From Paeniglutamicibacter psychrophenolicus (GTDB lineage: Bacteria > Actinomycetota > Actinomycetes > Actinomycetales > Micrococcaceae): 64,000 bases of DNA. Positions 1-64,000 of the stretch are shown piece after piece. The first letter of the stretch is position 1. Each line of letters opens with the position of its first letter. The stretch is taken from assembly GCF_030812255.1 (NCBI RefSeq), contig NZ_JAUSSH010000011.1, positions 62,001 to 126,000 of the forward strand. The letters run 5' to 3'. The notes beneath the pieces are model-generated. The model saw only the letters and a program-made list of their open reading frames with translations, was not told where the DNA came from and ran no database searches. The translations under genes were made by a program, and so were the position numbers.

Positions 1-231
1 GCGGCGGTGCACGGGCTTCAGGCCGTCGCGCACGTCCGGCAGCGCACGTCCCACGATGACCGCCATGGCGTAGTCAAGGTAGGAGCGCTGCATCTCGGTC
101 TGCAGGTCGATCTGGTCGATCTTGTCGTGGCCGGTCCGGACCTCCACGGCGTCGTCGATCACCGCACCCTCGAGGGGTTCGCCGGTGCCGGCGGTGTTGT
201 CCTGCGGGTTTTCGGGAGTCTGATCGCTCAT
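1..231 (-). CDS. gyrA: DNA gyrase subunit A, N-terminal fragment (runs off the window)
   Basis: The first 77 codons of GyrA, the breakage-reunion subunit of DNA gyrase; the remainder lies before position 1. The ATG is at 229-231. After an acidic leader the protein reads through the conserved region [20 protein letters not shown] to [15 protein letters not shown], a near-invariant GyrA N-terminal signature. It is the last gene of the minus-strand dnaA-dnaN-recF-dciA-gyrB-gyrA series, 60 bp after gyrB. The extended acidic N-terminus (about 35 residues before the conserved block) is usual in actinobacteria. The catalytic tyrosine is outside the window. Confidence 0.97.
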
Positions 232-291
232 CGATTTCTTCCTCTAGTCAAAAAGTCTGTGTCTGAAACGCGTGTTGGCGGCGGGGCTGGA

Positions 292-2385
<2,094 letters not shown>

Positions 2386-2643
2386 AGGTGCTACAGACTC
2401 CTCAAACAGTGGAAGGCCGAACACCGAAGGTGCCCGATCATGAACCAGCGTCTTGTCGCACTGACAAAACGCCTGTACCAATTCTACCGCGTATCGCCAA
2501 AACAATCGGACATTGACCGGCGGCAACATGCCGCCAATGGCCGCCAACCATACTTAGGAGCGATTGGTTCGGCCTCAAGTGGGGGGCTATGTGGTTTGGG
2601 CGCTGTGAGCGCGCCAGTGGGCCAGCTACGCGTTTTGGTTTTC

Positions 2644-3195
2644 CTAACCGTAGGTGTCCCGCGGACCGCGGCCCTTGACCGAGCGTCCGCCGTGCCGCCA
2701 GGTGGGTGCCGCCGGGCCCAGAACCCGGATCACGGTGATCACCCCATGGCCCAGTTCCTTGTCGAAATGCTTGAGCAGTTCGTGGGAGAGCAGGCGCATC
2801 TGGGTGGCCCAGGTCGTGGAGTCGCAGCGCACCACCACGGTGGAATCCTCGAAGGACTCGGGCTTGCAGTGCGCGGCAATCTGCGGGCCCACCAGCTCGC
2901 TCCAGCGCGAGAGCACCGAGCCCACGGCCACCGGTGCGCTCCAGCCGCGGTCGCGGACGATCTTGCCAAAGAGGTTGCCGATTTCCTGGGGGTCGCGCCC
3001 GTCGGTGTATTTTGCCGGCGCGGCGCTGGCCCGCCGCTTGGCCTTGCGTGCCGCGGCATTTTCCTCGAACTTGGCGGCCTTGGCCGCGTCGATCCGGGCC
3101 TCGCCGCGGCTGAGGGCGGATTCGCGCATGCGGTTGAGGATGGCGCGGGATGCATCCAGCGCCTCGGGGGCATGCGGGTCCTTCTCCTCGCTCAC
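2644..3195 (-). CDS. dciA: DUF721/DciA-family replication protein
   Basis: 183-residue protein of the DUF721 (DciA-like) family, found between recF and gyrB in most actinobacteria. DciA proteins recruit the replicative helicase DnaB in bacteria that lack DnaC or DnaI; a helicase-loading role here is inferred from family and position. The conserved domain covers roughly residues 65-165 (GRDPQEIGNLFGKIVRDRGW, then WSELVGPQIAAHCKPESF and WATQMRLLSHELL). The N-terminal part is charged and probably disordered. The GTG start at 3193-3195 overlaps the recF stop (GTGA), so translation is probably coupled. Confidence 0.9.
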   Translation of the reverse strand: MSEEKDPHAPEALDASRAILNRMRESALSRGEARIDAAKAAKFEENAAARKAKRRASAAPAKYTDGRDPQEIGNLFGKIVRDRGWSAPVAVGSVLSRWSELVGPQIAAHCKPESFEDSTVVVRCDSTTWATQMRLLSHELLKHFDKELGHGVITVIRVLGPAAPTWRHGGRSVKGRGPRDTYG

Positions 3196-4394
3196 GAGCT
3201 CACCACTCCCGGGCTGACCTTCAGGAAGGTGCCGCCGAGCTCCTCGGGCACGTCCGAGGCGACCGCGGCGGTGACGATCACCTGGTCGGCGCCGGCCACG
3301 ATGGAGGCCAGCCGGGTGCGGCGGGTGGCGTCGAGTTCGGCGAAGACGTCGTCCAGGATCAGGATCGGTCCGGCGCCGGGGCGTGGGTCGTCCTCGCCCA
3401 TGACCTTGTAGGCGGCAAGCCGCAGGGCCAGGGCCAGCGACCAGGTCTCTCCGTGGCTGGCGTATCCCTTGGCCGGGGCGCTGCCCAGGGTCAGCAGGAC
3501 ATCGTCGCGATGCGGCCCGACCAGGGTGATGCCGCGCTCGAGTTCCTTGTCGCGGGTGTTCAGCAGTGCCGCGAGGAACATTTCCTCGAGTTCCTCCGTG
3601 GTTGCGTCAAGCAGCACGGCCGGGGCCACCCTGGAGGTGCCGTCCTCGCCGGCCGGGGCATCGGCGGGGGAGTCCTCGGCATCGAAATCGGCCATCACCG
3701 TGCATTGGTAGTACGCATGGGCTTCCTTGTTGGCATCGGCCAACGACGCGTATGCGGCACCCATGTACGGGGACAACAGGCTGAGCACCTCAAGCCGCCC
3801 GCGCAGTACTCGCGCTCCGGCCCGCGCCAGGTGGGTGTCCCAGACATCGAGCGTGGATTCGTGTGCGGTGGAAAGCTTGCCGCCGGCGCGTGCCGATTTC
3901 AGCAGGGCGTTGCGCTGTTTCAAAACGCGCTCGTAGTCCCCGCGGGTGGCTGCCTCTCCCGGCCGCAGGGTAACGAGCAATTCATCCAGGAAACGGCGCC
4001 GGTTCGAGGGATCTCCCTTGACCAGGGCCAGGTCTTCCGGGGCGAAGAGCACTGTCCGCACGATGCCGAGGATGTCGCGCGCCCTCACGGGGTTGGCCCG
4101 GTTGATCCTGGCCCGGTTTGCCTTGCCGGCGGTGATTTCCACCTCGAGAGTGGTCACCAGCTTGGCGCGCTGGACCCTCGCCCGGACCAGCGCCCGGTCG
4201 GTGCCGAAACGCAGCAGCGGTGCGTCATTGGTGACCCGGTGGGACGAAAGCGTTGCAAGGTAGCCAATGGCTTCGACGATGTTGGTCTTGCCGACACCGT
4301 TGGACCCTACAAGTACGTTGGTGCCAGGTCCCAGCTCGACATCGGCTTGCGCATAGGAGCGGAAGTCGGTGAGAGAGACATGTGAGATATACAC
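3192..4394 (-). CDS. recF: RecF recombination mediator ATPase
   Basis: RecF helps load RecA at single-strand gaps behind replication forks. The 400-residue protein begins MYISHVSLTDFRSY, typical of the family. It has a Walker A motif GSNGVGKT at residues 30-37 and, near the C-terminus, Walker B ILILDDVFAELD. The GTG start (4392-4394) has AGGACG five bases upstream. The 3' end overlaps dciA by four bases. The distance to dnaN is 169 bp and contains a terminator, so recF-dciA-gyrB-gyrA may have its own promoter in this gap. There is no gnd gene between dnaN and recF, unlike in some actinobacteria. Confidence 0.97.
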   Translation of the reverse strand: MYISHVSLTDFRSYAQADVELGPGTNVLVGSNGVGKTNIVEAIGYLATLSSHRVTNDAPLLRFGTDRALVRARVQRAKLVTTLEVEITAGKANRARINRANPVRARDILGIVRTVLFAPEDLALVKGDPSNRRRFLDELLVTLRPGEAATRGDYERVLKQRNALLKSARAGGKLSTAHESTLDVWDTHLARAGARVLRGRLEVLSLLSPYMGAAYASLADANKEAHAYYQCTVMADFDAEDSPADAPAGEDGTSRVAPAVLLDATTEELEEMFLAALLNTRDKELERGITLVGPHRDDVLLTLGSAPAKGYASHGETWSLALALRLAAYKVMGEDDPRPGAGPILILDDVFAELDATRRTRLASIVAGADQVIVTAAVASDVPEELGGTFLKVSPGVVSS

Positions 4395-4473
4395 CTAAAC
4401 GTCCTGCAATGGGATCGGGCGGGATGCCGTCGATCGGATGACAAAGGCTTGGTGGAAACCGCCAAGAAAAGTT

Positions 4474-4518
4474 GTGTTCGGCCGCTCCGTTTGGAGCGAA
4501 CGTGGAGCGGCCGAACAC
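4474..4518 (-). terminator. Intrinsic terminator after dnaN
   Basis: A perfect 15-bp inverted repeat (4474-4488 with 4504-4518, 15-base loop) lies 46 bases after the dnaN stop. Read on the minus strand, the stem is followed by AACTTTTCTTGG, a short U-run. It probably ends much of the dnaA-dnaN transcript before recF. Confidence 0.8.
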
Positions 4519-4563
4519 GAGGTTGCGGCAGGAAAGAAAACCGTGTTTTCCCCCGCAGGCAAC

Positions 4564-5694
4564 CTAATTGGGCAAGTTTGGTAGGCGCACCGGCATGACC
4601 AGGTACCGGTACTGGTCGCTGTCCTGTCCGTCCAGAGAAGACTGGGCGGTCATCATGGCCGGCTTGGGGGCGCTGGTGAAGGAGAAGCGCACGAATTCGC
4701 TGTCGAAGGCGTTCAAGCCCTCGCTCAGGTACGCGGGGTTGAACGCGACGGTGATTTCCTCGCCGTCGATCTGCGCCTCGATGGATTCCTCGGCTTGGGC
4801 GTCTTCGCCGGTACCGGCGTCAAGTGAGAGCTGGCCGCCGGTGAAGGAGAGCCGCACCGGGGTGTTGCGTTCGGCAACAACCGCCACGCGGCGGACCGCT
4901 TCCATGAGGTCGGAGGTCCGCACCGTGGCATGGATCGGCGTGTTCTCGGGAAACAGCGAACGGATCTTGGGGTAGTCACCGTCGACAAGCAACGAGGTGG
5001 TGCGGCGGTTTCCGCTTTCGAAACCAATGAGTTCGTTGCCTTCGCCCAGCGCGATCTTCAATTCGCCGGCCGAACCCAGGGTCTTGGCGACCTCGTTCAG
5101 GGTCTTGGCCTTGACCAGTGCGGAAGTTGAGATCCCGGACTGGGACGGCTTCCAGTGGACCTCGCGCATGGCCAGACGGTAACGGTCAGTGGCCAGGAAG
5201 GTGATCAGGTCGTCTTCGATTTCCATCTTGACGCCGGTCAGGATCGGCAAGGTGTCGTCCTTGGAGGCAGCGACGATGACCTGGTTGATTGCGTGGGCGA
5301 AGGCCTCGCCATCGACAACGCCGGTCACCTCGGGAAGCGTTGGAAGTTCCGGGTATTCGGCCACCGGCATCGTGGCCAGGTGGAATCGGCTTCGCCCGCA
5401 GGTGAGTGTGACCTTGGTGCCGTCGGTCTCAATGACCGCGGTGGCGTTCGGGAGGCTGCGGCAAATTTCGGCCAGCAACTTGCCGGAAACCAGGATCGTT
5501 CCCTCGGCAGCGACATCAGCGGCAATTTCGAGGTGGGCGGAGATTTCGTAGTCGAAGCCGGCCAGGGAAACGGTGCCGCCTGTTGCCGTGATCAGGATGC
5601 CTGAGAGCACCGGGGAAGGCGGCCGTTGGGAAAGTGAACGGGCGGTCCAGGATACGGCTTCGGCCAATACATCCTTTTCAACGCTGAACTTCAC
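4564..5694 (-). CDS. dnaN: DNA polymerase III beta subunit (sliding clamp)
   Basis: 376-residue sliding clamp that tethers DNA polymerase III to DNA. The sequence begins MKFSVEKDVLAEAVSWTARS and ends YRYLVMPVRLPN, the hydrophobic-cleft C-terminus of the beta clamp. Internal hallmarks are FLATDRYRLAMRE and VDGDYPKIRSLFP. The start codon is GTG (5692-5694), preceded by GGCGGAAC at a usable distance. It lies downstream of dnaA on the same strand, separated by the 989-bp oriC region, and is followed by a strong terminator. Confidence 0.98.
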   Translation of the reverse strand: MKFSVEKDVLAEAVSWTARSLSQRPPSPVLSGILITATGGTVSLAGFDYEISAHLEIAADVAAEGTILVSGKLLAEICRSLPNATAVIETDGTKVTLTCGRSRFHLATMPVAEYPELPTLPEVTGVVDGEAFAHAINQVIVAASKDDTLPILTGVKMEIEDDLITFLATDRYRLAMREVHWKPSQSGISTSALVKAKTLNEVAKTLGSAGELKIALGEGNELIGFESGNRRTTSLLVDGDYPKIRSLFPENTPIHATVRTSDLMEAVRRVAVVAERNTPVRLSFTGGQLSLDAGTGEDAQAEESIEAQIDGEEITVAFNPAYLSEGLNAFDSEFVRFSFTSAPKPAMMTAQSSLDGQDSDQYRYLVMPVRLPNLPN

Positions 5695-6458
5695 GAAGTG
5701 TTCCGCCTTTCACGACGAAGTCGACAGTACATGACTTGAAGCAAGCTTAGCGTCCTGAAAATCGAGACCCGGAACTGGTTTCGGGCACGAGATGAGTTTG
5801 CAAGCTTGCTTGGTGAACCGACTGCGTTGGTTGGCAGAACTACGGCACAGCCTTCGAGCATACCGGTTTTTGGTGATCAATGAGCAAGCACCCTGGCGGT
5901 TGTTCCCGGGCAGCATGGTGGGAACGCTGAATTCCCAAGACCGTGCGTTGCCATGGATCGGTTTGGAGGTGAACGTTTCCAATCCAGAGACAAGGTCTTT
6001 CTAGGACCGGTCGGCAAGATGCGTTTTTTCCACGAAACCGCTCTCGCTGTTTCCAACTGAGACGCAGCGGTACTTGAGGGCGAGCGTTGTCGGGCCCGGG
6101 ACCGGACAAAGGACATTTGGTCATTCAGGGGATCCGAACGGACCGGGAAGCGGCAAGCGAGTCATTTCCGGGAGTTCAGTTCTTGGACACCTTCCGGAAG
6201 GCCGGGGTGGAGAAGGCCGCAAGAAGGTCCCTGCGATCAAAAGTGAAAAGCAGCTGCAACCGGAGAGGAACCGCATCGAACCAAGGGTTGGGGTGTGAAC
6301 CATTTTTTAGTTGGAAATGAACCTTGGTTTTCGCGAGGAACGCTCCAGGGCGAATGCCCGTATTCGGGGTCATTCGGTCGATCTTGGCAGCTCGCGGCAA
6401 AAGGGGACTTGTTATCTGGATGAATAGGAAGAAAGGGGTTAGTAGTGTTAATAACCCC

Positions 6459-6667
6459 TGTGGATACTGTGGATAACCGTCCACGACCGCGAGAACGCAC
6501 CGATTATGCATGTGCACAACATGTGACTGGGCGTGACACTGAGTGTCACGCCCCGGTGGACAACTTTCCGCGTGGATTAAGGGATCCACAGGAGACCATG
6601 GAGTTATCCGCAGAAGATCGCGGTCGTCCACTTAATCATCCACAGGTTTATCCACACCTGTGGTTAT
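6459..6667. promoter_or_regulatory. DnaA-box cluster of oriC
   Basis: DnaA boxes by eye: TGTGGATAC 6459-6467 (one mismatch), TGTGGATAA 6468-6476 (perfect, minus strand), TTATCCGCA 6604-6612 (one mismatch), TCATCCACA 6636-6644 (one mismatch), TTATCCACA 6648-6656 (perfect, plus strand). Weaker two-mismatch copies are at 6555, 6571, 6582 and 6659. The two perfect boxes face each other across about 170 bp. Confidence 0.85.
6529..6553. repeat. Perfect 12-bp inverted repeat inside oriC
   Basis: GGGCGTGACACT (6529-6540), one G, then its exact complement (6542-6553). It lies between the two halves of the DnaA-box cluster, about 130 bp past the dnaA stop. No T-run follows on either strand, so it does not look like a terminator. 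It resembles a dyad operator for an unknown protein. Confidence 0.75.
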
Positions 6668-6683
6668 CGGATTTCTGGGATTC

Positions 6684-8096
6684 TCAGCCTTCGCGCTGAC
6701 GCTGCTTGATTCGGTTGGTCAACTCGGTCACCTGGTTGAAAATGGCCCGACGTTCCGCCATGAGTTCACGAATCTTGCGATCGGCATGAATCACGGTGGT
6801 GTGGTCGCGGCCGCCAAGTTCCTGGCCAATCTTTGGCAGCGACATATCGGTCAGCTCACGCAGGAGGTACATGGCGATTTGCCGTGCGGTCACCAAGGTC
6901 CGGGTCCTGGATTTGCTGGTGAGCTCTTCAATCGTGAGATTAAAGTACTCGGCAGTCTGGGCAACAATGGTCGCCGGCGTGATTTCCTGGGCGCCTTCGT
7001 CGGTGATCAAGTCCTTCAGGACCGTCTCGGCCAAGCTCATGTCCACGGTTTGGTTGTTGAGCGAGGCAAATGCAGTTACCCGGATCAACGCCCCCTCGAG
7101 CTCACGGATATTCGTGGAGATCTTTGAAGCTATGTACTCCATGACCTCGTCGGGAGCGGACAGATTCTCCGCAGTGGCCTTCTTGCGCAGAATGGCAATG
7201 CGGGTTTCAAGCTCCGGAGGCTGGATATCAGTGAGCAGGCCCCATTCAAATCGGGAGCGCATGCGGTCTTCGAACCCCGACAGCTGCTTGGGCGGGAGGT
7301 CCGAGGTGATGACAACCTGCTTGTTGTGGTTATGCAGGGCGTTGAAGGTGTGAAAGAACTCTTCCTGGGTGGCATCTTTGTTGGCCAAGAACTGGATGTC
7401 GTCGATGAGCAGGATGTCTACGTTCCGATAGGTCTGCTTGAAGCTCGCGCCCTCGTCGTCACGAATGGAGTTGATGAAGTCGTTCGTGAATTCCTCGGAA
7501 TTTACGTAGCGGACCCGGATCCCGTTGTAGAGGTGGCGGGCGTAGTGGCCAATGGCGTGAAGCAGGTGGGTCTTGCCCAAGCCGGAGTCGCCATAGATGA
7601 ACAACGGATTGTAGGCCTTGGCCGGGGCTTCAGCGACTGCCACCGCTGCGGCATGGGCGAAACGGTTGGAAGAGCCGATCACGAAAGTATCGAAAATGTA
7701 CTTGGGGTTCAGGCGGCCGAACTCCTGGGAATTCGACGGCGGCGACGGCTGCGGGAGGACATCGCTGATCCGTGCTTTTGGAACCGGCGGCAATTCAACC
7801 GGGGGAGCTGGCGCTTCTTCCGGGAGCAAATCGGAGTCGATGCTGAAAGCACACCGGATGTCCGATTGGAAGACGAGCTTCAACGACTGTTCAAGGGGAT
7901 CCTTGAGCTGGGTTTGGAGAACATCACGGGTCAACTCGTTGGGGACTGCCAGCAAGAGCGTCGTTCCGATCAGCCCCTGGGGCTGGGCGAGGGCAGCGAA
8001 GGCACGCTGCATGGGCGTTACACGGTCGTCTTGTTCGATATGTCGAACTACCTGGCGCCAGGCACTGCCGACACTATTGGTCTCGTCCGTGCTCAC
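6684..8096 (-). CDS. dnaA: Chromosomal replication initiator DnaA
   Basis: 470-residue initiator that binds DnaA boxes and opens oriC. The N-terminal domain I (residues 1-80) is followed by a proline-rich linker and the AAA+ domain with Walker [11 protein letters not shown] near residue 168 and Walker [11 protein letters not shown]. The C-terminal DNA-binding signature is [12 protein letters not shown] near residue 423. The start is taken as GTG at 8094-8096 (protein [13 protein letters not shown]), with AAGGGG about eight bases upstream; the frame is open to 8153, but those residues do not resemble DnaA. DnaA boxes on both sides suggest autoregulation. Confidence 0.98.
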
Positions 8097-8598
8097 AATT
8101 AGGCCCCTTCGTTCTGTTACATCGACCAAGCGGGCGACGAATGGGGCCCTCAACAGCCGAACCCCAACCAGATGATTCTAGCGGTCATCCACAGCGTTAT
8201 GCACAGTCGGTGGATAACTTGAGGTGGATATCTCCCAGGGGCTTGCAAATCTGCGTGGTTGCAAGTAAAACTTGAGATCTGGGACAAGGGCGTCAGAGCC
8301 GATATTCGAGGTTTTTGAACGTTTATCCACCGCGGTATCCACAACCAAGATCACATAGTTCACAGGGCATGGGTGGAGCGTGAATGGGCTCAATTTGACG
8401 TACCTTCACTTGCACCCCTATCGTTGTGTAGTCCTATGTGTGCACTTTTGGCACTGTGAGGTGCCTTTGAAAGTCTTCGGATTGTCGAATGCGCGGAAGC
8501 AGTCCACAAGGGCCACCTGAATACGAGCGTCGGCCTGTTCTTCCCTACTTATTAGCAACGGGCAAGGCGCATCACATGATCGTCTTGGAGTTACTACC
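8097..8598. promoter_or_regulatory. dnaA-rpmH divergent intergenic region with a second DnaA-box group
   Basis: 502 bp with no gene between the divergent dnaA and rpmH. Near-consensus DnaA boxes (each one mismatch) are at 8185-8193, 8197-8205, 8209-8217, 8323-8331 and 8335-8343. The region must carry the dnaA and rpmH promoters. The boxes probably repress or titrate DnaA at its own promoter, and they may form part of a bipartite origin. Confidence 0.75.
8395..8424 (+). promoter_or_regulatory. Possible rpmH promoter
   Basis: TTGACG (8395-8400) and TATCGT (8419-8424) with an 18-base spacer, about 175 bases before the rpmH start. The match to a housekeeping sigma promoter is reasonable but unproven. 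Confidence 0.35.
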
Positions 8599-8736
8599 GT
8601 GAGCAAGCGGACTTTTCAGCCGAATAACCGTCGTCGTGCCAAGAAGCACGGTTTCCGACTTCGTATGCGTACCCGTGCAGGCCGTGCCATTTTGGCAACC
8701 CGCCGCGCCAAGGGTCGCGTCGAACTTTCTGCATAA
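8599..8736 (+). CDS. rpmH: 50S ribosomal protein L34
   Basis: 45-residue basic protein starting at a GTG (8599-8601), with GGAG eight bases upstream. It reads [20 protein letters not shown] and ends GRVELSA, the standard bL34 sequence. L34 is a component of the large ribosomal subunit. It is the first gene of the conserved rpmH-rnpA-yidD-yidC-khpB-rsmG series and diverges from dnaA. Confidence 0.98.
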
Positions 8737-8811
8737 CCATTAAGCACTACTGTCCTGAAATAGCGCAGGTTTTCGTGGGTTCTTTGTTTTTCAGACTCGA
8801 CGCGTGACGTC

Positions 8812-9180
8812 GTGTTGCCAAAGAATCAACGACTGCGCCTTTCGCAGGACTTTACAGCCACTGTACGTTCCGGCGCCCGCACTGGGCGCCGGAACGTAGT
8901 GCTATATGCACGGGTTCGCTCTGAAGAACCCCAGGGCGATAACCGTTTTGGTTTCATCGTTTCCAAGGCCGTTGGCAATGCCGTGCACCGCAATCTCGTC
9001 AAGCGAAGAATGCGTGCGCTGGCACAGCAGTTCGCTGCGGAAGCCATCGGCCTCGACGTCGTGCTCCGGGCTTTGCCTGGTTCCGCCGACATCGAATGGG
9101 ACGAGCTGGGCCAGCAAGTCCGTTCCGGGCTTGATTCGGTTGTCCGTAAGGCGGGTGCTAAGCATGAAAAAGGATCGTAG
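8812..9180 (+). CDS. rnpA: Ribonuclease P protein component
   Basis: 122-residue protein subunit of RNase P, which matures the 5' end of tRNAs together with the RNA subunit. It starts at GTG 8812 (MLPKNQRLRLSQDF). It contains NRFGFIVSKAVGNAVHRN followed by LVKRRMR, the RNR-type RNA-binding motif of the family. It lies 75 bp after rpmH, and its 3' end overlaps yidD by 17 bp, so the two are co-translated. Confidence 0.97.
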   Translation: MLPKNQRLRLSQDFTATVRSGARTGRRNVVLYARVRSEEPQGDNRFGFIVSKAVGNAVHRNLVKRRMRALAQQFAAEAIGLDVVLRALPGSADIEWDELGQQVRSGLDSVVRKAGAKHEKGS

Positions 9181-9523
9181 GCCCAGAACCGGGCTCGTCT
9201 GGTTCCTTATAGATATCCCGAGAAATCTCATCATCGGGTTTCTCATGGTCTATCGCAAGATCATTTCGCCTGTCTACGGCGACGTCTGTCGTTACTTTCC
9301 CAGCTGTTCGGCTTACGGCCTTGAAGCAGTCACAGTACATGGCACCATCAAAGGCATCGGATTAACCGTCTGGCGCGTCTTAAGATGTAATCCTTTTAGC
9401 CATGGCGGGATCGATTACGTTCCCGAAGGCCGGCGAATTTGGCCAGAAGGCAAGACCCCCAAGATCATGGTGATGAATCATCCTCCGATTCCCGCCGACG
9501 AAGACGCCGCAGATGCGGCCTGA
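9164..9523 (+). CDS. yidD: Membrane protein insertion efficiency factor YidD
   Basis: 119-residue small membrane-associated protein of the YidD (Haemolytic/DUF37) family, thought to assist YidC-dependent membrane insertion. The core is YRKIISPVYGDVCRYFPSCS, then Y-x-x-E-A, HG, and RVLRCNPFSHGGIDYVP, with the family cysteines present. I start it at the ATG 9164-9166 (MKKDRRPRTGL), inside the end of rnpA. The hydrophobic segment is at residues 10-30. yidC begins 16 bp downstream. Confidence 0.93.
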   Translation: MKKDRRPRTGLVWFLIDIPRNLIIGFLMVYRKIISPVYGDVCRYFPSCSAYGLEAVTVHGTIKGIGLTVWRVLRCNPFSHGGIDYVPEGRRIWPEGKTPKIMVMNHPPIPADEDAADAA

Positions 9524-9538
9524 GGAGCATGACCGGTA

Positions 9539-10504
9539 ATGACAAATTTCTTTGACCTGCTGCTGAGCCCGTTTCGGTATGTAGTTTCGTGGATCCTCTG
9601 GGCCTTCCACGAATTGTTCACGTTCATAGGACTCGATCCCAATTCGGGGTGGACGTGGGCGCTGTCCATCATCTTCCTGGTGCTCTTGATCCGTACGGCC
9701 TTGATCCCGGTCTTCGTCAAGCAGATCAAGGCACAGCGCGCCATGCAGGCCCTGCAGCCGGACTTGCGCAAGCTTCAGGCCAAGTACAAGGGCAAGAAGG
9801 ACCAGCTTTCGCAGCAGGCCATGATTGCTGAGCAGCGTCAGCTCTTCAAGAAGCACAAAACGAACCCGCTGTCGTCATGTCTGCCGATGCTCGTGCAGAT
9901 GCCGTTCTTCTTCGCACTGTTTACGGTTTTGAACAACGCTTCCAAGGCCAGCGCAAGCAATTCGGCCGTTGGCGCTCTTTCTGCAGAACACATCAAAAGC
10001 TTTGACGCGTCGTCCATCTTTGGTGCTCGCCTTTCCGACACCTTCTTGAACACCTTGAACTCGGGGGCTCCGAGCGCCGCGGTGATCATTGTTGCCATCA
10101 TCATGATTCTTGCCATGACGGCTTCGCAGTTCATTACGCAGAAGCAGATCATGTCCAAGAACATGACGAAGGAGGCCCTCGAGGGCCCCTTCATGCAGCA
10201 GCAGAAAATCATGCTCTACATCCTTCCGTTGGTCTTCGGTATCGGTGGCATCAACTTCCCGATCGGTGTCTTGATCTACTGGACCGCCACGAACCTTTGG
10301 ACCTTGGGCCAGCAGTACTACGTCATTCGCAACAACCCGACTCCCGGTTCCCAGGCAGAACGCGAACTCAATGAGCGCCGCGCCGCCAAGGGCCTTCCCC
10401 CCATCGGGCAGAAGAAGGCCGATGCGGAGGCCGCGGAAGCGATCGTTGAAGAGCCAAAGGTGCAGCGCGTCCAGCCCCAGCGCAAGAACAGGAAGAAAAA
10501 GTAG
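9539..10504 (+). CDS. yidC: Membrane protein insertase YidC
   Basis: 321-residue YidC/Oxa1/Alb3 insertase that places proteins into the cytoplasmic membrane, alone or with SecYEG. It starts at ATG 9539, after GAGGAG. The Oxa1 core has several membrane segments: WALSIIFLVLLIRTALIPVF with the conserved arginine, SCLPMLVQMPFFFALF, and a C-terminal pair after IMLYILPLVFGIGG. The basic C-terminal tail (VQPQRKNRKKK) probably contacts ribosomes. khpB starts two bases after its stop. Confidence 0.97.
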   Translation: MTNFFDLLLSPFRYVVSWILWAFHELFTFIGLDPNSGWTWALSIIFLVLLIRTALIPVFVKQIKAQRAMQALQPDLRKLQAKYKGKKDQLSQQAMIAEQRQLFKKHKTNPLSSCLPMLVQMPFFFALFTVLNNASKASASNSAVGALSAEHIKSFDASSIFGARLSDTFLNTLNSGAPSAAVIIVAIIMILAMTASQFITQKQIMSKNMTKEALEGPFMQQQKIMLYILPLVFGIGGINFPIGVLIYWTATNLWTLGQQYYVIRNNPTPGSQAERELNERRAAKGLPPIGQKKADAEAAEAIVEEPKVQRVQPQRKNRKKK

Positions 10505-10506
10505 CC

Positions 10507-11055
10507 ATGAGCAACGTTGAGCAGAGCGACGCTATCGAAACCGCGATTCCGGCGGAAGAAACCGATGTTCTCGATGCTGCCAGCAGCATCGAAGAAGAAG
10601 GCGACATCGCAGCGGATTACCTCGAGGAACTGCTGGACATCGCCGATCTCGACGGCGACATCGACATTGAAGTCCGTGGTGGACGAACCTATATCTCAAT
10701 CGCCGGGGAGCCCGAAGACGAAGCCTCCCTGCGCCGCCTGATCGGCTCCAAGGGCGAGGTCCTGGACTCCTTGCAGGAGCTCACGCGACTGGCAGTCTTG
10801 ACCGCGACTGGCAACCGCTCGCGCTTGGTCCTGGACATCACCGGGTACCGTCAGGGACGTGCCGGCGAGCTCAAGCGCATCGCGGAGGAAGCCGTGGCGA
10901 AAGTCGAAGCCACCGGCGACGAAGTGGCCCTCGATCCCATGAGCGCCTACGAACGCAAGCTCGTTCACGATTGCGTGGGGGAGTTGGGCATGCACAGCGA
11001 GTCCGAGGGCGAAGGCGCTCGCCGCCACATCGTCGTTTCACGTGCCGACTCCTAA
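10507..11055 (+). CDS. khpB: KH-R3H RNA-binding protein (Jag/KhpB family)
   Basis: 182-residue cytoplasmic RNA-binding protein. An acidic N-terminal region (1-40) precedes a KH domain (about 55-120, with RLIGSKGEVLDSLQELTRLA). A C-terminal R3H domain follows (MSAYERKLVHDCV and HSESEGEGARRHIVVSR). The start ATG is two bases after yidC, as expected for this conserved pair. In other bacteria KhpB works with KhpA in RNA regulation and cell elongation; that role is inferred here. Confidence 0.94.
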   Translation: MSNVEQSDAIETAIPAEETDVLDAASSIEEEGDIAADYLEELLDIADLDGDIDIEVRGGRTYISIAGEPEDEASLRRLIGSKGEVLDSLQELTRLAVLTATGNRSRLVLDITGYRQGRAGELKRIAEEAVAKVEATGDEVALDPMSAYERKLVHDCVGELGMHSESEGEGARRHIVVSRADS

Positions 11056-11080
11056 GCAAGGAACCAAGGAACAACACGCT

Positions 11081-11722
11081 ATGAGCAACGAAGTAGAACT
11101 TACCGCTGAAGAAAGCCAGGCTGCCCGTACCGTCTTCGGCGACCGCCTGGAGCTAGCAGAGCGTTACGTTCAGCACCTGGCCACCTCCGGCATGGAACGA
11201 GGCCTGCTGGGCCCTCGTGAGGTCCCACGGCTGTGGTCGCGGCATGTCTTGAACTGCGCCGTCGTTGCCAACCTGATCGACGAGGGTGCCCACGTTGCCG
11301 ACGTCGGCAGCGGCGCGGGGCTTCCGGGGCTGACCTTCGCCCTGGCCCGCGCCGACCTCGAATTGACCTTGATCGAGCCGCTGGAACGTCGTTGCATCTG
11401 GTTGCACGAAGTTGTTGAGGATCTTGGGCTTGGGAACGTTACCGTGATGCGCGGCCGGGCCGAACAGGTCGTGGAGCACGTGAATGCGGATTTCGCCACT
11501 GCTCGCGCGGTTTCGGCCTTGACGAACCTTGCCGGGCTCACCATCCCGCTGCTCCACGGCAAGGGCACTGTCTTGGCCATCAAGGGGCGCTCCGCGGCCG
11601 AGGAAGTCGACAAGGCGGCCAAGGTGATTCGCCGCCTGGGCGGAACCAAGACCGAGGTCGTGACGGTGGGCGAAGACATTCTCAGCGAACCGACGACCGT
11701 GGTGCGTATCAACGTAGGCTAG
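11081..11722 (+). CDS. rsmG: 16S rRNA (guanine527-N7)-methyltransferase RsmG
   Basis: 213-residue SAM-dependent methyltransferase (GidB) that modifies G527 of 16S rRNA; loss of RsmG gives low-level streptomycin resistance in many bacteria. The SAM-binding glycine motif VADVGSGAGLPG is at about residues 72-83. It is followed by LTLIEPLERRCIWL, and ARAVSALTNL lies further on. I start at ATG 11081 with AAGGA upstream rather than at the in-frame 11042. It is followed by parA, the usual rsmG-parA-parB order. Confidence 0.96.
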   Translation: MSNEVELTAEESQAARTVFGDRLELAERYVQHLATSGMERGLLGPREVPRLWSRHVLNCAVVANLIDEGAHVADVGSGAGLPGLTFALARADLELTLIEPLERRCIWLHEVVEDLGLGNVTVMRGRAEQVVEHVNADFATARAVSALTNLAGLTIPLLHGKGTVLAIKGRSAAEEVDKAAKVIRRLGGTKTEVVTVGEDILSEPTTVVRINVG

Positions 11723-11787
11723 CGCAATCGCGATAGGCTGTATCAGGTGGCTCCAAGCCACCTGTTGAGTTAGTAGAGAGAACCGTT

Positions 11788-12915
11788 TTGAAGCGTAGCG
11801 TTAACAAGATTCCACCGTTTGCAGCGCTTTTCGCTAGTTTTGGTTCATCAAACATTCAAGAACAACCTAAAGTAGTTGATTCATTAGAGGTTGAAACTGT
11901 TTCACGTGAAACAATTTTTACCGCGGCGCCGATTCTTGATGAGAGCGAAGCCGTGGAGTTAACGGATTCCGATGGGGAGGACATAGTGGTGGCGAAGGAA
12001 CCTGCGACAGTGCGAAATGTTTTCGATACCACCGACGACAGTTCTCCATTGGCTAGCCAGCTTGCCAGCGAGCATAAGCGTCGCGAAAAGCTGAGCGGGA
12101 GGAAACTGCCGAAGCCAGACACCACCCGATACATGACGGTCAGCAATCAGAAGGGTGGCGTCGGCAAGACGACCACCACGGTGAACATCGCTGCCGCCTT
12201 GGCCATTGCGGGACTCAACGTCTTGGTGATCGATATCGATCCGCAGGGGAATGCCTCGACTGCGCTGGGTATCGAACACCATGCGGACGTAGACAGCATC
12301 TACGATGTGCTCATCAATGACATGCCGTTGTCTGATGTTGTTGCCATTTGCCCGAACATCGACAACCTAACTGTCGCGCCAGCAACGATCCACCTGGCGG
12401 GTGCCGAAATTGAGTTGGTGTCCCTGGTTGCTCGCGAGCAACGGCTTCGTCGCGCACTGGAACAATATGCCCAGTACCGGGACGCAAACGGCATGGATCG
12501 GTTGGACTATGTCTTCATTGACTGCCCGCCAAGCCTGGGACTGCTGACGGTCAATGCGTTCGTGGCAGCGCGTGAAGTCTTGATTCCAATCCAGTGTGAG
12601 TACTACGCGCTGGAGGGACTGAGCCAGCTCCTGAAGAATATCGAGATGATCCAGAAGCACTTGAACTCGGACCTAACGGTTTCGACGATTCTTCTGACCA
12701 TGTACGACGGACGGACGAACCTCGCCGCACAGGTTGCTAGCGAGGTACGTGAACACTTCCCGAACCAGGTGCTCCAAGCTGTGATTCCACGAAGCGTACG
12801 GATCTCAGAGGCTCCCAGTTACCAGCAGACCGTCATTACGTACGATTCGAGTTCCACCGGTGCCCTTTCGTATTTGGAAGCAGCCGCGGAGATTGCGGAG
12901 CGAGGCAACAGCTAG
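11788..12915 (+). CDS. parA: Chromosome partitioning ATPase ParA (Soj)
   Basis: 375 residues from a TTG start (11788) with GAGAG seven bases upstream. The first ~115 residues are a low-complexity extension. The ParA core starts at MTVSNQKGGVGKTTTTVN (deviant Walker A near 120-129) and contains DIDPQGNASTALGI and DYVFIDCPPSLGLLTVNA. ParA moves ParB-bound origins using ATP-dependent nucleoid binding. A parS site is embedded in the N-terminal coding region and encodes V-S-R-E-T. The start is uncertain; an internal GTG near 11986 is an alternative. The 5' end is AT-rich compared with its neighbours. Confidence 0.93.
   Translation: MKRSVNKIPPFAALFASFGSSNIQEQPKVVDSLEVETVSRETIFTAAPILDESEAVELTDSDGEDIVVAKEPATVRNVFDTTDDSSPLASQLASEHKRREKLSGRKLPKPDTTRYMTVSNQKGGVGKTTTTVNIAAALAIAGLNVLVIDIDPQGNASTALGIEHHADVDSIYDVLINDMPLSDVVAICPNIDNLTVAPATIHLAGAEIELVSLVAREQRLRRALEQYAQYRDANGMDRLDYVFIDCPPSLGLLTVNAFVAAREVLIPIQCEYYALEGLSQLLKNIEMIQKHLNSDLTVSTILLTMYDGRTNLAAQVASEVREHFPNQVLQAVIPRSVRISEAPSYQQTVITYDSSSTGALSYLEAAAEIAERGNS
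11898..11913. promoter_or_regulatory. parS: parS site 1 (perfect), inside parA
   Basis: Exact TGTTTCACGTGAAACA palindrome, the bacterial ParB loading site, in the N-terminal coding part of parA. Confidence 0.95.
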
Positions 12916-13204
12916 CCTTCCCGAACCGGGCAACCCAGGTTGTTCGATCGGTGGCCGGTGTTGTGATGGTTCACAGTATTGTTTAGCCAAATGTTCTCGG
13001 AATAGGTTGTTTTAATGATTCCGCGTTCTGAAACGGTTTCTAGCACGGCATACCTGTTGACCTTGGGGTTGGTTAGGGGCAGAACCATCGCTTCTCAGCG
13101 GCGGGCGAGCCACACCCGTGAGCCGCGTCCTTAACAATCAATGGCCAGCCAGTAGAATTGCCTTGGGTCAAGGTAGTAACGGTGTCGAAAAGGAGTAACA
13201 TCCA

Positions 13205-14416
13205 ATGTCGGAAAAACGACGTGGTTTAGGACGAGGTCTAGGTGCGTTGATTTCGAGCAGCCCTGTCGTTGAGACTGAGGACGAAACGCCTAAGATTGTT
13301 TCACGTGAAACATCCAAGACGAAGACCGCGAGCTCGGCGAAGACCGCGGACCTGACCGCACCAAAGCGCAAAGCGTCGGGAACTGCCCCAAGCGCCAAGA
13401 AGGCTCGTCCCGTGGACATGTTCTTTGTCCCCGGAAAGACCGAGGAAGAAGTGGCGGCCGAAAAATCTGCCTCCACAACTTCTCCGTCCGCTGCGGCAAA
13501 AAAGCGTCGCGCTCAGATGCCGGGCCTCATTGCATCCTCAGGTCGAGCAGGGGAAGTCGACGTGGTTGAACCTGTCGACAACAACCTCGTTGACGTGCCT
13601 GGTGCCAGTTTCGCTGAGATCGCCGTTGATAAGATCCACCCAAACCGCAAGCAGCCCCGTTCCTACTTCGACGAAGAACACATGGACGAATTGGTCCATT
13701 CCATTCGCGAGGTGGGGCTGCTGCAGCCAATCGTCGTGCGGCCGTCGCGAGAGAACGACAAAGAGCCCTATGAGATTGTCATGGGTGAGCGTCGCTGGCG
13801 GGCTACCCAGGCAGCCGGCCTGACCACGATTCCAGCGATTGTCCGGGAAACACAGGACGATGATCTTCTTCGTGACGCCTTGCTGGAAAACCTGCACCGT
13901 TCGCAGCTCAATCCGCTCGAAGAGGCGGCCGCCTACCAGCAGCTGCTGAGCGAGTTCTCCTGCACGCAGGAAGTACTGTCGGAGCGTATCGGTCGCTCTA
14001 GGTCCCAAATCTCCAACACCATTCGACTCATGAAGCTACCCGCTCTTGTGCAGCGCAGAGTTGCAGTAGGAGTCATCTCCGCCGGGCACGCCCGTGCTCT
14101 GCTGGGGCTGGCCGATGTGGTTGAGATTGAAAAGTTGGCTCAGCGAATCGTCAATGAGGGTATGTCGGTGCGTGCCACGGAGGAAGCCGTCGCCATGAGC
14201 GATGGTCAACAAAAACCGCGGAAGGCGGCCGCGCCAAAGCAGACGCAGCGCCACGAGCGCCTCGATTTCTTGGCAACATCACTTTCTGATCGGCTTGATA
14301 CAAATGTCAAAATCTCACTCGGGGCCCGGAAGGGTCGAGTGAGCATTGAGTTCGCCAGCGTTGACGACCTGAACCGCATCATGGGGGTTTTGTCGCCGGA
14401 AGCAGAAGCCAAGTAG
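13205..14416 (+). CDS. parB: Chromosome partitioning protein ParB (CTP-dependent clamp)
   Basis: 403 residues. ParB binds parS, hydrolyses CTP and spreads as a sliding clamp to form the partition complex at the origin. The basic N-terminus (MSEKRRGLGRGLGALI) matches ParA-stimulating tails. The ParB/Srx CTPase region is at about 140-235, with GERRWRA near 193 and ENLHRSQLNPLEEAAAYQQL. The HTH and C-terminal dimer domain follow. A parS is embedded near codon 31 and again encodes V-S-R-E-T. The 289-bp gap from parA (12916-13204) is long for this pair and may hold a separate parB promoter; nothing else is evident there. Confidence 0.96.
   Translation: MSEKRRGLGRGLGALISSSPVVETEDETPKIVSRETSKTKTASSAKTADLTAPKRKASGTAPSAKKARPVDMFFVPGKTEEEVAAEKSASTTSPSAAAKKRRAQMPGLIASSGRAGEVDVVEPVDNNLVDVPGASFAEIAVDKIHPNRKQPRSYFDEEHMDELVHSIREVGLLQPIVVRPSRENDKEPYEIVMGERRWRATQAAGLTTIPAIVRETQDDDLLRDALLENLHRSQLNPLEEAAAYQQLLSEFSCTQEVLSERIGRSRSQISNTIRLMKLPALVQRRVAVGVISAGHARALLGLADVVEIEKLAQRIVNEGMSVRATEEAVAMSDGQQKPRKAAAPKQTQRHERLDFLATSLSDRLDTNVKISLGARKGRVSIEFASVDDLNRIMGVLSPEAEAK
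13297..13312. promoter_or_regulatory. parS: parS site 2 (perfect), inside parB
   Basis: Exact TGTTTCACGTGAAACA in the N-terminal coding region of parB, read as I-V-S-R-E-T. Confidence 0.95.
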
Positions 14417-14432
14417 CCGTGGCCCTCGAACT

Positions 14433-14466
14433 AGATTGCAGTGTTTCACGTGAAACACTGCAATCT
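14433..14466. promoter_or_regulatory. parS: parS site 3 within a 34-bp perfect palindrome after parB
   Basis: The core parS (14442-14457) is extended by nine matching bases on each side, giving a 17+17 perfect palindrome 17 bases after the parB stop. It is followed by CTTGATTT. The same DNA could serve as ParB loading site and as the parB terminator hairpin. Confidence 0.9.
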
Positions 14467-14886
14467 TGATTTAACGTGGCATCCAGCTGACGTTGGCGCC
14501 GACTGGATCGATTTTGCATCCTAGTCGGCCAGTTTCCAGATAGCCGCGGCGCTCACGTGATTGTAGCCGGCGCTTTCCCTCCAAACGGGTCGTCACCTTG
14601 GCCCATGTGGGCCAGACAGACGTCTGGCCGAGGCTCGGTTCACATTCACCGTCCCGCGGGCCTTCAGCAGCGTCCTGACGCCCCTGAGGGCCCATGAGAG
14701 GGCAGGGGAGCGGCCTTGGCGGATAAGAAGCCAATGTCTGGCCAGAACTGGTCCTCTAGACACTGAGGGCTCATGGGATTGGTTACTTCGAAGCTCCTTA
14801 CTGATTCCAGAACCCGTCCTTTTGGGGAACCGCTAGCCTAGGTAGGTCTTCATAGCCTGCGATCCCTGCAAGGCACCTTAGATATC

Positions 14887-15478
14887 GTGGATATTTGCTC
14901 CTGTGGGAGCCATCGATCTTGTTTGTGGGGAACCACCCCGGAAACACAAATATTCGCCTTGGACACCACCGGTGGCCTTGCTGGGAGCCACGTTGTCGTC
15001 TGTAGATGTCCGAGCCGATGCAGTGAGCCGTCCCGCCCGTGAGACGGAAGCGTTGCCCGGGCCGGATCGATGGGCACTGCGAATTTCCGGAAGCACATAC
15101 GGCTTCCATCCTGCCGGCGATCGATGGGCTGCTCTCGGAGCGCACGGGCGAGAAGCGTCTACAAGTGCTGCCAGAGCCCATGGGGCACGCCTGCTGCTCG
15201 ACGGTGCTCTGCCCGCTGTACCTGAGGAAGGACTTGCTCCAGCAGATAGGCCCCCGGCCCCGGCATCGACGTCGGCGTGGCCATCGACAGGATCGTGCAC
15301 GACAGCATCTTGATCGGCATCTGAAGAAGCAAAGGAAGCGAGAAGATCGGTGCCGTTCAGCATGGCAGGACGTGTCGGAAGCCAGTCGCCCCCGTTCAAG
15401 CTGCCGCCGGCCACCAAACGGCAAAGTCGATGGCACCAACGGGAGTAGTGAGTGGTTCCCCGAGCGCCGAATACCCAG
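14887..15478. mobile_element. IS21-like remnant, copy A
   Basis: 592 bp that aligns by eye with 17650-18232, strongest at both ends. The left end carries the complement of repeats resembling GGTGGTCCCC...AATATT. The right end carries CAACGG-type repeats followed by GCGCCGAATACCCAG. Such multiple subterminal repeats are typical of IS21-family ends. Just before the right end a frame reads GVAIDRIVHDSILIGI, which resembles the C-terminal part of the IstB helper ATPase. No istA remains. Probably an internally deleted, decayed element; the family assignment is an inference. Confidence 0.5.
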
Positions 15479-16001
15479 ATTCCTTTTGACGCGCGGCTTC
15501 TGGGGAAGATGGCAGTATTGCTAGCGTCAATATCGTCATTGTTAGCTCCCGCGCGGTGTTCCGGTATATCCGATGTGGATCGCACCCTTGATATCGTAAA
15601 ATTCCCAAGAGCTGGTGCTGGCCCAGCCATGTTTTGGACATCGATCTGCTTGGAGGGTGCATCCATTTAGCCGACTGCGAGCAGATTCTGACAGCCGTCC
15701 AGCCGTCCAATCGCTGCAGATCGGCGTAGATCGGGTCACCGGCGTGGACTCCTGGGCCACGATTTGTCTGCAAATTTTCTGTCGATCAGGTTCATGCCAA
15801 GACGACGCATGGTGATGCACCTTTGGGTGATCGTGCGGTGGCTCGTTTTCCAGGCTGTATCACTCGAGCAGGTGTTGTACCTCGGCCACGGCGTTTTTCC
15901 TGGACCATGCTCCGGCACAAGGGCCAGAATCGGGCCGGACATCAGAATCGTTCGCAGGGCAGTAACGAGGCATGACGGCGCCTGAGAAGGAAAGTGGCCG
16001 A

Positions 16002-16343
16002 ATGACCAAGTACCTGGTCTCGTTCGACGGTGAGGCCATGACGTTCCGCGAGAAGGACTGCGACTGGGTGGTCCGCGAAGCGCATGCCGTCATAGGCGAG
16101 GCCAAGACAGCAGGCGTGTACATCTTTAGTGGTGGGATCGATGGGGACCTCGGCCCGGTGCTCGTGGCCGTCGACGGCACCGTTGCCGAGGACACACACC
16201 CTGGGCACAAGGTGCCGAACGGCGGCTAAAGCGTTCTCGACCTGTCATCGCGTGAAGCCGCACTTGAACGGGCAACCAAGATTACCGTCGCATGCCACTG
16301 CTCCCAAGAGAATCTGTGGTTCCAATACGCCCGGGCAAGCTGA
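16002..16343 (+). pseudogene. YCII-family (DGPF domain) protein, interrupted by an in-frame stop
   Basis: From the ATG at 16002 the frame reads MTKYLVSFDGEAMTF, then VVREAHAVIGEAKTAGVY, then GGIDGDLGPVLVAVDG and KVPNGG, as in YCII-related proteins. A TAA at 16227-16229 replaces the codon expected in the GG-F-T-V-L-D-L motif. The same frame then continues SVLDLSSREAALERATKITV to ACHCSQENLWFQYARAS and stops at 16343. The total of 113 codons is the family's usual length. One nonsense change explains the loss, so inactivation is probably recent. YCII genes often accompany ECF sigma factors; none is visible here. Confidence 0.75.
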
Positions 16344-16788
16344 CCGAGGTATCCTGTGTCAACGTCGGTTGTGTATCGGGTTCCAGCAATGGTCGATTGA
16401 CATCGTGGATCGGGAGAATATCCCAGAGCGACGGCATATCACCGGTCCACTCATCGATCGGCGCCAGTTCGTATTGCCTCGAGTATGCGGCTCACTCATC
16501 CAACTCCGGCTGAATTTGGGTCTCTCGAAGAACGGCGCCATCTCCGGGAACCTGGCAATGGCGTCGGTTCGCACGATACGACGGGGCCGGCAAAGAAATT
16601 CTTTGGGCCGGCTGAGGCGCCCGTGCCCGGGGGCAAGCAAAGCTGGAAGGCCTGGGCGTACATTGGCGCCAGGATCTTGAATCTTACTTCAACGCATGCA
16701 TACAGCCAGCGTCGTCAGGGGAGACGTGCCCGCAACGTAGGCATCCCGGATGATAATGCGTGGAGGATAGTCGGGTCCTGAAATCAAA

Positions 16789-16804
16789 TGTTTCACGTGA
16801 AACG
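16789..16804. promoter_or_regulatory. parS: parS site 4 (one mismatch)
   Basis: TGTTTCACGTGAAACG, differing from the consensus only in the last base, in non-coding DNA. Confidence 0.85.
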
Positions 16805-17649
16805 CAGTCTCGTGGACGCTGTGGTTGGCATGGAACCTATTACTGATTGCATGCGACCACCCTGGACCGAATGAAACCGTCAAGGGTCGAACCATACGCA
16901 GAGGTACATTCCTGGCAGGTCACGTACCCATGGAAACTGAATCAACCGATCCAATTGGTGGGGGGTGCGATTACGGACTGTAGCTCCCAAGCTTGAGATT
17001 CAGTTCGAGAACCATCAACGAAGGGAATCTGTTGGTATCGGTTCGGTTCAGGGAGGCAAGGCAGACCGTCAACATCAATCAGCAAGGTGGGAATCTGGTT
17101 CCCTCGACGAAAAAGAATCCCACAAATGTTGATTGTTAGCCGTCATGCAAGGCCCTTCGACCCGACCACAGCCTAGGCTTCCGAAATTGCGCTTTAGCCT
17201 TCATGCCCGTCGGATGGCATCTCACCGACACCAGATGTGCCATTGGCGAGGAGGTATCCGTGCGCTACCGCGCCCTTGGGCGAACCGACAACCGGTTCGC
17301 TGAGTTTGAGGTTCCTCGGAACCGCTCCATTGGCGGACCCCTTCTTTTCGACTGCCGAGAAGAATGGGACACACCCAGAGTGTCAACCGATCGAAGAGTT
17401 GCTCGGTGAAGAGCGTCTGCACGAAATCGGGGCTGCCAACGACGTGGACGTCTTCGTGCCAGTCACGCAGTCCATGTACAACTTCACGGACATCTGGTCC
17501 GAGCACAGTCGAATTGTGCCAGGCGAGGATCGGTGTCTGGCGGGGGGCCACGTACGTCGGAACACGGTTGAGCGATTACGCGGTGTTCCCGTCCTACCGA
17601 CACCAGTACGAGGCGGAACTGTCGTAGGTCCGACGCCCATGTAGAGGGC

Positions 17650-18232
17650 ATGAATATTTGACTGCGTGGGGACCAGTAATATTGCGCGTGGAGACCACCG
17701 GGGAAAACCCGAATATTGTCCGTGGGAGCCACCAGTGGCATTGTCGGGAGCCGCTTTGCCGGCAGGCTGGTGGGTTCCGCGTCGTAAGCAGGTCCTGTCA
17801 GGACCGGTCGCCCCTAGAGGCTGCAGGGCACTGCCAACGACGGGAAGTGCACGGCGGACTCCGTCCTCCCGGCGATAGCGGAGCCGTTGCTCGGGACCCT
17901 GCCGGGAAGCGTGTCCGTAGGCGGCCCGCACCCAGGGAACGCCGCCGACGTCGGGCCCTGCATGTCCTGCACACTGCGTCTGCAGAAGGGTCGGCACCGG
18001 CGGCCCGGCTCCGGTGTCCACGCAGAGGATTGTCATGGACCGGGACGTCCACCACGCCATCCGGATCTGTGTAGGAATGCACACGTGAGGCTAGATGATC
18101 GGCTCCGTCCAGAATCAGGTGGAACCCGTTGGAGACCGGTGGCTCCCACGCGGGGAGGTACTAGTCCTCAACGGCAATATCAGTGGCCCCCAACGGCAAT
18201 AATGGGTGGTCCCCAAAGCGTCGAATACTCAG
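17650..18232. mobile_element. IS21-like remnant, copy B
   Basis: 583 bp related to 14887-15478. The left end has AATATT-containing repeats (complement of GGTGGTCTCC-type units). The right end has tandem CAACGGCAATA units separated by GTGGCCCCC and GGGTGGTCCCC, ending GCGTCGAATACTCAG, which aligns with copy A. The interior shares a patch around CCGGCGAT with copy A but has no open transposase frame. It is separated from copy A by about 2.2 kb containing the YCII pseudogene and a parS. Confidence 0.5.
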
Positions 18233-20213
18233 GCATCCACTTCCGTCAAACCGGAACCCACCCGTTCGTCGACGACCTCGTGCCCGAGGATCTGCCAACG
18301 GCCGATCACAGGCCGTCATCGGCCATCTGGTTCCTGCGCAACCGTGACAAGAGCGACGGTGTCCCATGCCGCGCTCCTTACCAATCGCCCCTCGTCGCTC
18401 AGGCGGCGGAATCACATTGAGGGCGGCACAGCTATTCGTGCCGTGCAGCGGGTTTCGACGGAGGGAATCGACCACACCCACCGTCGTCCGAAATTTCATC
18501 GGGCGGTCGCGGCAACAGCCCTTCCCGAAGAAGAGACAAAAGATCGGAAATCGCTCGATAGTTTCGACGTGGGTGCAGAACTATGTTTGGAAGTCGGCAG
18601 GCCGTAAAGACCCGCAAGACGCCCAGGGGAAGCAGCTAATCCGCGTTCCTGGACGTTCGTCAGTTGGAGGTGAGCGGATCGGAACCCATGATTCTTTTCG
18701 CTCAAACGGTTCGGTCGATCTGGACAATGTTGTGAAAGCTGAACACGAGAAACCGGTGACCTGGGGGAGACGCGGCCATTGATGTTTGGGCCACCGATAT
18801 TGGTGCGAGGTCCAGTAATCCTCAACAAGGGATTTTCACGGGCAGACATTGATTCCCTCCATTCCCGAACAGGTCTCCTCTGTAGCCAGATTTAGCTGTG
18901 GACGTTCGGGACCATGAACGCGTCGACATGGCTGCCAACGTGTAGCCGCTGCAGGCCGTCCGTCTGCGCGTACAGTCTGCAGGACGCCGCCGAAGTCGGT
19001 CAGTGGCGTCTTCTCCAGCCTCGCGCAGCCGATGGAGCGAATGTCCGATGGGAAGGCGCTTAGGGCTACCCCTGACGTACCCTCGCAATATGTATGAGAG
19101 GCAGCGTGGATGTCGTCCGAGAGCGCCGCGGGCGGCTCCCAAGAACGACAGACAAGCACGGCGCACTCTATGCCCACCTAACTGGGCAGGGAATGCATCC
19201 CGCCGAAGCGCTGCGAGCCGCCGTCGGCGAGGACCAATGAGCAGACGCGATCGTCGGAGAAAAATCAGATCGCGATGATGACGGAACATTGGTGCAGGGA
19301 ACGTCGATCCCGGAAGACCTCGTTCATGAAGGGAGGTGAACCGGCAACCGGCGTCGCTGTGGATGGAATCGGGTGCACGAGGCAGGACTATGACTGTCCT
19401 TCCCAAATGCCTCAGCTTAGAATCACCGGAAGTACCACTAAGGGCGTGTCCGCGTGGAGTCTCGGACGGGGCAACGAGGCCTGCCTTGGGCGCGGTGTCG
19501 ACAAGGGCAGTGCGGGTGGCACCCACAAAGGAAGCATTGTTGCGGGCCGTTGGAACCGCGGGCTGGATGTTTGTGGGACCAAACTTCAACCGGACTTGAT
19601 GGGATGACATCCCGAGCGTGAACCAATATATCGGTTCAGGATTCCATCTCTTCGCTGGAGCAATCGATCGTCAGTGCCGTACCAATTGCGAAACACTCAG
19701 GACGGGGATGAAACATGAATCGAAGTGAGGCTTCCAGACGCAACGAAGAACTTCTCTTGACTAGGGACCCGCCGGTCACTGGCGTGAGAGTCCGCCGGAT
19801 TTCCCGCACCTCGCACCTCGTTTCCGCTCAGGGATCACCTGTACCGATGCCCATTTCCCTGAACTGGCCTTCGCGGGGCAGAAATTGAAGCGCATTCGGC
19901 CACGGGGTACATCTGAGTTCCAGGCACTCGACATGCTCCGCCCGACCAACGAGAAGACGGGGGAAGCCGATCGCCCCGTCTATCCATTCGGACGATCGGG
20001 GACTATTGGAGAAATGCTTTGCACCCGCATCTCGACGCAGAGGAGTGGAGGATTCCCGCTTGGTGCGGTCCTCTTCATGACCGGACCGTAGTGCGCGCGG
20101 CTGCAGAATACGAAGGTGAAGAACCAGGCTCAGCGCACTCAGGGATTCCGAACAACGGGCCTTCTAATCCGCAGGCAAGCCGACGAGGCTGGTTCCACCC
20201 CGGAGAGGAAACA

Positions 20214-20393
20214 ATGAACGCGGAGGTGCGCCAGTGGGTTCCTCAGATCAGTAAACCTACCCCCGCCGCCACAGCCGGTCGGATTGATTCGGCAACCAGG
20301 AATGCTCTTCGGGATGACTCAACATTCGAATCTTCACCCGCGAATGTTTCACGTGAAACGTCGGCGAATGCGGCTAGCCCTCCTTCAGCCTGA
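20214..20393 (+). CDS. Doubtful small ORF containing a parS-encoded VSRET
   Basis: 59 codons from an ATG at 20214 preceded by GGAGAGGAAACA, a fair ribosome-binding site. The product (MNAEVRQWVPQISKPTPAAT, ending PANVSRETSANAASPPSA) matches no family I know. The near-parS at 20345 is read in the same frame as in parA and parB, giving V-S-R-E-T. It could be a remnant of a gene start carrying parS, or chance. Confidence 0.2.
   Translation: MNAEVRQWVPQISKPTPAATAGRIDSATRNALRDDSTFESSPANVSRETSANAASPPSA
20345..20360. promoter_or_regulatory. parS: parS site 5 (one mismatch)
   Basis: TGTTTCACGTGAAACG, 71 bp from the next perfect parS. Confidence 0.85.
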
Positions 20394-20431
20394 AGATGAA
20401 TACGGCGGGGATCGCGGCGGGGCCTCAAAAA

Positions 20432-20447
20432 TGTTTCACGTGAAACA
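20432..20447. promoter_or_regulatory. parS: parS site 6 (perfect)
   Basis: Exact TGTTTCACGTGAAACA, 16 bp before the left end of the inserted IS. Confidence 0.95.
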
Positions 20448-20463
20448 GGCAGGCGTAGTCACC

Positions 20464-21758
20464 CAGGGCGACTGCAAAGTCGCTAGCGTGAGCCGATTCC
20501 TACCATTTTGAGGATCTTGCCGGGGTGGTTTCTCAGGTGCCGCGTGGTCCTGGCGAGGTTCTTGTGGCCCTGGTTCTTGAGCAGGGTGATGGCGATGTTT
20601 CTGAGGATCGCCAGTGTTCGTGGTGTTTGGCCGTTTCTGGCTTGCAGTTTGTCCTCTTGGAAAAGGACATCCCGACGCCAGTGCAGGCCGTTTTCTATGC
20701 CCCAGTGGCCGCGGACCCAACCCGCCAGCTGCCCCGGGCTGGCCTGGTATGTCGGTAGGGACGTCACCGCATAAACGGTTTCCAGGTGCCACTTCCCGGC
20801 GCCGACCGGCCGGGACTTGCGGGTGATCCGCATGGCCTGGAGTGCATGGGGGAACCTGATGCCCGGGCTGAGGGTGGCGCATTTGATGGTGCGGATGATC
20901 TGCCGGCCGTTCGCTTTCGCCGAGCTCTTGTCCCCGTCGGGAACGCGGCCCCACGGGACGGTGGAGAGCTGCTCGAGCAAGGTCGGCTGGTTCGCTTTCA
21001 CGGTGAAAATATAGTGTGCCCCGCGTTCGGCCAGATAGCGTGCGTGGCCGGCCTGGGTGTGCATGGCGTCGGCGGTGACAACGACCCCGGACAGCGACGT
21101 GAAGTGGTCCATGAGCACCGGGAACTGCGGGATCTCGTTGCTTTTCTCGCCGACCGCCACCTGGCCCAGCACCGCGTGGGTGTCCTGGTCGATCGCCGAG
21201 AGCAGGTGGACCCGGCTTCCCTTGCCGTTCTTTGCCCCGCGCATTTCCTTGCCGTCCACGGCAATGGCCACCGGCCGTCCCAGGCCCTGGGCCCAGTCAC
21301 CGGCCAGCAGGTCGAAGGCGTCGGAATCCAGGCGTTCCAGCACCCGCGCCAAGGTCGTCGCGTGCGGGGTTCCGATCCCGCAGGCGGCCAGCTCTGTCCT
21401 GGCGGTGTCGGCGGCCCACTCGGCCATTTCCACCAGCGTCTTCGCGCCGACGAGAACCGAGCAGACCATGATCAGGAGCAGGTGCGCGAATTGGTGGCGG
21501 ACCCCGCGCCTGGCGCGGGGATCCGGAAGGCCGGCCAACGCCACCAGCACGCAGCCGGGATCAAGGACGACCGGCTCGGATGTGGAAAATTGGTCAACAA
21601 AGGCCTGCAGGTGGGAAGATTGCACGAAGGAACTCCTGGTGAAACATGTGGGCTGATATTCACATGCTTACTAGGAGTTCCTGCCCTTTAAAAGCTGGGA
21701 CCGGTTTGTCTCATATTTTAAGACTGGTGGGCTCGTTCACGACTTTGCAGTCGCCCTG
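20464..21758 (-). mobile_element. Intact ISAs1-type insertion sequence
   Basis: 1295-bp element with 19-bp perfect terminal inverted repeats (20464-20482 and 21740-21758, starting CAGGGCGACTGCAAAGTCG). It is flanked by identical 10-bp target duplications, CGTAGTCACC, at 20454-20463 and 21759-21768. One transposase gene fills it. Perfect ends and duplications imply a recent insertion. Removing it would bring parS sites 6 and 7 to within about 70 bp of each other. Confidence 0.93.
20483..21625 (-). CDS. ISAs1-family DDE transposase
   Basis: 380-residue transposase, full length for the family. It has the N-terminal RRGVRHQFAHLLLIMVCSVL region, DDE residues in IAVDGKEMRGAKNGKG (D), VVVTADAMHTQ (D) and GHWGIENGLHWRRDV (E), and a basic C-terminus. 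GTG start at 21623-21625 with AGGAG seven bases upstream. The stop codon abuts the terminal inverted repeat. The frame is intact, so the element may still be active. Confidence 0.93.
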   Translation of the reverse strand: MQSSHLQAFVDQFSTSEPVVLDPGCVLVALAGLPDPRARRGVRHQFAHLLLIMVCSVLVGAKTLVEMAEWAADTARTELAACGIGTPHATTLARVLERLDSDAFDLLAGDWAQGLGRPVAIAVDGKEMRGAKNGKGSRVHLLSAIDQDTHAVLGQVAVGEKSNEIPQFPVLMDHFTSLSGVVVTADAMHTQAGHARYLAERGAHYIFTVKANQPTLLEQLSTVPWGRVPDGDKSSAKANGRQIIRTIKCATLSPGIRFPHALQAMRITRKSRPVGAGKWHLETVYAVTSLPTYQASPGQLAGWVRGHWGIENGLHWRRDVLFQEDKLQARNGQTPRTLAILRNIAITLLKNQGHKNLARTTRHLRNHPGKILKMVGIGSR

Positions 21759-21815
21759 CGTAGTCACCCCGGATTATCACGACAACACTCGACTCTTCTC
21801 AAGCTACGGTGAGCT

Positions 21816-21831
21816 TGTTTCACGTGAAACA
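21816..21831. promoter_or_regulatory. parS: parS site 7 (perfect)
   Basis: Exact TGTTTCACGTGAAACA, 58 bp after the right end of the IS. The following 2.2 kb (21832-24078) contain no gene I can support. Confidence 0.95.
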
Positions 21832-24078
21832 ACAGGGTCATTTCAAGAACGTCGGCCTGAGAGTCCCCTGCCGACTGGGGGATCCTGCTCGAATCGTGTC
21901 ATGCGCCCATGGCGACAATGGCGCGGCTCCGGTGGCTCTGGCAAACAATTGCCTGTGGCCTCTCGTCCGGGAGTTCCGGGTGATTGCCTTTCGACCAATG
22001 ACGCACCCCCGCAAACGGAGGCCTCGCTTGCCGCGCAGCCGCAGACTCGCCCGTCAGCTGCGCCCGGTTTGACTTGAAGACACGTCTAAGACCGCACCCA
22101 GAGGAGGCACGAAGACGGTTCGTGGCGTCACGGGGAGACGGAGCCGGAAGGAGAAATCATGAAAGTGCGAAGTCTTGCAGTCGCGGATGCCCACCACAAA
22201 AGAAATCCAGGATAGTGGGATAGCTGCCGCGGAAGCTGGCTGTGCCAGGACGAATACAGGATACTTCGAAGGGTCAATGGCGCGACATTGTCACCAGTGG
22301 CCACCCGTGGCGGCGGAAGCCGTGACCATCAGGACTCGAAGTCCTTGCCCTGATGGTGGAGGTCGATTGCCTTTCCTCGACCGCGTGACACCCGGGGGGG
22401 GTGGAGAATCTGGCCGGTGGTTTGGATGAAAAGTTGGCCGCCCGGCGGTTGGCCAGGGCCCGGGGACAATGAGCATCGTCCAGTGGCCGAAGGGCTCAGG
22501 CAGTGCGAAGGCGGGATGCCTGGACCGACCCCGGTTCGGCCGTGGACCCATGTTGGGCAAGTGTTCGCCGGCCTGCGCCGGGAACCACTGCTGCCTGAAG
22601 CATGATGCCGCTCCGGCATTGCAAAAAATAGGGCCGGTGCCGGGGATGCCGGACCGACGGGCACGGCGCCTATCTTGCCCGTTGGCGCCGCTCTGGGCGT
22701 TCGAGGCGGCCGCAGCAGCGGTCGACAGCCGACGAGCCGGTGACATTCACGTAACAGGCGTGGAAGGGGCGCACCTGCCCGCCTCCGGCGGCCACGACAC
22801 CGCTGGACGGGGTGGAACACACTTTTCACTTGCCTGAGGTGTGGTGGCTGATTGGTCCCTCCCGGAAGCTGTCCCGCAAAATTTGTAGCCCGAGGAACGG
22901 CACTGCAGATTTGTCAGCCTCGGTGGTTCCCGGCTACGCAATATCAGTCGAAGAACTGGGGCCAAAGATGGGGTTGCGGTGGCTATGCGCACGCGATGAT
23001 CGTGGACCGGATCTTCTGCAAAAGGTTTGGAATCAAACCAGGAACCGGCAACATGGCGAGATGGCCTGCCCGGGCTTCTGCTGGTAGTTGGAACTCGGCC
23101 CGGACAACGGTTCCCTGCAGCGGAGGTGCTTGCTTCCAATGGCAATATCCCCAATGGGAAGTTCCCTCGAAGCCAACGATTACGCGCTCAAGGAGACCGG
23201 ACATTCACGGGTTCGTCCCTGAGCAATGGGCGGAGGACATGCGCTCCGTGAACGACCCCGGCGCAAATCATCCACGCGCAGCGAGGACCCGAAACCATGC
23301 GGAAGGCGTCTAAGGGTGGGAGGGTCTCGTGGTCGGGCCGATTCGGCGACCTGGCGATCGGGTAGCCTGGCCCAGAAAACATCACCGGAAGACGGCAGCG
23401 CCCGAAGTCGTTGAATGCACCCGGCACCACATCGTCGGTGTTGGAATTTTCGGTCATGGTCTTTGGCCCGAAGACGCCGGTCAATGAAGAAATGGTTGGT
23501 GTGGGACAGACCGGATGGTGATGATCATGGCACGTACATCGGCACCGTGAGCATGGATCATGCTTGTCCTTGAAAAGTAGAGGCATCTGGCGAGACAAGA
23601 ACGGACCGGCTGCGCCCGGGAGCAAGGCCTTGTCGATTCACGGGTATCCAGCTCTGGCTGCGGCACAAATTCGTGATGGACCCGTCCGTTGATCTCACTC
23701 ACAGCGGATAGCCGACCCTGCGGACGTTGGAAAAATTGCTCCGCACCTCGAATTGGAACGAAACGGAGCCAGTACTGCCGCTAGCGAAAGCCGGGCCTTC
23801 GATTCGGAGCCCGGTTAAGTGGGAGTATCAAATACTCCCGAAGTAGACGGCTCGCCTGCGTTCCGTTCATCCTCTGGCGCCTTTCAACTGAGAAGCAACG
23901 CATCAGCATCCATCGTGGTCGCAATTGGCCTCGATCGTGAAAGATAACGGTGAAAGCTTGAATTTTTCGAAAACATGCTGGTAAACAAATGATTTTATTT
24001 GTTTAGAGTTCCAACTTGTTCCAGTGTCTATCGTTGGCGAGCATAAATTCACCCTGGTGGGAGGTAGGGCGTTAAAAA

Positions 24079-24117
24079 GCTCGGTGCAGCCATCCCGAAG
24101 GAGTGGCTGCACCGAGC
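24079..24117 (-). terminator. Intrinsic terminator after trxA
   Basis: 14-bp perfect stem (24079-24092 with 24104-24117), 11-base loop, followed on the minus strand by TTTTTAACG. It lies 21 bases after the trxA stop. Confidence 0.9.
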
Positions 24118-24137
24118 GGACGGAAAAGTCGCGAACC

Positions 24138-24461
24138 TTACAGGAAGGCAGCGAATTCCTTTTCAAGGACAGGCTTCGGCTTGGCGCCGATCGAGGTGGC
24201 AACGTGCTCGCCGCCCTGGAAGACGTAGACGGCCGGGATGCTGGTGATGCCATACTTGGCGGCGATGGCCGGGTTGTCATCGACGTTGATCTTGACGACG
24301 TCGATCTTCTCGGCGTGCTCCGCGGCGATCTGCTCGAGGATCGGGGTCAGCTGGCGGCACGGTCCGCACCACTCTGCCCAGAAATCGACGATGACCGGCT
24401 TGGTGGCCTCAAGGACCTCAGCCTGGAAAGTTGCGTCGGTGACGTCTTTGGTCTGGCTCAT
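24138..24461 (-). CDS. trxA: Thioredoxin
   Basis: 107-residue cytoplasmic thioredoxin with the active site WAEWCGPCRQL (Cys32 and Cys35), which reduces protein disulfides and is recycled by TrxB. The start is the ATG at 24459-24461 with AAAGG eight bases upstream; a GTG three codons earlier is possible. It follows trxB by 46 bp on the minus strand, as in mycobacteria (trxB2-trxC), and ends in a strong terminator. Confidence 0.97.
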   Translation of the reverse strand: MSQTKDVTDATFQAEVLEATKPVIVDFWAEWCGPCRQLTPILEQIAAEHAEKIDVVKINVDDNPAIAAKYGITSIPAVYVFQGGEHVATSIGAKPKPVLEKEFAAFL

Positions 24462-24507
24462 GGCCTGCACCTTTCGTTAAGGTTCTCTTCCCCCTGCTGG
24501 GGAAAAA

Positions 24508-25491
24508 TTAGTTGGAGACTGAAACTGCGTTTGCGGTTGCCGCGGCTTCGACATCGGCAAGGTAGTGCTCGACGTCGAGGGCGGCGGCGCATCCCGAACC
24601 GGCAGCCGTGATGGCCTGGCGGTAGGAGGCGTCGATGACGTCGCCCGCGGCGAAGACGCCCGGCAGGCTGGTCTTCGAGGTGCGGCCGTCAACGGCGATC
24701 GTGCCCTCGGCGGTCAGGTCGAGGACGTCCTTGACGAGGTCGGTGCGCGGGTCGTTGCCGATGGCGACAAACATGCCGGTGACGGCGACTTCCTGCTCCG
24801 CACCGGTCTTCAAGTTGCGCAGCGACATGGCGGTGACCTTCTCGGCGCCCGAGATGCCGACGACCTCGGAGTCCCAGATGAACTCAATCTTCGGGTGTGC
24901 CAGGGCACGGTCTGCCATGATCTTCGAGGCACGCAGGGAATCTCGGCGGTGCACCACGGTGACCTTGGAAGCGAACTTCGTCAGGAAGAGGGCTTCCTCC
25001 ATGGCCGAGTCGCCGCCGCCGATGACGGCGATTTCCTGGTCGCGGAAGAAGAAACCGTCGCAGGTCGCGCACCAGGACACGCCGTGGCCGGCCAGGCGCT
25101 TCTCGTCGGGGAGCCCGAGCTCGCGGTAGGCGGAGCCGGTGGACAGGATCACGGCGTGGGCGCGGTACACGGTGCCGTCGCCCAGGGTGACGACCTTGAC
25201 GTCGCCGGCCAGTTCGACGGCGGTGACGTCGTCAAAGAGGATCTCGGCGCCGAAGCGCTCGGCCTGCTTCTGCATGTTGTCCATCAGGTCCGGGCCCATG
25301 ATGCCCTCGGGGAAGCCCGGGAAGTTTTCCACGTCGGTGGTGTTCATGAGCTCGCCGCCGGCGGTTACCGAACCGGCAATGACCAGGGGCTTCATGTTGG
25401 CGCGAGCCGTGTAGACCGCAGCGGTGTAGCCCGCGGGGCCGGAACCGATGATAATGACGTTGCGGATGGCGTCTTGTGCTTCTGTGGCCAC
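24508..25491 (-). CDS. trxB: Thioredoxin reductase
   Basis: 327-residue FAD/NADPH disulfide reductase that regenerates reduced thioredoxin. It has the FAD-binding motif [15 protein letters not shown] near the N-terminus and the redox site WCATCDG near residues 141-147. The NADPH motif [12 protein letters not shown] and the second FAD motif VFAAGDVID follow. The start is GTG (25489-25491). It lies 109 bp after the pseudokinase-like gene and is probably co-transcribed with trxA. Confidence 0.97.
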
Positions 25492-25600
25492 GGGTGGGCA
25501 AACCTTTCATAAGTGCGGTCTTGTTTCAAACACACCGCGGGGAAGAGGGGCTATGCGGCATAACAGCGAATGCCTTGGTGGTATTCCCGGCCCTGTCCGG

Positions 25601-27175
25601 CTAGGAGACGCGGAACTCGCCGATCTGCAGTCCGTACGGGCGCGACGCGTTGGCCCCCGAGGCGCGGCGAGGCAGCTCGGTGACGTTCAGGAACACGTAT
25701 TGCCCCTGGGCGCTGGCGCCGTCTTCGCCGCTGACCGGGACGGTGACCGTCGGACCCGTGAAGGAGCCGCTGGAGACCATCTTGGCATCGGAAAGGTTGT
25801 TGGTCTTGCCCACGCGGATCTCGAAGGAACCGCCGGAGCCGTTGAGGCCCTCAAGCTGGATCTCGGAGATGTCGGAGAGCTTTTTGAGCTCCACGATGAA
25901 CACCATGTTGGAGGCCAGGCCACCGAACTGCGGGGACGTGTAGGAGTAGGACTTGTACAGGCTCGCGGGGTTGCCGTCGATGGCCTTGGCCAGCGTGTTG
26001 TCGGTGTCCGAGTTGAGATCCTGGTTTCCGGGGACCATGCGCGTAATGTCCGCGATCTTCGGCTTGACCGCCTCGGCGGTGGGAGACTGTGAGGCTTCCC
26101 CGCTGGCGCTGCCTGATTCGGTCGCACTCTGCGTGGGGGTGGCAGTGGCCACCGGCGAGGGATTGCCCCCGCCGAGGGTGTTGTAGGCGAAGACGACTGC
26201 AAGCACCAGGACGGCGCAGAGCAAGGCCCCGATCAGCAGGCGCGTGGTTTTCTTTCCGCCCTCGCCGGCTTCCTCGTCCTCGTATTCGTCGGCAAGCGGC
26301 TCCGAATAGGACTGGGCCGCCACCGGGAAGCTGGAGGGCACACGCTGGCCCGATTCGTCGACGGTGATGCCGCGGGACTTCTGCGCCGCGGCCAGGGCCG
26401 CCGCCGAGGTCACGACGGGCTCCTCGGCATGGTCCGGCTGCTCCATCCGGGTGACCTTGGCCGCAGGCTTGGCGACGGGCGGAGCCGGGGGAGTGACGGG
26501 CGCTGCCATGGTGGCAGCGGGGGCCTCCGGGGAGGGAACAACGGGAGCCGCAGGCGACGGTGCCGACGATGCGGGCACCACGGGTGCCTGTTCGGTGCTC
26601 GAACCCACCGTGGCGGGCGGCGCGACGGGCGCTGCGGCCGGGGGGACCTGCTTGCCGCGGGTGAAACGACCCTTGATGTTGTTCAGCTTCTCGTTGAGGC
26701 TGATTTCAGGGAGCCTGTCCAGCATGGCCGGACGCTGCTGTTCCTGGGCGCGCTGGTCCTCGTAGTACTCGGCGTCGTCATCGTAGCTCGCCGGCTCCGA
26801 GGAGCGGGACACGCCAAAGATCTCGGTGCCCAGGGTATCGGTGTAGAACGGTTCGACGTACGGCGAGTCGGCCTGGACCACCAGGTCAAGAAGATCGGCC
26901 GGCTCTGCGAGGTTGGTCACCAGATAGGTGTTGCCCTCGGAAATCCCGAGGTCGAGGACCTGCACCGCGGCGTAACGTTCACCGGTGGCGATTTCGCGCG
27001 CGCTCGTGGCCAGCTGCGAGGCATTGGCCGTTGAACCGACGAGGATGCTCACCGGACGGTTGAGCACCTGGTCGATGCCACTGAGTACCTGGTCTCCGTC
27101 TGCCGAGGTCAAGACCGATTCGGTCACCTGGTAGCGGCCGCCAAGCACGGCGCCAGCGTCGATGGGCTGCGACAC
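25601..27175 (-). CDS. MurJ-associated pseudokinase with C-terminal discoidin-like domain
   Basis: 524 residues in three parts. Residues 1-100 resemble the start of a serine/threonine kinase (VLGGRYQVTESVLTSADG) but show no catalytic lysine, HRD or DFG motif. A long Pro/Ala-rich linker runs to one membrane segment at about 307-328 (LLIGALLCAVLVLAVVFAY). An exported C-terminal region (about 375-524) looks like a galactose-binding/discoidin fold. In Mycobacterium tuberculosis these parts are fused to MurJ (MviN, Rv3910) and bind FhaA; here they form a separate gene just downstream of murJ. Function is inferred: control of lipid II flipping. GTG start with GGGAGG upstream. Confidence 0.75.
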   Translation of the reverse strand: MSQPIDAGAVLGGRYQVTESVLTSADGDQVLSGIDQVLNRPVSILVGSTANASQLATSAREIATGERYAAVQVLDLGISEGNTYLVTNLAEPADLLDLVVQADSPYVEPFYTDTLGTEIFGVSRSSEPASYDDDAEYYEDQRAQEQQRPAMLDRLPEISLNEKLNNIKGRFTRGKQVPPAAAPVAPPATVGSSTEQAPVVPASSAPSPAAPVVPSPEAPAATMAAPVTPPAPPVAKPAAKVTRMEQPDHAEEPVVTSAAALAAAQKSRGITVDESGQRVPSSFPVAAQSYSEPLADEYEDEEAGEGGKKTTRLLIGALLCAVLVLAVVFAYNTLGGGNPSPVATATPTQSATESGSASGEASQSPTAEAVKPKIADITRMVPGNQDLNSDTDNTLAKAIDGNPASLYKSYSYTSPQFGGLASNMVFIVELKKLSDISEIQLEGLNGSGGSFEIRVGKTNNLSDAKMVSSGSFTGPTVTVPVSGEDGASAQGQYVFLNVTELPRRASGANASRPYGLQIGEFRVS

Positions 27176-27318
27176 GATTCCCTCCCGGGATTACTTTGCG
27201 TTGCCGGCACCCTCGTGGGTGCCCCGTTCCATGTTACCGGGCCGGGGATGGGATTTCGTGAAGAACAAGCCCGATGTCGCCGGTGCGGCGGGCACGTGAA
27301 GCCCTCCTGCGAAGGCGC

Positions 27319-29052
27319 CTAGCGCCGCAGCACAGGGATCCGGCGGGCGAGCGGGCCGAGGAAATTATCCAGTTCCTCGGAGCGGATCAGCCGCAGCAAG
27401 ACGATGTAGACCACGGCCATGACGGAACCGACGACGGCGATCGAGATGATGGCCGAACCGATGGAACTCCATGCGAATCCCCAGCTGTAGCCGCCCAGCA
27501 GCCACAGCACCCCGGCGCCCGCCATGCCCGAAAGGGCGGCCATCACACCGATCCGCACGTAGCTGTCGATCACCCGGGCGACTCCGTAGTCGCCGTAGCG
27601 GCGGACGACCAAGACGTGCGCAATCACCGCGGAGAGCACGTTGGTGCCACCGTAGATCAGGGCCACGGCCCGGGCGATCTCCGTCGCGGGCAGGACCTGC
27701 ACCGCACCGAAGGCCAGCACGACGCACAGCACGGCGATGACCGTCTGGATCAACATGGGCGTCTTGGTGTCCTCCTCGGCGAAGAAGACCCGGATCATGA
27801 AGAAGTGGATCGACTTGAATGGCAGCCCCAGCGTGGTGAGCAGCAGCAGCTGGCCGATGGCGGCGCCCTGCAGCATCGCGGTGGAGGAACTGCCGGCAAA
27901 CAGCCGGCCCAGCGGCCCGGCCAGCACGATGAAGGCCACCGTGGCGAAGACGATCGGCACGGCGGTGGTGCGCAAACCGCGGGAGAGCAACGGTGCGATG
28001 TCCCCGCGGCGCTTCTCGTGGAAGGCCTTGGTGAACTCGTTGAAGAGCATCGTGGCCAGGGTGAGGGCAAAGATCGAGTGCGGCAGCACGGTGATCAGCT
28101 GGGAGGTGTTCAGCGCGTACTCGCCGGGAATATCGGCGCCGCCGAAGGGCATGCCCTCACGGGCATTGGTGGCGGCCGAGACGAACTTGGAGTTCACCAG
28201 CGAGGCGATGTTGCCAACCATCATCGAGCCCAGGGTCCAGGCGGCAAGCTTGCCCACATGGCGCAGGCCCATGCCGCGCCAGGAAAAGTCCGGGCGCAGG
28301 TTCAGCCCGATGCGGCGCAACGGCATGAACAGGGCCAGGGCCTGGACGACGATGCCCAGGGTGGCTCCACCGGCCAGCAGGGCCGTCCGGGAGGTCGTCC
28401 AGCTGTCCAGCTGGTCGTTACCGCCGCCGTAGGCGCCAAAAAGGACAATGAACGTGCCGATGGTGAGGATCTGCACCAGGTTGTTGGCCACCGGGGACCA
28501 CATGTAGGCGGTGAAGCGGTTGTGGGCGTTGAGCACCTGGCCGATGACCGCGTAGACGCCGTAGAAGAAGATCTGCGGCAGGCACCAGTATGCGAACGTG
28601 GTTCCCATGGCAATCATGGGTTCGGTCCAGTCGAGGGTCAGGACCTTGATCAGCGGCCCGGCCATGGAAACGAGCAGCACCGTGGCCAGGCCCATCACCA
28701 CGATGGTGAGGGTCACCAGCTTGGAGGTGTACGCCGATCCGCGGTCGGAGGCCTTCGAGGCCTTGATGAGCTGGGGGACCAGCACCACGTTGAAGATGCC
28801 GCCGGCCAGCAGCATGAAGATGATCGTCGGGATGACGTTCGCCTTCTCGAAGATGTCGGCCATCGTGGTGCTCGAGCCGATGGCAACGGCCAGCAGCGCT
28901 GTGCGGATGAATCCGAGAATGCGGGAAACCAAGGTGCCAGAGGCCATCAGGGCATAGGCCTTGGATTGGCGTTGGGTCTGGTTTCGGGCCGGTGCTTGCG
29001 GGATCTTGGGTGGCGTGCCGGGGCGCGCGGGGTGCTTAGATACCTGGGACAT
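27319..29052 (-). CDS. murJ: Lipid II flippase MurJ (MviN family)
   Basis: 577-residue polytopic membrane protein of the MOP/MviN family that moves lipid II across the membrane for peptidoglycan synthesis. After a basic Pro-rich leader it begins ALMASGTLVSRILGFIRTAL, with the conserved SRILGFIR of MurJ. Many hydrophobic segments follow, for example VLVPQLIKASK and PHSIFALTLATMLF. The start is ATG 29050-29052 (MSQVSKHPARPG), inside the end of the Nudix gene by 17 bp. The DUF6049-type gene (Rv3909 position) that usually lies between them is absent. Confidence 0.93.
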   Translation of the reverse strand: MSQVSKHPARPGTPPKIPQAPARNQTQRQSKAYALMASGTLVSRILGFIRTALLAVAIGSSTTMADIFEKANVIPTIIFMLLAGGIFNVVLVPQLIKASKASDRGSAYTSKLVTLTIVVMGLATVLLVSMAGPLIKVLTLDWTEPMIAMGTTFAYWCLPQIFFYGVYAVIGQVLNAHNRFTAYMWSPVANNLVQILTIGTFIVLFGAYGGGNDQLDSWTTSRTALLAGGATLGIVVQALALFMPLRRIGLNLRPDFSWRGMGLRHVGKLAAWTLGSMMVGNIASLVNSKFVSAATNAREGMPFGGADIPGEYALNTSQLITVLPHSIFALTLATMLFNEFTKAFHEKRRGDIAPLLSRGLRTTAVPIVFATVAFIVLAGPLGRLFAGSSSTAMLQGAAIGQLLLLTTLGLPFKSIHFFMIRVFFAEEDTKTPMLIQTVIAVLCVVLAFGAVQVLPATEIARAVALIYGGTNVLSAVIAHVLVVRRYGDYGVARVIDSYVRIGVMAALSGMAGAGVLWLLGGYSWGFAWSSIGSAIISIAVVGSVMAVVYIVLLRLIRSEELDNFLGPLARRIPVLRR

Positions 29053-29581
29053 AGTTGGGGAGTACTTCACGCGCAAGATCGGCGATGCGCCGCTCATTGG
29101 GGAAGGACAGGCGTTTGCCGAGATCGAGCAGGGGAACCCAGGCCACGTCCACGGCCTCGTGGTCGGGGTCGTTTTCAATGGTCAGTTCGCCGCCCGTGGC
29201 ACGCAACAGGAAATGGTGCACGGTCTTGTGGACGCGGTAGTTGGTGACGGTGAACCAGTAGTCGACCGAGCCCAGCGGTGCCAGGATGTCACCGGCGATT
29301 CCGGTTTCTTCCTCGATCTCGCGCACGGCGGCTTCCTCGTTGGTTTCCACGCCTTCGGGGTGTCCCTTGGGCAGGCACCATTCGAGCCGACCGCCGCGGT
29401 TGTACCGGGCAATGATGGCCACCGGCAGGCTGGGAAGGGACGTATCGATGACAACGCCGCCGGCCGAAACTTCCTCCACGGTGGGGAGCGGGTGGTGCCC
29501 GGGGCTCACCTGTGCCTGCGCATGCGCCATTGACGCAGTCAACGGCGTGCGCTTCGGGGCGCTGGGAACTGGATGGGCCAT
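29036..29581 (-). CDS. Nudix hydrolase (MutT4-like position)
   Basis: 181-residue Nudix protein with a complete box GHPEGVETNEEAAVREIEEE-TGI. These enzymes hydrolyse nucleoside diphosphates linked to another moiety; the substrate is unknown. The gene corresponds in position to mutT4 (Rv3908) next to cca/pcnA in mycobacteria. I chose the ATG at 29579-29581 (MAHPVPSAPKR); a GTG at 29590 is an alternative. The first ~30 residues are a disordered leader. It overlaps murJ by 17 bp and so is probably the first gene of a nudix-murJ-pseudokinase-trxB-trxA transcript. Confidence 0.92.
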   Translation of the reverse strand: MAHPVPSAPKRTPLTASMAHAQAQVSPGHHPLPTVEEVSAGGVVIDTSLPSLPVAIIARYNRGGRLEWCLPKGHPEGVETNEEAAVREIEEETGIAGDILAPLGSVDYWFTVTNYRVHKTVHHFLLRATGGELTIENDPDHEAVDVAWVPLLDLGKRLSFPNERRIADLAREVLPNYVPGI

Positions 29582-29699
29582 GGCAACCACTCTATCGGTT
29601 CCGCGGCGCTTCGTGGCTTGCCCCGCCCGGCCTCCGCGTGTTATTCGTGTCTTCGTTACGGGGCGGCGATGTCGGCGGCGTGTGGAAGCTAACGCCGAA

Positions 29700-29729
29700 T
29701 TGAAGTGGCCGGGATCATGGCACTATCCA
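29700..29729 (+). promoter_or_regulatory. Possible cca promoter
   Basis: TTGAAG (29700-29705) and TATCCA (29724-29729), 18-base spacer, 26 bases before the cca start in the divergent Nudix-cca gap. Weak evidence. Confidence 0.3.
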
Positions 29730-29754
29730 GAAAGTCTGGCACCCTTAAAGAACT

Positions 29755-31194
29755 ATGCAGCAACTACCGTCCCCCCAGGTTCTCACCGAACTATTGCCCC
29801 CCGTCATCTTTGAACTGGGACAGCGATTCGTCGACTCCGGTTTTGAACTCTCACTGGTGGGAGGCCCGGTGCGGGACCTCTTTCTCGGCAGGGTGTCCCC
29901 GGACCTGGACTTCACCACCAGCGCCTCTCCTGACGAAACCCTTGCCGTGGTGGCCGGGTGGGCGGATGCCACCTGGGAAGTGGGACGCGCCTTCGGCACC
30001 ATCGCCTTGCGCAAGGACCAGCACACCATCGAGGTGACGACCTACCGGGCCGATGCGTACGACCCGTCCTCGCGCAAGCCCATCGTCGCCTTCGGGGACA
30101 AGCTCGAAGACGACCTGTACCGCCGCGACTTCACCATGAACGCCATGGCCCTGCGCCTGCCGGACCTGGAACTGGTGGACCCCTACAACGGGGCCGTCGA
30201 CCTGGCCGCCGGCGAGGTGCGCACGCCCGGGGCGCCCTCGATGTCCTTCTCCGACGACCCGCTGCGCATGATGCGGGCGGCACGTTTCGCCTCCCAGCTG
30301 GGAATCGACGTGGCCGCCGACGTCCGGGCTGCCATGGCGGAAATGGCCGAACGCATCAAGATCATCTCGGCCGAGCGGGTCAGGGATGAACTGGTCAAGC
30401 TCATCAACGGCGCCAACCCGCGCGCGGGCATCGACCTGCTGGTGGACACCGGCCTGGCCGACATCGTGCTCCCGGAGGTTTCCGCCCTGCGCCTGGAGGT
30501 CGACGAGCACCACCGCCACAAGGACGTCTACCAGCACTCCCTGACGGTGCTCGAGCAGGCCATGGAACTGGAAAGCGATGCCGACGGACCGGTTCCCGGG
30601 CCCGACTTCGTGCTGCGCTTCGCGGCCCTGATGCATGACATCGGCAAGCCGGCCACCCGCAAGTTCGAGCCCAACGGGGCTGTCAGCTTCCGCCACCACG
30701 ACGTGGTCGGCGCCAAGCAGGTCAAGGCGCGCATGCGCGCCCTGCGCTTCGACAATGACTCGATCAAGGCCGTCGCCCGGTTGGTCGAGCTGCACATGCG
30801 CTTCTACGGATACGGCGATGCCGGATGGAGCGATTCGGCGGTGCGCCGCTACGTCCACGACGCCGGGGACCTGCTGGAGCGCCTGCACCGGTTGACCCGT
30901 TCCGATGTCACCACCCGCAACCGCAAGAAGGCAGACCGGCTCAGCTTCGCCTACGACGATCTCGAGGCCCGCATCGTCGAGATCAGCGAGCAGGAGGAAA
31001 TGGCGGCCGTGCGCCCGGACCTCAATGGGCAGCAGATCATGGAGCTGCTGGAAATCAAGCCCGGCCCGGTGGTGGGACGCGCCTACAACTTCCTGCTGGA
31101 ACGCCGCCTGGACAACGGCCCGATCGACCGGGACGAAGCGGTAACCGTGCTTCGGGAGTGGTGGGCGCAGCAGCCGGAGTCAACCGAGCAGTAG
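29755..31194 (+). CDS. cca: CCA tRNA nucleotidyltransferase (with HD domain)
   Basis: 479-residue enzyme that builds or repairs the 3' CCA end of tRNAs (annotated pcnA in mycobacteria). The nucleotidyltransferase head has GGPVRDLFLGR near residue 36, then DLDFTT and RRDFTMNAMAL. The neck holds DDPLRMMRAARFASQLGI. A C-terminal HD domain (LRFAALMHDIGKPATR near residue 292) could add phosphohydrolase activity, as in actinobacterial homologues. ATG start at 29755, divergent from the Nudix gene, as in the mycobacterial origin region. Confidence 0.96.
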   Translation: MQQLPSPQVLTELLPPVIFELGQRFVDSGFELSLVGGPVRDLFLGRVSPDLDFTTSASPDETLAVVAGWADATWEVGRAFGTIALRKDQHTIEVTTYRADAYDPSSRKPIVAFGDKLEDDLYRRDFTMNAMALRLPDLELVDPYNGAVDLAAGEVRTPGAPSMSFSDDPLRMMRAARFASQLGIDVAADVRAAMAEMAERIKIISAERVRDELVKLINGANPRAGIDLLVDTGLADIVLPEVSALRLEVDEHHRHKDVYQHSLTVLEQAMELESDADGPVPGPDFVLRFAALMHDIGKPATRKFEPNGAVSFRHHDVVGAKQVKARMRALRFDNDSIKAVARLVELHMRFYGYGDAGWSDSAVRRYVHDAGDLLERLHRLTRSDVTTRNRKKADRLSFAYDDLEARIVEISEQEEMAAVRPDLNGQQIMELLEIKPGPVVGRAYNFLLERRLDNGPIDRDEAVTVLREWWAQQPESTEQ

Positions 31195-31212
31195 TCCGAG
31201 CAGGATTTCGGG

Positions 31213-31252
31213 CCCCGTTCCGGCGTGTCGTCAGCAACACGCCGATACGGGG
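31213..31252 (+). terminator. Intrinsic terminator after cca
   Basis: Stem CCCCGT..CGGCGTGT / ACACGCCG..ACGGGG with an internal two-base bulge, followed by CCTTTCTTTAAAG. It lies 19 bases after the cca stop. Confidence 0.85.
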
Positions 31253-31321
31253 TCCTTTCTTTAAAGTTTTCCCAAATTGATGTGGCGTAATGGTGCATTG
31301 TTGTGTATCGTGGAACCTGTG

Positions 31322-31337
31322 ATTGAGAAGTCTCAAT
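31322..31337. promoter_or_regulatory. Operator-like palindrome upstream of the small-ORF cluster
   Basis: ATTGAGA-AG-TCTCAAT, a 7-bp perfect inverted repeat in locally AT-rich DNA 74 bp before the first small ORF. Possible binding site for a regulator; no direct evidence. Confidence 0.35.
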
Positions 31338-31410
31338 GAGACGTCGAGATCGAATAGACAATATTGGCGCCAGGATTTTCTGGCATGTTCTTCCAGAAAA
31401 GGAGGTGGGA

Positions 31411-31518
31411 ATGATGATTAATTCAATGAATTTCGGCGGCTTCTATGTGCCCCGTCATGGCTTCGGCGGCTTTACCGCCCGAGCAACTTCCCCCGCCTCC
31501 GGAACGGCGCCCTGCTAG
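31411..31518 (+). CDS. Small protein 1 (35 residues), unknown
   Basis: ATG at 31411 (or 31414) preceded by AAAGGAGGTGGGA, one of the best ribosome-binding sites in the window, which argues that it is translated. The product (MMINSMNFGGFYVPRHGFGG, ending TSPASGTAPC) is Gly/aromatic-rich, lacks a membrane segment and ends in cysteine. I recognise no family. It is the first of three small ORFs on the same strand (31411-31866), after a dyad and before a hairpin. Confidence 0.5.
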   Translation: MMINSMNFGGFYVPRHGFGGFTARATSPASGTAPC

Positions 31519-31535
31519 TACTTCCCTAGCTTTTC

Positions 31536-31587
31536 AAAGTTCCCGAGGCTGATGAGTCATTAATCGACCAAATCCTTGAGGAACTTT
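31536..31587 (+). promoter_or_regulatory. Hairpin pairing with the ribosome-binding site of small ORF 2
   Basis: AAAGTTCCCGAGG (31536-31548) can pair with CCTTGAGGAACTTT (31574-31587) with one bulge. The right arm contains the GAGGAA ribosome-binding site of the next ORF, eight bases before its ATG. This geometry suggests control of translation by RNA folding. Confidence 0.45.
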
Positions 31588-31591
31588 CGTC

Positions 31592-31738
31592 ATGTCTACC
31601 CAGATCTCTTCGATCACCACCCAGGCTGCTCGCTCCGCCGAACTCATATTCGCCGGACCTGAAGCGCTGCATGCCCGCACCACTCGGCCAGCCGAACAGG
31701 CCGCCTTCCGCACCTCCAACAAGGTCGAGGGGAGGTAA
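31592..31738 (+). CDS. Small protein 2 (48 residues), unknown
   Basis: ATG at 31592 with GAGGAA eight bases upstream, stop at 31736-31738. The product begins MSTQISSITTQAARSAELIF and ends RTSNKVEGR; it is polar and basic with no membrane segment. No family is recognised. The next small ORF starts six bases after its stop, with a ribosome-binding site (GGGGAGG) overlapping this gene's last codons, which suggests one transcript. Confidence 0.5.
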   Translation: MSTQISSITTQAARSAELIFAGPEALHARTTRPAEQAAFRTSNKVEGR

Positions 31739-31743
31739 CCACC

Positions 31744-31866
31744 GTGGCTGCAAAAAACCGAAAGCCAAAGAACAAGGCTTGGCTTCAGACGCAGTTCAAC
31801 CCGGACAACCGGGAACGTGAACTACGTAACCACATTCCGATGGACATGGTCTTCCGAGTGCGGTGA
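31744..31866 (+). CDS. Small protein 3 (40 residues), basic, unknown
   Basis: GTG at 31744-31746 with GGGGAGG nine bases upstream. The product (MAAKNRKPKNKAWLQTQFNP, then DNRERELRNHIPMDMVFRVR) is strongly basic and could bind nucleic acid or the ribosome; this is only a composition-based guess. The stop codon lies inside the left arm of a large hairpin (31861-31918). No homologue is recognised. Confidence 0.5.
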   Translation: MAAKNRKPKNKAWLQTQFNPDNRERELRNHIPMDMVFRVR

Positions 31867-31918
31867 GTGAATTAGGATCGGGCATCCACAGCCGATCCGG
31901 AATTCAGCTCACTCACCG
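31861..31918 (+). terminator. Long hairpin at the end of the small-ORF cluster
   Basis: CGGTGAGTGA (31861-31870) pairs perfectly with TCACTCACCG (31909-31918), and an inner GGATCGG/CCGATCC extends the stem. It begins at the stop codon of small ORF 3 and lacks a U-run, so it may be an RNA-stability or processing element rather than a classical terminator. Confidence 0.45.
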
Positions 31919-31959
31919 ACACAGGAGCAAGGTCCATGGAAACAACTGAAACCCACAGT

Positions 31960-31992
31960 GCAAAGCCCGCCGGCTTCACCGGCGGGCTTTGC
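31960..31992. terminator. Bidirectional terminator between the small ORFs and the HAD gene
   Basis: 14-bp perfect GC-rich stem (31960-31973 with 31979-31992), five-base loop, AAA on the left arm and TTT on the right. It lies three bases after the HAD stop (minus strand) and about 95 bases after small ORF 3. Confidence 0.75.
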
Positions 31993-31995
31993 CGC

Positions 31996-32925
31996 TTAAA
32001 CGAACGTTTCGCTTGGCTCTGTCGAGTCGATGTCCGTGCCCGGGTCCAGCTGCGCGCGCCAGTGGCGCAGGAACGCCAGCCCCGCGTGGTCGTGGATGAC
32101 CTCGTTGCCCAGGCCAAGGTCCCCGGCCGTGAGCACAGGGTACGGTTTCCCTGACGGAATTCCGTCACCCGGGCGTACATCCACGTGGCTGACCTCGTGC
32201 CCGTGCGCTGCCAGCCAATCGGCCATGGCGTAGTCCGTGCGCGAATCGCCGACGGTGAACCACGCTGCGGGCACAATCCCGTCGGAGGCCAAGAGCTCCA
32301 GGGTGCGCCTGGCACCGAGGTCCTTGCCCAGTGCCACCGATTCGATGTCCGTGGAAATGATGGTTGGATCCACTCGGTATTCGATCACGTTGTTGACGCC
32401 CGGCAGGCTGAGCTCGAGGCGCTCAACGCCGAGACCCAGGCGAGTCATCGCTTTGATGGCCGCCGCGTCGAAATTCGCCTGGACGCGTCGGTAGTCGGTG
32501 TTGTCGGCGTCGATGTGCTGCTCGACGGAGACCATGGCGCGCTTGGTCTCGTCAAAGAACATGTGCGAGCTGAAGGATGAAGCCACCAGCTCGCGAATCT
32601 CTTCCGAGTAGTGCCCTGGCACCGCGAGCTCATGGTCCACATGAACCTCGCCGGCGCCTGTCGAATCGAAGGTGAACCAGGTGGCACCCTTCTCGCATAT
32701 CGCATGGATCTTCAACGTCGATGGCATTCCCGCCGCGATCATGGGTGCCATCACCTGATGCTTGATGAAATCATCCGATCGCCCCGTGTTGAAGACCACG
32801 GGAATTCCGGACACTGCAAGATCCAGGAGCAGCGCAATGATTTCCGGGGCGACGTCGCGGGTCACTGGCGAGGCGATCGGTCCGTCGACATCGAGAAGCA
32901 AGGCAAATGGCGGTGTTGTGGGCAT
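31996..32925 (-). CDS. HAD-superfamily hydrolase (Cof/trehalose-phosphatase-like)
   Basis: 309-residue HAD phosphatase. Motif I is LLLDVDGPIASP (Asp12, Asp14), motif II VVFNTGRSDDF, motif III lysine in GKDLGARRTLELL and motif IV VGDSRTDYAMADWLAAHGH. The large insert between motifs II and III (about residues 60-215) is a C2-type cap, as in type IIB enzymes acting on sugar phosphates. Substrate unknown. I start at ATG 32923-32925 with GGGAG upstream; the ATG at 32934 is an alternative. It is a single gene ending at a terminator. Confidence 0.85.
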   Translation of the reverse strand: MPTTPPFALLLDVDGPIASPVTRDVAPEIIALLLDLAVSGIPVVFNTGRSDDFIKHQVMAPMIAAGMPSTLKIHAICEKGATWFTFDSTGAGEVHVDHELAVPGHYSEEIRELVASSFSSHMFFDETKRAMVSVEQHIDADNTDYRRVQANFDAAAIKAMTRLGLGVERLELSLPGVNNVIEYRVDPTIISTDIESVALGKDLGARRTLELLASDGIVPAAWFTVGDSRTDYAMADWLAAHGHEVSHVDVRPGDGIPSGKPYPVLTAGDLGLGNEVIHDHAGLAFLRHWRAQLDPGTDIDSTEPSETFV

Positions 32926-33168
32926 GTCATCCATTCTCCCATCGCACCGGTGCGGAACGGAATCGCCGCAAGCCCGCTGCTGGATGGCTGCCGGAACGGT
33001 CGAAAAAATAGTCATCCACAGATTCGGAAAACCTGTAACACCGGGCGAACGGAATTCCTGGGATGGGGAGAAACCGTGGGGCCTGTCGTGCCATGGTGAT
33101 GGGACCGGCCTATTTCCCCGGCCAGAGATGGCGCATGGACTATTCGGAAAAGCTCGGGTCTTCGCGGG

Positions 33169-33510
33169 ATGGAACGGTCGCAATTACCAGTAAACCAAGG
33201 ACAAAAAGGCAACGTTGTTGCCCATGTCCACGGCGACGGCGGGGCGAGCCTGTGCCTGGCCGAGGCAGAGAAGCCCGCACTGCGCGACACCCGGACGGGA
33301 GAAACCCGGATCGTCGCCCCGGGCGAACGCTTCCTCTGCACCGACGGGGCAAATTACTCCGAGTCCCGGGACGGAACCGGTGGGGCACTGTTCTTCCCCT
33401 GCGGAGCGGACGGGAAGAGGGCCAAAGGTGGCAGCGCCGGTGCGTTCGACCCCCAGGACGGCGAAGGAAGCCATGTGGTTCTTGGTTTCGCCGACACGGT
33501 GTCCGGATAA
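33169..33510 (+). CDS. Hypothetical small protein
   Basis: 113 residues (MERSQLPVNQGQKGNVVAHV, ending GEGSHVVLGFADTVSG) of no family I recognise. Third-position GC is high from about codon 20 onward, supporting a real gene. The ribosome-binding site is weak (CGGG near the ATG), so the start is uncertain. There is no signal peptide or membrane segment. It sits between the divergent HAD gene and fhs. Confidence 0.45.
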   Translation: MERSQLPVNQGQKGNVVAHVHGDGGASLCLAEAEKPALRDTRTGETRIVAPGERFLCTDGANYSESRDGTGGALFFPCGADGKRAKGGSAGAFDPQDGEGSHVVLGFADTVSG

Positions 33511-33595
33511 GTCGTGGAGGCAGGTTCCGAATAGGCCCCCACGCTCCGAATCCGGGACGTTTGCAGCGTTGCGGTGATAGCTTGAAGGGGAATCA

Positions 33596-33622
33596 AGGAA
33601 AACCAAAAACCTTGGTCTTCCT
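33596..33622 (+). promoter_or_regulatory. Hairpin in the fhs leader
   Basis: AGGAAAACCAA / TTGGTCTTCCT, 11 pairs with one mismatch, 40 bases before the fhs start. No U-run follows. I see no match to the ZTP or THF riboswitch cores. Confidence 0.3.
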
Positions 33623-33661
33623 CATCCCCCGAACACCGGGAATCCAGATAGGGGACACACG

Positions 33662-35347
33662 ATGACAGCGACGCCTGAAACCGACATGAGTGATCTAGCG
33701 ATTGCCTCACGGGCCATGCTCAAGCCCATTTCCGAAATTGCCGCGACGGCGGGGATCCCGGAGGACGCTCTCGAGGCCTACGGCCGGTACAAGGCCAAGG
33801 TTGACCCGGCACTCTTGACGGCACGCGGCGTGAAGCCAGGGAAAGTGGTCTTGGTCAGCGGCATTTCCCCAACCCCTGCCGGTGAAGGGAAATCCACCAT
33901 GGTGGTGGGCTTGGGGGATGCACTGGCCGCCACCGGGACCAAGACCATAATTGCCCTGCGCGAACCGTCCCTGGGACCGATCTTCGGCATGAAGGGTGGA
34001 GCCACCGGTGGCGGATATTCGCAGGTCCTGCCCATGGATGAGATCAACATGCATTTCACCGGGGATTTCCACGCGATCACCAGCGCCAACAACCTGTTGA
34101 TGGCGCTGATCGACAACCACCTGCACCAAGGCAATGCACTGGGCATTGATCCTCGCCGCATCACGTTCAAGCGCGTCCTGGACATGAACGACCGCGCGTT
34201 GCGCAACATTGTCATCGGCCTTGGCGGTCCCACCGAAGGCGTCCCGCGTGAAACGGGTTTCGAGATCACCGTGGCCTCGGAGGTCATGGCGGTCTTCTGC
34301 CTGGCCAACGGCCTCGAGGACCTGCGCGCCCGGCTCGGACGCATGACCATCGGATACACCTATGGCAAGGCCCCGGTCACTGTCGATGACCTGGGCGCCG
34401 CCGGCGCCATGGCCATGCTGCTCAAGGACGCGATCAAGCCCAACCTTGTCCAGACCATGGCCGGCACGCCCGCCTTCATCCACGGGGGCCCGTTCGCCAA
34501 CATCGCCCACGGCTGCAACTCCGCCATAGCCACCAACACCGCCCGCTCGCTGGCCGACGTGGTGGTGACCGAGGCCGGCTTCGGCGCGGACCTCGGTGCC
34601 GAGAAGTTCATGGACATCAAGGCCCGCTATGCGGGCTGCAACCCCGACGCGGTCGTCCTGGTCGCCACCATCCGGGCGCTGAAGATGCACGGGGGAGTGG
34701 CAAGGGACGGGCTCAAGGAGGAAAACCTCGAGGCCGTGCGCCTGGGCATGGCAAACCTCGCCCGGCACGCCTCGAACATCAAAAAATTCGGGATCCAACC
34801 GGTCATCGGCCTGAACAAGTTCACCACCGACACCGACGGCGAACTCGCGGTTGTCACCGACTGGGCCGCCGCAAACGGCATCGAATGCGCCGTGGCCGAT
34901 GTCTGGGGCCAGGGCGGTGCCGGGGCCGAGGAGCTGGCCACCGCGGTCCTGCGGGCCATTGAAGCGCCGAGCAACTTTGCCCCGCTGTACGAATTGGATC
35001 AGCCTGTCGAAGACAAGATCCTGACCGTGGTCCGCGAGATCTACGGAGGAGACGGCGTAGAGTACTCGGCCGGGGCCAAGCGGATGCTTGAGCAAATCCA
35101 CGCCAACGGTTGGGACAACCTTCCGGTGTGTATGGCCAAGACCCAATACTCGTTCTCCGACGACCCCACGCTCCTGGGCGCCCCCGAGGGGTTCACGCTG
35201 CAGGTCCGGGACCTCATCCCCAAGACCGGTGCCGGTTTCATCGTGGCGATCACCGGGGCGATCATGACCATGCCCGGCCTTCCCAAGATCCCGGCCGCCA
35301 TGCACATGGATGTCGACGAAAACGGAAACGCAGTGGGCCTGTCATAG
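33662..35347 (+). CDS. fhs: Formate-tetrahydrofolate ligase
   Basis: 561-residue enzyme making 10-formyltetrahydrofolate from formate, THF and ATP in one-carbon metabolism. The ATP-binding motif TPAGEGKST is at residues 71-79. [18 protein letters not shown] and the folate/formate region [17 protein letters not shown] follow. Length is normal for the family. ATG start at 33662. It stands alone, with a strong hairpin between it and the convergent ino1. Confidence 0.96.
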
Positions 35348-35403
35348 CGCACCCGCAGCGCAGCAACGGCGAAGTGCCCTGAAACCCGCAAAAGCAAGCT
35401 TAA

Positions 35404-35439
35404 ATGCCGAAGCCACCACAGATGTGGTGGCTTCGGCAT
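35404..35439. terminator. Bidirectional terminator between fhs and ino1
   Basis: 17-bp perfect inverted repeat (35404-35420 with 35423-35439) in the gap between convergent genes. On the minus strand it is followed by TTTAAGCTTGC, so it serves ino1 best. Confidence 0.8.
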
Positions 35440-35469
35440 GTGGCCCCCGGGATGCGGGGCGCGAAGTTC

Positions 35470-36555
35470 CTAGCGTTCGACGTCGCCGCGGATGAAGGCC
35501 TCGACCTTTTCCTTGGCGATGTCGTCGTTGAACTGCTCAGGCGGGGACTTCATGAAGTAGGACGACGCCGAGAGGATTGGCCCGCCAATGCCGCGGTCAA
35601 GGGCGATCTTGGCGGCGCGCACGGCATCGATGATCACGCCGGCGGAGTTCGGGGAATCCCAGACCTCGAGCTTGTACTCCAGGGACACCGGGGCGTCGCC
35701 GAAGTTGCGGCCCTCAAGGCGCACGAAGGCCCACTTGCGGTCATCGAGCCAGGCGACGTAGTCGGACGGGCCGATGTGCACGTCGTCCGCTTCCAGCTTG
35801 GCCGAGGTGTTGGAGGTGACGGCCTGGGTCTTGGAGATCTTCTTGGATTCCAGGCGGTCGCGCTCAAGCATGTTCTTGAAATCCATGTTGCCGCCGACGT
35901 TCAGCTGGTAGGTGCGGTCCAGGACCACGCCGCGGTCCTCGAACAGCTTGGCCATCACGCGGTGGGTGATGGTGGCGCCGATCTGGGACTTGATGTCGTC
36001 GCCCACGATCGGGACACCCGCAGCGGTGAACTTGTCGGCCCACTCCTTGGTTCCGGCAATGAACACCGGCAGGGCGTTGACGAAGCCCACGCCGGCGTCG
36101 ATGCATGCCTGGGCGTAGAACTTGGCCGCAGCGTCGGAACCGACAGGCAGGTAGCAAACCAGCACGTCGACCTTGGCGTCCTTCAGTGCCGCAACCATGT
36201 CCACCGGATCGGCGGAGGATTCGGTGATGGTCTCGCGGTAGTACTTGCCCAGGCCGTCAAGGGTGTGGCCGCGCTGCACGGTGATGCCCGTGGTGGCAAC
36301 ATCGGCGATCTTGATGGTGTTGTTCTCGGAAGCAAGGATGGCGTCGGCCAAATCCAGTCCGACCTTCTTCTCATCCACATCGAAGGCCGCAACGAACTGC
36401 ACGTCGTTGACGTGGTACTTGCCGAACTGGACGTGCATCAGTCCGGGAACGGTGGCCTGCGGGTCCGCGTCACGGTAGTACTGGACACCCTGGACCAACG
36501 AGGTGGCGCAGTTGCCCACGCCTACGATTGCAACCCGAATCGGATTTTCCGACAA
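35470..36555 (-). CDS. ino1: Inositol-3-phosphate synthase (actinobacterial type)
   Basis: 361-residue NAD-dependent synthase converting glucose-6-phosphate to myo-inositol-3-phosphate, the precursor of mycothiol and phosphatidylinositol in actinobacteria. It begins [20 protein letters not shown] (dinucleotide-binding motif). It contains [19 protein letters not shown] and [19 protein letters not shown], typical of the short bacterial Ino1 class. The start is TTG (36553-36555) with GAGGAG five bases upstream. Likely monocistronic; the nonulosonate cluster lies upstream on the same strand across a 129-bp gap. Confidence 0.95.
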
Positions 36556-36684
36556 CTTGTCTCCTCAAAATCAAAAACTTCCAGGCAGGGGAAGACCCGC
36601 CGCCCGGCACACTTTCAATGCTAAGTGAGAAGCCGTGCCGGTTATTCCCCAATGGGTCCCGCGAGGGTTCGGGCGGGCCCCCGA

Positions 36685-37917
36685 TCAGGTCCGGGAACCC
36701 CGTTCGCTCAGCCACCAACGCCGGATCCGCAACAGCACTGCCAGCGCCGGACGCGGCAAGGTGGTGCGGACCCGCTGCCGGAAGGCAACCTCCTTCACCA
36801 TTGCCAATTGCGCCTCTGACGTGGTCAATGTCTGGTTCGTGGCGCGCTGCGCGTAATGGGCCAGGGCCGAGGCGAACTCCGGGCCGCGACGGTGGAAGTA
36901 GTTCTCGCGCAACCACGCACGATTCGGGAAAGAAAAGTGCAACGAAGCCGCGTCATCTAGGGTTCCGAGCAGGCCCGAACCACGGAAAACCGAGTTGAGC
37001 ATCGCATCATTGAGCCCGAAGTCGGTCAGCACCAGCACCGGCAGCCCGCGGTCCACCGCCTCCAGGGCCGCGGTGGAGGAGACCGTCAGCAATGCAGAAC
37101 CGGGAACCAGCGACTTCTCCATGGGGCCGGTCACGAACTCCACATGCCCGTTCCCGACCTTCCCCGCGGCGACCAGCTCCTCCCACAGGCTGTCGTAGGG
37201 GTGGGCCTCGAGGTGGGTCTGGGGTTCCCCGGCCCGGGCACGGAGCTTGACCAGGACCCGAACCGCCGGGTTCAGCCTGGCCACCTGTTCCAGGGCCAGC
37301 AGGATCTCCTCGCGCTCGGCACGCTGCACCGGGACCTTGGCCTGGGCCGCGAACACCACGGTGTCGATGGGGGCCGGTGCCGGCTGCGGGAACCCCGCGG
37401 TCTTCAGGAACGGCAGCTTGGAGACCAGCACGTCGGGGCGGTGGCCGGTTTCAGCCTCGGCCAGCTGCAGGAATTCGCGGGCCTCGGCATGGGAATGCAC
37501 GATGAACGCATCTCCGCTGCGCCGGTAGGCCCAGCCCTTGGTGGTTGCCGGGTAGGCGACGCCGGGCAACGCCGAGATCAGTGCGGAGGGGCGCACCGTG
37601 GTGGCCCTCGAGCGCAGGAGCTTGGTGAAAAGCTCGCTGACCACTGGTCCGGTGGCTGCGGCAAAGATGATCTGCGCATTCAGCGAGCGGTAGTCCAGGG
37701 CGGCGCGCGGCAGCACCGGGATCTGCACGTCCTGGAAGCAGGTGCCCGCCGTGGCCGCGGCGACCTGCTCGGGCGTCGGGGCGATGGGGGTGCGCACCAG
37801 CACCACGCGGCGGTCCCAGTCCGGCCCCAGGGCATCCAGCGTGGTGCAGGCGAGCTTGAGGTAGGAATCGGAATCGGCCACCGCAACGATGCTGGGCCTG
37901 GAAGCGGGTGTGTTCAT
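36685..37917 (-). CDS. DUF6716-type putative glycosyltransferase
   Basis: 410 residues. N-terminal VAVADSDSYLKLACTTLDAL and a C-terminal TGPMEKSLVPGSALLTVSST followed by AALEAVDRGLPVLVLTDFG resemble GT-B fold capsule or Kdo transferases, in which a serine/threonine-rich loop near the C-terminus binds the nucleotide sugar. Last gene of the six-gene surface-polymer cluster. Its ATG overlaps the preceding stop (ATGA), so translation is coupled. Donor sugar unknown; the context suggests a CMP-nonulosonate polymer. Confidence 0.75.
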   Translation of the reverse strand: MNTPASRPSIVAVADSDSYLKLACTTLDALGPDWDRRVVLVRTPIAPTPEQVAAATAGTCFQDVQIPVLPRAALDYRSLNAQIIFAAATGPVVSELFTKLLRSRATTVRPSALISALPGVAYPATTKGWAYRRSGDAFIVHSHAEAREFLQLAEAETGHRPDVLVSKLPFLKTAGFPQPAPAPIDTVVFAAQAKVPVQRAEREEILLALEQVARLNPAVRVLVKLRARAGEPQTHLEAHPYDSLWEELVAAGKVGNGHVEFVTGPMEKSLVPGSALLTVSSTAALEAVDRGLPVLVLTDFGLNDAMLNSVFRGSGLLGTLDDAASLHFSFPNRAWLRENYFHRRGPEFASALAHYAQRATNQTLTTSEAQLAMVKEVAFRQRVRTTLPRPALAVLLRIRRWWLSERGSRT

Positions 37918-38942
37918 GTGGGCAGCAGCTCCAGGGACGAGGATAGGTGGGAACGAAGTTCTTCCGTGGCGGCGGGCTTCCACCAGGCTCCGGGAACCTG
38001 CTTGCCGATGATCCGCACGCCCGATCCGCCCAGCAACAGCCGCAACGAGGGCAGTGCGGTGGAGGGCAGGGCACGGACCACCTGGCCGCGGCGCAGGGCG
38101 CGCAGGCGCATCTCGATGGGGATGGTGTGCTCGCGCACCGCGATCTTCTGGTGCGCGGCCAGCAGCTCGAGGAATTCCGGGGACTCGCGGCGATGGGGGA
38201 AATAGGCGACCGGCCCGTCCAGGGTCAGCGAATGCAGCCAGCGGAAGTACGGATCCGGGTGGATCAGCCCGTCGGGGGCCATCGCGGAGCCGACCACCAC
38301 GGTGGGTTCGGCGATCCGCTCGGCCACCGGCTGGGTGTTCAGCCACTCGAAGCGGTGTGATTCCAGGTGTCCGCCCAGGTCGCGGAACCTGCGCGCCACC
38401 TTCGGCTCCACCGGCAGGGCGGTGAAGACCAGCAGCCGGCCGGCCCGCGCCAGGGCCCGCAGCCGGTACCAGCTGGCAACGCCCAGCGCGCGGCGCGCCG
38501 GGTTGGGATTGGAGCGCGGGCGCACCAGCGCTGTCGGTTCGCTCGCCACCAGCGCCCGGATCAGCCCGAGCGTGGCCAGCCCGTCGTCGATGACCACGAT
38601 TTCCTGCACCGCGATGTGGCCCAGCAGTGCGCGCTGGACCCGGCCCGAGTACGCGTCCCCGGTCACCCAGCGCCGTGCGCCGGCCGATCCCGGGGCCGGG
38701 GGCACCTGTGTGGGGGGCGCGAACTCCACGCCCGCCGGTGCCCGGGCCATCAGCGTGGCCAGCGTGGCATCCAGCGTCGTGGTGCCCCCGCGCGGGTGGA
38801 TGCGGCTGGAAGTGCCCAGCAGCCCGGCCCCGTGAGCCTCGATGGCGGAGAGCAGCTGCAGCGGGGATTCGACCCAGACCTCGGCGTGGCCGAAGCGGGG
38901 ACGGGCCACGGCGGAATCCGCCCGGTACTCAACGTGATGCAC
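37914..38942 (-). CDS. Putative sialyltransferase-like glycosyltransferase
   Basis: 342 residues from a GTG start (38940-38942) with GGAGG upstream. It opens HAEVWVESPLQLLSAIEAHG, resembling GT52/Lst and polysialyltransferase-like proteins. Towards the C-terminus it has VAYFPHRRESPEFLELL and VVRALPSTALPSLRLL, comparable to the HP and S motifs of bacterial sialyltransferases. No membrane segment. It overlaps the upstream gene by 14 bp and the downstream one by four. Assignment to sialic or Kdn transfer rests on motifs and on neuA/neuB neighbours. Confidence 0.65.
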   Translation of the reverse strand: MHHVEYRADSAVARPRFGHAEVWVESPLQLLSAIEAHGAGLLGTSSRIHPRGGTTTLDATLATLMARAPAGVEFAPPTQVPPAPGSAGARRWVTGDAYSGRVQRALLGHIAVQEIVVIDDGLATLGLIRALVASEPTALVRPRSNPNPARRALGVASWYRLRALARAGRLLVFTALPVEPKVARRFRDLGGHLESHRFEWLNTQPVAERIAEPTVVVGSAMAPDGLIHPDPYFRWLHSLTLDGPVAYFPHRRESPEFLELLAAHQKIAVREHTIPIEMRLRALRRGQVVRALPSTALPSLRLLLGGSGVRIIGKQVPGAWWKPAATEELRSHLSSSLELLPT

Positions 38943-40284
38943 GGGAGGCTCCCTCCTGCAGCGTGCGTGCCAGGCGCTGCAGCGAGCGGGTCCCGACGCG
39001 CAGCGCGCGGCGCTGCAGCCGGCGGCCCCAGTGGCGGCGGCGCCGCGGGTGCGCCCAGTGCGGGGGAAGATCCAGTGCGGCCAGCCGGCGGCGCTTGAAG
39101 TGGGCGCCGAAGCGCGAGTAGTTCGCCTCCAGGAACGCCGCGGCCTCCCCGCGCAGTCCGGGCAGGTTCTCGTATTGCATGCAGTAGGCGACCGCGCGCA
39201 GCAGGGGCGTGAGCTCGTCGTTCGGCCCCGCTTCCGCGGGCGTTTGGAGCTTGTGGACGAGCAGGGCATCGACGATCGAGACGGGGATGCGGTTGGAATT
39301 CTGGTAGGGGCCCAGTTCCTGCAGCAGCTCCCCGGTGCCCACGGCGATGACGGGGGTGCCGAGCATGTACTTGGCGCTGATCAGTGCGGTGGAGAAGCAG
39401 GAGATGACCACCAGCGGCTTCATGAGCGTGATGACGGTTTCGGCCAGCAGGTCGGTCTGAAGGATCCGAAACCCCAGGCCCAGGGATTCGGCGCGGGCAC
39501 GCAGCTGCAGCGCAGCCGTAGGGCCGGCGCTGGGGTGCGGCTTGAAAACCACTTCCGATGCCCCGGCCTCGCGTGCGGCCAGCAGCATGCCGTGGTGCAG
39601 CTCGAGTTCCGCCGCCGCGTCGAGGATGCCCAGCGAACCCAGGTACTGGCCCACCACCAGGGCGGCGCCGGAGGGCAGATCCAGCTCGGCGGGATCCAGG
39701 TCCGCTGCAAGTTCGGCAAAAACGGCGGCCAGCGACTCGAGGCCCAGCACCTTGCGTCGCACCGGGGCCTCGAGCAGCAGCATGGGTTCGAGGCCCGGGA
39801 CCAGGTCGATGTGAATGGTCTCGCGCAGGCGCTGGAGCATCTGCATCGACTGCTTGTTGCGGGTGGGGCCGTAGGACATCAGTCCGTCCGAGTGCACCGA
39901 GATCGGGGCGTCGAAGAAGATCCGGGCCATTGCCTGGGCCGGGTTCACCTGGATGGATTCGAGCACCAGGGACACCCGCTCCCCGCCGAGGTTCCAGCGG
40001 TGGCGCAACAACTTCTCGAAGAGCGGCAGCTCCTCGTTCCGGGGGTTGAATTGCCCGGGGCGGCGCGGCCACAGCAGCTCGCCGAGGTCCACCACGTCGT
40101 CGAAGCGCGCGGCCAGGGCATCGAACCCCGGGTTCTCGCGCAGCGGGGTGGTGATTTCTGGCATCTGGCTGCCGTTGGCCAGCACCAGGACGCGGCGGTC
40201 GGTGTCCGGGAGCAGGCCCGCATCCGCCATCGCTGCCAGCGAAACGACCTGGAAGTAGGCGGAGGCCTGGATAAGTTGGATCAT
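38929..40284 (-). CDS. Polysialyltransferase-like glycosyltransferase
   Basis: 451 residues. It begins MIQLIQASAYFQVVSLAAMA. The HP motif is VVFKPHPSAGPTAAL and the S motif VVISCFSTALISAKY, both characteristic of the polysialyltransferase family (CMP-sialate to alpha-2,8 chains). The C-terminal 40 residues are arginine-rich (HPRRRRHWGRRLQRR), probably a membrane-surface anchor. It overlaps the GT2 gene by four bases and the next gene by 14. Together with the adjacent genes it probably builds a nonulosonic-acid polymer. Confidence 0.75.
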   Translation of the reverse strand: MIQLIQASAYFQVVSLAAMADAGLLPDTDRRVLVLANGSQMPEITTPLRENPGFDALAARFDDVVDLGELLWPRRPGQFNPRNEELPLFEKLLRHRWNLGGERVSLVLESIQVNPAQAMARIFFDAPISVHSDGLMSYGPTRNKQSMQMLQRLRETIHIDLVPGLEPMLLLEAPVRRKVLGLESLAAVFAELAADLDPAELDLPSGAALVVGQYLGSLGILDAAAELELHHGMLLAAREAGASEVVFKPHPSAGPTAALQLRARAESLGLGFRILQTDLLAETVITLMKPLVVISCFSTALISAKYMLGTPVIAVGTGELLQELGPYQNSNRIPVSIVDALLVHKLQTPAEAGPNDELTPLLRAVAYCMQYENLPGLRGEAAAFLEANYSRFGAHFKRRRLAALDLPPHWAHPRRRRHWGRRLQRRALRVGTRSLQRLARTLQEGASRASR

Positions 40285-41306
40285 TTGCTTCTCCCCTTGG
40301 CCGCGGCCGAAGGCAGCAGGCCGGTCAATGTCTTGCGGCGCTTGGCGTCGATTTGGGCCAACCCGTCATCCAGCAGCGGCGCGGGTATGGCTGCGAGCCG
40401 CTGCGCAATGCCCTCGCGCAGGGACTGGCGCAGGGCAGGAGGGAACTGGGCAGACCTCCCCAGGTGGTGGCAGGAAATGGCGAGGAACTGGCGCAACGCC
40501 TTGGGCCCGTGGGCCTCGTGCGCCGGGTCGCCCAGCACCATGTCCAGGATTCCGGCGAAGGCGTCAAGGAAGTCCAGCTGGCGGTCGTCGAAGACCTGTG
40601 TGAGCGAGCCGGGCAGCCCGCGGCGGTAGAAGATCCCGTGGGCGTTGAGCACCGCGTAGCTTTTCGCCTTCAGGGCGAGCTCCCAGAACCAGGGCCGGTC
40701 CTCGCAGGTGCGCAGCTCCTCGTTGAACCGCGGCGCGGCGGAGCTCAGCATCTCGGCGCGGTACATGCCCGCCCAGACCAGCGGATAGTCGATCATGGTC
40801 GCGGTGTGGATGGGCGAGATGTCGTCGGCCGGGTCCAACACGACGTTTCGGTTCGCCTGCGGGGCCCGGTACAGGGTCCGGTTCCCGCCGGTCACGCGCA
40901 CGTGGTCGCAGCGCACGTAGTCCACGTCCAGTTCCTCAAGCCCGTCGGCCAGCTGGGCCAGGTGGTTGGGGGCAAACCAGTCATCGGGATCCAGGAACAC
41001 CACGAATTCGCCGCTGGCGTTTTCCAGCCCGGTGTTGCGGGCGGCGGACACCCCGCGGTTGGCCGCGTGGGTGATGATCTTCAGGCCCGGGATCCGTGCG
41101 CCGAACTCCGCGGCGATCGCCGCGGTGGCATCGGTGGAGGCGTCATCGACCACCAGGACTTCCAGTTCCCGTCTCTTCAGTCGTTGGCGGGCCAGGGACG
41201 CCAGGGTGTCGCCAATGAAATCCTGCTGGTTCATCGCGGGGATGATGACGCTGATGCGCCCGGGGATCCGGGACGTGGCGGGGGGAAGCTCGGTTGTGGA
41301 AGGCAT
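40281..41306 (-). CDS. Family 2 glycosyltransferase
   Basis: 341-residue GT-A enzyme: RISVIIPAMNQQDFIGDTLA, then LEVLVVDDASTDATAAIAAE, with the DxD-type motif FLDPDDW. The C-terminal part resembles those of surface-polymer glycosyltransferases. ATG start at 41304-41306. Overlapping stop/start with the polysialyltransferase-like gene (ATGA). A GC-rich hairpin separates it from neuB, so expression of the three following genes may be tuned there. Confidence 0.88.
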   Translation of the reverse strand: MPSTTELPPATSRIPGRISVIIPAMNQQDFIGDTLASLARQRLKRRELEVLVVDDASTDATAAIAAEFGARIPGLKIITHAANRGVSAARNTGLENASGEFVVFLDPDDWFAPNHLAQLADGLEELDVDYVRCDHVRVTGGNRTLYRAPQANRNVVLDPADDISPIHTATMIDYPLVWAGMYRAEMLSSAAPRFNEELRTCEDRPWFWELALKAKSYAVLNAHGIFYRRGLPGSLTQVFDDRQLDFLDAFAGILDMVLGDPAHEAHGPKALRQFLAISCHHLGRSAQFPPALRQSLREGIAQRLAAIPAPLLDDGLAQIDAKRRKTLTGLLPSAAAKGRSK

Positions 41307-41368
41307 GGGGATCTCGGGATGGTCCTTAAGTCTGGGAAAGCCGGTCGGCGGCGTTTGGCCGCCCAATG

Positions 41369-41406
41369 CCGTTGGGGTGCCCGCCGGAAGGCGGACACCC
41401 CAACGG
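41369..41406 (-). promoter_or_regulatory. Hairpin between neuB and the GT2 gene
   Basis: CCGTTGGGGTG, one mismatched base, CCGCC, loop GGAA, then the complementary arm (41369-41406). There is no U-run on the minus strand, so it may be a partial terminator, attenuator or RNA processing site inside the operon. Confidence 0.5.
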
Positions 41407-41434
41407 TCCTGTTGCTATGCGGAAAGGCTGAGGA

Positions 41435-42328
41435 TCAGGCGTCGACGCGGCGCAAGCGGGACAGCGGTGCCAGCTCGCCCGGGAAGACCTTCTTGACGCC
41501 GTCGCCCATGGCCTGCTCCAGGATGCGGATGTCGCGGATCAGCGCCTCGAAGCCCTTCGGCTCCAGCGAGGACGCCTGGTCCGAGCCCCACATGGTGCGG
41601 TCCAGGGTGATGTGGCGCTCGACGGTGACGGCGCCCAGGGCGACGGCAGCCAGCGAGATCTGCAGGCCGCGCTCGTGGCCCGAGTAGCCGACCGGCACCT
41701 GGTAGCGCTCCTGCAGCGTGGTGATCATGCGCAGGTTGGCCTCTTCGGGAGGCAGCGGGTAGGTGGAGGTTGCGTGCATCATGACCAGCTTGTCGGTGCC
41801 GAGGGTTTCCACGGCCTTGTCGATCTGCTCGATCGTGGACATGCCGGTGGAGAGGATGATCGGCTTGCCGGTCTCGGCCAGCGCCTTGAGCAGCTCGAGG
41901 TCGGTGACCGAGGCGGAGGCGACCTTGTGGGTCACGGCGCCCTGCTCTTCCATGAATTCGACCGAGGGCACGTCCCACGGGGAGGCGAAGGCGTGCAGGC
42001 CCTGTGCGGCGGCGTAGCGGATCAGCTCCTTGTACTGCGCGGCATCGAACTCGACGCGGTAGCGGTAGTCCAGGTAGGTCATGTCGCCCCACGGGGTGGA
42101 GCGGATCTTGTCGCGCATGTCCATCGGGGTGGAGATGTCCGGGGTGCGCTTCTGGAACTTCACGGCGTTGGCGCCGGCCTTGGCGGAGACGTCGATCAGC
42201 TGCTTGGCGATCTCCATGTCGCCGTTGTGGTTGATGCCGATCTCGCCGATGACGTAGACCTGCTGGCCGGTGCCGAGGGTCTGCTCGCCGATGGTGACGG
42301 GTGCGGTTTCGGTGGTGGTGATAGTCAT
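41435..42328 (-). CDS. neuB: NeuB-type nonulosonic acid synthase lacking the SAF domain
   Basis: 297 residues. The NeuB TIM barrel is clear: QVYVIGEIGINHNGDMEIAK, AGANAVKFQK, FASPWD, KVASASVTDLELLKALAETG, HATSTYPLPPEEANLR and VGYSGHERG, ending with LDRTMWGSDQASSLEP. These enzymes condense PEP with a six-carbon sugar (ManNAc, ManNAc-6-P or mannose-6-P). The usual ~60-residue C-terminal antifreeze-like (SAF) domain of NeuB is missing; the protein ends LAPLSRLRRVDA. Start ATG 42326-42328. Whether the product is Neu5Ac, Kdn or another nonulosonate cannot be decided from sequence. Confidence 0.9.
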   Translation of the reverse strand: MTITTTETAPVTIGEQTLGTGQQVYVIGEIGINHNGDMEIAKQLIDVSAKAGANAVKFQKRTPDISTPMDMRDKIRSTPWGDMTYLDYRYRVEFDAAQYKELIRYAAAQGLHAFASPWDVPSVEFMEEQGAVTHKVASASVTDLELLKALAETGKPIILSTGMSTIEQIDKAVETLGTDKLVMMHATSTYPLPPEEANLRMITTLQERYQVPVGYSGHERGLQISLAAVALGAVTVERHITLDRTMWGSDQASSLEPKGFEALIRDIRILEQAMGDGVKKVFPGELAPLSRLRRVDA

Positions 42329-42414
42329 GGGGACATGCCTTTCATGTGTTGCCGGACCGTTCGGGGATTGAGTGGGTGAAGGTCTCGGTGAGGATTGGTG
42401 GAAAACTGTGGGGC

Positions 42415-43638
42415 CTATTGGGCCAGGGATGGTTCCAGGGGCCCGGATGCCGGGGCGGAGGCCGCCACGGTGCTTGGGGTGGTGATGCCGGCCAGGATGA
42501 GGTCGGCGGCTTCGCGGACCGCGCCGTGGCCGCCGTTGGTGGAAAGGCGGTGCCGGGCCGCGGCGTGGACCGAATCGCGGGCGTCGGCCACGGTCAGCGG
42601 CCAGCCGACCTGGCTCATGGCGTCGAGGTCGTTCACGTCGTTGCCCAGGTAGGCGACGCGTGCCGGGTCCAGGCCGCGCTCGGCGATCCATTGGTTCAGC
42701 ACGGTGGCCTTGTCGGTCACGGATTGGGCGACGTCCACGCCGAGCTTGGCGGCCCGGGCGGTGACCACGGGGTTGGTTTCGGTGGAAAGGATCAGCAAAT
42801 GGATTCCGGCCTTCTTCAGCAGTGAGATGCCCATGCCGTCGGAACGGGAGACCCGCACCGCCTCGGTGCCGTCCTGGCTGAGGTAGGCGGTGTCTTCGGT
42901 GTGGACGCCGTCGAAGTCGGTGACCAGTGCGTCCACGTCGATCCCTGCGGCGGGCGTGTTGCCTGACAGCCGCCAGCGGGCCAACTCCAGGTCCGCCTCG
43001 GTGTCGATGTCGATGCCGTGCTCCTCGGGAACCCGGGCCAGGGCCAGGGACCCGAAGAAGCGATGCTCAGCCTCCAGGAACCCGGCGGTGTCCATGACGT
43101 AGAACGCCCCGGTTTCGCGGAAGCGCGGCTCGCGGTCCTGCCGGCGCGGACGCCGGGCAGCGTCGTGGCCGCTGGCATGGGCAGCACCGGTCTCGTCGCA
43201 GCTCCAGTGGAACCCGTGGTCCGGGACCACCGCGAAGCTCACGTCCGCCGCTCCGCTGGCGACCGTGGTGATGGCCCCCTGCAGGTCCGCCGGGTCGATG
43301 ACCGGCGAGGTGCATTGGATGAAGACGGTGATTTGGGGGAGTACGTCCAGGGTGCCCAGGGCGTGCAACAACACCGATTCGCTGCTTGCGGTATCACCGG
43401 CGATATCTGCCGGGCGGTCGATGACTGTCGCACCGTGGGCCAGGGCCTCGGCCTTGATCTCCGGGTGGTCCGTGCTGACCACGACGTCGAGAACTGACGG
43501 CGTGGCAAACGCGGATTCAATGGCCCGTGCCAACAAGGTTTGGCCGCCGATCCTGCGCAGGTTTTTTAGCTTGATCCCTTTCGATCCTCCACGTGCCGGG
43601 ATGATGACCAGGGTTTTTGCTTCACTGTTCGTGCTCAC
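42415..43638 (-). CDS. neuA: CMP-nonulosonate cytidylyltransferase fused to a KdsC-like phosphatase
   Basis: 407 residues, two domains. Residues 1-225 are a NeuA-type transferase: LVIIPARGGSKGIKLKNLRR, TVFIQCTSPVIDPADL and RFRETGAFYVMD. Residues 235-385 are a HAD phosphatase of the KdsC type: VTDFDGVHTEDTAYLSQDG, SDGMGISLLKKAGI, STETNPVVTARAAKLGV and YLGNDVNDLDAM. The fusion implies that a 9-phosphate intermediate is dephosphorylated before CMP activation, as in Kdn or phosphorylated sialate routes. Start taken at GTG 43636-43638; a TTG two codons earlier is possible. First gene of the cluster. Confidence 0.9.
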   Translation of the reverse strand: MSTNSEAKTLVIIPARGGSKGIKLKNLRRIGGQTLLARAIESAFATPSVLDVVVSTDHPEIKAEALAHGATVIDRPADIAGDTASSESVLLHALGTLDVLPQITVFIQCTSPVIDPADLQGAITTVASGAADVSFAVVPDHGFHWSCDETGAAHASGHDAARRPRRQDREPRFRETGAFYVMDTAGFLEAEHRFFGSLALARVPEEHGIDIDTEADLELARWRLSGNTPAAGIDVDALVTDFDGVHTEDTAYLSQDGTEAVRVSRSDGMGISLLKKAGIHLLILSTETNPVVTARAAKLGVDVAQSVTDKATVLNQWIAERGLDPARVAYLGNDVNDLDAMSQVGWPLTVADARDSVHAAARHRLSTNGGHGAVREAADLILAGITTPSTVAASAPASGPLEPSLAQ

Positions 43639-43754
43639 AACCAAAGACGCTATCGGCGCGAATCAACCAATTGGCCGCATTCAGGTTAACGGCAGGCGAC
43701 AACTGCAAGGCCAATGGGTGCGGGGCTGTTGGGGCATGGACGTAGAGTGGCTCC

Positions 43755-44300
43755 ATGAGTGGATGCGAGGACCGAATATCGCTGCGTGGCTTGGTGCTTT
43801 CCGATGCCGCCACCATGGCGCAATGGGCAGGGGACCCGGAGTTTTGCCGCGCCGCGGGATGGTCGACGGACCTGGAGCCGCGGGCCCACCTGGAGTTCCA
43901 GCGCGGAATCGTGCTCGATCCCCCGGCCGACCTGGTGCGGCTCGGAGTCGAGTTTTCCGGTGGCCTGGTCGGCTACGTGGACCTTCACGGCATCGAGCCG
44001 CGGCGTCGCGAGTTGGGGTTCTTGATCGGGGAACGCCGGCTGTGGTGCAGGGGACTGGGGCGCAGGGCCGCCGCCGCGGCCCTGGAGCACGGTTTTGTCC
44101 GGTTGGGCCTGGATGAAATCTGGGCCGAGGCACTGGAAGCGAATGCTGGTTCGCTGCGCATATTGTGCGGACTCGGCTTCAGGTCCACCGGTACGGGGGA
44201 CACGGAGGAGTTCTTGGGCGTTCCCGGAGTGTACCGATGCTTCGCGCTTTCCGCTGGGGAGTGGGCCGCTGGAGACGGGGATCCCGCGCTGTACCTATGA
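43755..44300 (+). CDS. GNAT-family N-acetyltransferase
   Basis: 181 residues from ATG 43755. The acetyl-CoA fold is visible: ISLRGLVLSDAATMAQWAGD, LGFLIGERRLWCRGLGRRAA (variant of the Q/RxxGxG/A loop) and LDEIWAEALEANAGSLRILC, followed by GLGFRSTG. It resembles RimJ/RimL-type transferases. Substrate unknown. It diverges from the nonulosonate cluster with a 116-bp gap and might act on its products, but it equally could be unrelated. Confidence 0.85.
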   Translation: MSGCEDRISLRGLVLSDAATMAQWAGDPEFCRAAGWSTDLEPRAHLEFQRGIVLDPPADLVRLGVEFSGGLVGYVDLHGIEPRRRELGFLIGERRLWCRGLGRRAAAAALEHGFVRLGLDEIWAEALEANAGSLRILCGLGFRSTGTGDTEEFLGVPGVYRCFALSAGEWAAGDGDPALYL

Positions 44301-44338
44301 TGGAAAGGACCGGTGATTCGTCGACAGCAAGGAACAAC

Positions 44339-44791
44339 GTGAGTGACAAAGTGCTGGCAGACCCGCTGGCCTTGGAGAACCAGGTCTGTTTCGCCCTGTC
44401 GCTGGCCTCGCGCAGCGTGATTGCGGCCTACCGGCCGGTCCTTGAACCGTTGGGCCTGACCCACCCGCAGTACCTGGTCATGTTGACCCTGTGGGAACAC
44501 GAACCGCTTTCGATCAAGGAACTGAGCGCGCTGCTCCATCTGGACCCGGGCACGCTCTCGCCGCTGGTCAAGCGGATCGAGGTGCTGGGGTACGTGCAAC
44601 GCAGCCGCAGCGCAGTCGACGAGCGGATCCTGCAGGTCGTCCTGACCGAGAAGGGCAGGGCCGCGCGCGAGGTGGCCCTCGAGATCCCCAAGGAGATGAT
44701 GCGGCGCCTGGACATCGACGTCGAGGAGCTCAATGCGCTGCACGGAACCATGAAGAAGCTCATTGACGCCGCCATGAGGTCCCAGCACTAG
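44339..44791 (+). CDS. MarR-family regulator, OhrR-like
   Basis: 150 residues from GTG 44339 with AAGGAAC upstream. The N-terminal LENQVCFALSLASRSVIAAY, with Cys17, and LGLTHPQYLVMLTLWE match OhrR, the organic-peroxide-sensing repressor whose single N-terminal cysteine is oxidised. The winged helix is LDPGTLSPLVKRIEVLGYVQ. No ohr peroxidase gene is adjacent, so its target may be elsewhere or be the next small gene. It follows the GNAT gene by 38 bp. Confidence 0.85.
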   Translation: MSDKVLADPLALENQVCFALSLASRSVIAAYRPVLEPLGLTHPQYLVMLTLWEHEPLSIKELSALLHLDPGTLSPLVKRIEVLGYVQRSRSAVDERILQVVLTEKGRAAREVALEIPKEMMRRLDIDVEELNALHGTMKKLIDAAMRSQH

Positions 44792-44936
44792 GCCGCTATG
44801 TTCTACCAGGGCCGGGATCCGGCCAATTAGTTGGTGCACCAATCATTCGAATACAATTGAAGATAACAGCCGCACGTCCGCGGAGAATCCGTCACGCAGC
44901 AGCGAACCGGATCCCCACAGAAAGAGACTGAAAACC

Positions 44937-45170
44937 ATGAGCGACAAGAGACTGCCCATCGTCAAGGACACCACTGGGCTGAGCCTCGTCTACCGGGCCC
45001 TGTGGCGCCTGCAGTTCGTGGGGTTCTTCTTCTTCGGCCCGGCAGAGCTTCCCCCGCACCGCGACCCGAAGGAAAAGCTGAAGCGCGAGCGCGCCCGGAA
45101 GGTACTTGCCGCGCACGAAGCTGCCGGAACCCAGGCACCCGACGAGGTCATCGCAACCGCCAACCGCTGA
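44937..45170 (+). CDS. Small conserved-looking hypothetical protein
   Basis: 77 residues from ATG 44937, preceded by AGAAAGAGA. The sequence (MSDKRLPIVKDTTGLSLVYR, then LWRLQFVGFFFFGPAELPPH) has one short hydrophobic patch, too short for a sure membrane span, and a charged KLKRERARKVLAAHEA helix. Codon use is typical of the genome. No function recognised. It lies 145 bp after the OhrR-like gene. Confidence 0.6.
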   Translation: MSDKRLPIVKDTTGLSLVYRALWRLQFVGFFFFGPAELPPHRDPKEKLKRERARKVLAAHEAAGTQAPDEVIATANR

Positions 45171-45250
45171 TCCGCGGATTTCGCGCAACCCACAGCTCGA
45201 CGCAGGGGAAACGCAACTTTGTGCATGCTTTGTTGAGCCTGCGCTGCACC

Positions 45251-45294
45251 GGCGGCAAAACCTCAAGAGTGGCCCGAAGGCCCTTGAGCCGCCT
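45251..45294 (+). promoter_or_regulatory. Structured RNA leader element upstream of the SipW operon
   Basis: Three nested helices can form: GGCGG/CCGCC, CTCAAG/CTTGAG and GGCC/GGCC with a CGAA loop. The unpaired bases are all on the 5' side (AAAAC and AGT). It lies about 120-160 bases before the first exported-protein gene. It resembles no riboswitch class I know. Confidence 0.35.
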
Positions 45295-45361
45295 GCGGAA
45301 AGCTTGGCGCAAGTTTGCAAAAAAGATGCTCCCTTCCTTGCAGTTCAACTCGGAGAGTTGA

Positions 45362-45392
45362 TCCTGCACCGGCCGCTGGGGCCGGCGCAGGA
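45362..45392 (+). terminator. Terminator-like hairpin in the SipW-operon leader (possible attenuator)
   Basis: TCCTGCACCGGCC / GGCCGGCGCAGGA with one mismatch and a five-base loop, followed by CTTTTCG, 18 bases before the ATG at 45411. Its position upstream of the coding region suggests transcription attenuation or a boundary with the preceding gene. Confidence 0.45.
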
Positions 45393-45410
45393 CTTTTCGA
45401 GGATTGCACC

Positions 45411-45935
45411 ATGAACAAGATGACCAAAGGCGCACTCGCAACCGGCCTCGGCGTGGCCCTGCTGCTTGGCGGAGGCGGAACACTCGCCGTCTGGAACACC
45501 ACGGTTGAAGCCAACGCCGGGAAGATCGTCACCGGCGACCTGCAGCTGACAGCGGGCCAGGGGACGTGGAGCAACGCTTCCGGCCAGGCAATCGACCCCG
45601 CCACCTACAAGGTGGTCCCGGGAGACGAGCTGCGCTTCTCCCAGCCGGTCACCGTGAAGCTCACGGGAGACCAAATGCGTGCCTCCCTCACCGTCTCCGA
45701 CAAGCTCGCTTCGTCGGCCTCCTACCTAAGCGTGGCGAACCCGGTCCTCACCGATGGACACGGTGCCACCGTTCCCGCTGAACTGCTCCCGGCATCCAGC
45801 GGCGTCTACACCGCCTCGGTGCTCGTGACGTTCCCGGCATCGACCACGGGCACCACGGGCGCCGAGGCCACCAACGACCTGGGCAAGATCGGCTTCAAGC
45901 TGGAGCAGAAGGCCCCGACGAGCCCCACTCCCTAG
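45411..45935 (+). CDS. Alternate-type signal peptide exported protein
   Basis: 174 residues from ATG 45411 with GAGG upstream. The N-terminus (MNKMTKGALATGLGVALLLG, then GGTLAVWNTT) is the SipW-dependent signal class, in which the hydrophobic stretch is followed by a tryptophan-asparagine motif. The mature part is a secreted beta-rich domain (GKIVTGDLQLTAGQGTWSN). Such proteins are cleaved by SipW and can form surface fibres like TasA. First gene of a four-gene operon that encodes SipW. Confidence 0.82.
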   Translation: MNKMTKGALATGLGVALLLGGGGTLAVWNTTVEANAGKIVTGDLQLTAGQGTWSNASGQAIDPATYKVVPGDELRFSQPVTVKLTGDQMRASLTVSDKLASSASYLSVANPVLTDGHGATVPAELLPASSGVYTASVLVTFPASTTGTTGAEATNDLGKIGFKLEQKAPTSPTP

Positions 45936-45970
45936 GCAACGAGGCAAATCCGGAACGCCGGGGCACCGCA

Positions 45971-46513
45971 ATGGGGACAAGAACCGTACTGAAAGCCGGG
46001 GCGCTTCTGGCCATCGTCGCCATCCTGGGCCTTGGCGCCGTACAGGGCACACTGGCCGCCTGGAATACGGCGTCCGCCTCGAAAACCCAGACCGTCACCA
46101 CCGCCCGGTTCTCCCTGTCCATCAAGGCGGCGGACGCCGCGGCGCAACAGCTGTCCGTCTCCGGGCAGGAAGTGTCGCTGCCCGGAGCCACCGGCCTGTT
46201 GCCCGGAACTTCCCGCACCACGGCCCTGACGCTGACCAACACGTCGGACGCGGGCAGCGGGTTGCTGGCGGCCACGGTGGAGGTCGGGAGCCCCAGGGCT
46301 TCGGGGGCCCTGGCGGCCTACCTCGGCACCGAGATCTACCGCGCCCAGGGCACCGATTGCTCGGTGGCCGCCACGCCAAGCCAGCTGAAACTGGCCCAGG
46401 GCAAAAGTACCGTGCTGTGCCTGCGCACCACGCTGGCCGGCAACGCGCCCGCAACACTCGGGAGAGCGGGCGCGAAAATCACTTTTTCCCTGGGTTCCAC
46501 CCAATACCCCTGA
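45971..46513 (+). CDS. SipW-dependent exported protein
   Basis: 180 residues. The signal segment LLAIVAILGLGAVQGTLAAW followed by NTASAS is again of the SipW class (W-N after the hydrophobic core). The mature protein is Ala/Ser/Thr-rich with two cysteines (DCSVAAT and VLCLRTT) that could form a disulfide. It lies 35 bp after the previous gene and 35 bp before sipW. Likely a surface-fibre or camelysin/TasA-like component; the exact role is unknown. Confidence 0.78.
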   Translation: MGTRTVLKAGALLAIVAILGLGAVQGTLAAWNTASASKTQTVTTARFSLSIKAADAAAQQLSVSGQEVSLPGATGLLPGTSRTTALTLTNTSDAGSGLLAATVEVGSPRASGALAAYLGTEIYRAQGTDCSVAATPSQLKLAQGKSTVLCLRTTLAGNAPATLGRAGAKITFSLGSTQYP

Positions 46514-46548
46514 TCCACCCGGCCACGAATTCAATGAGGTTCCCCGCC

Positions 46549-47151
46549 ATGACCCGGCATCCTTCGTCACCCCGACCTTCTTCCGCTTCCACGCCCCTGC
46601 GCCGGGCGGGAACCGCGGCCAGCTTCGTGCTGCTGGTGGCCGCGGCCCTGGCCGCGCTGGTGCTCGTCGTGGTTCCGCTGCTGACCGGATCCCAGACCTA
46701 CTCCGTGCTGACCAGCTCCATGAAGCCGAACTACGGTCCCGGGACCCTGCTGGTCGTCAAGCCCGCACCCCATGAATCCCTGAAGGTGGGCGACGTGGTG
46801 ACCTACCAGGTGGAATCCGGGCGCCCGGATGTCATCACCCACCGCATCGAGGCCCTCGCCGCCGACCAGGACGGCCACCGGACGCTGGTGACCAAGGGAG
46901 ACAACAACGACGTCGCCGACGAGTTGCCCGTTACCGAGGTGCAGGTCCGCGGAAAGCTGTCCTATGCCGTCCCCTATGCCGGGTTCGCGGCCAATTGGCT
47001 GGGCACCCAGGACCGCGGCGCGGCCGGCCGGATTGCCGCGGCGGGACTCATCGGGTACGGGGTGCTCACCATGATCCTCGGTCTGCGTGCCCGCCGGCGC
47101 GCGGCAACAAACAACGCCGCATCCCGCGGCCCAGACAAGGTTCCGGCATGA
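46549..47151 (+). CDS. sipW: Signal peptidase I, SipW (ER) type
   Basis: 200 residues from ATG 46549 (GAGG nine bases upstream; ATG 46534 is an alternative). One N-terminal membrane segment precedes the catalytic serine in SVLTSSMKP (Ser57). The general base is a histidine in DVITHRI (His98) instead of the bacterial lysine, which defines the SipW/archaeal class. VTKGDNNDVAD follows, and a second membrane segment lies near the C-terminus. It should process the three exported proteins around it. The stop overlaps the next start (ATGA). Confidence 0.9.
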   Translation: MTRHPSSPRPSSASTPLRRAGTAASFVLLVAAALAALVLVVVPLLTGSQTYSVLTSSMKPNYGPGTLLVVKPAPHESLKVGDVVTYQVESGRPDVITHRIEALAADQDGHRTLVTKGDNNDVADELPVTEVQVRGKLSYAVPYAGFAANWLGTQDRGAAGRIAAAGLIGYGVLTMILGLRARRRAATNNAASRGPDKVPA

Positions 47152-47615
47152 GGGCCGGGCGCGTGCCGGGCCTGCGCCCGGCGGTCATCGCCTTTGCGGC
47201 GGCGGTGGTCCTGGGGCTAGGTGCCACCGGTGCCCAGGCGTTGTGGTCGCTGGGGGGCACCGTCTCCACCGACGTCACGGCGGGCGCCTGGGCACCGCAG
47301 GGTGTCGTTGCCGCGATGGTGTCCTGCTCCCGCACGGACGGCAGCTCCCATTCGGACCTGACCCTTGCCTGGGCCGCGGTGGATGCCTCCGGGTATTCGG
47401 TGAAGGCGGTCCGCAACGCGGTGGCCGTGGCCGAGACCACCTCGGCAACCACCGCCACGCTGCGCCTGCCACGCACCTCGTTGCAGGGCAAGGACACGTT
47501 TGCCGTGAGCATCACGCCCAGCGCGTCCGGGCTTGAGGGTCCCGCGGCGCACATCGACGCCGTACTGGCCCCTGCGGCACAGGGTGCAAGGGTCGAGTGC
47601 ACGCCGGCCAAGTAG
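47148..47615 (+). CDS. Third SipW-operon exported protein
   Basis: 155 residues from the ATG at 47148 that overlaps the sipW stop. The signal region AVIAFAAAVVLGLGATGAQA precedes LWSLGG, where W-S replaces the usual W-N. The mature region contains SDLTLAWAAVDASGYSVKAV, resembling a fibronectin type III-like strand pattern, with cysteines at its start (SCSRTD) and end (VECTPAK). Probably exported and cleaved by SipW. No closer identity. Confidence 0.72.
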   Translation: MRAGRVPGLRPAVIAFAAAVVLGLGATGAQALWSLGGTVSTDVTAGAWAPQGVVAAMVSCSRTDGSSHSDLTLAWAAVDASGYSVKAVRNAVAVAETTSATTATLRLPRTSLQGKDTFAVSITPSASGLEGPAAHIDAVLAPAAQGARVECTPAK

Positions 47616-47633
47616 CCGGCCGCCAGCACCGGG

Positions 47634-50021
47634 CTACGCGCCGATGTAGGCGGCCAGGTGCTTTCCGGTCAGCGTGGAGCGATCCGCCACCAAATCCGCC
47701 GGGGTTCCCTCAAAGACGATGCTGCCGCCGTCGTGGCCGGCGCCCGGGCCCAGGTCGATGATCCAGTCCGCGTGGGCCATGACCGCCTGGTGGTGCTCGA
47801 TCACGATGACCGACTTGCCGGCTTCGACCAAGCGGTCCAGCAGGCCCAGCAGCTGCTGGACATCGGCCAGGTGCAGGCCCGTGGTCGGCTCGTCCAGGAC
47901 GTAGGTCCCGCCCTTCTCGCCCATGTGCGTGGCCAGCTTCAGGCGCTGGCGCTCGCCGCCGGAGAGCGTGGTCAGCGGCTGGCCCAAGCTCAGGTAGCCC
48001 AGGCCCACCTCGACCAGCCGGGTGATGATCTTGTGCGCGGCCGGAAGCTTCGCCTCTCCCTGCGCGAAGAATTCCTGTGCCTGGGACGCCGACATCGCCA
48101 GCACCTCGGAGATGTCCTTGCCGCCCAGGTGGTACTCCAGCACCATCGAATCGAAGCGCTTGCCTTCGCACTCCTCGCAGGTGCTCGAGACCCCGGCCAT
48201 CATTCCCAGGTCGGTGTAGATGACCCCGGCGCCGTTGCAGGTGGGGCAGGCACCCTCGGAGTTCGCGGAGAACAAAGCAGGCTTCACGCCGTTGGCCTTC
48301 GCGAACGCCTTGCGGATCGGCTCCAGCAACCCGGTGTAGGTGGCCGGGTTGGAGCGGCGCGAGCCCTTGATCGCTCCCTGGTCCACCGTGATGACTCCCT
48401 CGCGGCCGGAGACCGAGCCGCGGATCAGCGAGCTCTTGCCCGACCCGGCGACACCGGTCAGCACCGTGAGCACGCCCAGCGGGATGTCCACGTGCACGTT
48501 CTTGAGGTTGTTGGTGTTCGCCCCGCGGACCTCGAGCGCTTGGCTGGAGGTGCGGACCTTCTCTTTCAACTTCGCGCGGTCATCCAGGTGGCGTCCGGTG
48601 ATGGTGTCGGAAGCGCGCAGGCCGGCAACGGTGCCCTCATACATGAGCTGCCCGCCGGCGGATCCGGCCTTCGGGCCCAGGTCCACCACGTGGTCGGCGA
48701 TGGCGATGGCCTCGGGCTTGTGCTCGACGACCAGCACGGTGTTGCCCTTGTCGCGCAGGGCCAGCAGCAGCTCGTTCATGTTGTCGATGTCGTGCGGGTG
48801 CAGCCCGATGGTCGGCTCGTCAAAGACGTAGGTGACATCGGTGAGCGAGGAGCCCAGATGGCGGATCATCTTGGTGCGCTGCGCCTCGCCGCCCGAGAGA
48901 GTGCCCGATGGGCGTTCCAGGGACAGGTAGCCCAGTCCGATGTCCACGAAGGAATCCAGGGTGTCGCCGAGCGCGTCCAACAGCGGGGCGACCGAGGGCT
49001 CGTTGAGCCCGCGTACCCAGGCGGCCAGGTCGCTGATCTGCATGGCGCAGGCATCGGCGATGGATTTGCCCTCGATCTTCGAGGTGCGTGCGTGCTCGGC
49101 CAGGCGCGTGCCGCCGCAGGCGGGGCAGGCGGTGAAGGTGACGGCGCGCTCCACGAAGGCTCGGATGTGCGGCTGCATGGCCTCGAGGTCCTTGGCCAGG
49201 TGCGACTTCTGCAGTTTCGGGATCACTCCCTCGTAGGTGAGGTTGATGCCCTCGACCTTGATTTTGGTCGGCTCCTTGTACAGCAGGTCGTGCAGCTCGG
49301 CCTTGGTGTACTTGGCCAGCTTCTTGTCCATGTCGAAGAACCCGGAACCGGAGAAGATGCGCCCGTACCAGCCGTCCATGGAGTACCCCGGGACGGTCAG
49401 GGCGCCCTCGGCCAGGGACTTGGACTCGTCGAAGAGCGCGGCGAGATTGAAGCCGTTGACCTGGCCGCGGCCCTCGCAATCCGGGCACATGCCGCCGGTG
49501 ATGGAAAAGGAACGCCGTTCCTTGATCTTCTTCCCGCCCTTTTCCAGGGTGACGGCGCCGGCACCGGAAACCGAGGGGACGTTGAAGGAGTAGGCCTGCG
49601 GGGAACCGATGTGCGGTTGCGCCAGCCGGGAGTAGACGATGCGCAGCATCGCGTTGGCGTCGGTGACGGTCCCGACCGTGGAGCGCGGGTTGGCGCCCAG
49701 GCGTTCCTGGTCCACCAGGATCGCGGTGGTCAGCCCCTCGAGCGTGTCGACCTCGGGGCGGGCGAGGGTGGGCATGAAGCCCTGCACGAAGGCGGAGTAG
49801 GTCTCGTTGATCATGCGCTGGGACTCGGCGGCGATGGTGCCGAAGACCAGCGAGGACTTCCCGGAGCCGGAAACCCCGGTGAAGACCGTCAGGCGGCGCT
49901 TGGGGATCTCGACGCTGATGTCCTTGAGGTTGTTCACCCGGGCCCCACGCACGCGGATCACCTCGTGGCTGTCCGCGGCGTGCACCGCTGCTGGCTTGTT
50001 GGCGGTCATCTCGCTGGTCAT
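47634..50021 (-). CDS. UvrA paralogue (short, UvrA2-like ABC excinuclease subunit)
   Basis: 795 residues with two ABC modules: Walker [16 protein letters not shown] and [15 protein letters not shown], signatures [16 protein letters not shown] and [16 protein letters not shown]. Zinc-finger cysteines are in [26 protein letters not shown] and CEECEGKRF. It is about 150 residues shorter than housekeeping UvrA, as in UvrA2-type proteins that lack the UvrB-binding region; these are linked to damage tolerance or drug resistance rather than core repair. Start ATG 50019-50021. It is convergent with the SipW operon, only 18 bp away. Confidence 0.88.
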
Positions 50022-50141
50022 CGCTTTTCCCCTTAGTGCCGATTCCGCGTCGGCGGAACTCCCGTGCCTACACTATCGCCCCGGTGCCGGCTTGGGCTTC
50101 TTGAAAACTGCTGCACCGTACCGAATCCTGCCTGCAGCCGC

Positions 50142-50822
50142 TCAGCCGAGTTCCGGCAACCTGGACAGCAATGCCCGGGCCGCCTCGGTCGGATCGTCGG
50201 CATCGGTGATCGCGCGCACCACCACGATGCGCGAGGCCCCGGCCGCTACGACCTGTTCCACATTGCCCAGGTCAATCCCGCCGATGGCGAACCACGGCTT
50301 GGCCGTTCCCAGGGACGCGGCGTGCTCCACCATTTCCAGGCCGACCGCCGCACGACCGGGCTTGGTCGGGGTGGCCCAGAGCGGGCCGACGCAGAAGTAG
50401 TCGGTGTTCGCATCGGCGGCCGCCGCGGTGATCTGCGCGGGATCGTGGCTCGAGAGCCCGACGATGGCCGAAGGGCCCACCAGGGACCTGGCGGCGCGCA
50501 GCGGCAGGTCCTTCTGGCCCACGTGGAACACCGGCGCACCGGAGAGCAGCGCCAAATCCGCGCGGTCGTTCACCGACCACAGCTTGCCGGACTGCTCGGC
50601 CACCTCGCGCAGCACGCCGAGCAATTCCAGTTCCTGTGCGACATCCAGGGCCTTGTCGCGCAGCTGGATGACGTCGACCCCGCCGGCATAGGCTGCGCGC
50701 AGGAAATCGGCGAAATCCCCGCGCTCCCTGCGCGCATCGGTGCACAAATACAGGCGGGCGGAGGCGATCCCCGGGGCGGTCAAGACGGCTGCGGTGTCAT
50801 CTGTGGCGGTGATGTGGCTCAT
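50142..50822 (-). CDS. thiE: Thiamine-phosphate synthase
   Basis: 226-residue TIM-barrel enzyme joining HMP-pyrophosphate and thiazole phosphate. Motifs: [48 protein letters not shown] with [19 protein letters not shown] and [14 protein letters not shown] start 50820-50822. It diverges from the TPP-riboswitch-controlled thiO-thiS-thiG unit, and together they supply the thiazole and coupling steps. No riboswitch is visible on its own leader. Confidence 0.96.
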
Positions 50823-50844
50823 ATCCCCTACACTAGCTTCTGTA

Positions 50845-50956
50845 CCGCGGGAGCCAGGAAAGCTGGCTGAGAGGGCGCCGATTGCGCCGACCGACAGACG
50901 CCGCCCGAACTCCGGGGGCGTGGAACCTGATCCGGCTCATACCGGCGTAGGGAAGG
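50845..50956 (+). promoter_or_regulatory. TPP riboswitch (THI element)
   Basis: Begins CCGCGGGAGCC, contains the invariant CTGAGAGG (50867-50874), and ends GAACCTGATCCGGCTCATAC with GCGTAGGGA. The core is complete, with a helix-3 extension of CGCCCG type between. It ends within ten bases of the thiO start, so it probably hides the ribosome-binding site when TPP is bound. Confidence 0.95.
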
Positions 50957-50964
50957 AGACCTCG

Positions 50965-52209
50965 ATGTCGTGCACCGTGCCCGACCCCCTAAATGCCCAC
51001 GACTTGTCCACCGACGTGGCCGTCATCGGCGGCGGAATCATCGGCCTGGGCATCGCCCTTCAAGCCCAGCGTGCCGGGCACCGCGTCACGCTCATCGACC
51101 CGGCCCCCGGAACCGGGGCGACCTTCGCCGCCGCGGGCATGCTGGCCCCGGTCAGCGAGCTGCACTACCAGGAAGAAAACCTGCTCCCGTTGACCCTGGC
51201 CTCCGCGGCGCTCTGGCCCGGCTTCATCCAGGCACTGGCCGACGACGGGTACCCGGAGACCGGATTCCGCTCCACTCCCACGCTGGCCCTGGGCGCGGAT
51301 GCCGCGGACCGCACGGCGCTTGCCGACCTGCGCGAGGCCCAAACCCGCCAGGGGCTCGACGTGGCGCCGCTGACCATCCGCGAGGCCCGGAAACGCGAAC
51401 CGCTGCTCTCCCCGAACCTCGGCGCCGCCCACCTGATCACCCATGACCACCAGGTCGACCCCAGGGCCGTGGCGGCGTCCATCGAAGCCCGACTGGTAGC
51501 CGCCGCTAGGGCGGAGGGCCGGGGCCAGGGCCAAACCGTGGTGAGTGCCCGGGCCACCGCCCTGCTGCACGAGGACCCGTTCGACACCCGGTCCCGGACC
51601 TGCGGGGTGCTGCTGGATGACGGGCGGGTTGTCCGCGCCCGTGAGGTCGTCGTCGCCAACGGAATGGGTGCCGCGGGCCTCGGCGGCCTGCCCGAGGGGC
51701 TGGTTCTGCAGCTGCGCCCGGTGCACGGGGACATCCTGCGGCTGCGCGTCCCCGCGCACCTGCAACCGCTGTGCACCGCCACGCTGCGCGGGATGGTCCG
51801 CGGGTTGCCGGTCTATGTGGTTCCGCGCAACGACGGCACCGTGGTCATCGGCGCCAGCTCCCGCGAGGACGGCTCGGCCGGCGTCAATGCCGGATCGGTG
51901 CACCAGCTGCTGCGCGACGCCCAGGTGCTGCTGCCCGCTGTCGCGGAACTCGAACTCATCGAAACCACCGCCCGCGCCCGCCCCGGAACCCCGGACAACG
52001 CGCCGCTGTTGGGCCGCGTCGCGGCAAGCGACGGAACAGAGGTGCCCGGGCTGGTCATCGCCACCGGGTTCTTCCGGCACGGCGTGCTGCTGACCCCCAT
52101 AGCCGCCCTCATCACCACCCAATTGCTGGCAGGGGTGCGCGATCCCGCCTGGGACCGCTTCCGCCCCGACCGCTTCTCGCCCGCACTGCAACCCCAGGAG
52201 ATTCCATGA
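50965..52209 (+). CDS. thiO: Glycine oxidase ThiO
   Basis: 414-residue FAD-dependent oxidase making dehydroglycine for thiazole synthesis. The FAD motif VAVIGGGIIGLGIALQAQ is at about residues 18-36. GATFAAAGMLAPVSELHY and the C-terminal IETTARARPGTPDNAPLLGR and IATGFFRHGVLLTP follow, typical of ThiO. The start is ATG 50965, with GGAAGGAG upstream and immediately after the TPP riboswitch. It overlaps thiS (ATGA). Confidence 0.94.
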   Translation: MSCTVPDPLNAHDLSTDVAVIGGGIIGLGIALQAQRAGHRVTLIDPAPGTGATFAAAGMLAPVSELHYQEENLLPLTLASAALWPGFIQALADDGYPETGFRSTPTLALGADAADRTALADLREAQTRQGLDVAPLTIREARKREPLLSPNLGAAHLITHDHQVDPRAVAASIEARLVAAARAEGRGQGQTVVSARATALLHEDPFDTRSRTCGVLLDDGRVVRAREVVVANGMGAAGLGGLPEGLVLQLRPVHGDILRLRVPAHLQPLCTATLRGMVRGLPVYVVPRNDGTVVIGASSREDGSAGVNAGSVHQLLRDAQVLLPAVAELELIETTARARPGTPDNAPLLGRVAASDGTEVPGLVIATGFFRHGVLLTPIAALITTQLLAGVRDPAWDRFRPDRFSPALQPQEIP

Positions 52210-52445
52210 GCACCATCCAACTCAACGGCGCCACCCACCCGCTGGCCGAAGGCACCACGCTGTCCCAGCTGGTCGCGACGGTCACCGGCCGCGAGCTGCT
52301 TCCCACCGGCAAGCCCGCTGACGGCGGCCGGCTCGGCGTTGCGGTGGCCCGCAACTCCGGGATCGTCCCGCGCAGCCAGTGGTCGGCCACGGCACTCGAA
52401 CTCAATGACGACATCGAGATCGTCACCGCCGTCCAGGGCGGCTGA
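52206..52445 (+). CDS. thiS: Sulfur carrier protein ThiS
   Basis: 79-residue ubiquitin-like carrier ending VTAVQGG. The C-terminal Gly-Gly is thiocarboxylated and hands sulfur to ThiG. Its ATG overlaps the thiO stop. Slightly longer than the usual 66 residues, because of an insert (RELLPTGKPADGGR) before the VAVARN strand, common in Micrococcaceae. ThiG follows 47 bp later. Confidence 0.93.
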   Translation: MSTIQLNGATHPLAEGTTLSQLVATVTGRELLPTGKPADGGRLGVAVARNSGIVPRSQWSATALELNDDIEIVTAVQGG

Positions 52446-52462
52446 AACACCCCCGTATTTGA

Positions 52463-53296
<834 letters not shown>

Positions 53297-53321
53297 GAAC
53301 CGGAACTCGAAGGAGCACATC

Positions 53322-53981
53322 ATGCCCGCAAAAGACGTTCTGACCACGGAACAAGTACATGCCAACCTCACCGCGCTGCCGCAGTGGCGCTACGGCCAGG
53401 GAGCGCTGCGCACTGCGCTGAAGTGCGAGTCCTCGGCCTCGGCGCTGTCGTTGTTCGCCACCATCGGGGCCCTGGCGCAGGAAGCCAACCACCACCCGGA
53501 CGTCGACTGGCGCTACAACACATTGTTCATCACGCTGACCTCGCACGACGCCGGCAGCAAGGTGACCGCACGCGACGCTGCACTGGCCCGCTCGATTTCG
53601 GCCGAGGCGACCAGCGCGGGGGCCGTCGCGAAGCCCGAGCTCCTGCACACCGTGGAAATCGCCATCGACACCGACGACGTGGAGGCCATTTCGGAGTCCT
53701 GGCGCCTGGCCCTGGGCTACAAGCGGCAGGAAGACGGCAGCATCACCGATCCCTTCGGGCGCGGGCCGGGCATCTGGTTCCAGAAAACCGCCACGCCCAA
53801 TGCCAACCGCCTGCACCTGGACATCACCGTGCCCTTCAGCGAAAGCCCGTCGATCCTCGACGGGCTGGAAGCCACCGGGGCGAGCCTCGACCATGGGGCG
53901 GCACCCAGGTTCGTGGTGGCCACCGATGCCCAGGGGAACCGCTTCTGCGTCTGCACGGAAAAGGGCCGCGAAGCCTACTGA
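53322..53981 (+). CDS. Pterin-4a-carbinolamine dehydratase fused to a VOC domain
   Basis: 219 residues from ATG 53322 with AAGGAG upstream. Residues 1-100 are a pterin dehydratase-like domain: VHANLTALPQWRYGQGALRT and EANHHPDVDWRYNTLFITLT, with the HHP motif, then THDAGS-like SHDAGSKVTARD. Residues 110-219 form a glyoxalase/VOC half (HTVEIAIDTDDVEAISESWR to QGNRFCVCTEKGR). The combination is known in actinobacteria, but its substrate is unsettled. It follows thiG by 25 bp, so it may share the TPP control. Confidence 0.85.
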   Translation: MPAKDVLTTEQVHANLTALPQWRYGQGALRTALKCESSASALSLFATIGALAQEANHHPDVDWRYNTLFITLTSHDAGSKVTARDAALARSISAEATSAGAVAKPELLHTVEIAIDTDDVEAISESWRLALGYKRQEDGSITDPFGRGPGIWFQKTATPNANRLHLDITVPFSESPSILDGLEATGASLDHGAAPRFVVATDAQGNRFCVCTEKGREAY

Positions 53982-54122
53982 CGACTGCATTGCCGTTTCG
54001 GGCCAAGCCGGAAGGCCATTGATGTCCGAAAAATCAGTCATTGGCAACGGTGGCCGATTCCTTTCCGCGCCCGGACGAAAATCATTTCACATCGTTAACA
54101 TTGCCGAACAAGGTAGGTTTCA

Positions 54123-55319
54123 TTGACACAATCTTTTCTCGAAAGCAGCATTCTTTCGTTGCCGCCGTTGGTGGAACCGGGACCGGCGCTTACCAACGAG
54201 GAGCTTGAACGCTACTCCCGCCATGCACTCATGCCGCAGATCGGGCTGGAGGGACAACGCCGGCTGCGCAACGCCAGGGTGCTGGTCATCGGCGCCGGCG
54301 GACTGGGATCGCCCGCATTGCTGTACCTCGCGGCCGCCGGCGTGGGAACGCTGGGCATCATAGACGACGACACGGTGGAACTGAGCAACCTCCAGCGGCA
54401 GGTGATCCACGGGGTGGGCGACATCGGCCGCACCAAGCTGGATTCGGCCCGTGACTCGATTGCCGGGCTGAACCCGGGCGTGAATATCGTGCTGCACCCT
54501 GTGCGGCTGGATTCGACCAACGCACTGGAGATCTTCGCCGGCTACGACGTGATCCTGGACGGAGCGGACAACTTCGCCACGCGCTACCTTGTCAACGACG
54601 CCGCGGCGCTGCTGGGCAAACCCTACGTGTGGGGTTCGATCCTGCGCTTTGACGGACAGGTGAGCGTCTTTTGGGCCAAGCACGGCCCGAACTACCGCGA
54701 CCTCTACCCGGAACCGCCGGCCGCGGGCACGGTTCCGTCCTGCGCCGAGGGCGGGGTCTTCGGGATGCTGTGCGCCTCGATCGGGGCGATCATGGTCACC
54801 GAGGCGGTCAAGCTGATCACCGGTGTCGGTGAAACTCTGCTGGGCAGGCTGCTGGTTTTCGACGCGCTTTCTTCGCGCTGGCGCGAGCTGGGTATCGCCA
54901 GGGACCCGGAGGCGGAACCGATCACCGAACTGGTCGACTACGAGATCTTCTGCGGACTTGGCGCAAGCGACGATGCGTCGGCCAGAGACCATGACATGGT
55001 CTCCGTTGACGGGTTGGCCGAACGGCTGGGCAGACGGGATGCGGGGGAGGAGGACTTCGTGCTGCTCGATGTGCGCGAACCGGTCGAGTTCGAGATCTCG
55101 CGCATCGAAGGATCCGTGTTGGTTCCACTTGCCGGCATCAAGGACGGGACCGCGCTGGAGCGGATCCCGCGCGGCGTGCCGCTGGTGGTGCACTGCAAGT
55201 CAGGCGTGCGTTCGGGGCAGGCGCTCGAGGGCCTGGTCGAAGCGGGCTATACCGACGTGGTCCACCTGGATGGCGGGATCGATGCCTGGCTGAGGGCGGA
55301 AAGCCGGGTGCGGACCTAG
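54123..55319 (+). CDS. moeB: ThiF/MoeB-family adenylyltransferase with rhodanese domain
   Basis: 398 residues from a TTG start. The E1-like domain (25-260) has VLVIGAGGLGSPALLYLAAA, DDDTVELSNLQRQVIHG and DGADNFATRYLVND. The catalytic cysteine region is VPSCAEGGVFG. The two CxxC zinc pairs of classic MoeB are absent (YRDLYPEPP instead). The C-terminal rhodanese (290-395) has VVHCKSGVRSG with the active cysteine. It probably adenylates and sulfurates ThiS or MoaD; the neighbouring thiS-thiG favours a ThiF role. It overlaps the convergent next gene by four bases. Confidence 0.9.
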   Translation: MTQSFLESSILSLPPLVEPGPALTNEELERYSRHALMPQIGLEGQRRLRNARVLVIGAGGLGSPALLYLAAAGVGTLGIIDDDTVELSNLQRQVIHGVGDIGRTKLDSARDSIAGLNPGVNIVLHPVRLDSTNALEIFAGYDVILDGADNFATRYLVNDAAALLGKPYVWGSILRFDGQVSVFWAKHGPNYRDLYPEPPAAGTVPSCAEGGVFGMLCASIGAIMVTEAVKLITGVGETLLGRLLVFDALSSRWRELGIARDPEAEPITELVDYEIFCGLGASDDASARDHDMVSVDGLAERLGRRDAGEEDFVLLDVREPVEFEISRIEGSVLVPLAGIKDGTALERIPRGVPLVVHCKSGVRSGQALEGLVEAGYTDVVHLDGGIDAWLRAESRVRT

Positions 55320-55588
55320 GTTGGTTCCAGCTCGGCGCGCAGCACCGCGATGTGTTCGGTGATCTTGAGTTGTTCGCCCTGCGTCCACCGCCGGGCCTGC
55401 ATGTCAAGCACGGCGCGCGTCTGGATCTCATCCATGCCCAGGAGGTTCACCACCGCGGTGCGGGCCTCGTCCTGGGTTTGGGCTGCTTCGATGGCGGAGA
55501 ACACTTCTTCGCGCCGCTCGAAGGCCTGCACCATGGCTTCAAGGATGTGCAGCTCGGCGCGGGTCTTGTCTTGCGGGTCCTGTTCCAT
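55316..55588 (-). CDS. Stand-alone GyrA-like helical domain protein
   Basis: 90 residues from ATG 55586-55588. The sequence ELHILEAMVQAFERREEVFS, then IEAAQTQDEARTAVVNLLGM and DEIQTRAVLDMQARRWTQGE, corresponds to the coiled-coil/tower part of gyrase or topoisomerase IV A subunits (EIQAxAILDMRLxRLTxLE). There is no DNA-cleavage or beta-propeller domain. Small proteins like this occur in Arthrobacter relatives and are sometimes annotated as gyrase A. Function unknown; interaction with gyrase is a testable guess. Confidence 0.7.
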   Translation of the reverse strand: MEQDPQDKTRAELHILEAMVQAFERREEVFSAIEAAQTQDEARTAVVNLLGMDEIQTRAVLDMQARRWTQGEQLKITEHIAVLRAELEPT

Positions 55589-55692
55589 GTGGCCATCGTG
55601 CCATGGGCGCGTCGCCCCAGCGCACCCCTGGTGCCGCGTTGCGGGCGACACGAGGGTGGCGTGGGGAAGGCCGGTGATACGCGCGGCGTGGA

Positions 55693-56736
55693 TCAGGCCA
55701 GGGTGGCCGTGTCGATCACGAAGCGGTAGTGCACATCCGAGGCGAGCACCCGCTCGTAGGCCTTGTTGATGTCCTGGGCCGCGATGACCTCGACCTCGGC
55801 GGCGATCTTGTGCTCGGCGCAGAAGTCGAGCATTTCCTGGGTCTCGCGGATGCCGCCGATCATCGATCCGGCAAACGAGCGCCGGCCGGTGATCAGCGAA
55901 AACACGTTGACCGGCAGCGGCTCGGCCGGTGCGCCGACATTGACCAGGGTGCCGTCAAGGGCCAGCAGCTGCAGGAAGGCGCTGATGTCGATGCCGGCGC
56001 TGACGGTGTTGACGATCAGGTCGAAGGCGCCGGCGAGCACCTCGAATGTTTCGGGGTTTTGGGTGGCGAAGTAGTTCTCGGCACCGAGCCTCAGGCCGTC
56101 TTCCTGCTTCTTGAGCGTCCGCGACAGCACGGTGACCTCTGCGCCCATGGCGTGGGCGATCTTGACCGCCATGTGCCCGAGCCCGCCGAGCCCGATCACC
56201 GCGACCTTCTTGCCCGGGCCCGCACCCCAATGGCGCAGCGGGGAGTAGGTGGTGATGCCGGCGCACAGCAGCGGAGCGGCGACGTCGAGTTCCAGCGCGT
56301 CGGGGATGTTCACCACGAAGTCCTCGTTCACCACCACGGCCGTGGCGTAGCCGCCCTGGGTGGTGGTTCCGTCGACGTCCGTGGCGCCATAGGTGCCGAT
56401 GTTGCCCAACAGGCAGTACTGCTCCTCGCCGGCGCGGCAGTGGATGCACTCGCGGCAGGAGTTGACCATGCAGCCAACGCCCACGCGGTCGCCCACGGCG
56501 TGCCGCGTGACCGATGCGCCGACCTCGGTGACGATCCCGGCGATCTCGTGCCCCGGGACCAGCGGGTATTTCTGTGGGCCCCATTCCCCGCGCACGGTAT
56601 GGATGTCCGAGTGGCAGATGCCGGAGTACTTGATACCGATCAGCACATCGTGTTCCCCGACCTCGCGGCGGTCGATGCGGGTGGGGACGAGGTCTTCCGT
56701 GGCGGACGGTGCGGCGTAGGCGTTGACTTGAAGCAT
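55693..56736 (-). CDS. Zinc-dependent NAD(P) alcohol dehydrogenase
   Basis: 347-residue medium-chain dehydrogenase close to the YahK/cinnamyl alcohol dehydrogenase group. Catalytic zinc ligands: [15 protein letters not shown] and [10 protein letters not shown]. The structural zinc site is [15 protein letters not shown]. The cofactor motif is [20 protein letters not shown], and SRTLKK after the second strand is typical of NADPH use. It probably reduces aldehydes. ATG start at 56734-56736. Not obviously in an operon. Confidence 0.93.
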
Positions 56737-57215
56737 GGTTCTCCGTAGTGCGATAGAAAGGTTTTCACTGCGGGACGGATCCTGTGCGGGCCCGTGCGTA
56801 CCCGCCGCCTGGCGGCGATGGCGGCACGGTCCCACTGGGCACCGCATGGTGCGTCGAAACGTCCCAGTCAATCAAACCACTCGAGACACCGGCCGAGGGA
56901 GGCCCTGTTGGTACACGTACCGTTCGGGCAGGCCTCGATGCCGCGGCCAGCCTTGTTGGCGTCGGCAAACTGATAAACGTTGCAGATTCCCCGGATAACG
57001 CAAAGTCCCCTTTCGGTCTCTGGCAGGCCGGAAGCGGGTCCGCCCACGGACCGGGTGGGACGCCGGCACCCCCAAATGCGTCACAGACAACTGTGGGGCT
57101 GCCCGTCTAGAATGTCTTAGGCGCCGGAACACCCACTGCACCAAGCCGGCGGCCCGGGGTGGGCATCCGAGGATGAACGCCGGCCCCTGCACAACCCCCT
57201 CCAGGAGATCCCCCC
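56737..57215. other. 479-bp intergenic region with no clear feature
   Basis: Lies between the divergent alcohol dehydrogenase and panD. A frame from about 56784 to 57110 is open (ETPAEGGPVGTRTVRAGLDA, then ASLVGVGKLI) but has no ribosome-binding site, no family and mixed codon use. I regard it as non-coding or a gene remnant. Promoters for both flanking genes must lie here. Confidence 0.5.
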
Positions 57216-57638
57216 ATGCAGCGCACCATGTTCAAGTCCAAGATCCACCGCGCCACGGTCACCCATGCGGACCTGCACTACGTCGGATCCATCACCATCG
57301 ACGCGGACCTGCTCGACGCTGCGGACATCCTGCCCGGCGAGCTGGTCTCGATCGTCGATGTCACCAACGGCGCCCGGCTGGAAACGTACACGATCGCCGG
57401 GGAACGCGGATCCGGCGTCATCGGCATCAACGGCGCCGCCGCCCACCTGGTCAACGTGGGGGACCTGGTCATCATCATCACCTATGCCTCCATGACCAAC
57501 GCCGAGGCACGCGCCTTCAAGCCCTCCGTGGTGCACGTGGATGAAAGCAACGCCATCCGCGCGCTGGGAACCAACCCGGCCGAGGCGCTTGCCGACGGAC
57601 TGGAAACCCCGCCTTTCGCCATCTTCGTCGACGCCTGA
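57216..57638 (+). CDS. panD: Aspartate 1-decarboxylase proenzyme
   Basis: 140-residue pyruvoyl enzyme making beta-alanine for pantothenate. It self-cleaves between Gly24 and Ser25 (HYVGSITID); the serine becomes the pyruvoyl group. [16 protein letters not shown] and [15 protein letters not shown] are conserved, and [15 protein letters not shown] completes the fold. ATG 57216 with GGAGATCC upstream. Stands 48 bp before the acyl-CoA ligase. Confidence 0.97.
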
Positions 57639-57686
57639 ACCGGCACCGGGTCGTTCCCCTGCCGTGAAAAGCGGCATGATGGAACC

Positions 57687-59375
57687 ATGGAGAACATTGC
57701 CGCGCACCCCTGGACCAAGCACTACCAGCCGGGCGTCCCGGCCGAGATCGAGCTGCCCACCGAATCGCTGAGCGCCATGTTCGAGCGCTCAGTCGCCGAA
57801 GCGGGCGACAGCCCGGCCACCGAGTTCTTTGGCCGGCGCACCAGCTACCGGGAGCTCGGTGAGCAGGTGGAACGCGCCGCCGAGGGCCTGCGCCTGCTCG
57901 GGGTCCGCGCCGGGGACCGGGTCGCGCTGATCCTGCCCAACTGCCCGCAGCACGTCATCGCGTTCTACGCGGTGCTGCGCCTGGGCGCGGTCGTCGTTGA
58001 GCACAACCCGCTGTACACCTCCCGCGAGCTGCGCCACCAATTCGAGGACCACCAGGCCCGCATCGTCATCGCCTGGGACAAGTCCGCCGATTCCGTGCGC
58101 CAGTTCCCGAAGGACATGCGCATCGACACCGTCATCTCGGTCAACCTGCTCGAGGCGTTTCCCGCAGTGAAGCGCCTGGCACTGAACCTGCCACTGAAGA
58201 AACTGCGCGCCTCCAAGGCCGCATTGACCGCGGCGGCACCGGGGACCATGCCCTTCAAGGACCTGCTCAAGGCCGAGCGGCTCGATGCCGCCCACCCGCG
58301 CCCGGCCGTGGAGGACCTGGCGGTCATCCAGTACACCTCCGGAACCACGGGCAGCCCCAAGGGCGCCATGCTCACCCACTTCAACCTGTATGCCAACGCG
58401 CTGCAGGGCGAGGCCTGGATGGCCGGGGCCCGGGAACGCAAGGAGATCCTCTACGCGATCCTGCCGATGTTCCACGCCTTCGGCATGACCCTCTACCTGA
58501 CCTTCGGCGTGAAGAAGCAGGGCCTGCTGGTGCTCTTCCCGAAGTTCGATCCCGACCTGGTGCTTGAGGCGATGAAGAAGTCCCCGGCGACGGTCTACTG
58601 CGCCGTCCCGCCGATCTACGAGCGCACCGCCATGGCGGCGAAGGAGAAGGGCGTCTCGCTGCGCTCGGCCAAGTACTGCATCTCCGGGGCCATGAACCTG
58701 CCCGATTCCGTGGTCGAGCTCTGGGAGTCGGTTTCCGGCGGGCTGCTGGTGGAAGGCTACGGCATGACCGAATCCTCCCCGGTGGCCCTGGGCAACCCGT
58801 TCCACCCCACGCGGCGCACCGGCACCATCGGGGTGCCGTTCCCCTCCACCTTGATGAAGGTCGTGGACCTGGACGACCCGGCGCTCGAGGTGGCCCAGGG
58901 GGAACCGGGTGAGCTGCTGCTCAAGGGCCCGCAGGTGTTCGCCGGCTACTGGAACAATCCCGAGGAAACCGCCAAGACGCTCACCGCGGACGGTTGGCTG
59001 CGCACCGGGGACGTGGTGACGGTCGACGCCGACGGGTTCGCCACGATCGTGGACCGGGCCAAGGAACTGATCATCACCGGGGGCTTCAATGTCTCGCCCA
59101 CCGAGGTCGAATCCGTGCTGCGCGCCCACCCGGACGTGAAGGATGCCGCGGTGTTCGGCAAGCCGTTGGAGCGCGGCGGGGAAATGGTGGTGGCAGCGGT
59201 GGAGCTGGATCCCGGCACGGAGCTGGACGAGGAGGCGTTGCGGGAGCACTGCCGCACCCAGCTTGCCGGCTACAAGGTGCCCAAGCGGGTCGTGGCCATC
59301 GAGGATCTGCCCCGTTCGATGCTCGGCAAGATCCTGCGCAAGCAGGTCCGGGAGCAGGTCAACCCGGACTTGTAA
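57687..59375 (+). CDS. fadD: Long-chain acyl-CoA ligase (AMP-forming)
   Basis: 562-residue ANL-superfamily ligase activating fatty acids to acyl-CoA. P-loop YTSGTTGSPKGAMLTHFNL near residue 217, then GYGMTESSP, and the C-terminal GWLRTGDVVTVD, DRAKELIITGGFNVSPTEVE and the catalytic lysine region PRSMLGKILRKQ. Length and motifs are normal for FadD. ATG at 57687 with a modest ribosome-binding site. The exact chain-length preference cannot be read from sequence. Confidence 0.92.
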   Translation: MENIAAHPWTKHYQPGVPAEIELPTESLSAMFERSVAEAGDSPATEFFGRRTSYRELGEQVERAAEGLRLLGVRAGDRVALILPNCPQHVIAFYAVLRLGAVVVEHNPLYTSRELRHQFEDHQARIVIAWDKSADSVRQFPKDMRIDTVISVNLLEAFPAVKRLALNLPLKKLRASKAALTAAAPGTMPFKDLLKAERLDAAHPRPAVEDLAVIQYTSGTTGSPKGAMLTHFNLYANALQGEAWMAGARERKEILYAILPMFHAFGMTLYLTFGVKKQGLLVLFPKFDPDLVLEAMKKSPATVYCAVPPIYERTAMAAKEKGVSLRSAKYCISGAMNLPDSVVELWESVSGGLLVEGYGMTESSPVALGNPFHPTRRTGTIGVPFPSTLMKVVDLDDPALEVAQGEPGELLLKGPQVFAGYWNNPEETAKTLTADGWLRTGDVVTVDADGFATIVDRAKELIITGGFNVSPTEVESVLRAHPDVKDAAVFGKPLERGGEMVVAAVELDPGTELDEEALREHCRTQLAGYKVPKRVVAIEDLPRSMLGKILRKQVREQVNPDL

Positions 59376-59490
59376 CCCGCAGCCACAGCCCGGCACCAAG
59401 GTGCTGGTGGCCTATCTGACCATGTCAGGGACTTGTCCCTGGCGTCCTGCCTGTGCGATCTTGGAAGTATTCCCCCACGAGACGGGGAAT

Positions 59491-59532
59491 CCGGACGATG
59501 GGTGCCGTACCCGGCGTGCGACAAGACGGCCT
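59491..59532 (+). promoter_or_regulatory. Guanidine-III riboswitch (ykkC-III)
   Basis: CCGGACGATGGGTGCCGTAC followed by CCGGCGTGCGACAAGACGGC. This agrees closely with the known guanidine-III core (CCGGACGA..GCGCCGUACCCGG..ACAAGACGG). It sits just upstream of the ribosome-binding site GAGGGG of an SMR exporter gene, the classical arrangement. Guanidinium binding would free the ribosome-binding site. Confidence 0.9.
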
Positions 59533-59546
59533 GCGAGGGGTATGTC

Positions 59547-59864
59547 ATGTCGTGGTTGATTCTTGTTGTCTCCGGTGTCCTTGAAGCCGTCTGGGCGACG
59601 GCGTTGGGCAAGTCGGAGGGCTTCACGAAAATGGCCCCGTCCGTGGTGTTCGTGGCGGGGCTGGCCTTGAGCATGGCCGGGCTGGCGTATGCGATGAAGG
59701 AACTGCCGCTGGGCACCGCCTATGCGGTGTGGGTCGGAATCGGTGCGACGCTGACAGTCGTCTACGCAATGATCACCGGTGCTGAAACTGTCTCCGTCCT
59801 TAAGGTGCTCTTCCTGCTGATGATCATTTGCGGTGTCGTGGGCATCAAGTCGCTCCACGCCTGA
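59547..59864 (+). CDS. SMR-family guanidinium exporter (Gdx/SugE type)
   Basis: 105 residues with four membrane segments, the full SMR length. It begins MSWLILVVSGVLEAVWATAL, with the essential glutamate (residue 13), followed by GKSEGFTKMAPSVVF, the Gdx-type signature, and ELPLGTAYAVWVGIGA. Gdx proteins swap guanidinium for protons as antiparallel dimers. The upstream guanidine-III riboswitch supports this over a multidrug (Qac) role. ATG 59547, six bases after GAGGGG. A hairpin 36 bp downstream ends the unit. Confidence 0.93.
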   Translation: MSWLILVVSGVLEAVWATALGKSEGFTKMAPSVVFVAGLALSMAGLAYAMKELPLGTAYAVWVGIGATLTVVYAMITGAETVSVLKVLFLLMIICGVVGIKSLHA

Positions 59865-59899
59865 CGGTGAAATCGTGGCACACCCCCACGAAGGATGAT

Positions 59900-59935
59900 C
59901 GGACCCCAGGGCGCCCCATGTTCGCCGGGGGTCCG
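59900..59935 (+). terminator. Terminator after the SMR gene
   Basis: CGGACCCC / GGGGTCCG with an inner GGCG/CGCC and small bulge, followed by TTCTGAG. It ends the riboswitch-SMR transcript. Confidence 0.6.
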
Positions 59936-60015
59936 TTCTGAGTCCCACCCCTTGATTAAGCCCCGGGTTCATCGAATACTTGGGAAGGTCGTGACGTTTT
60001 CTTGGGGGAGAAGCT

Positions 60016-60513
60016 TTGGATCACTATGAGTTCTTGGGGGTGGGGCGCTCCGCATCGCCCAATCAGATCAACGCGGCCGCAAGGTTGGCGATCTGGCGCA
60101 ATCGAAGCGACGCCCGACTGACCGAACGGATCATGGGCGCCTGGTACATCGTGGGGGACCCGGACAGGCGCTTCGATTACGACTTCTGGTTGCTGACCAA
60201 CCCGTCGTCCGTGGGGTCGTATCCGCCGGTCGACCCGGATGCTGCCACCCACGACGTCCCCGAACCCGAGGCGCCGCCTGAGGTACCTGAGGCAGCCACG
60301 GCTGCACCGCCGCGCCGGGTGACGGGCCTGTTGCCGCCCGAACGGGTGGAGGGCAATCCGGCCCGGCAGCTGCGCGAGGCAGCACCCGGTCTGCCAGCCC
60401 AGCATGCGCCCACAGGCTACGGGCCGGTCCCGCCGGGTGACGCACCGGCCGCCGCAGTGCCGCGATTCGACCCGGAACGGCTGTCCTGGTGGGAAGAATC
60501 CCTGGTCGGCTAG
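60016..60513 (+). CDS. J-domain-like protein lacking the HPD motif
   Basis: 165 residues from a TTG start with GGGGGAG five bases upstream. The first 60 residues resemble a J domain (DHYEFLGVGRSASPNQINAA, ending GDPDRRFDYDFWL), but the HPD tripeptide needed to stimulate DnaK is absent. The rest is Pro/Ala-rich and probably disordered, ending FDPERLSWWEESLVG. It is paired with the NERD-domain gene 24 bp downstream. Role unknown; it may be an adaptor rather than a co-chaperone. Confidence 0.65.
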   Translation: MDHYEFLGVGRSASPNQINAAARLAIWRNRSDARLTERIMGAWYIVGDPDRRFDYDFWLLTNPSSVGSYPPVDPDAATHDVPEPEAPPEVPEAATAAPPRRVTGLLPPERVEGNPARQLREAAPGLPAQHAPTGYGPVPPGDAPAAAVPRFDPERLSWWEESLVG

Positions 60514-60537
60514 GAAAGGATCGGGACGGGCCACAAC

Positions 60538-61662
60538 TTGCTGCGTGTGCTGGTGGTCCTGGGGCTCATGGCCGGGGTGCTGGGATCGATGCTCGTGCTG
60601 GTTGCTGCCCCGGCTCCCATCGCGTTGGTGCCCATCGGGCTGTGCGCGGCTGGCTTGGTGCTGGTCAGTCGTTTCTGGCCATACGCAGCGACGCGGCGGG
60701 CGGTGGACCAACGGGTGTTTGGCGTGGGCGGCGGGGCGCTGTCCAACGGCTGGAGCCGGTTCAGGAAGGAAAACATCGCCAAGGGCGTGATCGGGGAGCG
60801 CCGCACCGCGCTGGCGCTTGAATCGCTGTTGCGCATCCCGGGAACCCGGGTCTTCCACGGTCTCCGCTTTCCGGGCAGCCGCGTCGCCGACATCGACCAT
60901 GCGGTGGTCAACGGGGACCGGGTGCTCTTCATCGATTCAAAGTTCTGGAAGCTGGGGGAATACCGGTGGCTGGATGCCAACAAGCTCGGATACGTCCGTG
61001 GACGGCGCGTCGACCGGCGGGATATCCACATGGACCATGTGCAGCGGCATCCGCTGACGTCCAGGGCCGCGGCCGAGGTCGGTTGCCACGTGCTGATCCA
61101 CCCCAATGACAAGGGCGCGATAACGTTCACCGCCGGGACGCATATTTCCCCGACGGGGATACCGGCAACCGGAATCCAGGACGGGATCGAGATGATTGGA
61201 CGCTGGCTGATGCAGGGGCAAAAATGCGGGTTGGTCGACCGCTACGTGATGGCCCGGATGATCGCGCTGCTGAAGTGGTGGTTAAAGCGGTCCGGGGTGG
61301 GCGCCGCAGTGCGGCATCCACCCCGGACTTGGCGGTTATTCGGCCGCGGCGTGCGTCAGGACCTGGACCTGGTCGGCAAAGCTGACGGACAGTGCCGACT
61401 CCCCGCCGGTGACGGTGGTGTCCTGGCTGCCCTCGACGTACGCCCACGGTCCGGCGGGGCACGAGCCCAGCTTCGGACCGTCGGACTCGGTCACGGAACC
61501 CGAACCCTCCGCCAAACCGGTGAGCAGGAATCCGGTGACCTTGTCCTGCGGGTTGGTGCGGGCCTCGTAGAGCAACTCTCCGGTGGTGTCGGCCAGGACG
61601 ACATGTTCGCGGTCCTGGAATTTCCCGTTCTTCGAGTTGAAGCACGACCAGGTCGTGGTTGA
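60538..61662 (+). CDS. NERD-domain membrane protein with an over-long 3' end
   Basis: Open from a TTG at 60538 (start uncertain; ATG 60568 possible) for 374 codons. Two membrane segments at residues 3-48 precede a NERD nuclease-related domain at about 78-200: KGVIGERRTALALESLLRIP, VADIDHAVVNGDRVLFIDSK and W. The recognisable protein ends near residue 255 (LLKWWLKRSG). Beyond that the frame runs through a terminator hairpin (61290-61328) and antisense into the next gene, with no sensible protein. A lost stop or frameshift near 61270 is likely. Confidence 0.7.
   Translation: MLRVLVVLGLMAGVLGSMLVLVAAPAPIALVPIGLCAAGLVLVSRFWPYAATRRAVDQRVFGVGGGALSNGWSRFRKENIAKGVIGERRTALALESLLRIPGTRVFHGLRFPGSRVADIDHAVVNGDRVLFIDSKFWKLGEYRWLDANKLGYVRGRRVDRRDIHMDHVQRHPLTSRAAAEVGCHVLIHPNDKGAITFTAGTHISPTGIPATGIQDGIEMIGRWLMQGQKCGLVDRYVMARMIALLKWWLKRSGVGAAVRHPPRTWRLFGRGVRQDLDLVGKADGQCRLPAGDGGVLAALDVRPRSGGARAQLRTVGLGHGTRTLRQTGEQESGDLVLRVGAGLVEQLSGGVGQDDMFAVLEFPVLRVEARPGRG
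61290..61328. terminator. Bidirectional terminator hairpin between NERD and secreted-protein genes
   Basis: GTCCGGGGTGG (61290-61300) pairs with CCACCCCGGAC (61318-61328), with an inner GCCGC/GCGGC. It lies eight bases after the stop of the minus-strand gene and inside the extended NERD frame. Confidence 0.75.
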
Positions 61663-61875
61663 CGTCGTTTGCGCGGTTAAGGCGAAGGACACGCCCTCGT
61701 GGTTGGCCTGCAGGTCGTGGTCGTTCCAGCCGAACGCATCCTGCACGTCGCCCTTGCCGACGAATCCGATGCCGGTGGACGGATCCACCGTCCAATCGGC
61801 CGACGCCGGTGCGGCAACAAACAATGCCGCTGCAGCGAATCCGGACATGGCAAATAGAGCCATGGATTTCTTCAT
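61336..61875 (-). CDS. Secreted protein, unknown
   Basis: 179 residues from ATG 61873-61875, preceded by GGGGGAAACC. A clear Sec signal peptide: MKKSMALFAMSGFAAAALFV ending PASA, with cleavage before DWTVD. The mature ~150 residues (STGIGFVGKGDVQDAFGWND to QVQVLTHAAAE) have two cysteines (WSCFNS, GSCPAG) that may form a disulfide. The GFVGKGDVQ..FGWND pattern recurs in actinobacterial secreted hypotheticals. Function unknown. Confidence 0.8.
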   Translation of the reverse strand: MKKSMALFAMSGFAAAALFVAAPASADWTVDPSTGIGFVGKGDVQDAFGWNDHDLQANHEGVSFALTAQTTSTTTWSCFNSKNGKFQDREHVVLADTTGELLYEARTNPQDKVTGFLLTGLAEGSGSVTESDGPKLGSCPAGPWAYVEGSQDTTVTGGESALSVSFADQVQVLTHAAAE

Positions 61876-62106
61876 GGTTTCCCCCAAGATTAAGTTGTTT
61901 CCCCAGTAACACGACCAAAAATGACCGCTGACGTGGACACTAGCAGATAGGCATGCGCCCTGTAAATGGCACGGGCAATCCGCGGGGAAATCGTCCGGTT
62001 TGGGTCCTTCGCCGGTGCAGACAGTGGTCCGGATCGCGGCTAGGCTGGGCCGCAAACACCGGAAATCCGACGCACGGCGCGCCGCACGAGTAGCAGGAGA
62101 ACGGCC

Positions 62107-62517
62107 ATGGCCTACACGCACAGCATCACCGTTTCGCTGGAGTGGGAGGAAGCAGTGGCCCGCACCAAGGAGGCCTTGGGACGCCAGGGCTTCGGGGTGC
62201 TCACAGAGATTGACATGCGAGCCAACCTGGCAGCGGAGATCAGTCCGGAATCGGCCAACCGAATCGGCGACTACCTGATACTGGGTGCCTTCAACCCGCA
62301 CCTGGCCAATCGAGGGCTGCTCACCGAACCCAAAATCGGGGCGTTGCTGCCGTACAACGTGGTGGTTCGCCGGGCCGTGGACGCGACCGAAACAACGATA
62401 GAAACCATCGACGCGCAGGTCTTGGCGCGAGTCAGCGGAAACCCGGCAATACGGGAGGTCGCCTCCGATGCAGACACCCGGTTGAAGGCGGCGCTGGACC
62501 ACTTGCGCGACGCCTGA
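62107..62517 (+). CDS. DUF302-family protein
   Basis: 136 residues from ATG 62107 with AGGAGAAC upstream. The DUF302 fold is visible: HSITVSLEWEEAVARTKEAL, GRQGFGVLTEIDMRANL, YLILGAFNPHLANRGLLTEP and IGALLPYNVVVRR. DUF302 proteins are small ones of unclear role, sometimes linked to redox or metal stress. The conserved cysteine of some members is not present (GAFNPHLA). Single gene. Confidence 0.9.
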   Translation: MAYTHSITVSLEWEEAVARTKEALGRQGFGVLTEIDMRANLAAEISPESANRIGDYLILGAFNPHLANRGLLTEPKIGALLPYNVVVRRAVDATETTIETIDAQVLARVSGNPAIREVASDADTRLKAALDHLRDA

Positions 62518-62613
62518 AGGGGTGCATTTGCGCCAGTGGGTGCGCACCACCACCATTGAATGCGTGTCACGCGGGGCCTAACCTGTAGGTGTCTCGCGAG
62601 AGGGGAGTACACC

Positions 62614-63276
62614 ATGAAGCGCTCGTTGGCCGTGGTTGCGGTCTTGGCATTGGTGCCGTTGGGCGCCGGCCCGGCGGCCGCCGCACCGAACATCTACCAT
62701 GTGATTTCCTCCACGCATGGGGGTGCGTATGTGGCCGTGGAGGACGGCTGCGAACTGACGGAGGTGTTTCTTTCCTCGAGCGTGGGCATGTTTGCGGCGC
62801 AGCCGGGGCCGGTCAACAAGCAGGGGCTGACCGACGTCGGCGTGCGCATCACCGATACCTGTGGCCCGGTGTCGGCGGCAGCCGGTGGCGGCGGGGTCGT
62901 CATGTTCGAAGCCAGGAACATGGCGAAGCTGGTGGCGGACCCGAGGCTGCGCAACGCCTCGGTGTCAACCACCATGGAGGGCACGGACGCCGACGGCAAT
63001 CCGGTCACCATGGAACTGGACGCTGCCTGGATCGGGACCGGCGAGCTGGAGCACACCGTCATCAGCAACCCGGACCACTTCCCGGAGGGCAACGTCGTGG
63101 CGGTCGACAACAACCTGCGCCGCGATGCGGTCGCGGACATCAGCGTCAAGGTCGCTGGACGCTCGGTGTCGGGGACAGATCCGGCCGCCAGCCTGGAACT
63201 GGTCAAGGCGAATTGCGTGGAGGTGGCCCGGCCGGGCGTCGAGGGCTTCTTCCCCTGCTTCGGCTTCCCCGGCTGA
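62614..63276 (+). CDS. Secreted protein, unknown
   Basis: 220 residues from ATG 62614 with GAGAGGGGAG upstream. Sec signal peptide MKRSLAVVAVLALVPLGAGP ending AAAA before PNIYHV. The mature part has paired cysteines (DGCELTEV, DTCGPVS, KANCVEV, FPCFGF) and is probably beta-rich. No family recognised. It is convergent with the metalloprotease gene, 16 bp away. Confidence 0.8.
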   Translation: MKRSLAVVAVLALVPLGAGPAAAAPNIYHVISSTHGGAYVAVEDGCELTEVFLSSSVGMFAAQPGPVNKQGLTDVGVRITDTCGPVSAAAGGGGVVMFEARNMAKLVADPRLRNASVSTTMEGTDADGNPVTMELDAAWIGTGELEHTVISNPDHFPEGNVVAVDNNLRRDAVADISVKVAGRSVSGTDPAASLELVKANCVEVARPGVEGFFPCFGFPG

Positions 63277-63292
63277 CCGCGTTGTCCGGTGG

Positions 63293-64000
63293 CTAGAGCT
63301 GCGGCACGCAGGCGCCGGTGCCCAGCAGGGCAAGGCCTGCCCGATCCCCGTCCGCCAGCGTCGTCAGGTTGTTTCCGTCGCCGTACATCAGCTGGGCGGG
63401 GTCATCGACATGGTCGAGCCCCAGCACGTGCCCAAGCTCGTGGATGACGACCGCGCGAATGAGTTCGGGACCTCCGGGGTAGGCCAGGATCGGGACCAGC
63501 CCCGGCGCATCCAGCATCACCTGGCCGGCCACGTAGACGAAGGGATGCCCCGGGACATGGGCGTAGTCGCTGCCGCCCAGGCCACCCACGTCGCCTGCCA
63601 GGCCCGGGGTTTCCCCTGGATCCGACCAGGTCAGCAGCACCGGCGCCCAGCGTTTGCCGTAGCGCTCGGGTTGGTAGGTGTCCCGTTCCTTGCTTGGACC
63701 CTCTGCCGTGGGGCCGTCGTAGACGAAGCGCAGGCCGCTGGCGGAGGAGATCTCGGCGACGGCCTGGTGGATCAGGGCCTCGCCGCCGGCCGGGGAGTTG
63801 TCCGGACGGATCACGTAGTGGATGGGGCGGCAGGGGTCGTAGGCGACGAAGTCCTGGGCGGGGTCGGGGGACTCCTGCAGGCGGAACGATCCGGAACCGG
63901 TGCCCGCCGGTGGCCTGCCCAGGGGCTCCGGGGCCGCCTCGACCCCGCGCGGCGGAACGTTGGAGCCGGGAACCAGCGGGGTGATCGCCGGCATGATATG
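63293..64000 (-). CDS. Matrixin-type zinc metalloprotease, partial
   Basis: The last 236 codons of a protein whose start is beyond position 64000; the frame is open at the edge, so the ATG at 63992-63994 is probably internal. The zinc site is VIHELGHVLGLDHVDD, the metzincin motif HExGHxLGLxH, with a possible Met-turn at QLMYGDGN. Upstream, DPCRPIHYVIRPDNSPAGGE and ALIHQAVAEISSASGLRFVY fit the peptidase M10 fold. A signal or membrane anchor probably precedes it. Likely a secreted or surface protease. Confidence 0.88.
   Translation of the reverse strand, partial: HIMPAITPLVPGSNVPPRGVEAAPEPLGRPPAGTGSGSFRLQESPDPAQDFVAYDPCRPIHYVIRPDNSPAGGEALIHQAVAEISSASGLRFVYDGPTAEGPSKERDTYQPERYGKRWAPVLLTWSDPGETPGLAGDVGGLGGSDYAHVPGHPFVYVAGQVMLDAPGLVPILAYPGGPELIRAVVIHELGHVLGLDHVDDPAQLMYGDGNNLTTLADGDRAGLALLGTGACVPQL

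Follow-up and report, generated by a model that had tools for sequence, protein, structure and literature searches.

Bacterial centromeres commonly comprise a few 16-bp sites placed within genes or in the short gaps between them. Near dnaA in Paeniglutamicibacter psychrophenolicus, seven parS sites lie within 9.9 kb, five of them in a 9.7-kb interval that is mostly non-coding and that we call the desert. This locus raises the question of whether the sites form the chromosomal centromere, and whether their long gene-poor setting is part of its function. The analysis covers the whole stretch of 64,000 nucleotides around the array (the window, 64 kb), together with genomes of the genus, the family Micrococcaceae and the class.

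Results

One parS array adjoins parA-parB

Scanning the window with up to three mismatches allowed returned exactly seven parS matches (Table 1), five perfect and two, parS 4 and parS 5, with one mismatch and both reading TGTTTCACGTGAAACG; shuffling gave an expectation of 0.09 matches, and seven were reached in 0/100 shuffles. Mechanical open reading frames (ORFs) overlap parS 5 and parS 7, and the coding-score windows there fall well under the gene range. In the 4.57-Mb assembly (35 contigs), no perfect or one-mismatch parS occurs outside the array, just two weaker places match with up to two mismatches (C2:638686, GGTTTCACGTGAAACC, and C4:207037) and a reversed-pattern control gave zero matches, so that the genome holds no second parS cluster. 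The shuffles and the genome-wide scan together rule out chance matches as the source of the seven sites.

Table 1. Features of the parS array and its surroundings (window coordinates)
Feature	Position	Strand	Evidence and remarks
dnaA	6684..8153	-	Pfam Bac_DnaA; origin-side landmark
parA, start codon uncertain	11788..12915	+	Pfam AAA_31/CbiA; Walker A KGGVGKT
parS 1	11898..11913		perfect, inside parA; 14/14 genus genomes with parA fetched, one mismatch in G011
parB	13205..14416	+	Pfam ParB_N, HTH_ParB, ParB_C; GERR and ENLHR motifs
parS 2	13297..13312		perfect, inside parB; 14/14 genus genomes, 1-2 mismatches in five
Desert (mostly non-coding interval)	14417..24137		between convergent parB and trxA; coding score
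Palindrome of 34 bp around parS 3, terminator-like hairpin	14433..14466	+	3' end of parAB; RNA fold
parS 3	14442..14457		perfect; begins 26 bp past the last base of the parB stop codon
Older, diverged relative of the 581-bp element	14888..15477		blastn: one G005 stretch matches 14888-15477 and 17651-18231
parS 4	16789..16804		one mismatch; identical in four genomes, variant base included
Non-autonomous IS21-type element, 581 bp	17651..18231		4-bp direct repeat GGCA at 17647-17650 and 18232-18235
parS 5	20345..20360		one mismatch; distal triplet member 1
parS 6	20432..20447		perfect; distal triplet member 2
IS element	20464..21758	-	transposase ORF 20483-21625; Pfam DDE_Tnp_1, DDE_Tnp_1_assoc
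parS 7	21816..21831		perfect; distal triplet member 3
trxA	24138..24470	-	Pfam Thioredoxin; distal border of the desert
trxB	24508..25491	-	reading frame; 14 other genus genomes have a best homologue of 80-99% identity

The array adjoins parA-parB and, by the dnaA landmark, lies near the origin, extending from 3.7 kb (first parS) to 13.7 kb from the dnaA start. The parB product has sequence matches to solved ParB/Spo0J/Noc chains and, as expected of a cognate ParB, combines the HTH_ParB domain with GERR and ENLHR, which we take to be the CTP-clamp and parS-reading motifs. The name trxB for the frame at 24508..25491, like some gene-order names near dnaA, is our assumption. As the sole array, located beside parA-parB and dnaA, the seven sites would serve the resident ParABS system as chromosomal centromere, and we regard this explanation as a whole, including the desert setting and the putative parS-terminator described below, as very likely.

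All 14 genus genomes with a parAB contig share one plan, with parS in parA, in parB and 24-31 bp past the parB stop. A distal doublet or triplet with 66-88 bp spacing is present in 12 of the 13 genomes with that end fetched, counting the IS-split triplet of the source genome, in a comparison that leaves out G012 and in which G011 and G014 are interrupted by contig ends. Among the source and three relatives, the tract parS are invariant at five of five sites; of the 4778 other 16-column windows free of gaps, 5 are invariant. Two of the invariant runs start and stop precisely at the 16-mer borders, in an alignment where 60% of the fully aligned columns are unchanged. Tract identity to the three relatives is 0.90/0.71/0.70 versus 0.92/0.79/0.78 at four-fold degenerate sites (0.90/0.73/0.72 for those of parB only), that is, the tract drifts at about the synonymous rate or faster. 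The invariance of the five post-parB sites amid a spacer that drifts in this way supports the conservation of parS by selection. By these comparisons, what recurs is the set of sites in the same order and a long interval with little coding sequence, and not the sequence of the tract itself. An invariant block at 17579-17639 is single copy and occurs in these four genomes only.

A sequence-only reading of this DNA had claimed seven parS or near-parS sites within 10 kb, five of them outside genes, and had suggested a genome-wide 16-mer scan with two mismatches and a comparison with sister genomes. The scans place the sites where it had put them, with only 11898 (in parA) and 13297 (in parB) inside genes, and reveal a single cluster; the sister genomes have fixed tract sites and diverged flanks. 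The gene-poor tract to which it had assigned four sites is real and holds five if 14442 is included. Its proposal that selection keeps the tract as an origin-proximal centromere is supported in part, by the fixed sites, the unique array and the vicinity of parAB and dnaA; this support extends to the sites and not to the tract as such, which drifts at about the synonymous rate or faster.

The desert is mostly non-coding and recurs in Micrococcaceae

The median coding score, trained on window ORFs of which some overlap one another and fitting other genera less well, is -0.25 in the desert, 0.24 in genes and -0.36 in mononucleotide-shuffled sequence; within the desert, the IS and a single window of 300 bp near 15962 are exceptions. 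A Pfam search with the seven large mechanical ORFs that lie within or extend into the desert (minus-strand proteins lacking their first residue) found zero domains. The empty Pfam search and a coding score far under that of genes rule out recognisable decayed genes, and transposons are the only recognisable gene remains; since the tract scores slightly above the shuffle, it may contain very old gene remnants. Rfam at gathering scores detected no family in 8-28 kb, which speaks against a structured RNA in the tract, and no tRNA was found across the window.

The 581-bp element is missing from the relative G007, which has an empty site. Its ends match a 2.57-kb element of G013 with ORFs matching rve/Mu-transpos_C_2 and IstB_IS21; IS21 membership follows from this autonomous relative, which encodes IstA- and IstB-type proteins, while the ORF list has no IstA/IstB-type gene inside the 581-bp element. 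An RNA or a centromeric repeat is thereby ruled out for the 581-bp repeat in favour of a non-autonomous IS21-type element. The IS element is flanked by a 10-bp target duplication (CGTAGTCACC at 20454-20463 and 21759-21768), and G007 lacks an IS between parS 6 and parS 7, which there lie 80 bp apart. Judged from this comparison, the last three parS are a triplet split by the IS, parS 6 and parS 7 having once been neighbours, an adjacency that had escaped the earlier reading; the insertion amounts to a natural spacing mutant. Among the matches listed, the parB-trxB intervals hold 10 of the 25 other stretches of 250 bp or more that match the 581-bp element (hand count; one of the other 15, in G014, has no assignable place) and 3 of the 6 full-length IS copies, query included. 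By these counts of scored first-look candidates, limited in several genomes to at most 40 or 27 each and with both queries picked for their location in the desert, desert intervals collect transposons.

Across 69 scorable named loci, 36, all from Micrococcaceae, have a convergent parB-trxA desert with 2-12 parS, the label (interval 1.5 kb or longer, at most 0.35 of it coding, at least two parS) having been chosen after the loci data were viewed. These 36 loci average 1.5 parS upstream and 6.5 within the interval. For 11 desert-less Micrococcaceae the corresponding means are 4.9 and 1.0, and for 21 loci from outside the family 4.1 and 0.1; L080, which has no parA, was left out of this comparison and of the tree. 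The interval is short in Rothia mucilaginosa, Pseudoglutamicibacter, Psychromicrobium and others, with several Micrococcaceae gaps at 63-784 bp, and the desert is thus not needed for ParABS. On a quick tree of ParA+ParB, in which forks are left open, the desert label takes 5 changes, and the arrangement was found in 1 of 40 genomes sampled across the class from the 77 with a ParB match. Two statements of the sequence-only reading give way here. The density that it considered high for a chromosome is unexceptional in a family that reaches 11 parS with up to one mismatch in 5.2 kb (L065, the top value among relatives), and the surroundings that it described as decayed, a wording that suggests dead genes, are mostly non-coding across the genus and much of the family.

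These data can also be read as selection on the 16-bp sites alone, the spacer being harmless filler in which neither the length nor the absence of genes serves a purpose. Transposon insertions, harmless because two convergent operons end there, would feed the filler, and loss would be slow. Drift at or above the synonymous rate, the pile-up of mobile elements in parB-trxB intervals and the very short gaps of several Micrococcaceae all fit such neutrality. On the other side, long non-coding DNA is rare, the longest run free of coding signal being 4.8 kb in the G007 tract and 1.7 kb in 20 evenly spaced stretches, 20 kb each, of the same genome; 36 named loci keep an interval with parS and little coding sequence; and parS concentrate inside it in desert loci, a distribution that is reversed elsewhere. 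We consider the case for a neutral spacer to be evenly balanced.

A parS-centred palindrome follows parB

The hairpin around parS 3, which the earlier reading had missed, folds at -22.8 kcal/mol with a z score of -5.77. A long palindrome surrounds 39 of the 48 parS directly after parB and 16 of 540 other parS; by locus, it is present in 14/14 genus genomes and in 25/78 other named loci (39/92 in total, leaving out L024 and L025, identical to G012 and G008), and in 45/92 loci the 80 bp after parB contain no parS. Mean arm pairing in the 39 loci is 9.85 bp and falls to 0.70 bp for arms exchanged between genomes. Each of arm positions 1-10 shows all four Watson-Crick pair types, and positions 6-10, unforced by site selection, are Watson-Crick in 34, 32, 29, 28 and 23 of 36 distinct arms. 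The arms thus covary, their sequence varying between species with complementarity kept.

The arms are also strand-asymmetric, the 5' arm being G/A-rich, the 3' arm C/T-rich and the tail T-rich: at arm positions 7-15, A-T pairs outnumber T-A pairs by 84 to 15, and the T fraction past the stem is 0.48 versus an A fraction of 0.28 ahead of it. The first non-Watson-Crick position is G-T in 12/36 arms, with 6 expected from the mismatch types, an excess that fits RNA. The U run of the tail in the window, TTGATTTA, is weak; over the group as a whole, the tail is enriched in T. A promoter/terminator scan whose counts resembled those of shuffles did not list the window hairpin. The strand polarity suggests that the palindrome is an intrinsic terminator built around parS, and we consider this role of the post-parB parS in a putative parAB terminator the most likely one. 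Of 17 desert loci without a post-parB parS, four (L036, L040, L058 and L081) have a plain hairpin, 12 bp or longer, at the same place, three of them with a T run beside it, and nine have no perfect stem of at least 6 bp within 110 bp of parB, so that a post-parB hairpin is not universal in deserts.

Alternatively, the arms might act at the DNA level, as an extended palindrome that boosts ParB binding or through cruciform extrusion. Perfect parS-centred palindromes of free but complementary sequence would suit this possibility, as would the deserts without a post-parB hairpin, but few of the other parS carry such arms, their location directly past parB is constant, and strand asymmetry, T-rich tail and G-T excess would be left unexplained; we find it improbable. 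That the parS copies were spread by duplication or mobile elements and are under no current selection is hardly credible, since, although mobile elements sit among them, the flanks of the seven sites are dissimilar outside the 16 bp, self-comparison of the tract shows no repeat linking two parS, the sites are invariant where many aligned columns are not, and the genome has no perfect or one-mismatch parS beyond the array.

Discussion

Our best reading of the locus is an ordinary ParABS centromere in an unusual setting, five of the seven sites lying in the long desert on which the parAB and trxBA operons converge. By analogy, ParB would load at parS and then spread along the DNA, ParA would move the ParB-DNA complex and, judging from ParB biology in other bacteria, condensin would probably be loaded at the array too. 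ParB binding at these parS and termination at the hairpin are both predictions from sequence. With the first desert parS as core of the putative terminator, the same element would load ParB and stop parAB transcription at the desert edge, and the desert bounded by it would probably be an untranscribed platform for loading and spreading.

A bolder proposal, which we advance tentatively and hold to be rather doubtful, is that the Micrococcaceae have evolved in the desert a bacterial version of a pericentromere. On this view, DNA that is free of genes and probably untranscribed would be retained over kilobases beside parAB, so that ParB clamps and condensin could load and spread clear of RNA polymerase; the composite of parS and parAB terminator would seal it on one side, and it would tolerate transposons and fast drift much as eukaryotic centromeric DNA does. 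Relatives with and without a desert form natural pairs that could show whether transcription restricts the spreading of ParB and the loading of condensin. In the putative parS-terminator, a segregation site and a transcription stop are apparently maintained together by complementary change in one short element, and this proposal can be tested with a simple reporter.

Among the best-ranked literature matches, considered by titles and abstract openings and including few subscription journals, no description of a parS within a terminator or of a desert of this kind was found. Intrinsic (Rho-independent) terminators are GC-rich hairpins just past an operon, with asymmetric arms and a T-rich tail. 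The element behind parB resembles them in its hairpin, its place and its asymmetric arms and, over the group of loci, in a T-enriched tail; it differs from ordinary terminators in that its loop and upper stem are a conserved, predicted protein-binding site and in that its U run is weak in this genome.

Plasmids P1 and F carry the centromeres parS and sopC. These plasmid centromeres lie downstream of the partition genes, according to one report (PMC2346475). The present array likewise includes a centromere site directly after a parB-type gene, but it is chromosomal, extends over kilobases and has one site fused to a terminator-like hairpin. In Corynebacterium glutamicum, ten parS are distributed over 35 kb, 73 kb from oriC, with 9/10 intergenic (PMC7083940); both chromosomes have multiple 16-bp sites in one origin-proximal cluster, mostly between genes, whereas here seven sites within 9.9 kb lie beside parAB, five of them in a single 9.7-kb interval. 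The Mycobacterium parABS locus has the same parS consensus and sites near parA and parB; its two parS precede parB, one or the other lying within parA or on a promoter, and the passages considered mention neither a post-parB parS nor one in a putative terminator, as described here (PMC2346475). The overlap of a Mycobacterium parS with a promoter provides a precedent for parS on a transcription signal (PMC2346475).

The parS array and its gene setting

The sequence-only reading had listed seven parS sites in the window, five of them outside genes, and both counts hold: five sites are perfect and two carry one mismatch, and those outside genes are the five 3' of parB, the remaining two lying inside parA and parB. 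No further site within three mismatches of parS was found in the 64-kb window; a shuffled window is expected to hold a mean of 0.09 matches, and 0 of 100 shuffles reached seven. Scanning all 35 contigs of the assembly (4.57 Mb) at up to two mismatches revealed no rival dense cluster and only two isolated extra places, both on other contigs, so the array is unique in this genome. One of these two places (G000:C2:638686, locus L008) is a symmetric parS-like site, GGTTTCACGTGAAACC.

The gene order is gyrB, DUF721, recF, dnaN, dnaA, yidC, jag, rsmG, parA, parB, then about 9.7 kb whose sole gene content is an IS, followed by trxA and trxB, which are encoded on the opposite strand. Pfam supports dnaA, yidC, jag, rsmG, parA, parB, trxA and the transposase; gyrB, DUF721, recF, dnaN and trxB are named from their sequence. 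The parAB and trxBA operons point toward each other, so that the 3' ends of both border the interval. The window ParB has domains and motifs matching those of parS-loading, CTP-dependent ParB, and the nearest ParB among named records, from which those very close to the window genome were possibly excluded, is that of Paeniglutamicibacter sulfureus (86%), which places the window in this genus or among its Micrococcaceae neighbors.

With a codon score trained on the window's own genes, we obtained a median of -0.25 for the tract minus the IS, 0.24 for genes at 30-64 kb and -0.36 for the shuffled tract. The tract is thus far from genes yet slightly above its shuffle, and one 300-bp window near 15962 scores 0.12. 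Across the genus, coding signal marks 0.00-0.22 of the interval's windows in most genomes and a larger share in G001 (one part), G002, G004 and G013; mobile elements explain at least part of the signal in the last two. In the relative G007, 90% of tract windows are non-coding and the longest run without coding signal is 4.8 kb, compared with 1.7 kb in a sample of 20 regularly spaced 20-kb segments from the same genome.

Features of the parB-trxA interval and its surroundings
Feature	Position	Size	Remark
parS in parA and parB	11898, 13297	16 bp each
Interval	14417-24137		mostly non-coding
parS within hairpin	14442	16 bp	just 3' of parB
parS	16789	16 bp
581-bp element	17651-18231	581 bp
Distal parS triplet	20345, 20432, 21816	16 bp each
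IS	20464-21758	1295 bp	10-bp target duplication; between 20432 and 21816
IS21-type element	G013:C1:3048587-3051161 (L112)		IstA- and IstB-like ORFs; inside parB-trxB interval

A plan shared by the genus and open to transposons

parS sites are present in all 15 genus genomes, and each of the 14 having a parAB contig carries one in parA, one in parB and one just 3' of parB. The parA site deviates by one mismatch in G011, and the parB site by one or two in G002, G003, G011, G012 and G013. Of the 13 genomes whose far end was covered, 12 carry two or three sites there at a spacing of 66-88 bp, and G002 carries a single one. The last two sites of the triplet are 1384 bp apart here versus 80 bp in G007 because the IS inserted between them. 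The parB-trxB distance is 7.2-17.6 kb in the eight other genomes carrying both genes on one contig.

The 581-bp element, of non-autonomous IS21 type and flanked by a 4-bp duplication, is absent from G007. Among the genus matches listed, 10 of its 25 others of at least 250 bp fall in parB-trxB intervals (hand count, one G014 match unplaced), as do three of the six full-length copies of the IS, query included. Each genome has well below 1% of its length in such intervals; because the queries were picked for lying in the desert, these counts somewhat exaggerate the enrichment. Insertions here are either harmless or drawn to the interval. In G013, three more pairs of the ends of the L112 element occur elsewhere in the genome.

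Conserved sites in drifting DNA

We aligned the interval with those of three collinear relatives, G007, G005 and G009, the G009 contig stopping short of trxA. All five interval sites match letter for letter across the four genomes, which share even the unusual final base of 16789 and 20345. Five of the seven longest invariant runs are parS, and the run is exactly the 16-mer at 20345 and at 20432; as a control, 5 of 4778 gap-free 16-column windows clear of any site are invariant. Interval identity to the three relatives is 0.90, 0.71 and 0.70, as compared with 0.92, 0.79 and 0.78 at four-fold degenerate sites of parA, parB and trxB pooled (G009 without trxB) and 0.90, 0.73 and 0.72 at those of parB alone. 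The DNA separating the sites is thus almost free of sequence constraint. The earlier proposal that selection keeps the tract is thus borne out for the sites, conserved among four genomes while their surroundings diverged, and not for the intervening DNA. Two non-parS invariant runs (17 and 18 bp) lie at 17579-17639, a single-copy block present in only four genus genomes.

The desert as a trait of Micrococcaceae

Among 80 named loci (parB regions of named records), 69 were scorable for the parB-trxA interval. To be labeled a desert, an interval had to span 1.5 kb or more, have a coding fraction no higher than 0.35 and hold at least two parS. The label applies to 36 of the 69 loci, all 36 from Micrococcaceae (Arthrobacter, Pseudarthrobacter, Paenarthrobacter, Glutamicibacter, Sinomonas, Tersicoccus and some Rothia); one of them, L025, is also a member of the genus set that includes the window. 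The remaining 33 have a short gap (15) or a gene-bearing interval (18), with 0-2 parS within. Desert loci average 1.5 parS over the 6 kb that end at the parB stop and 6.5 within the interval; with L080 left out, the means are 4.9 and 1.0 for 11 Micrococcaceae without a desert and 4.1 and 0.1 for 21 loci of other families. Hence, parS sites lie mostly within the desert if it is present and in upstream genes if it is absent. The trait requires five changes on the tree, so the desert was probably both gained and lost in the family. The taxonomy look-up assigns L102, titled Kocuria sp. cx-455, to Acidobacteriota, yet its ParA and ParB group with Micrococcaceae; the label is probably an error.

A parS within a putative terminator

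A palindrome encloses the post-parB parS in all 14 genus genomes, its arms varying between species. In the 92 loci scored for arms (14 genus genomes and 78 named loci), 48 parS lie within 80 bp 3' of the parB stop, spread over 47 loci. At least five complementary bp directly outside the 16-mer flank 39 of these 48 sites, compared with 9 of the 290 remaining downstream parS and 7 of the 250 upstream ones. The mean arm of the 39 is 9.85 bp, and 0.70 after swapping arms between genomes. Selection for five pairs forces arm positions 1-5; at the unforced positions 6-10, pairing is Watson-Crick in 34, 32, 29, 28 and 23 of 36 distinct arms. The window hairpin folds at -22.8 kcal/mol (z -5.77) and those of three relatives at z -3.5 to -6.1, the other six window sites folding about like their shuffles (z -0.86 to 0.32).

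Strand polarity is evident in the arms: G and A prevail on the 5' side, C and T on the 3' (A-T versus T-A pairs, 84 to 15 at positions 7-15), and T-rich sequence follows. An RNA terminator would show such polarity, and a DNA palindrome for ParB would not need it. Counting against a terminator, the window hairpin is absent from the output of a terminator scan.

Nor is a hairpin universal at this place: among the 17 desert loci that lack a parS in the 80 bp after parB, four carry a plain hairpin of 12 bp or longer (L036, L040, L058 and L081, three with a T run), four have a stem of 6-7 bp, and nine have no stem of at least 6 bp. In L040 (Arthrobacter sp. AFG7.2), the 12-bp terminator-like hairpin with its T run lies about 19-45 bp past the parB stop, and its core, GGTTCACGGTGAACC, resembles a worn parS; it is possibly an intermediate between a parS-terminator and a plain terminator. 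The arrangement was found in 1 of 40 genomes of a class-wide sample, and Flexivirga (L087) alone reaches the arm threshold among named loci outside Micrococcaceae. A mid-desert parS in G008 (L110:9938-9953) has eight complementary bp per side, forming a second terminator-like palindrome away from parB.

Proposed function and relation to known centromeres

Work on other systems has established that ParB, once loaded at parS, redistributes as far as about 15 kb from it (PMC9242446) by CTP-dependent sliding (PMC7053999, PMC8367383), and that condensin is loaded at the parS cluster in Corynebacterium glutamicum (PMC7083940). The anatomy suggests that parAB transcription would halt at the first desert parS, that the next kilobases, IS excepted, would be little transcribed, and that ParB would spread across them from up to five loading sites. 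The chances are about even that the desert is instead neutral filler between selected sites, rather than selected for ParB spreading.

Among the best-ranked matches in the open-licence literature, we found no precedent for a parS within a terminator, nor for a family whose parS centromere characteristically lies in a mostly non-coding interval of kilobase scale. The centromere itself is of an already-known kind.
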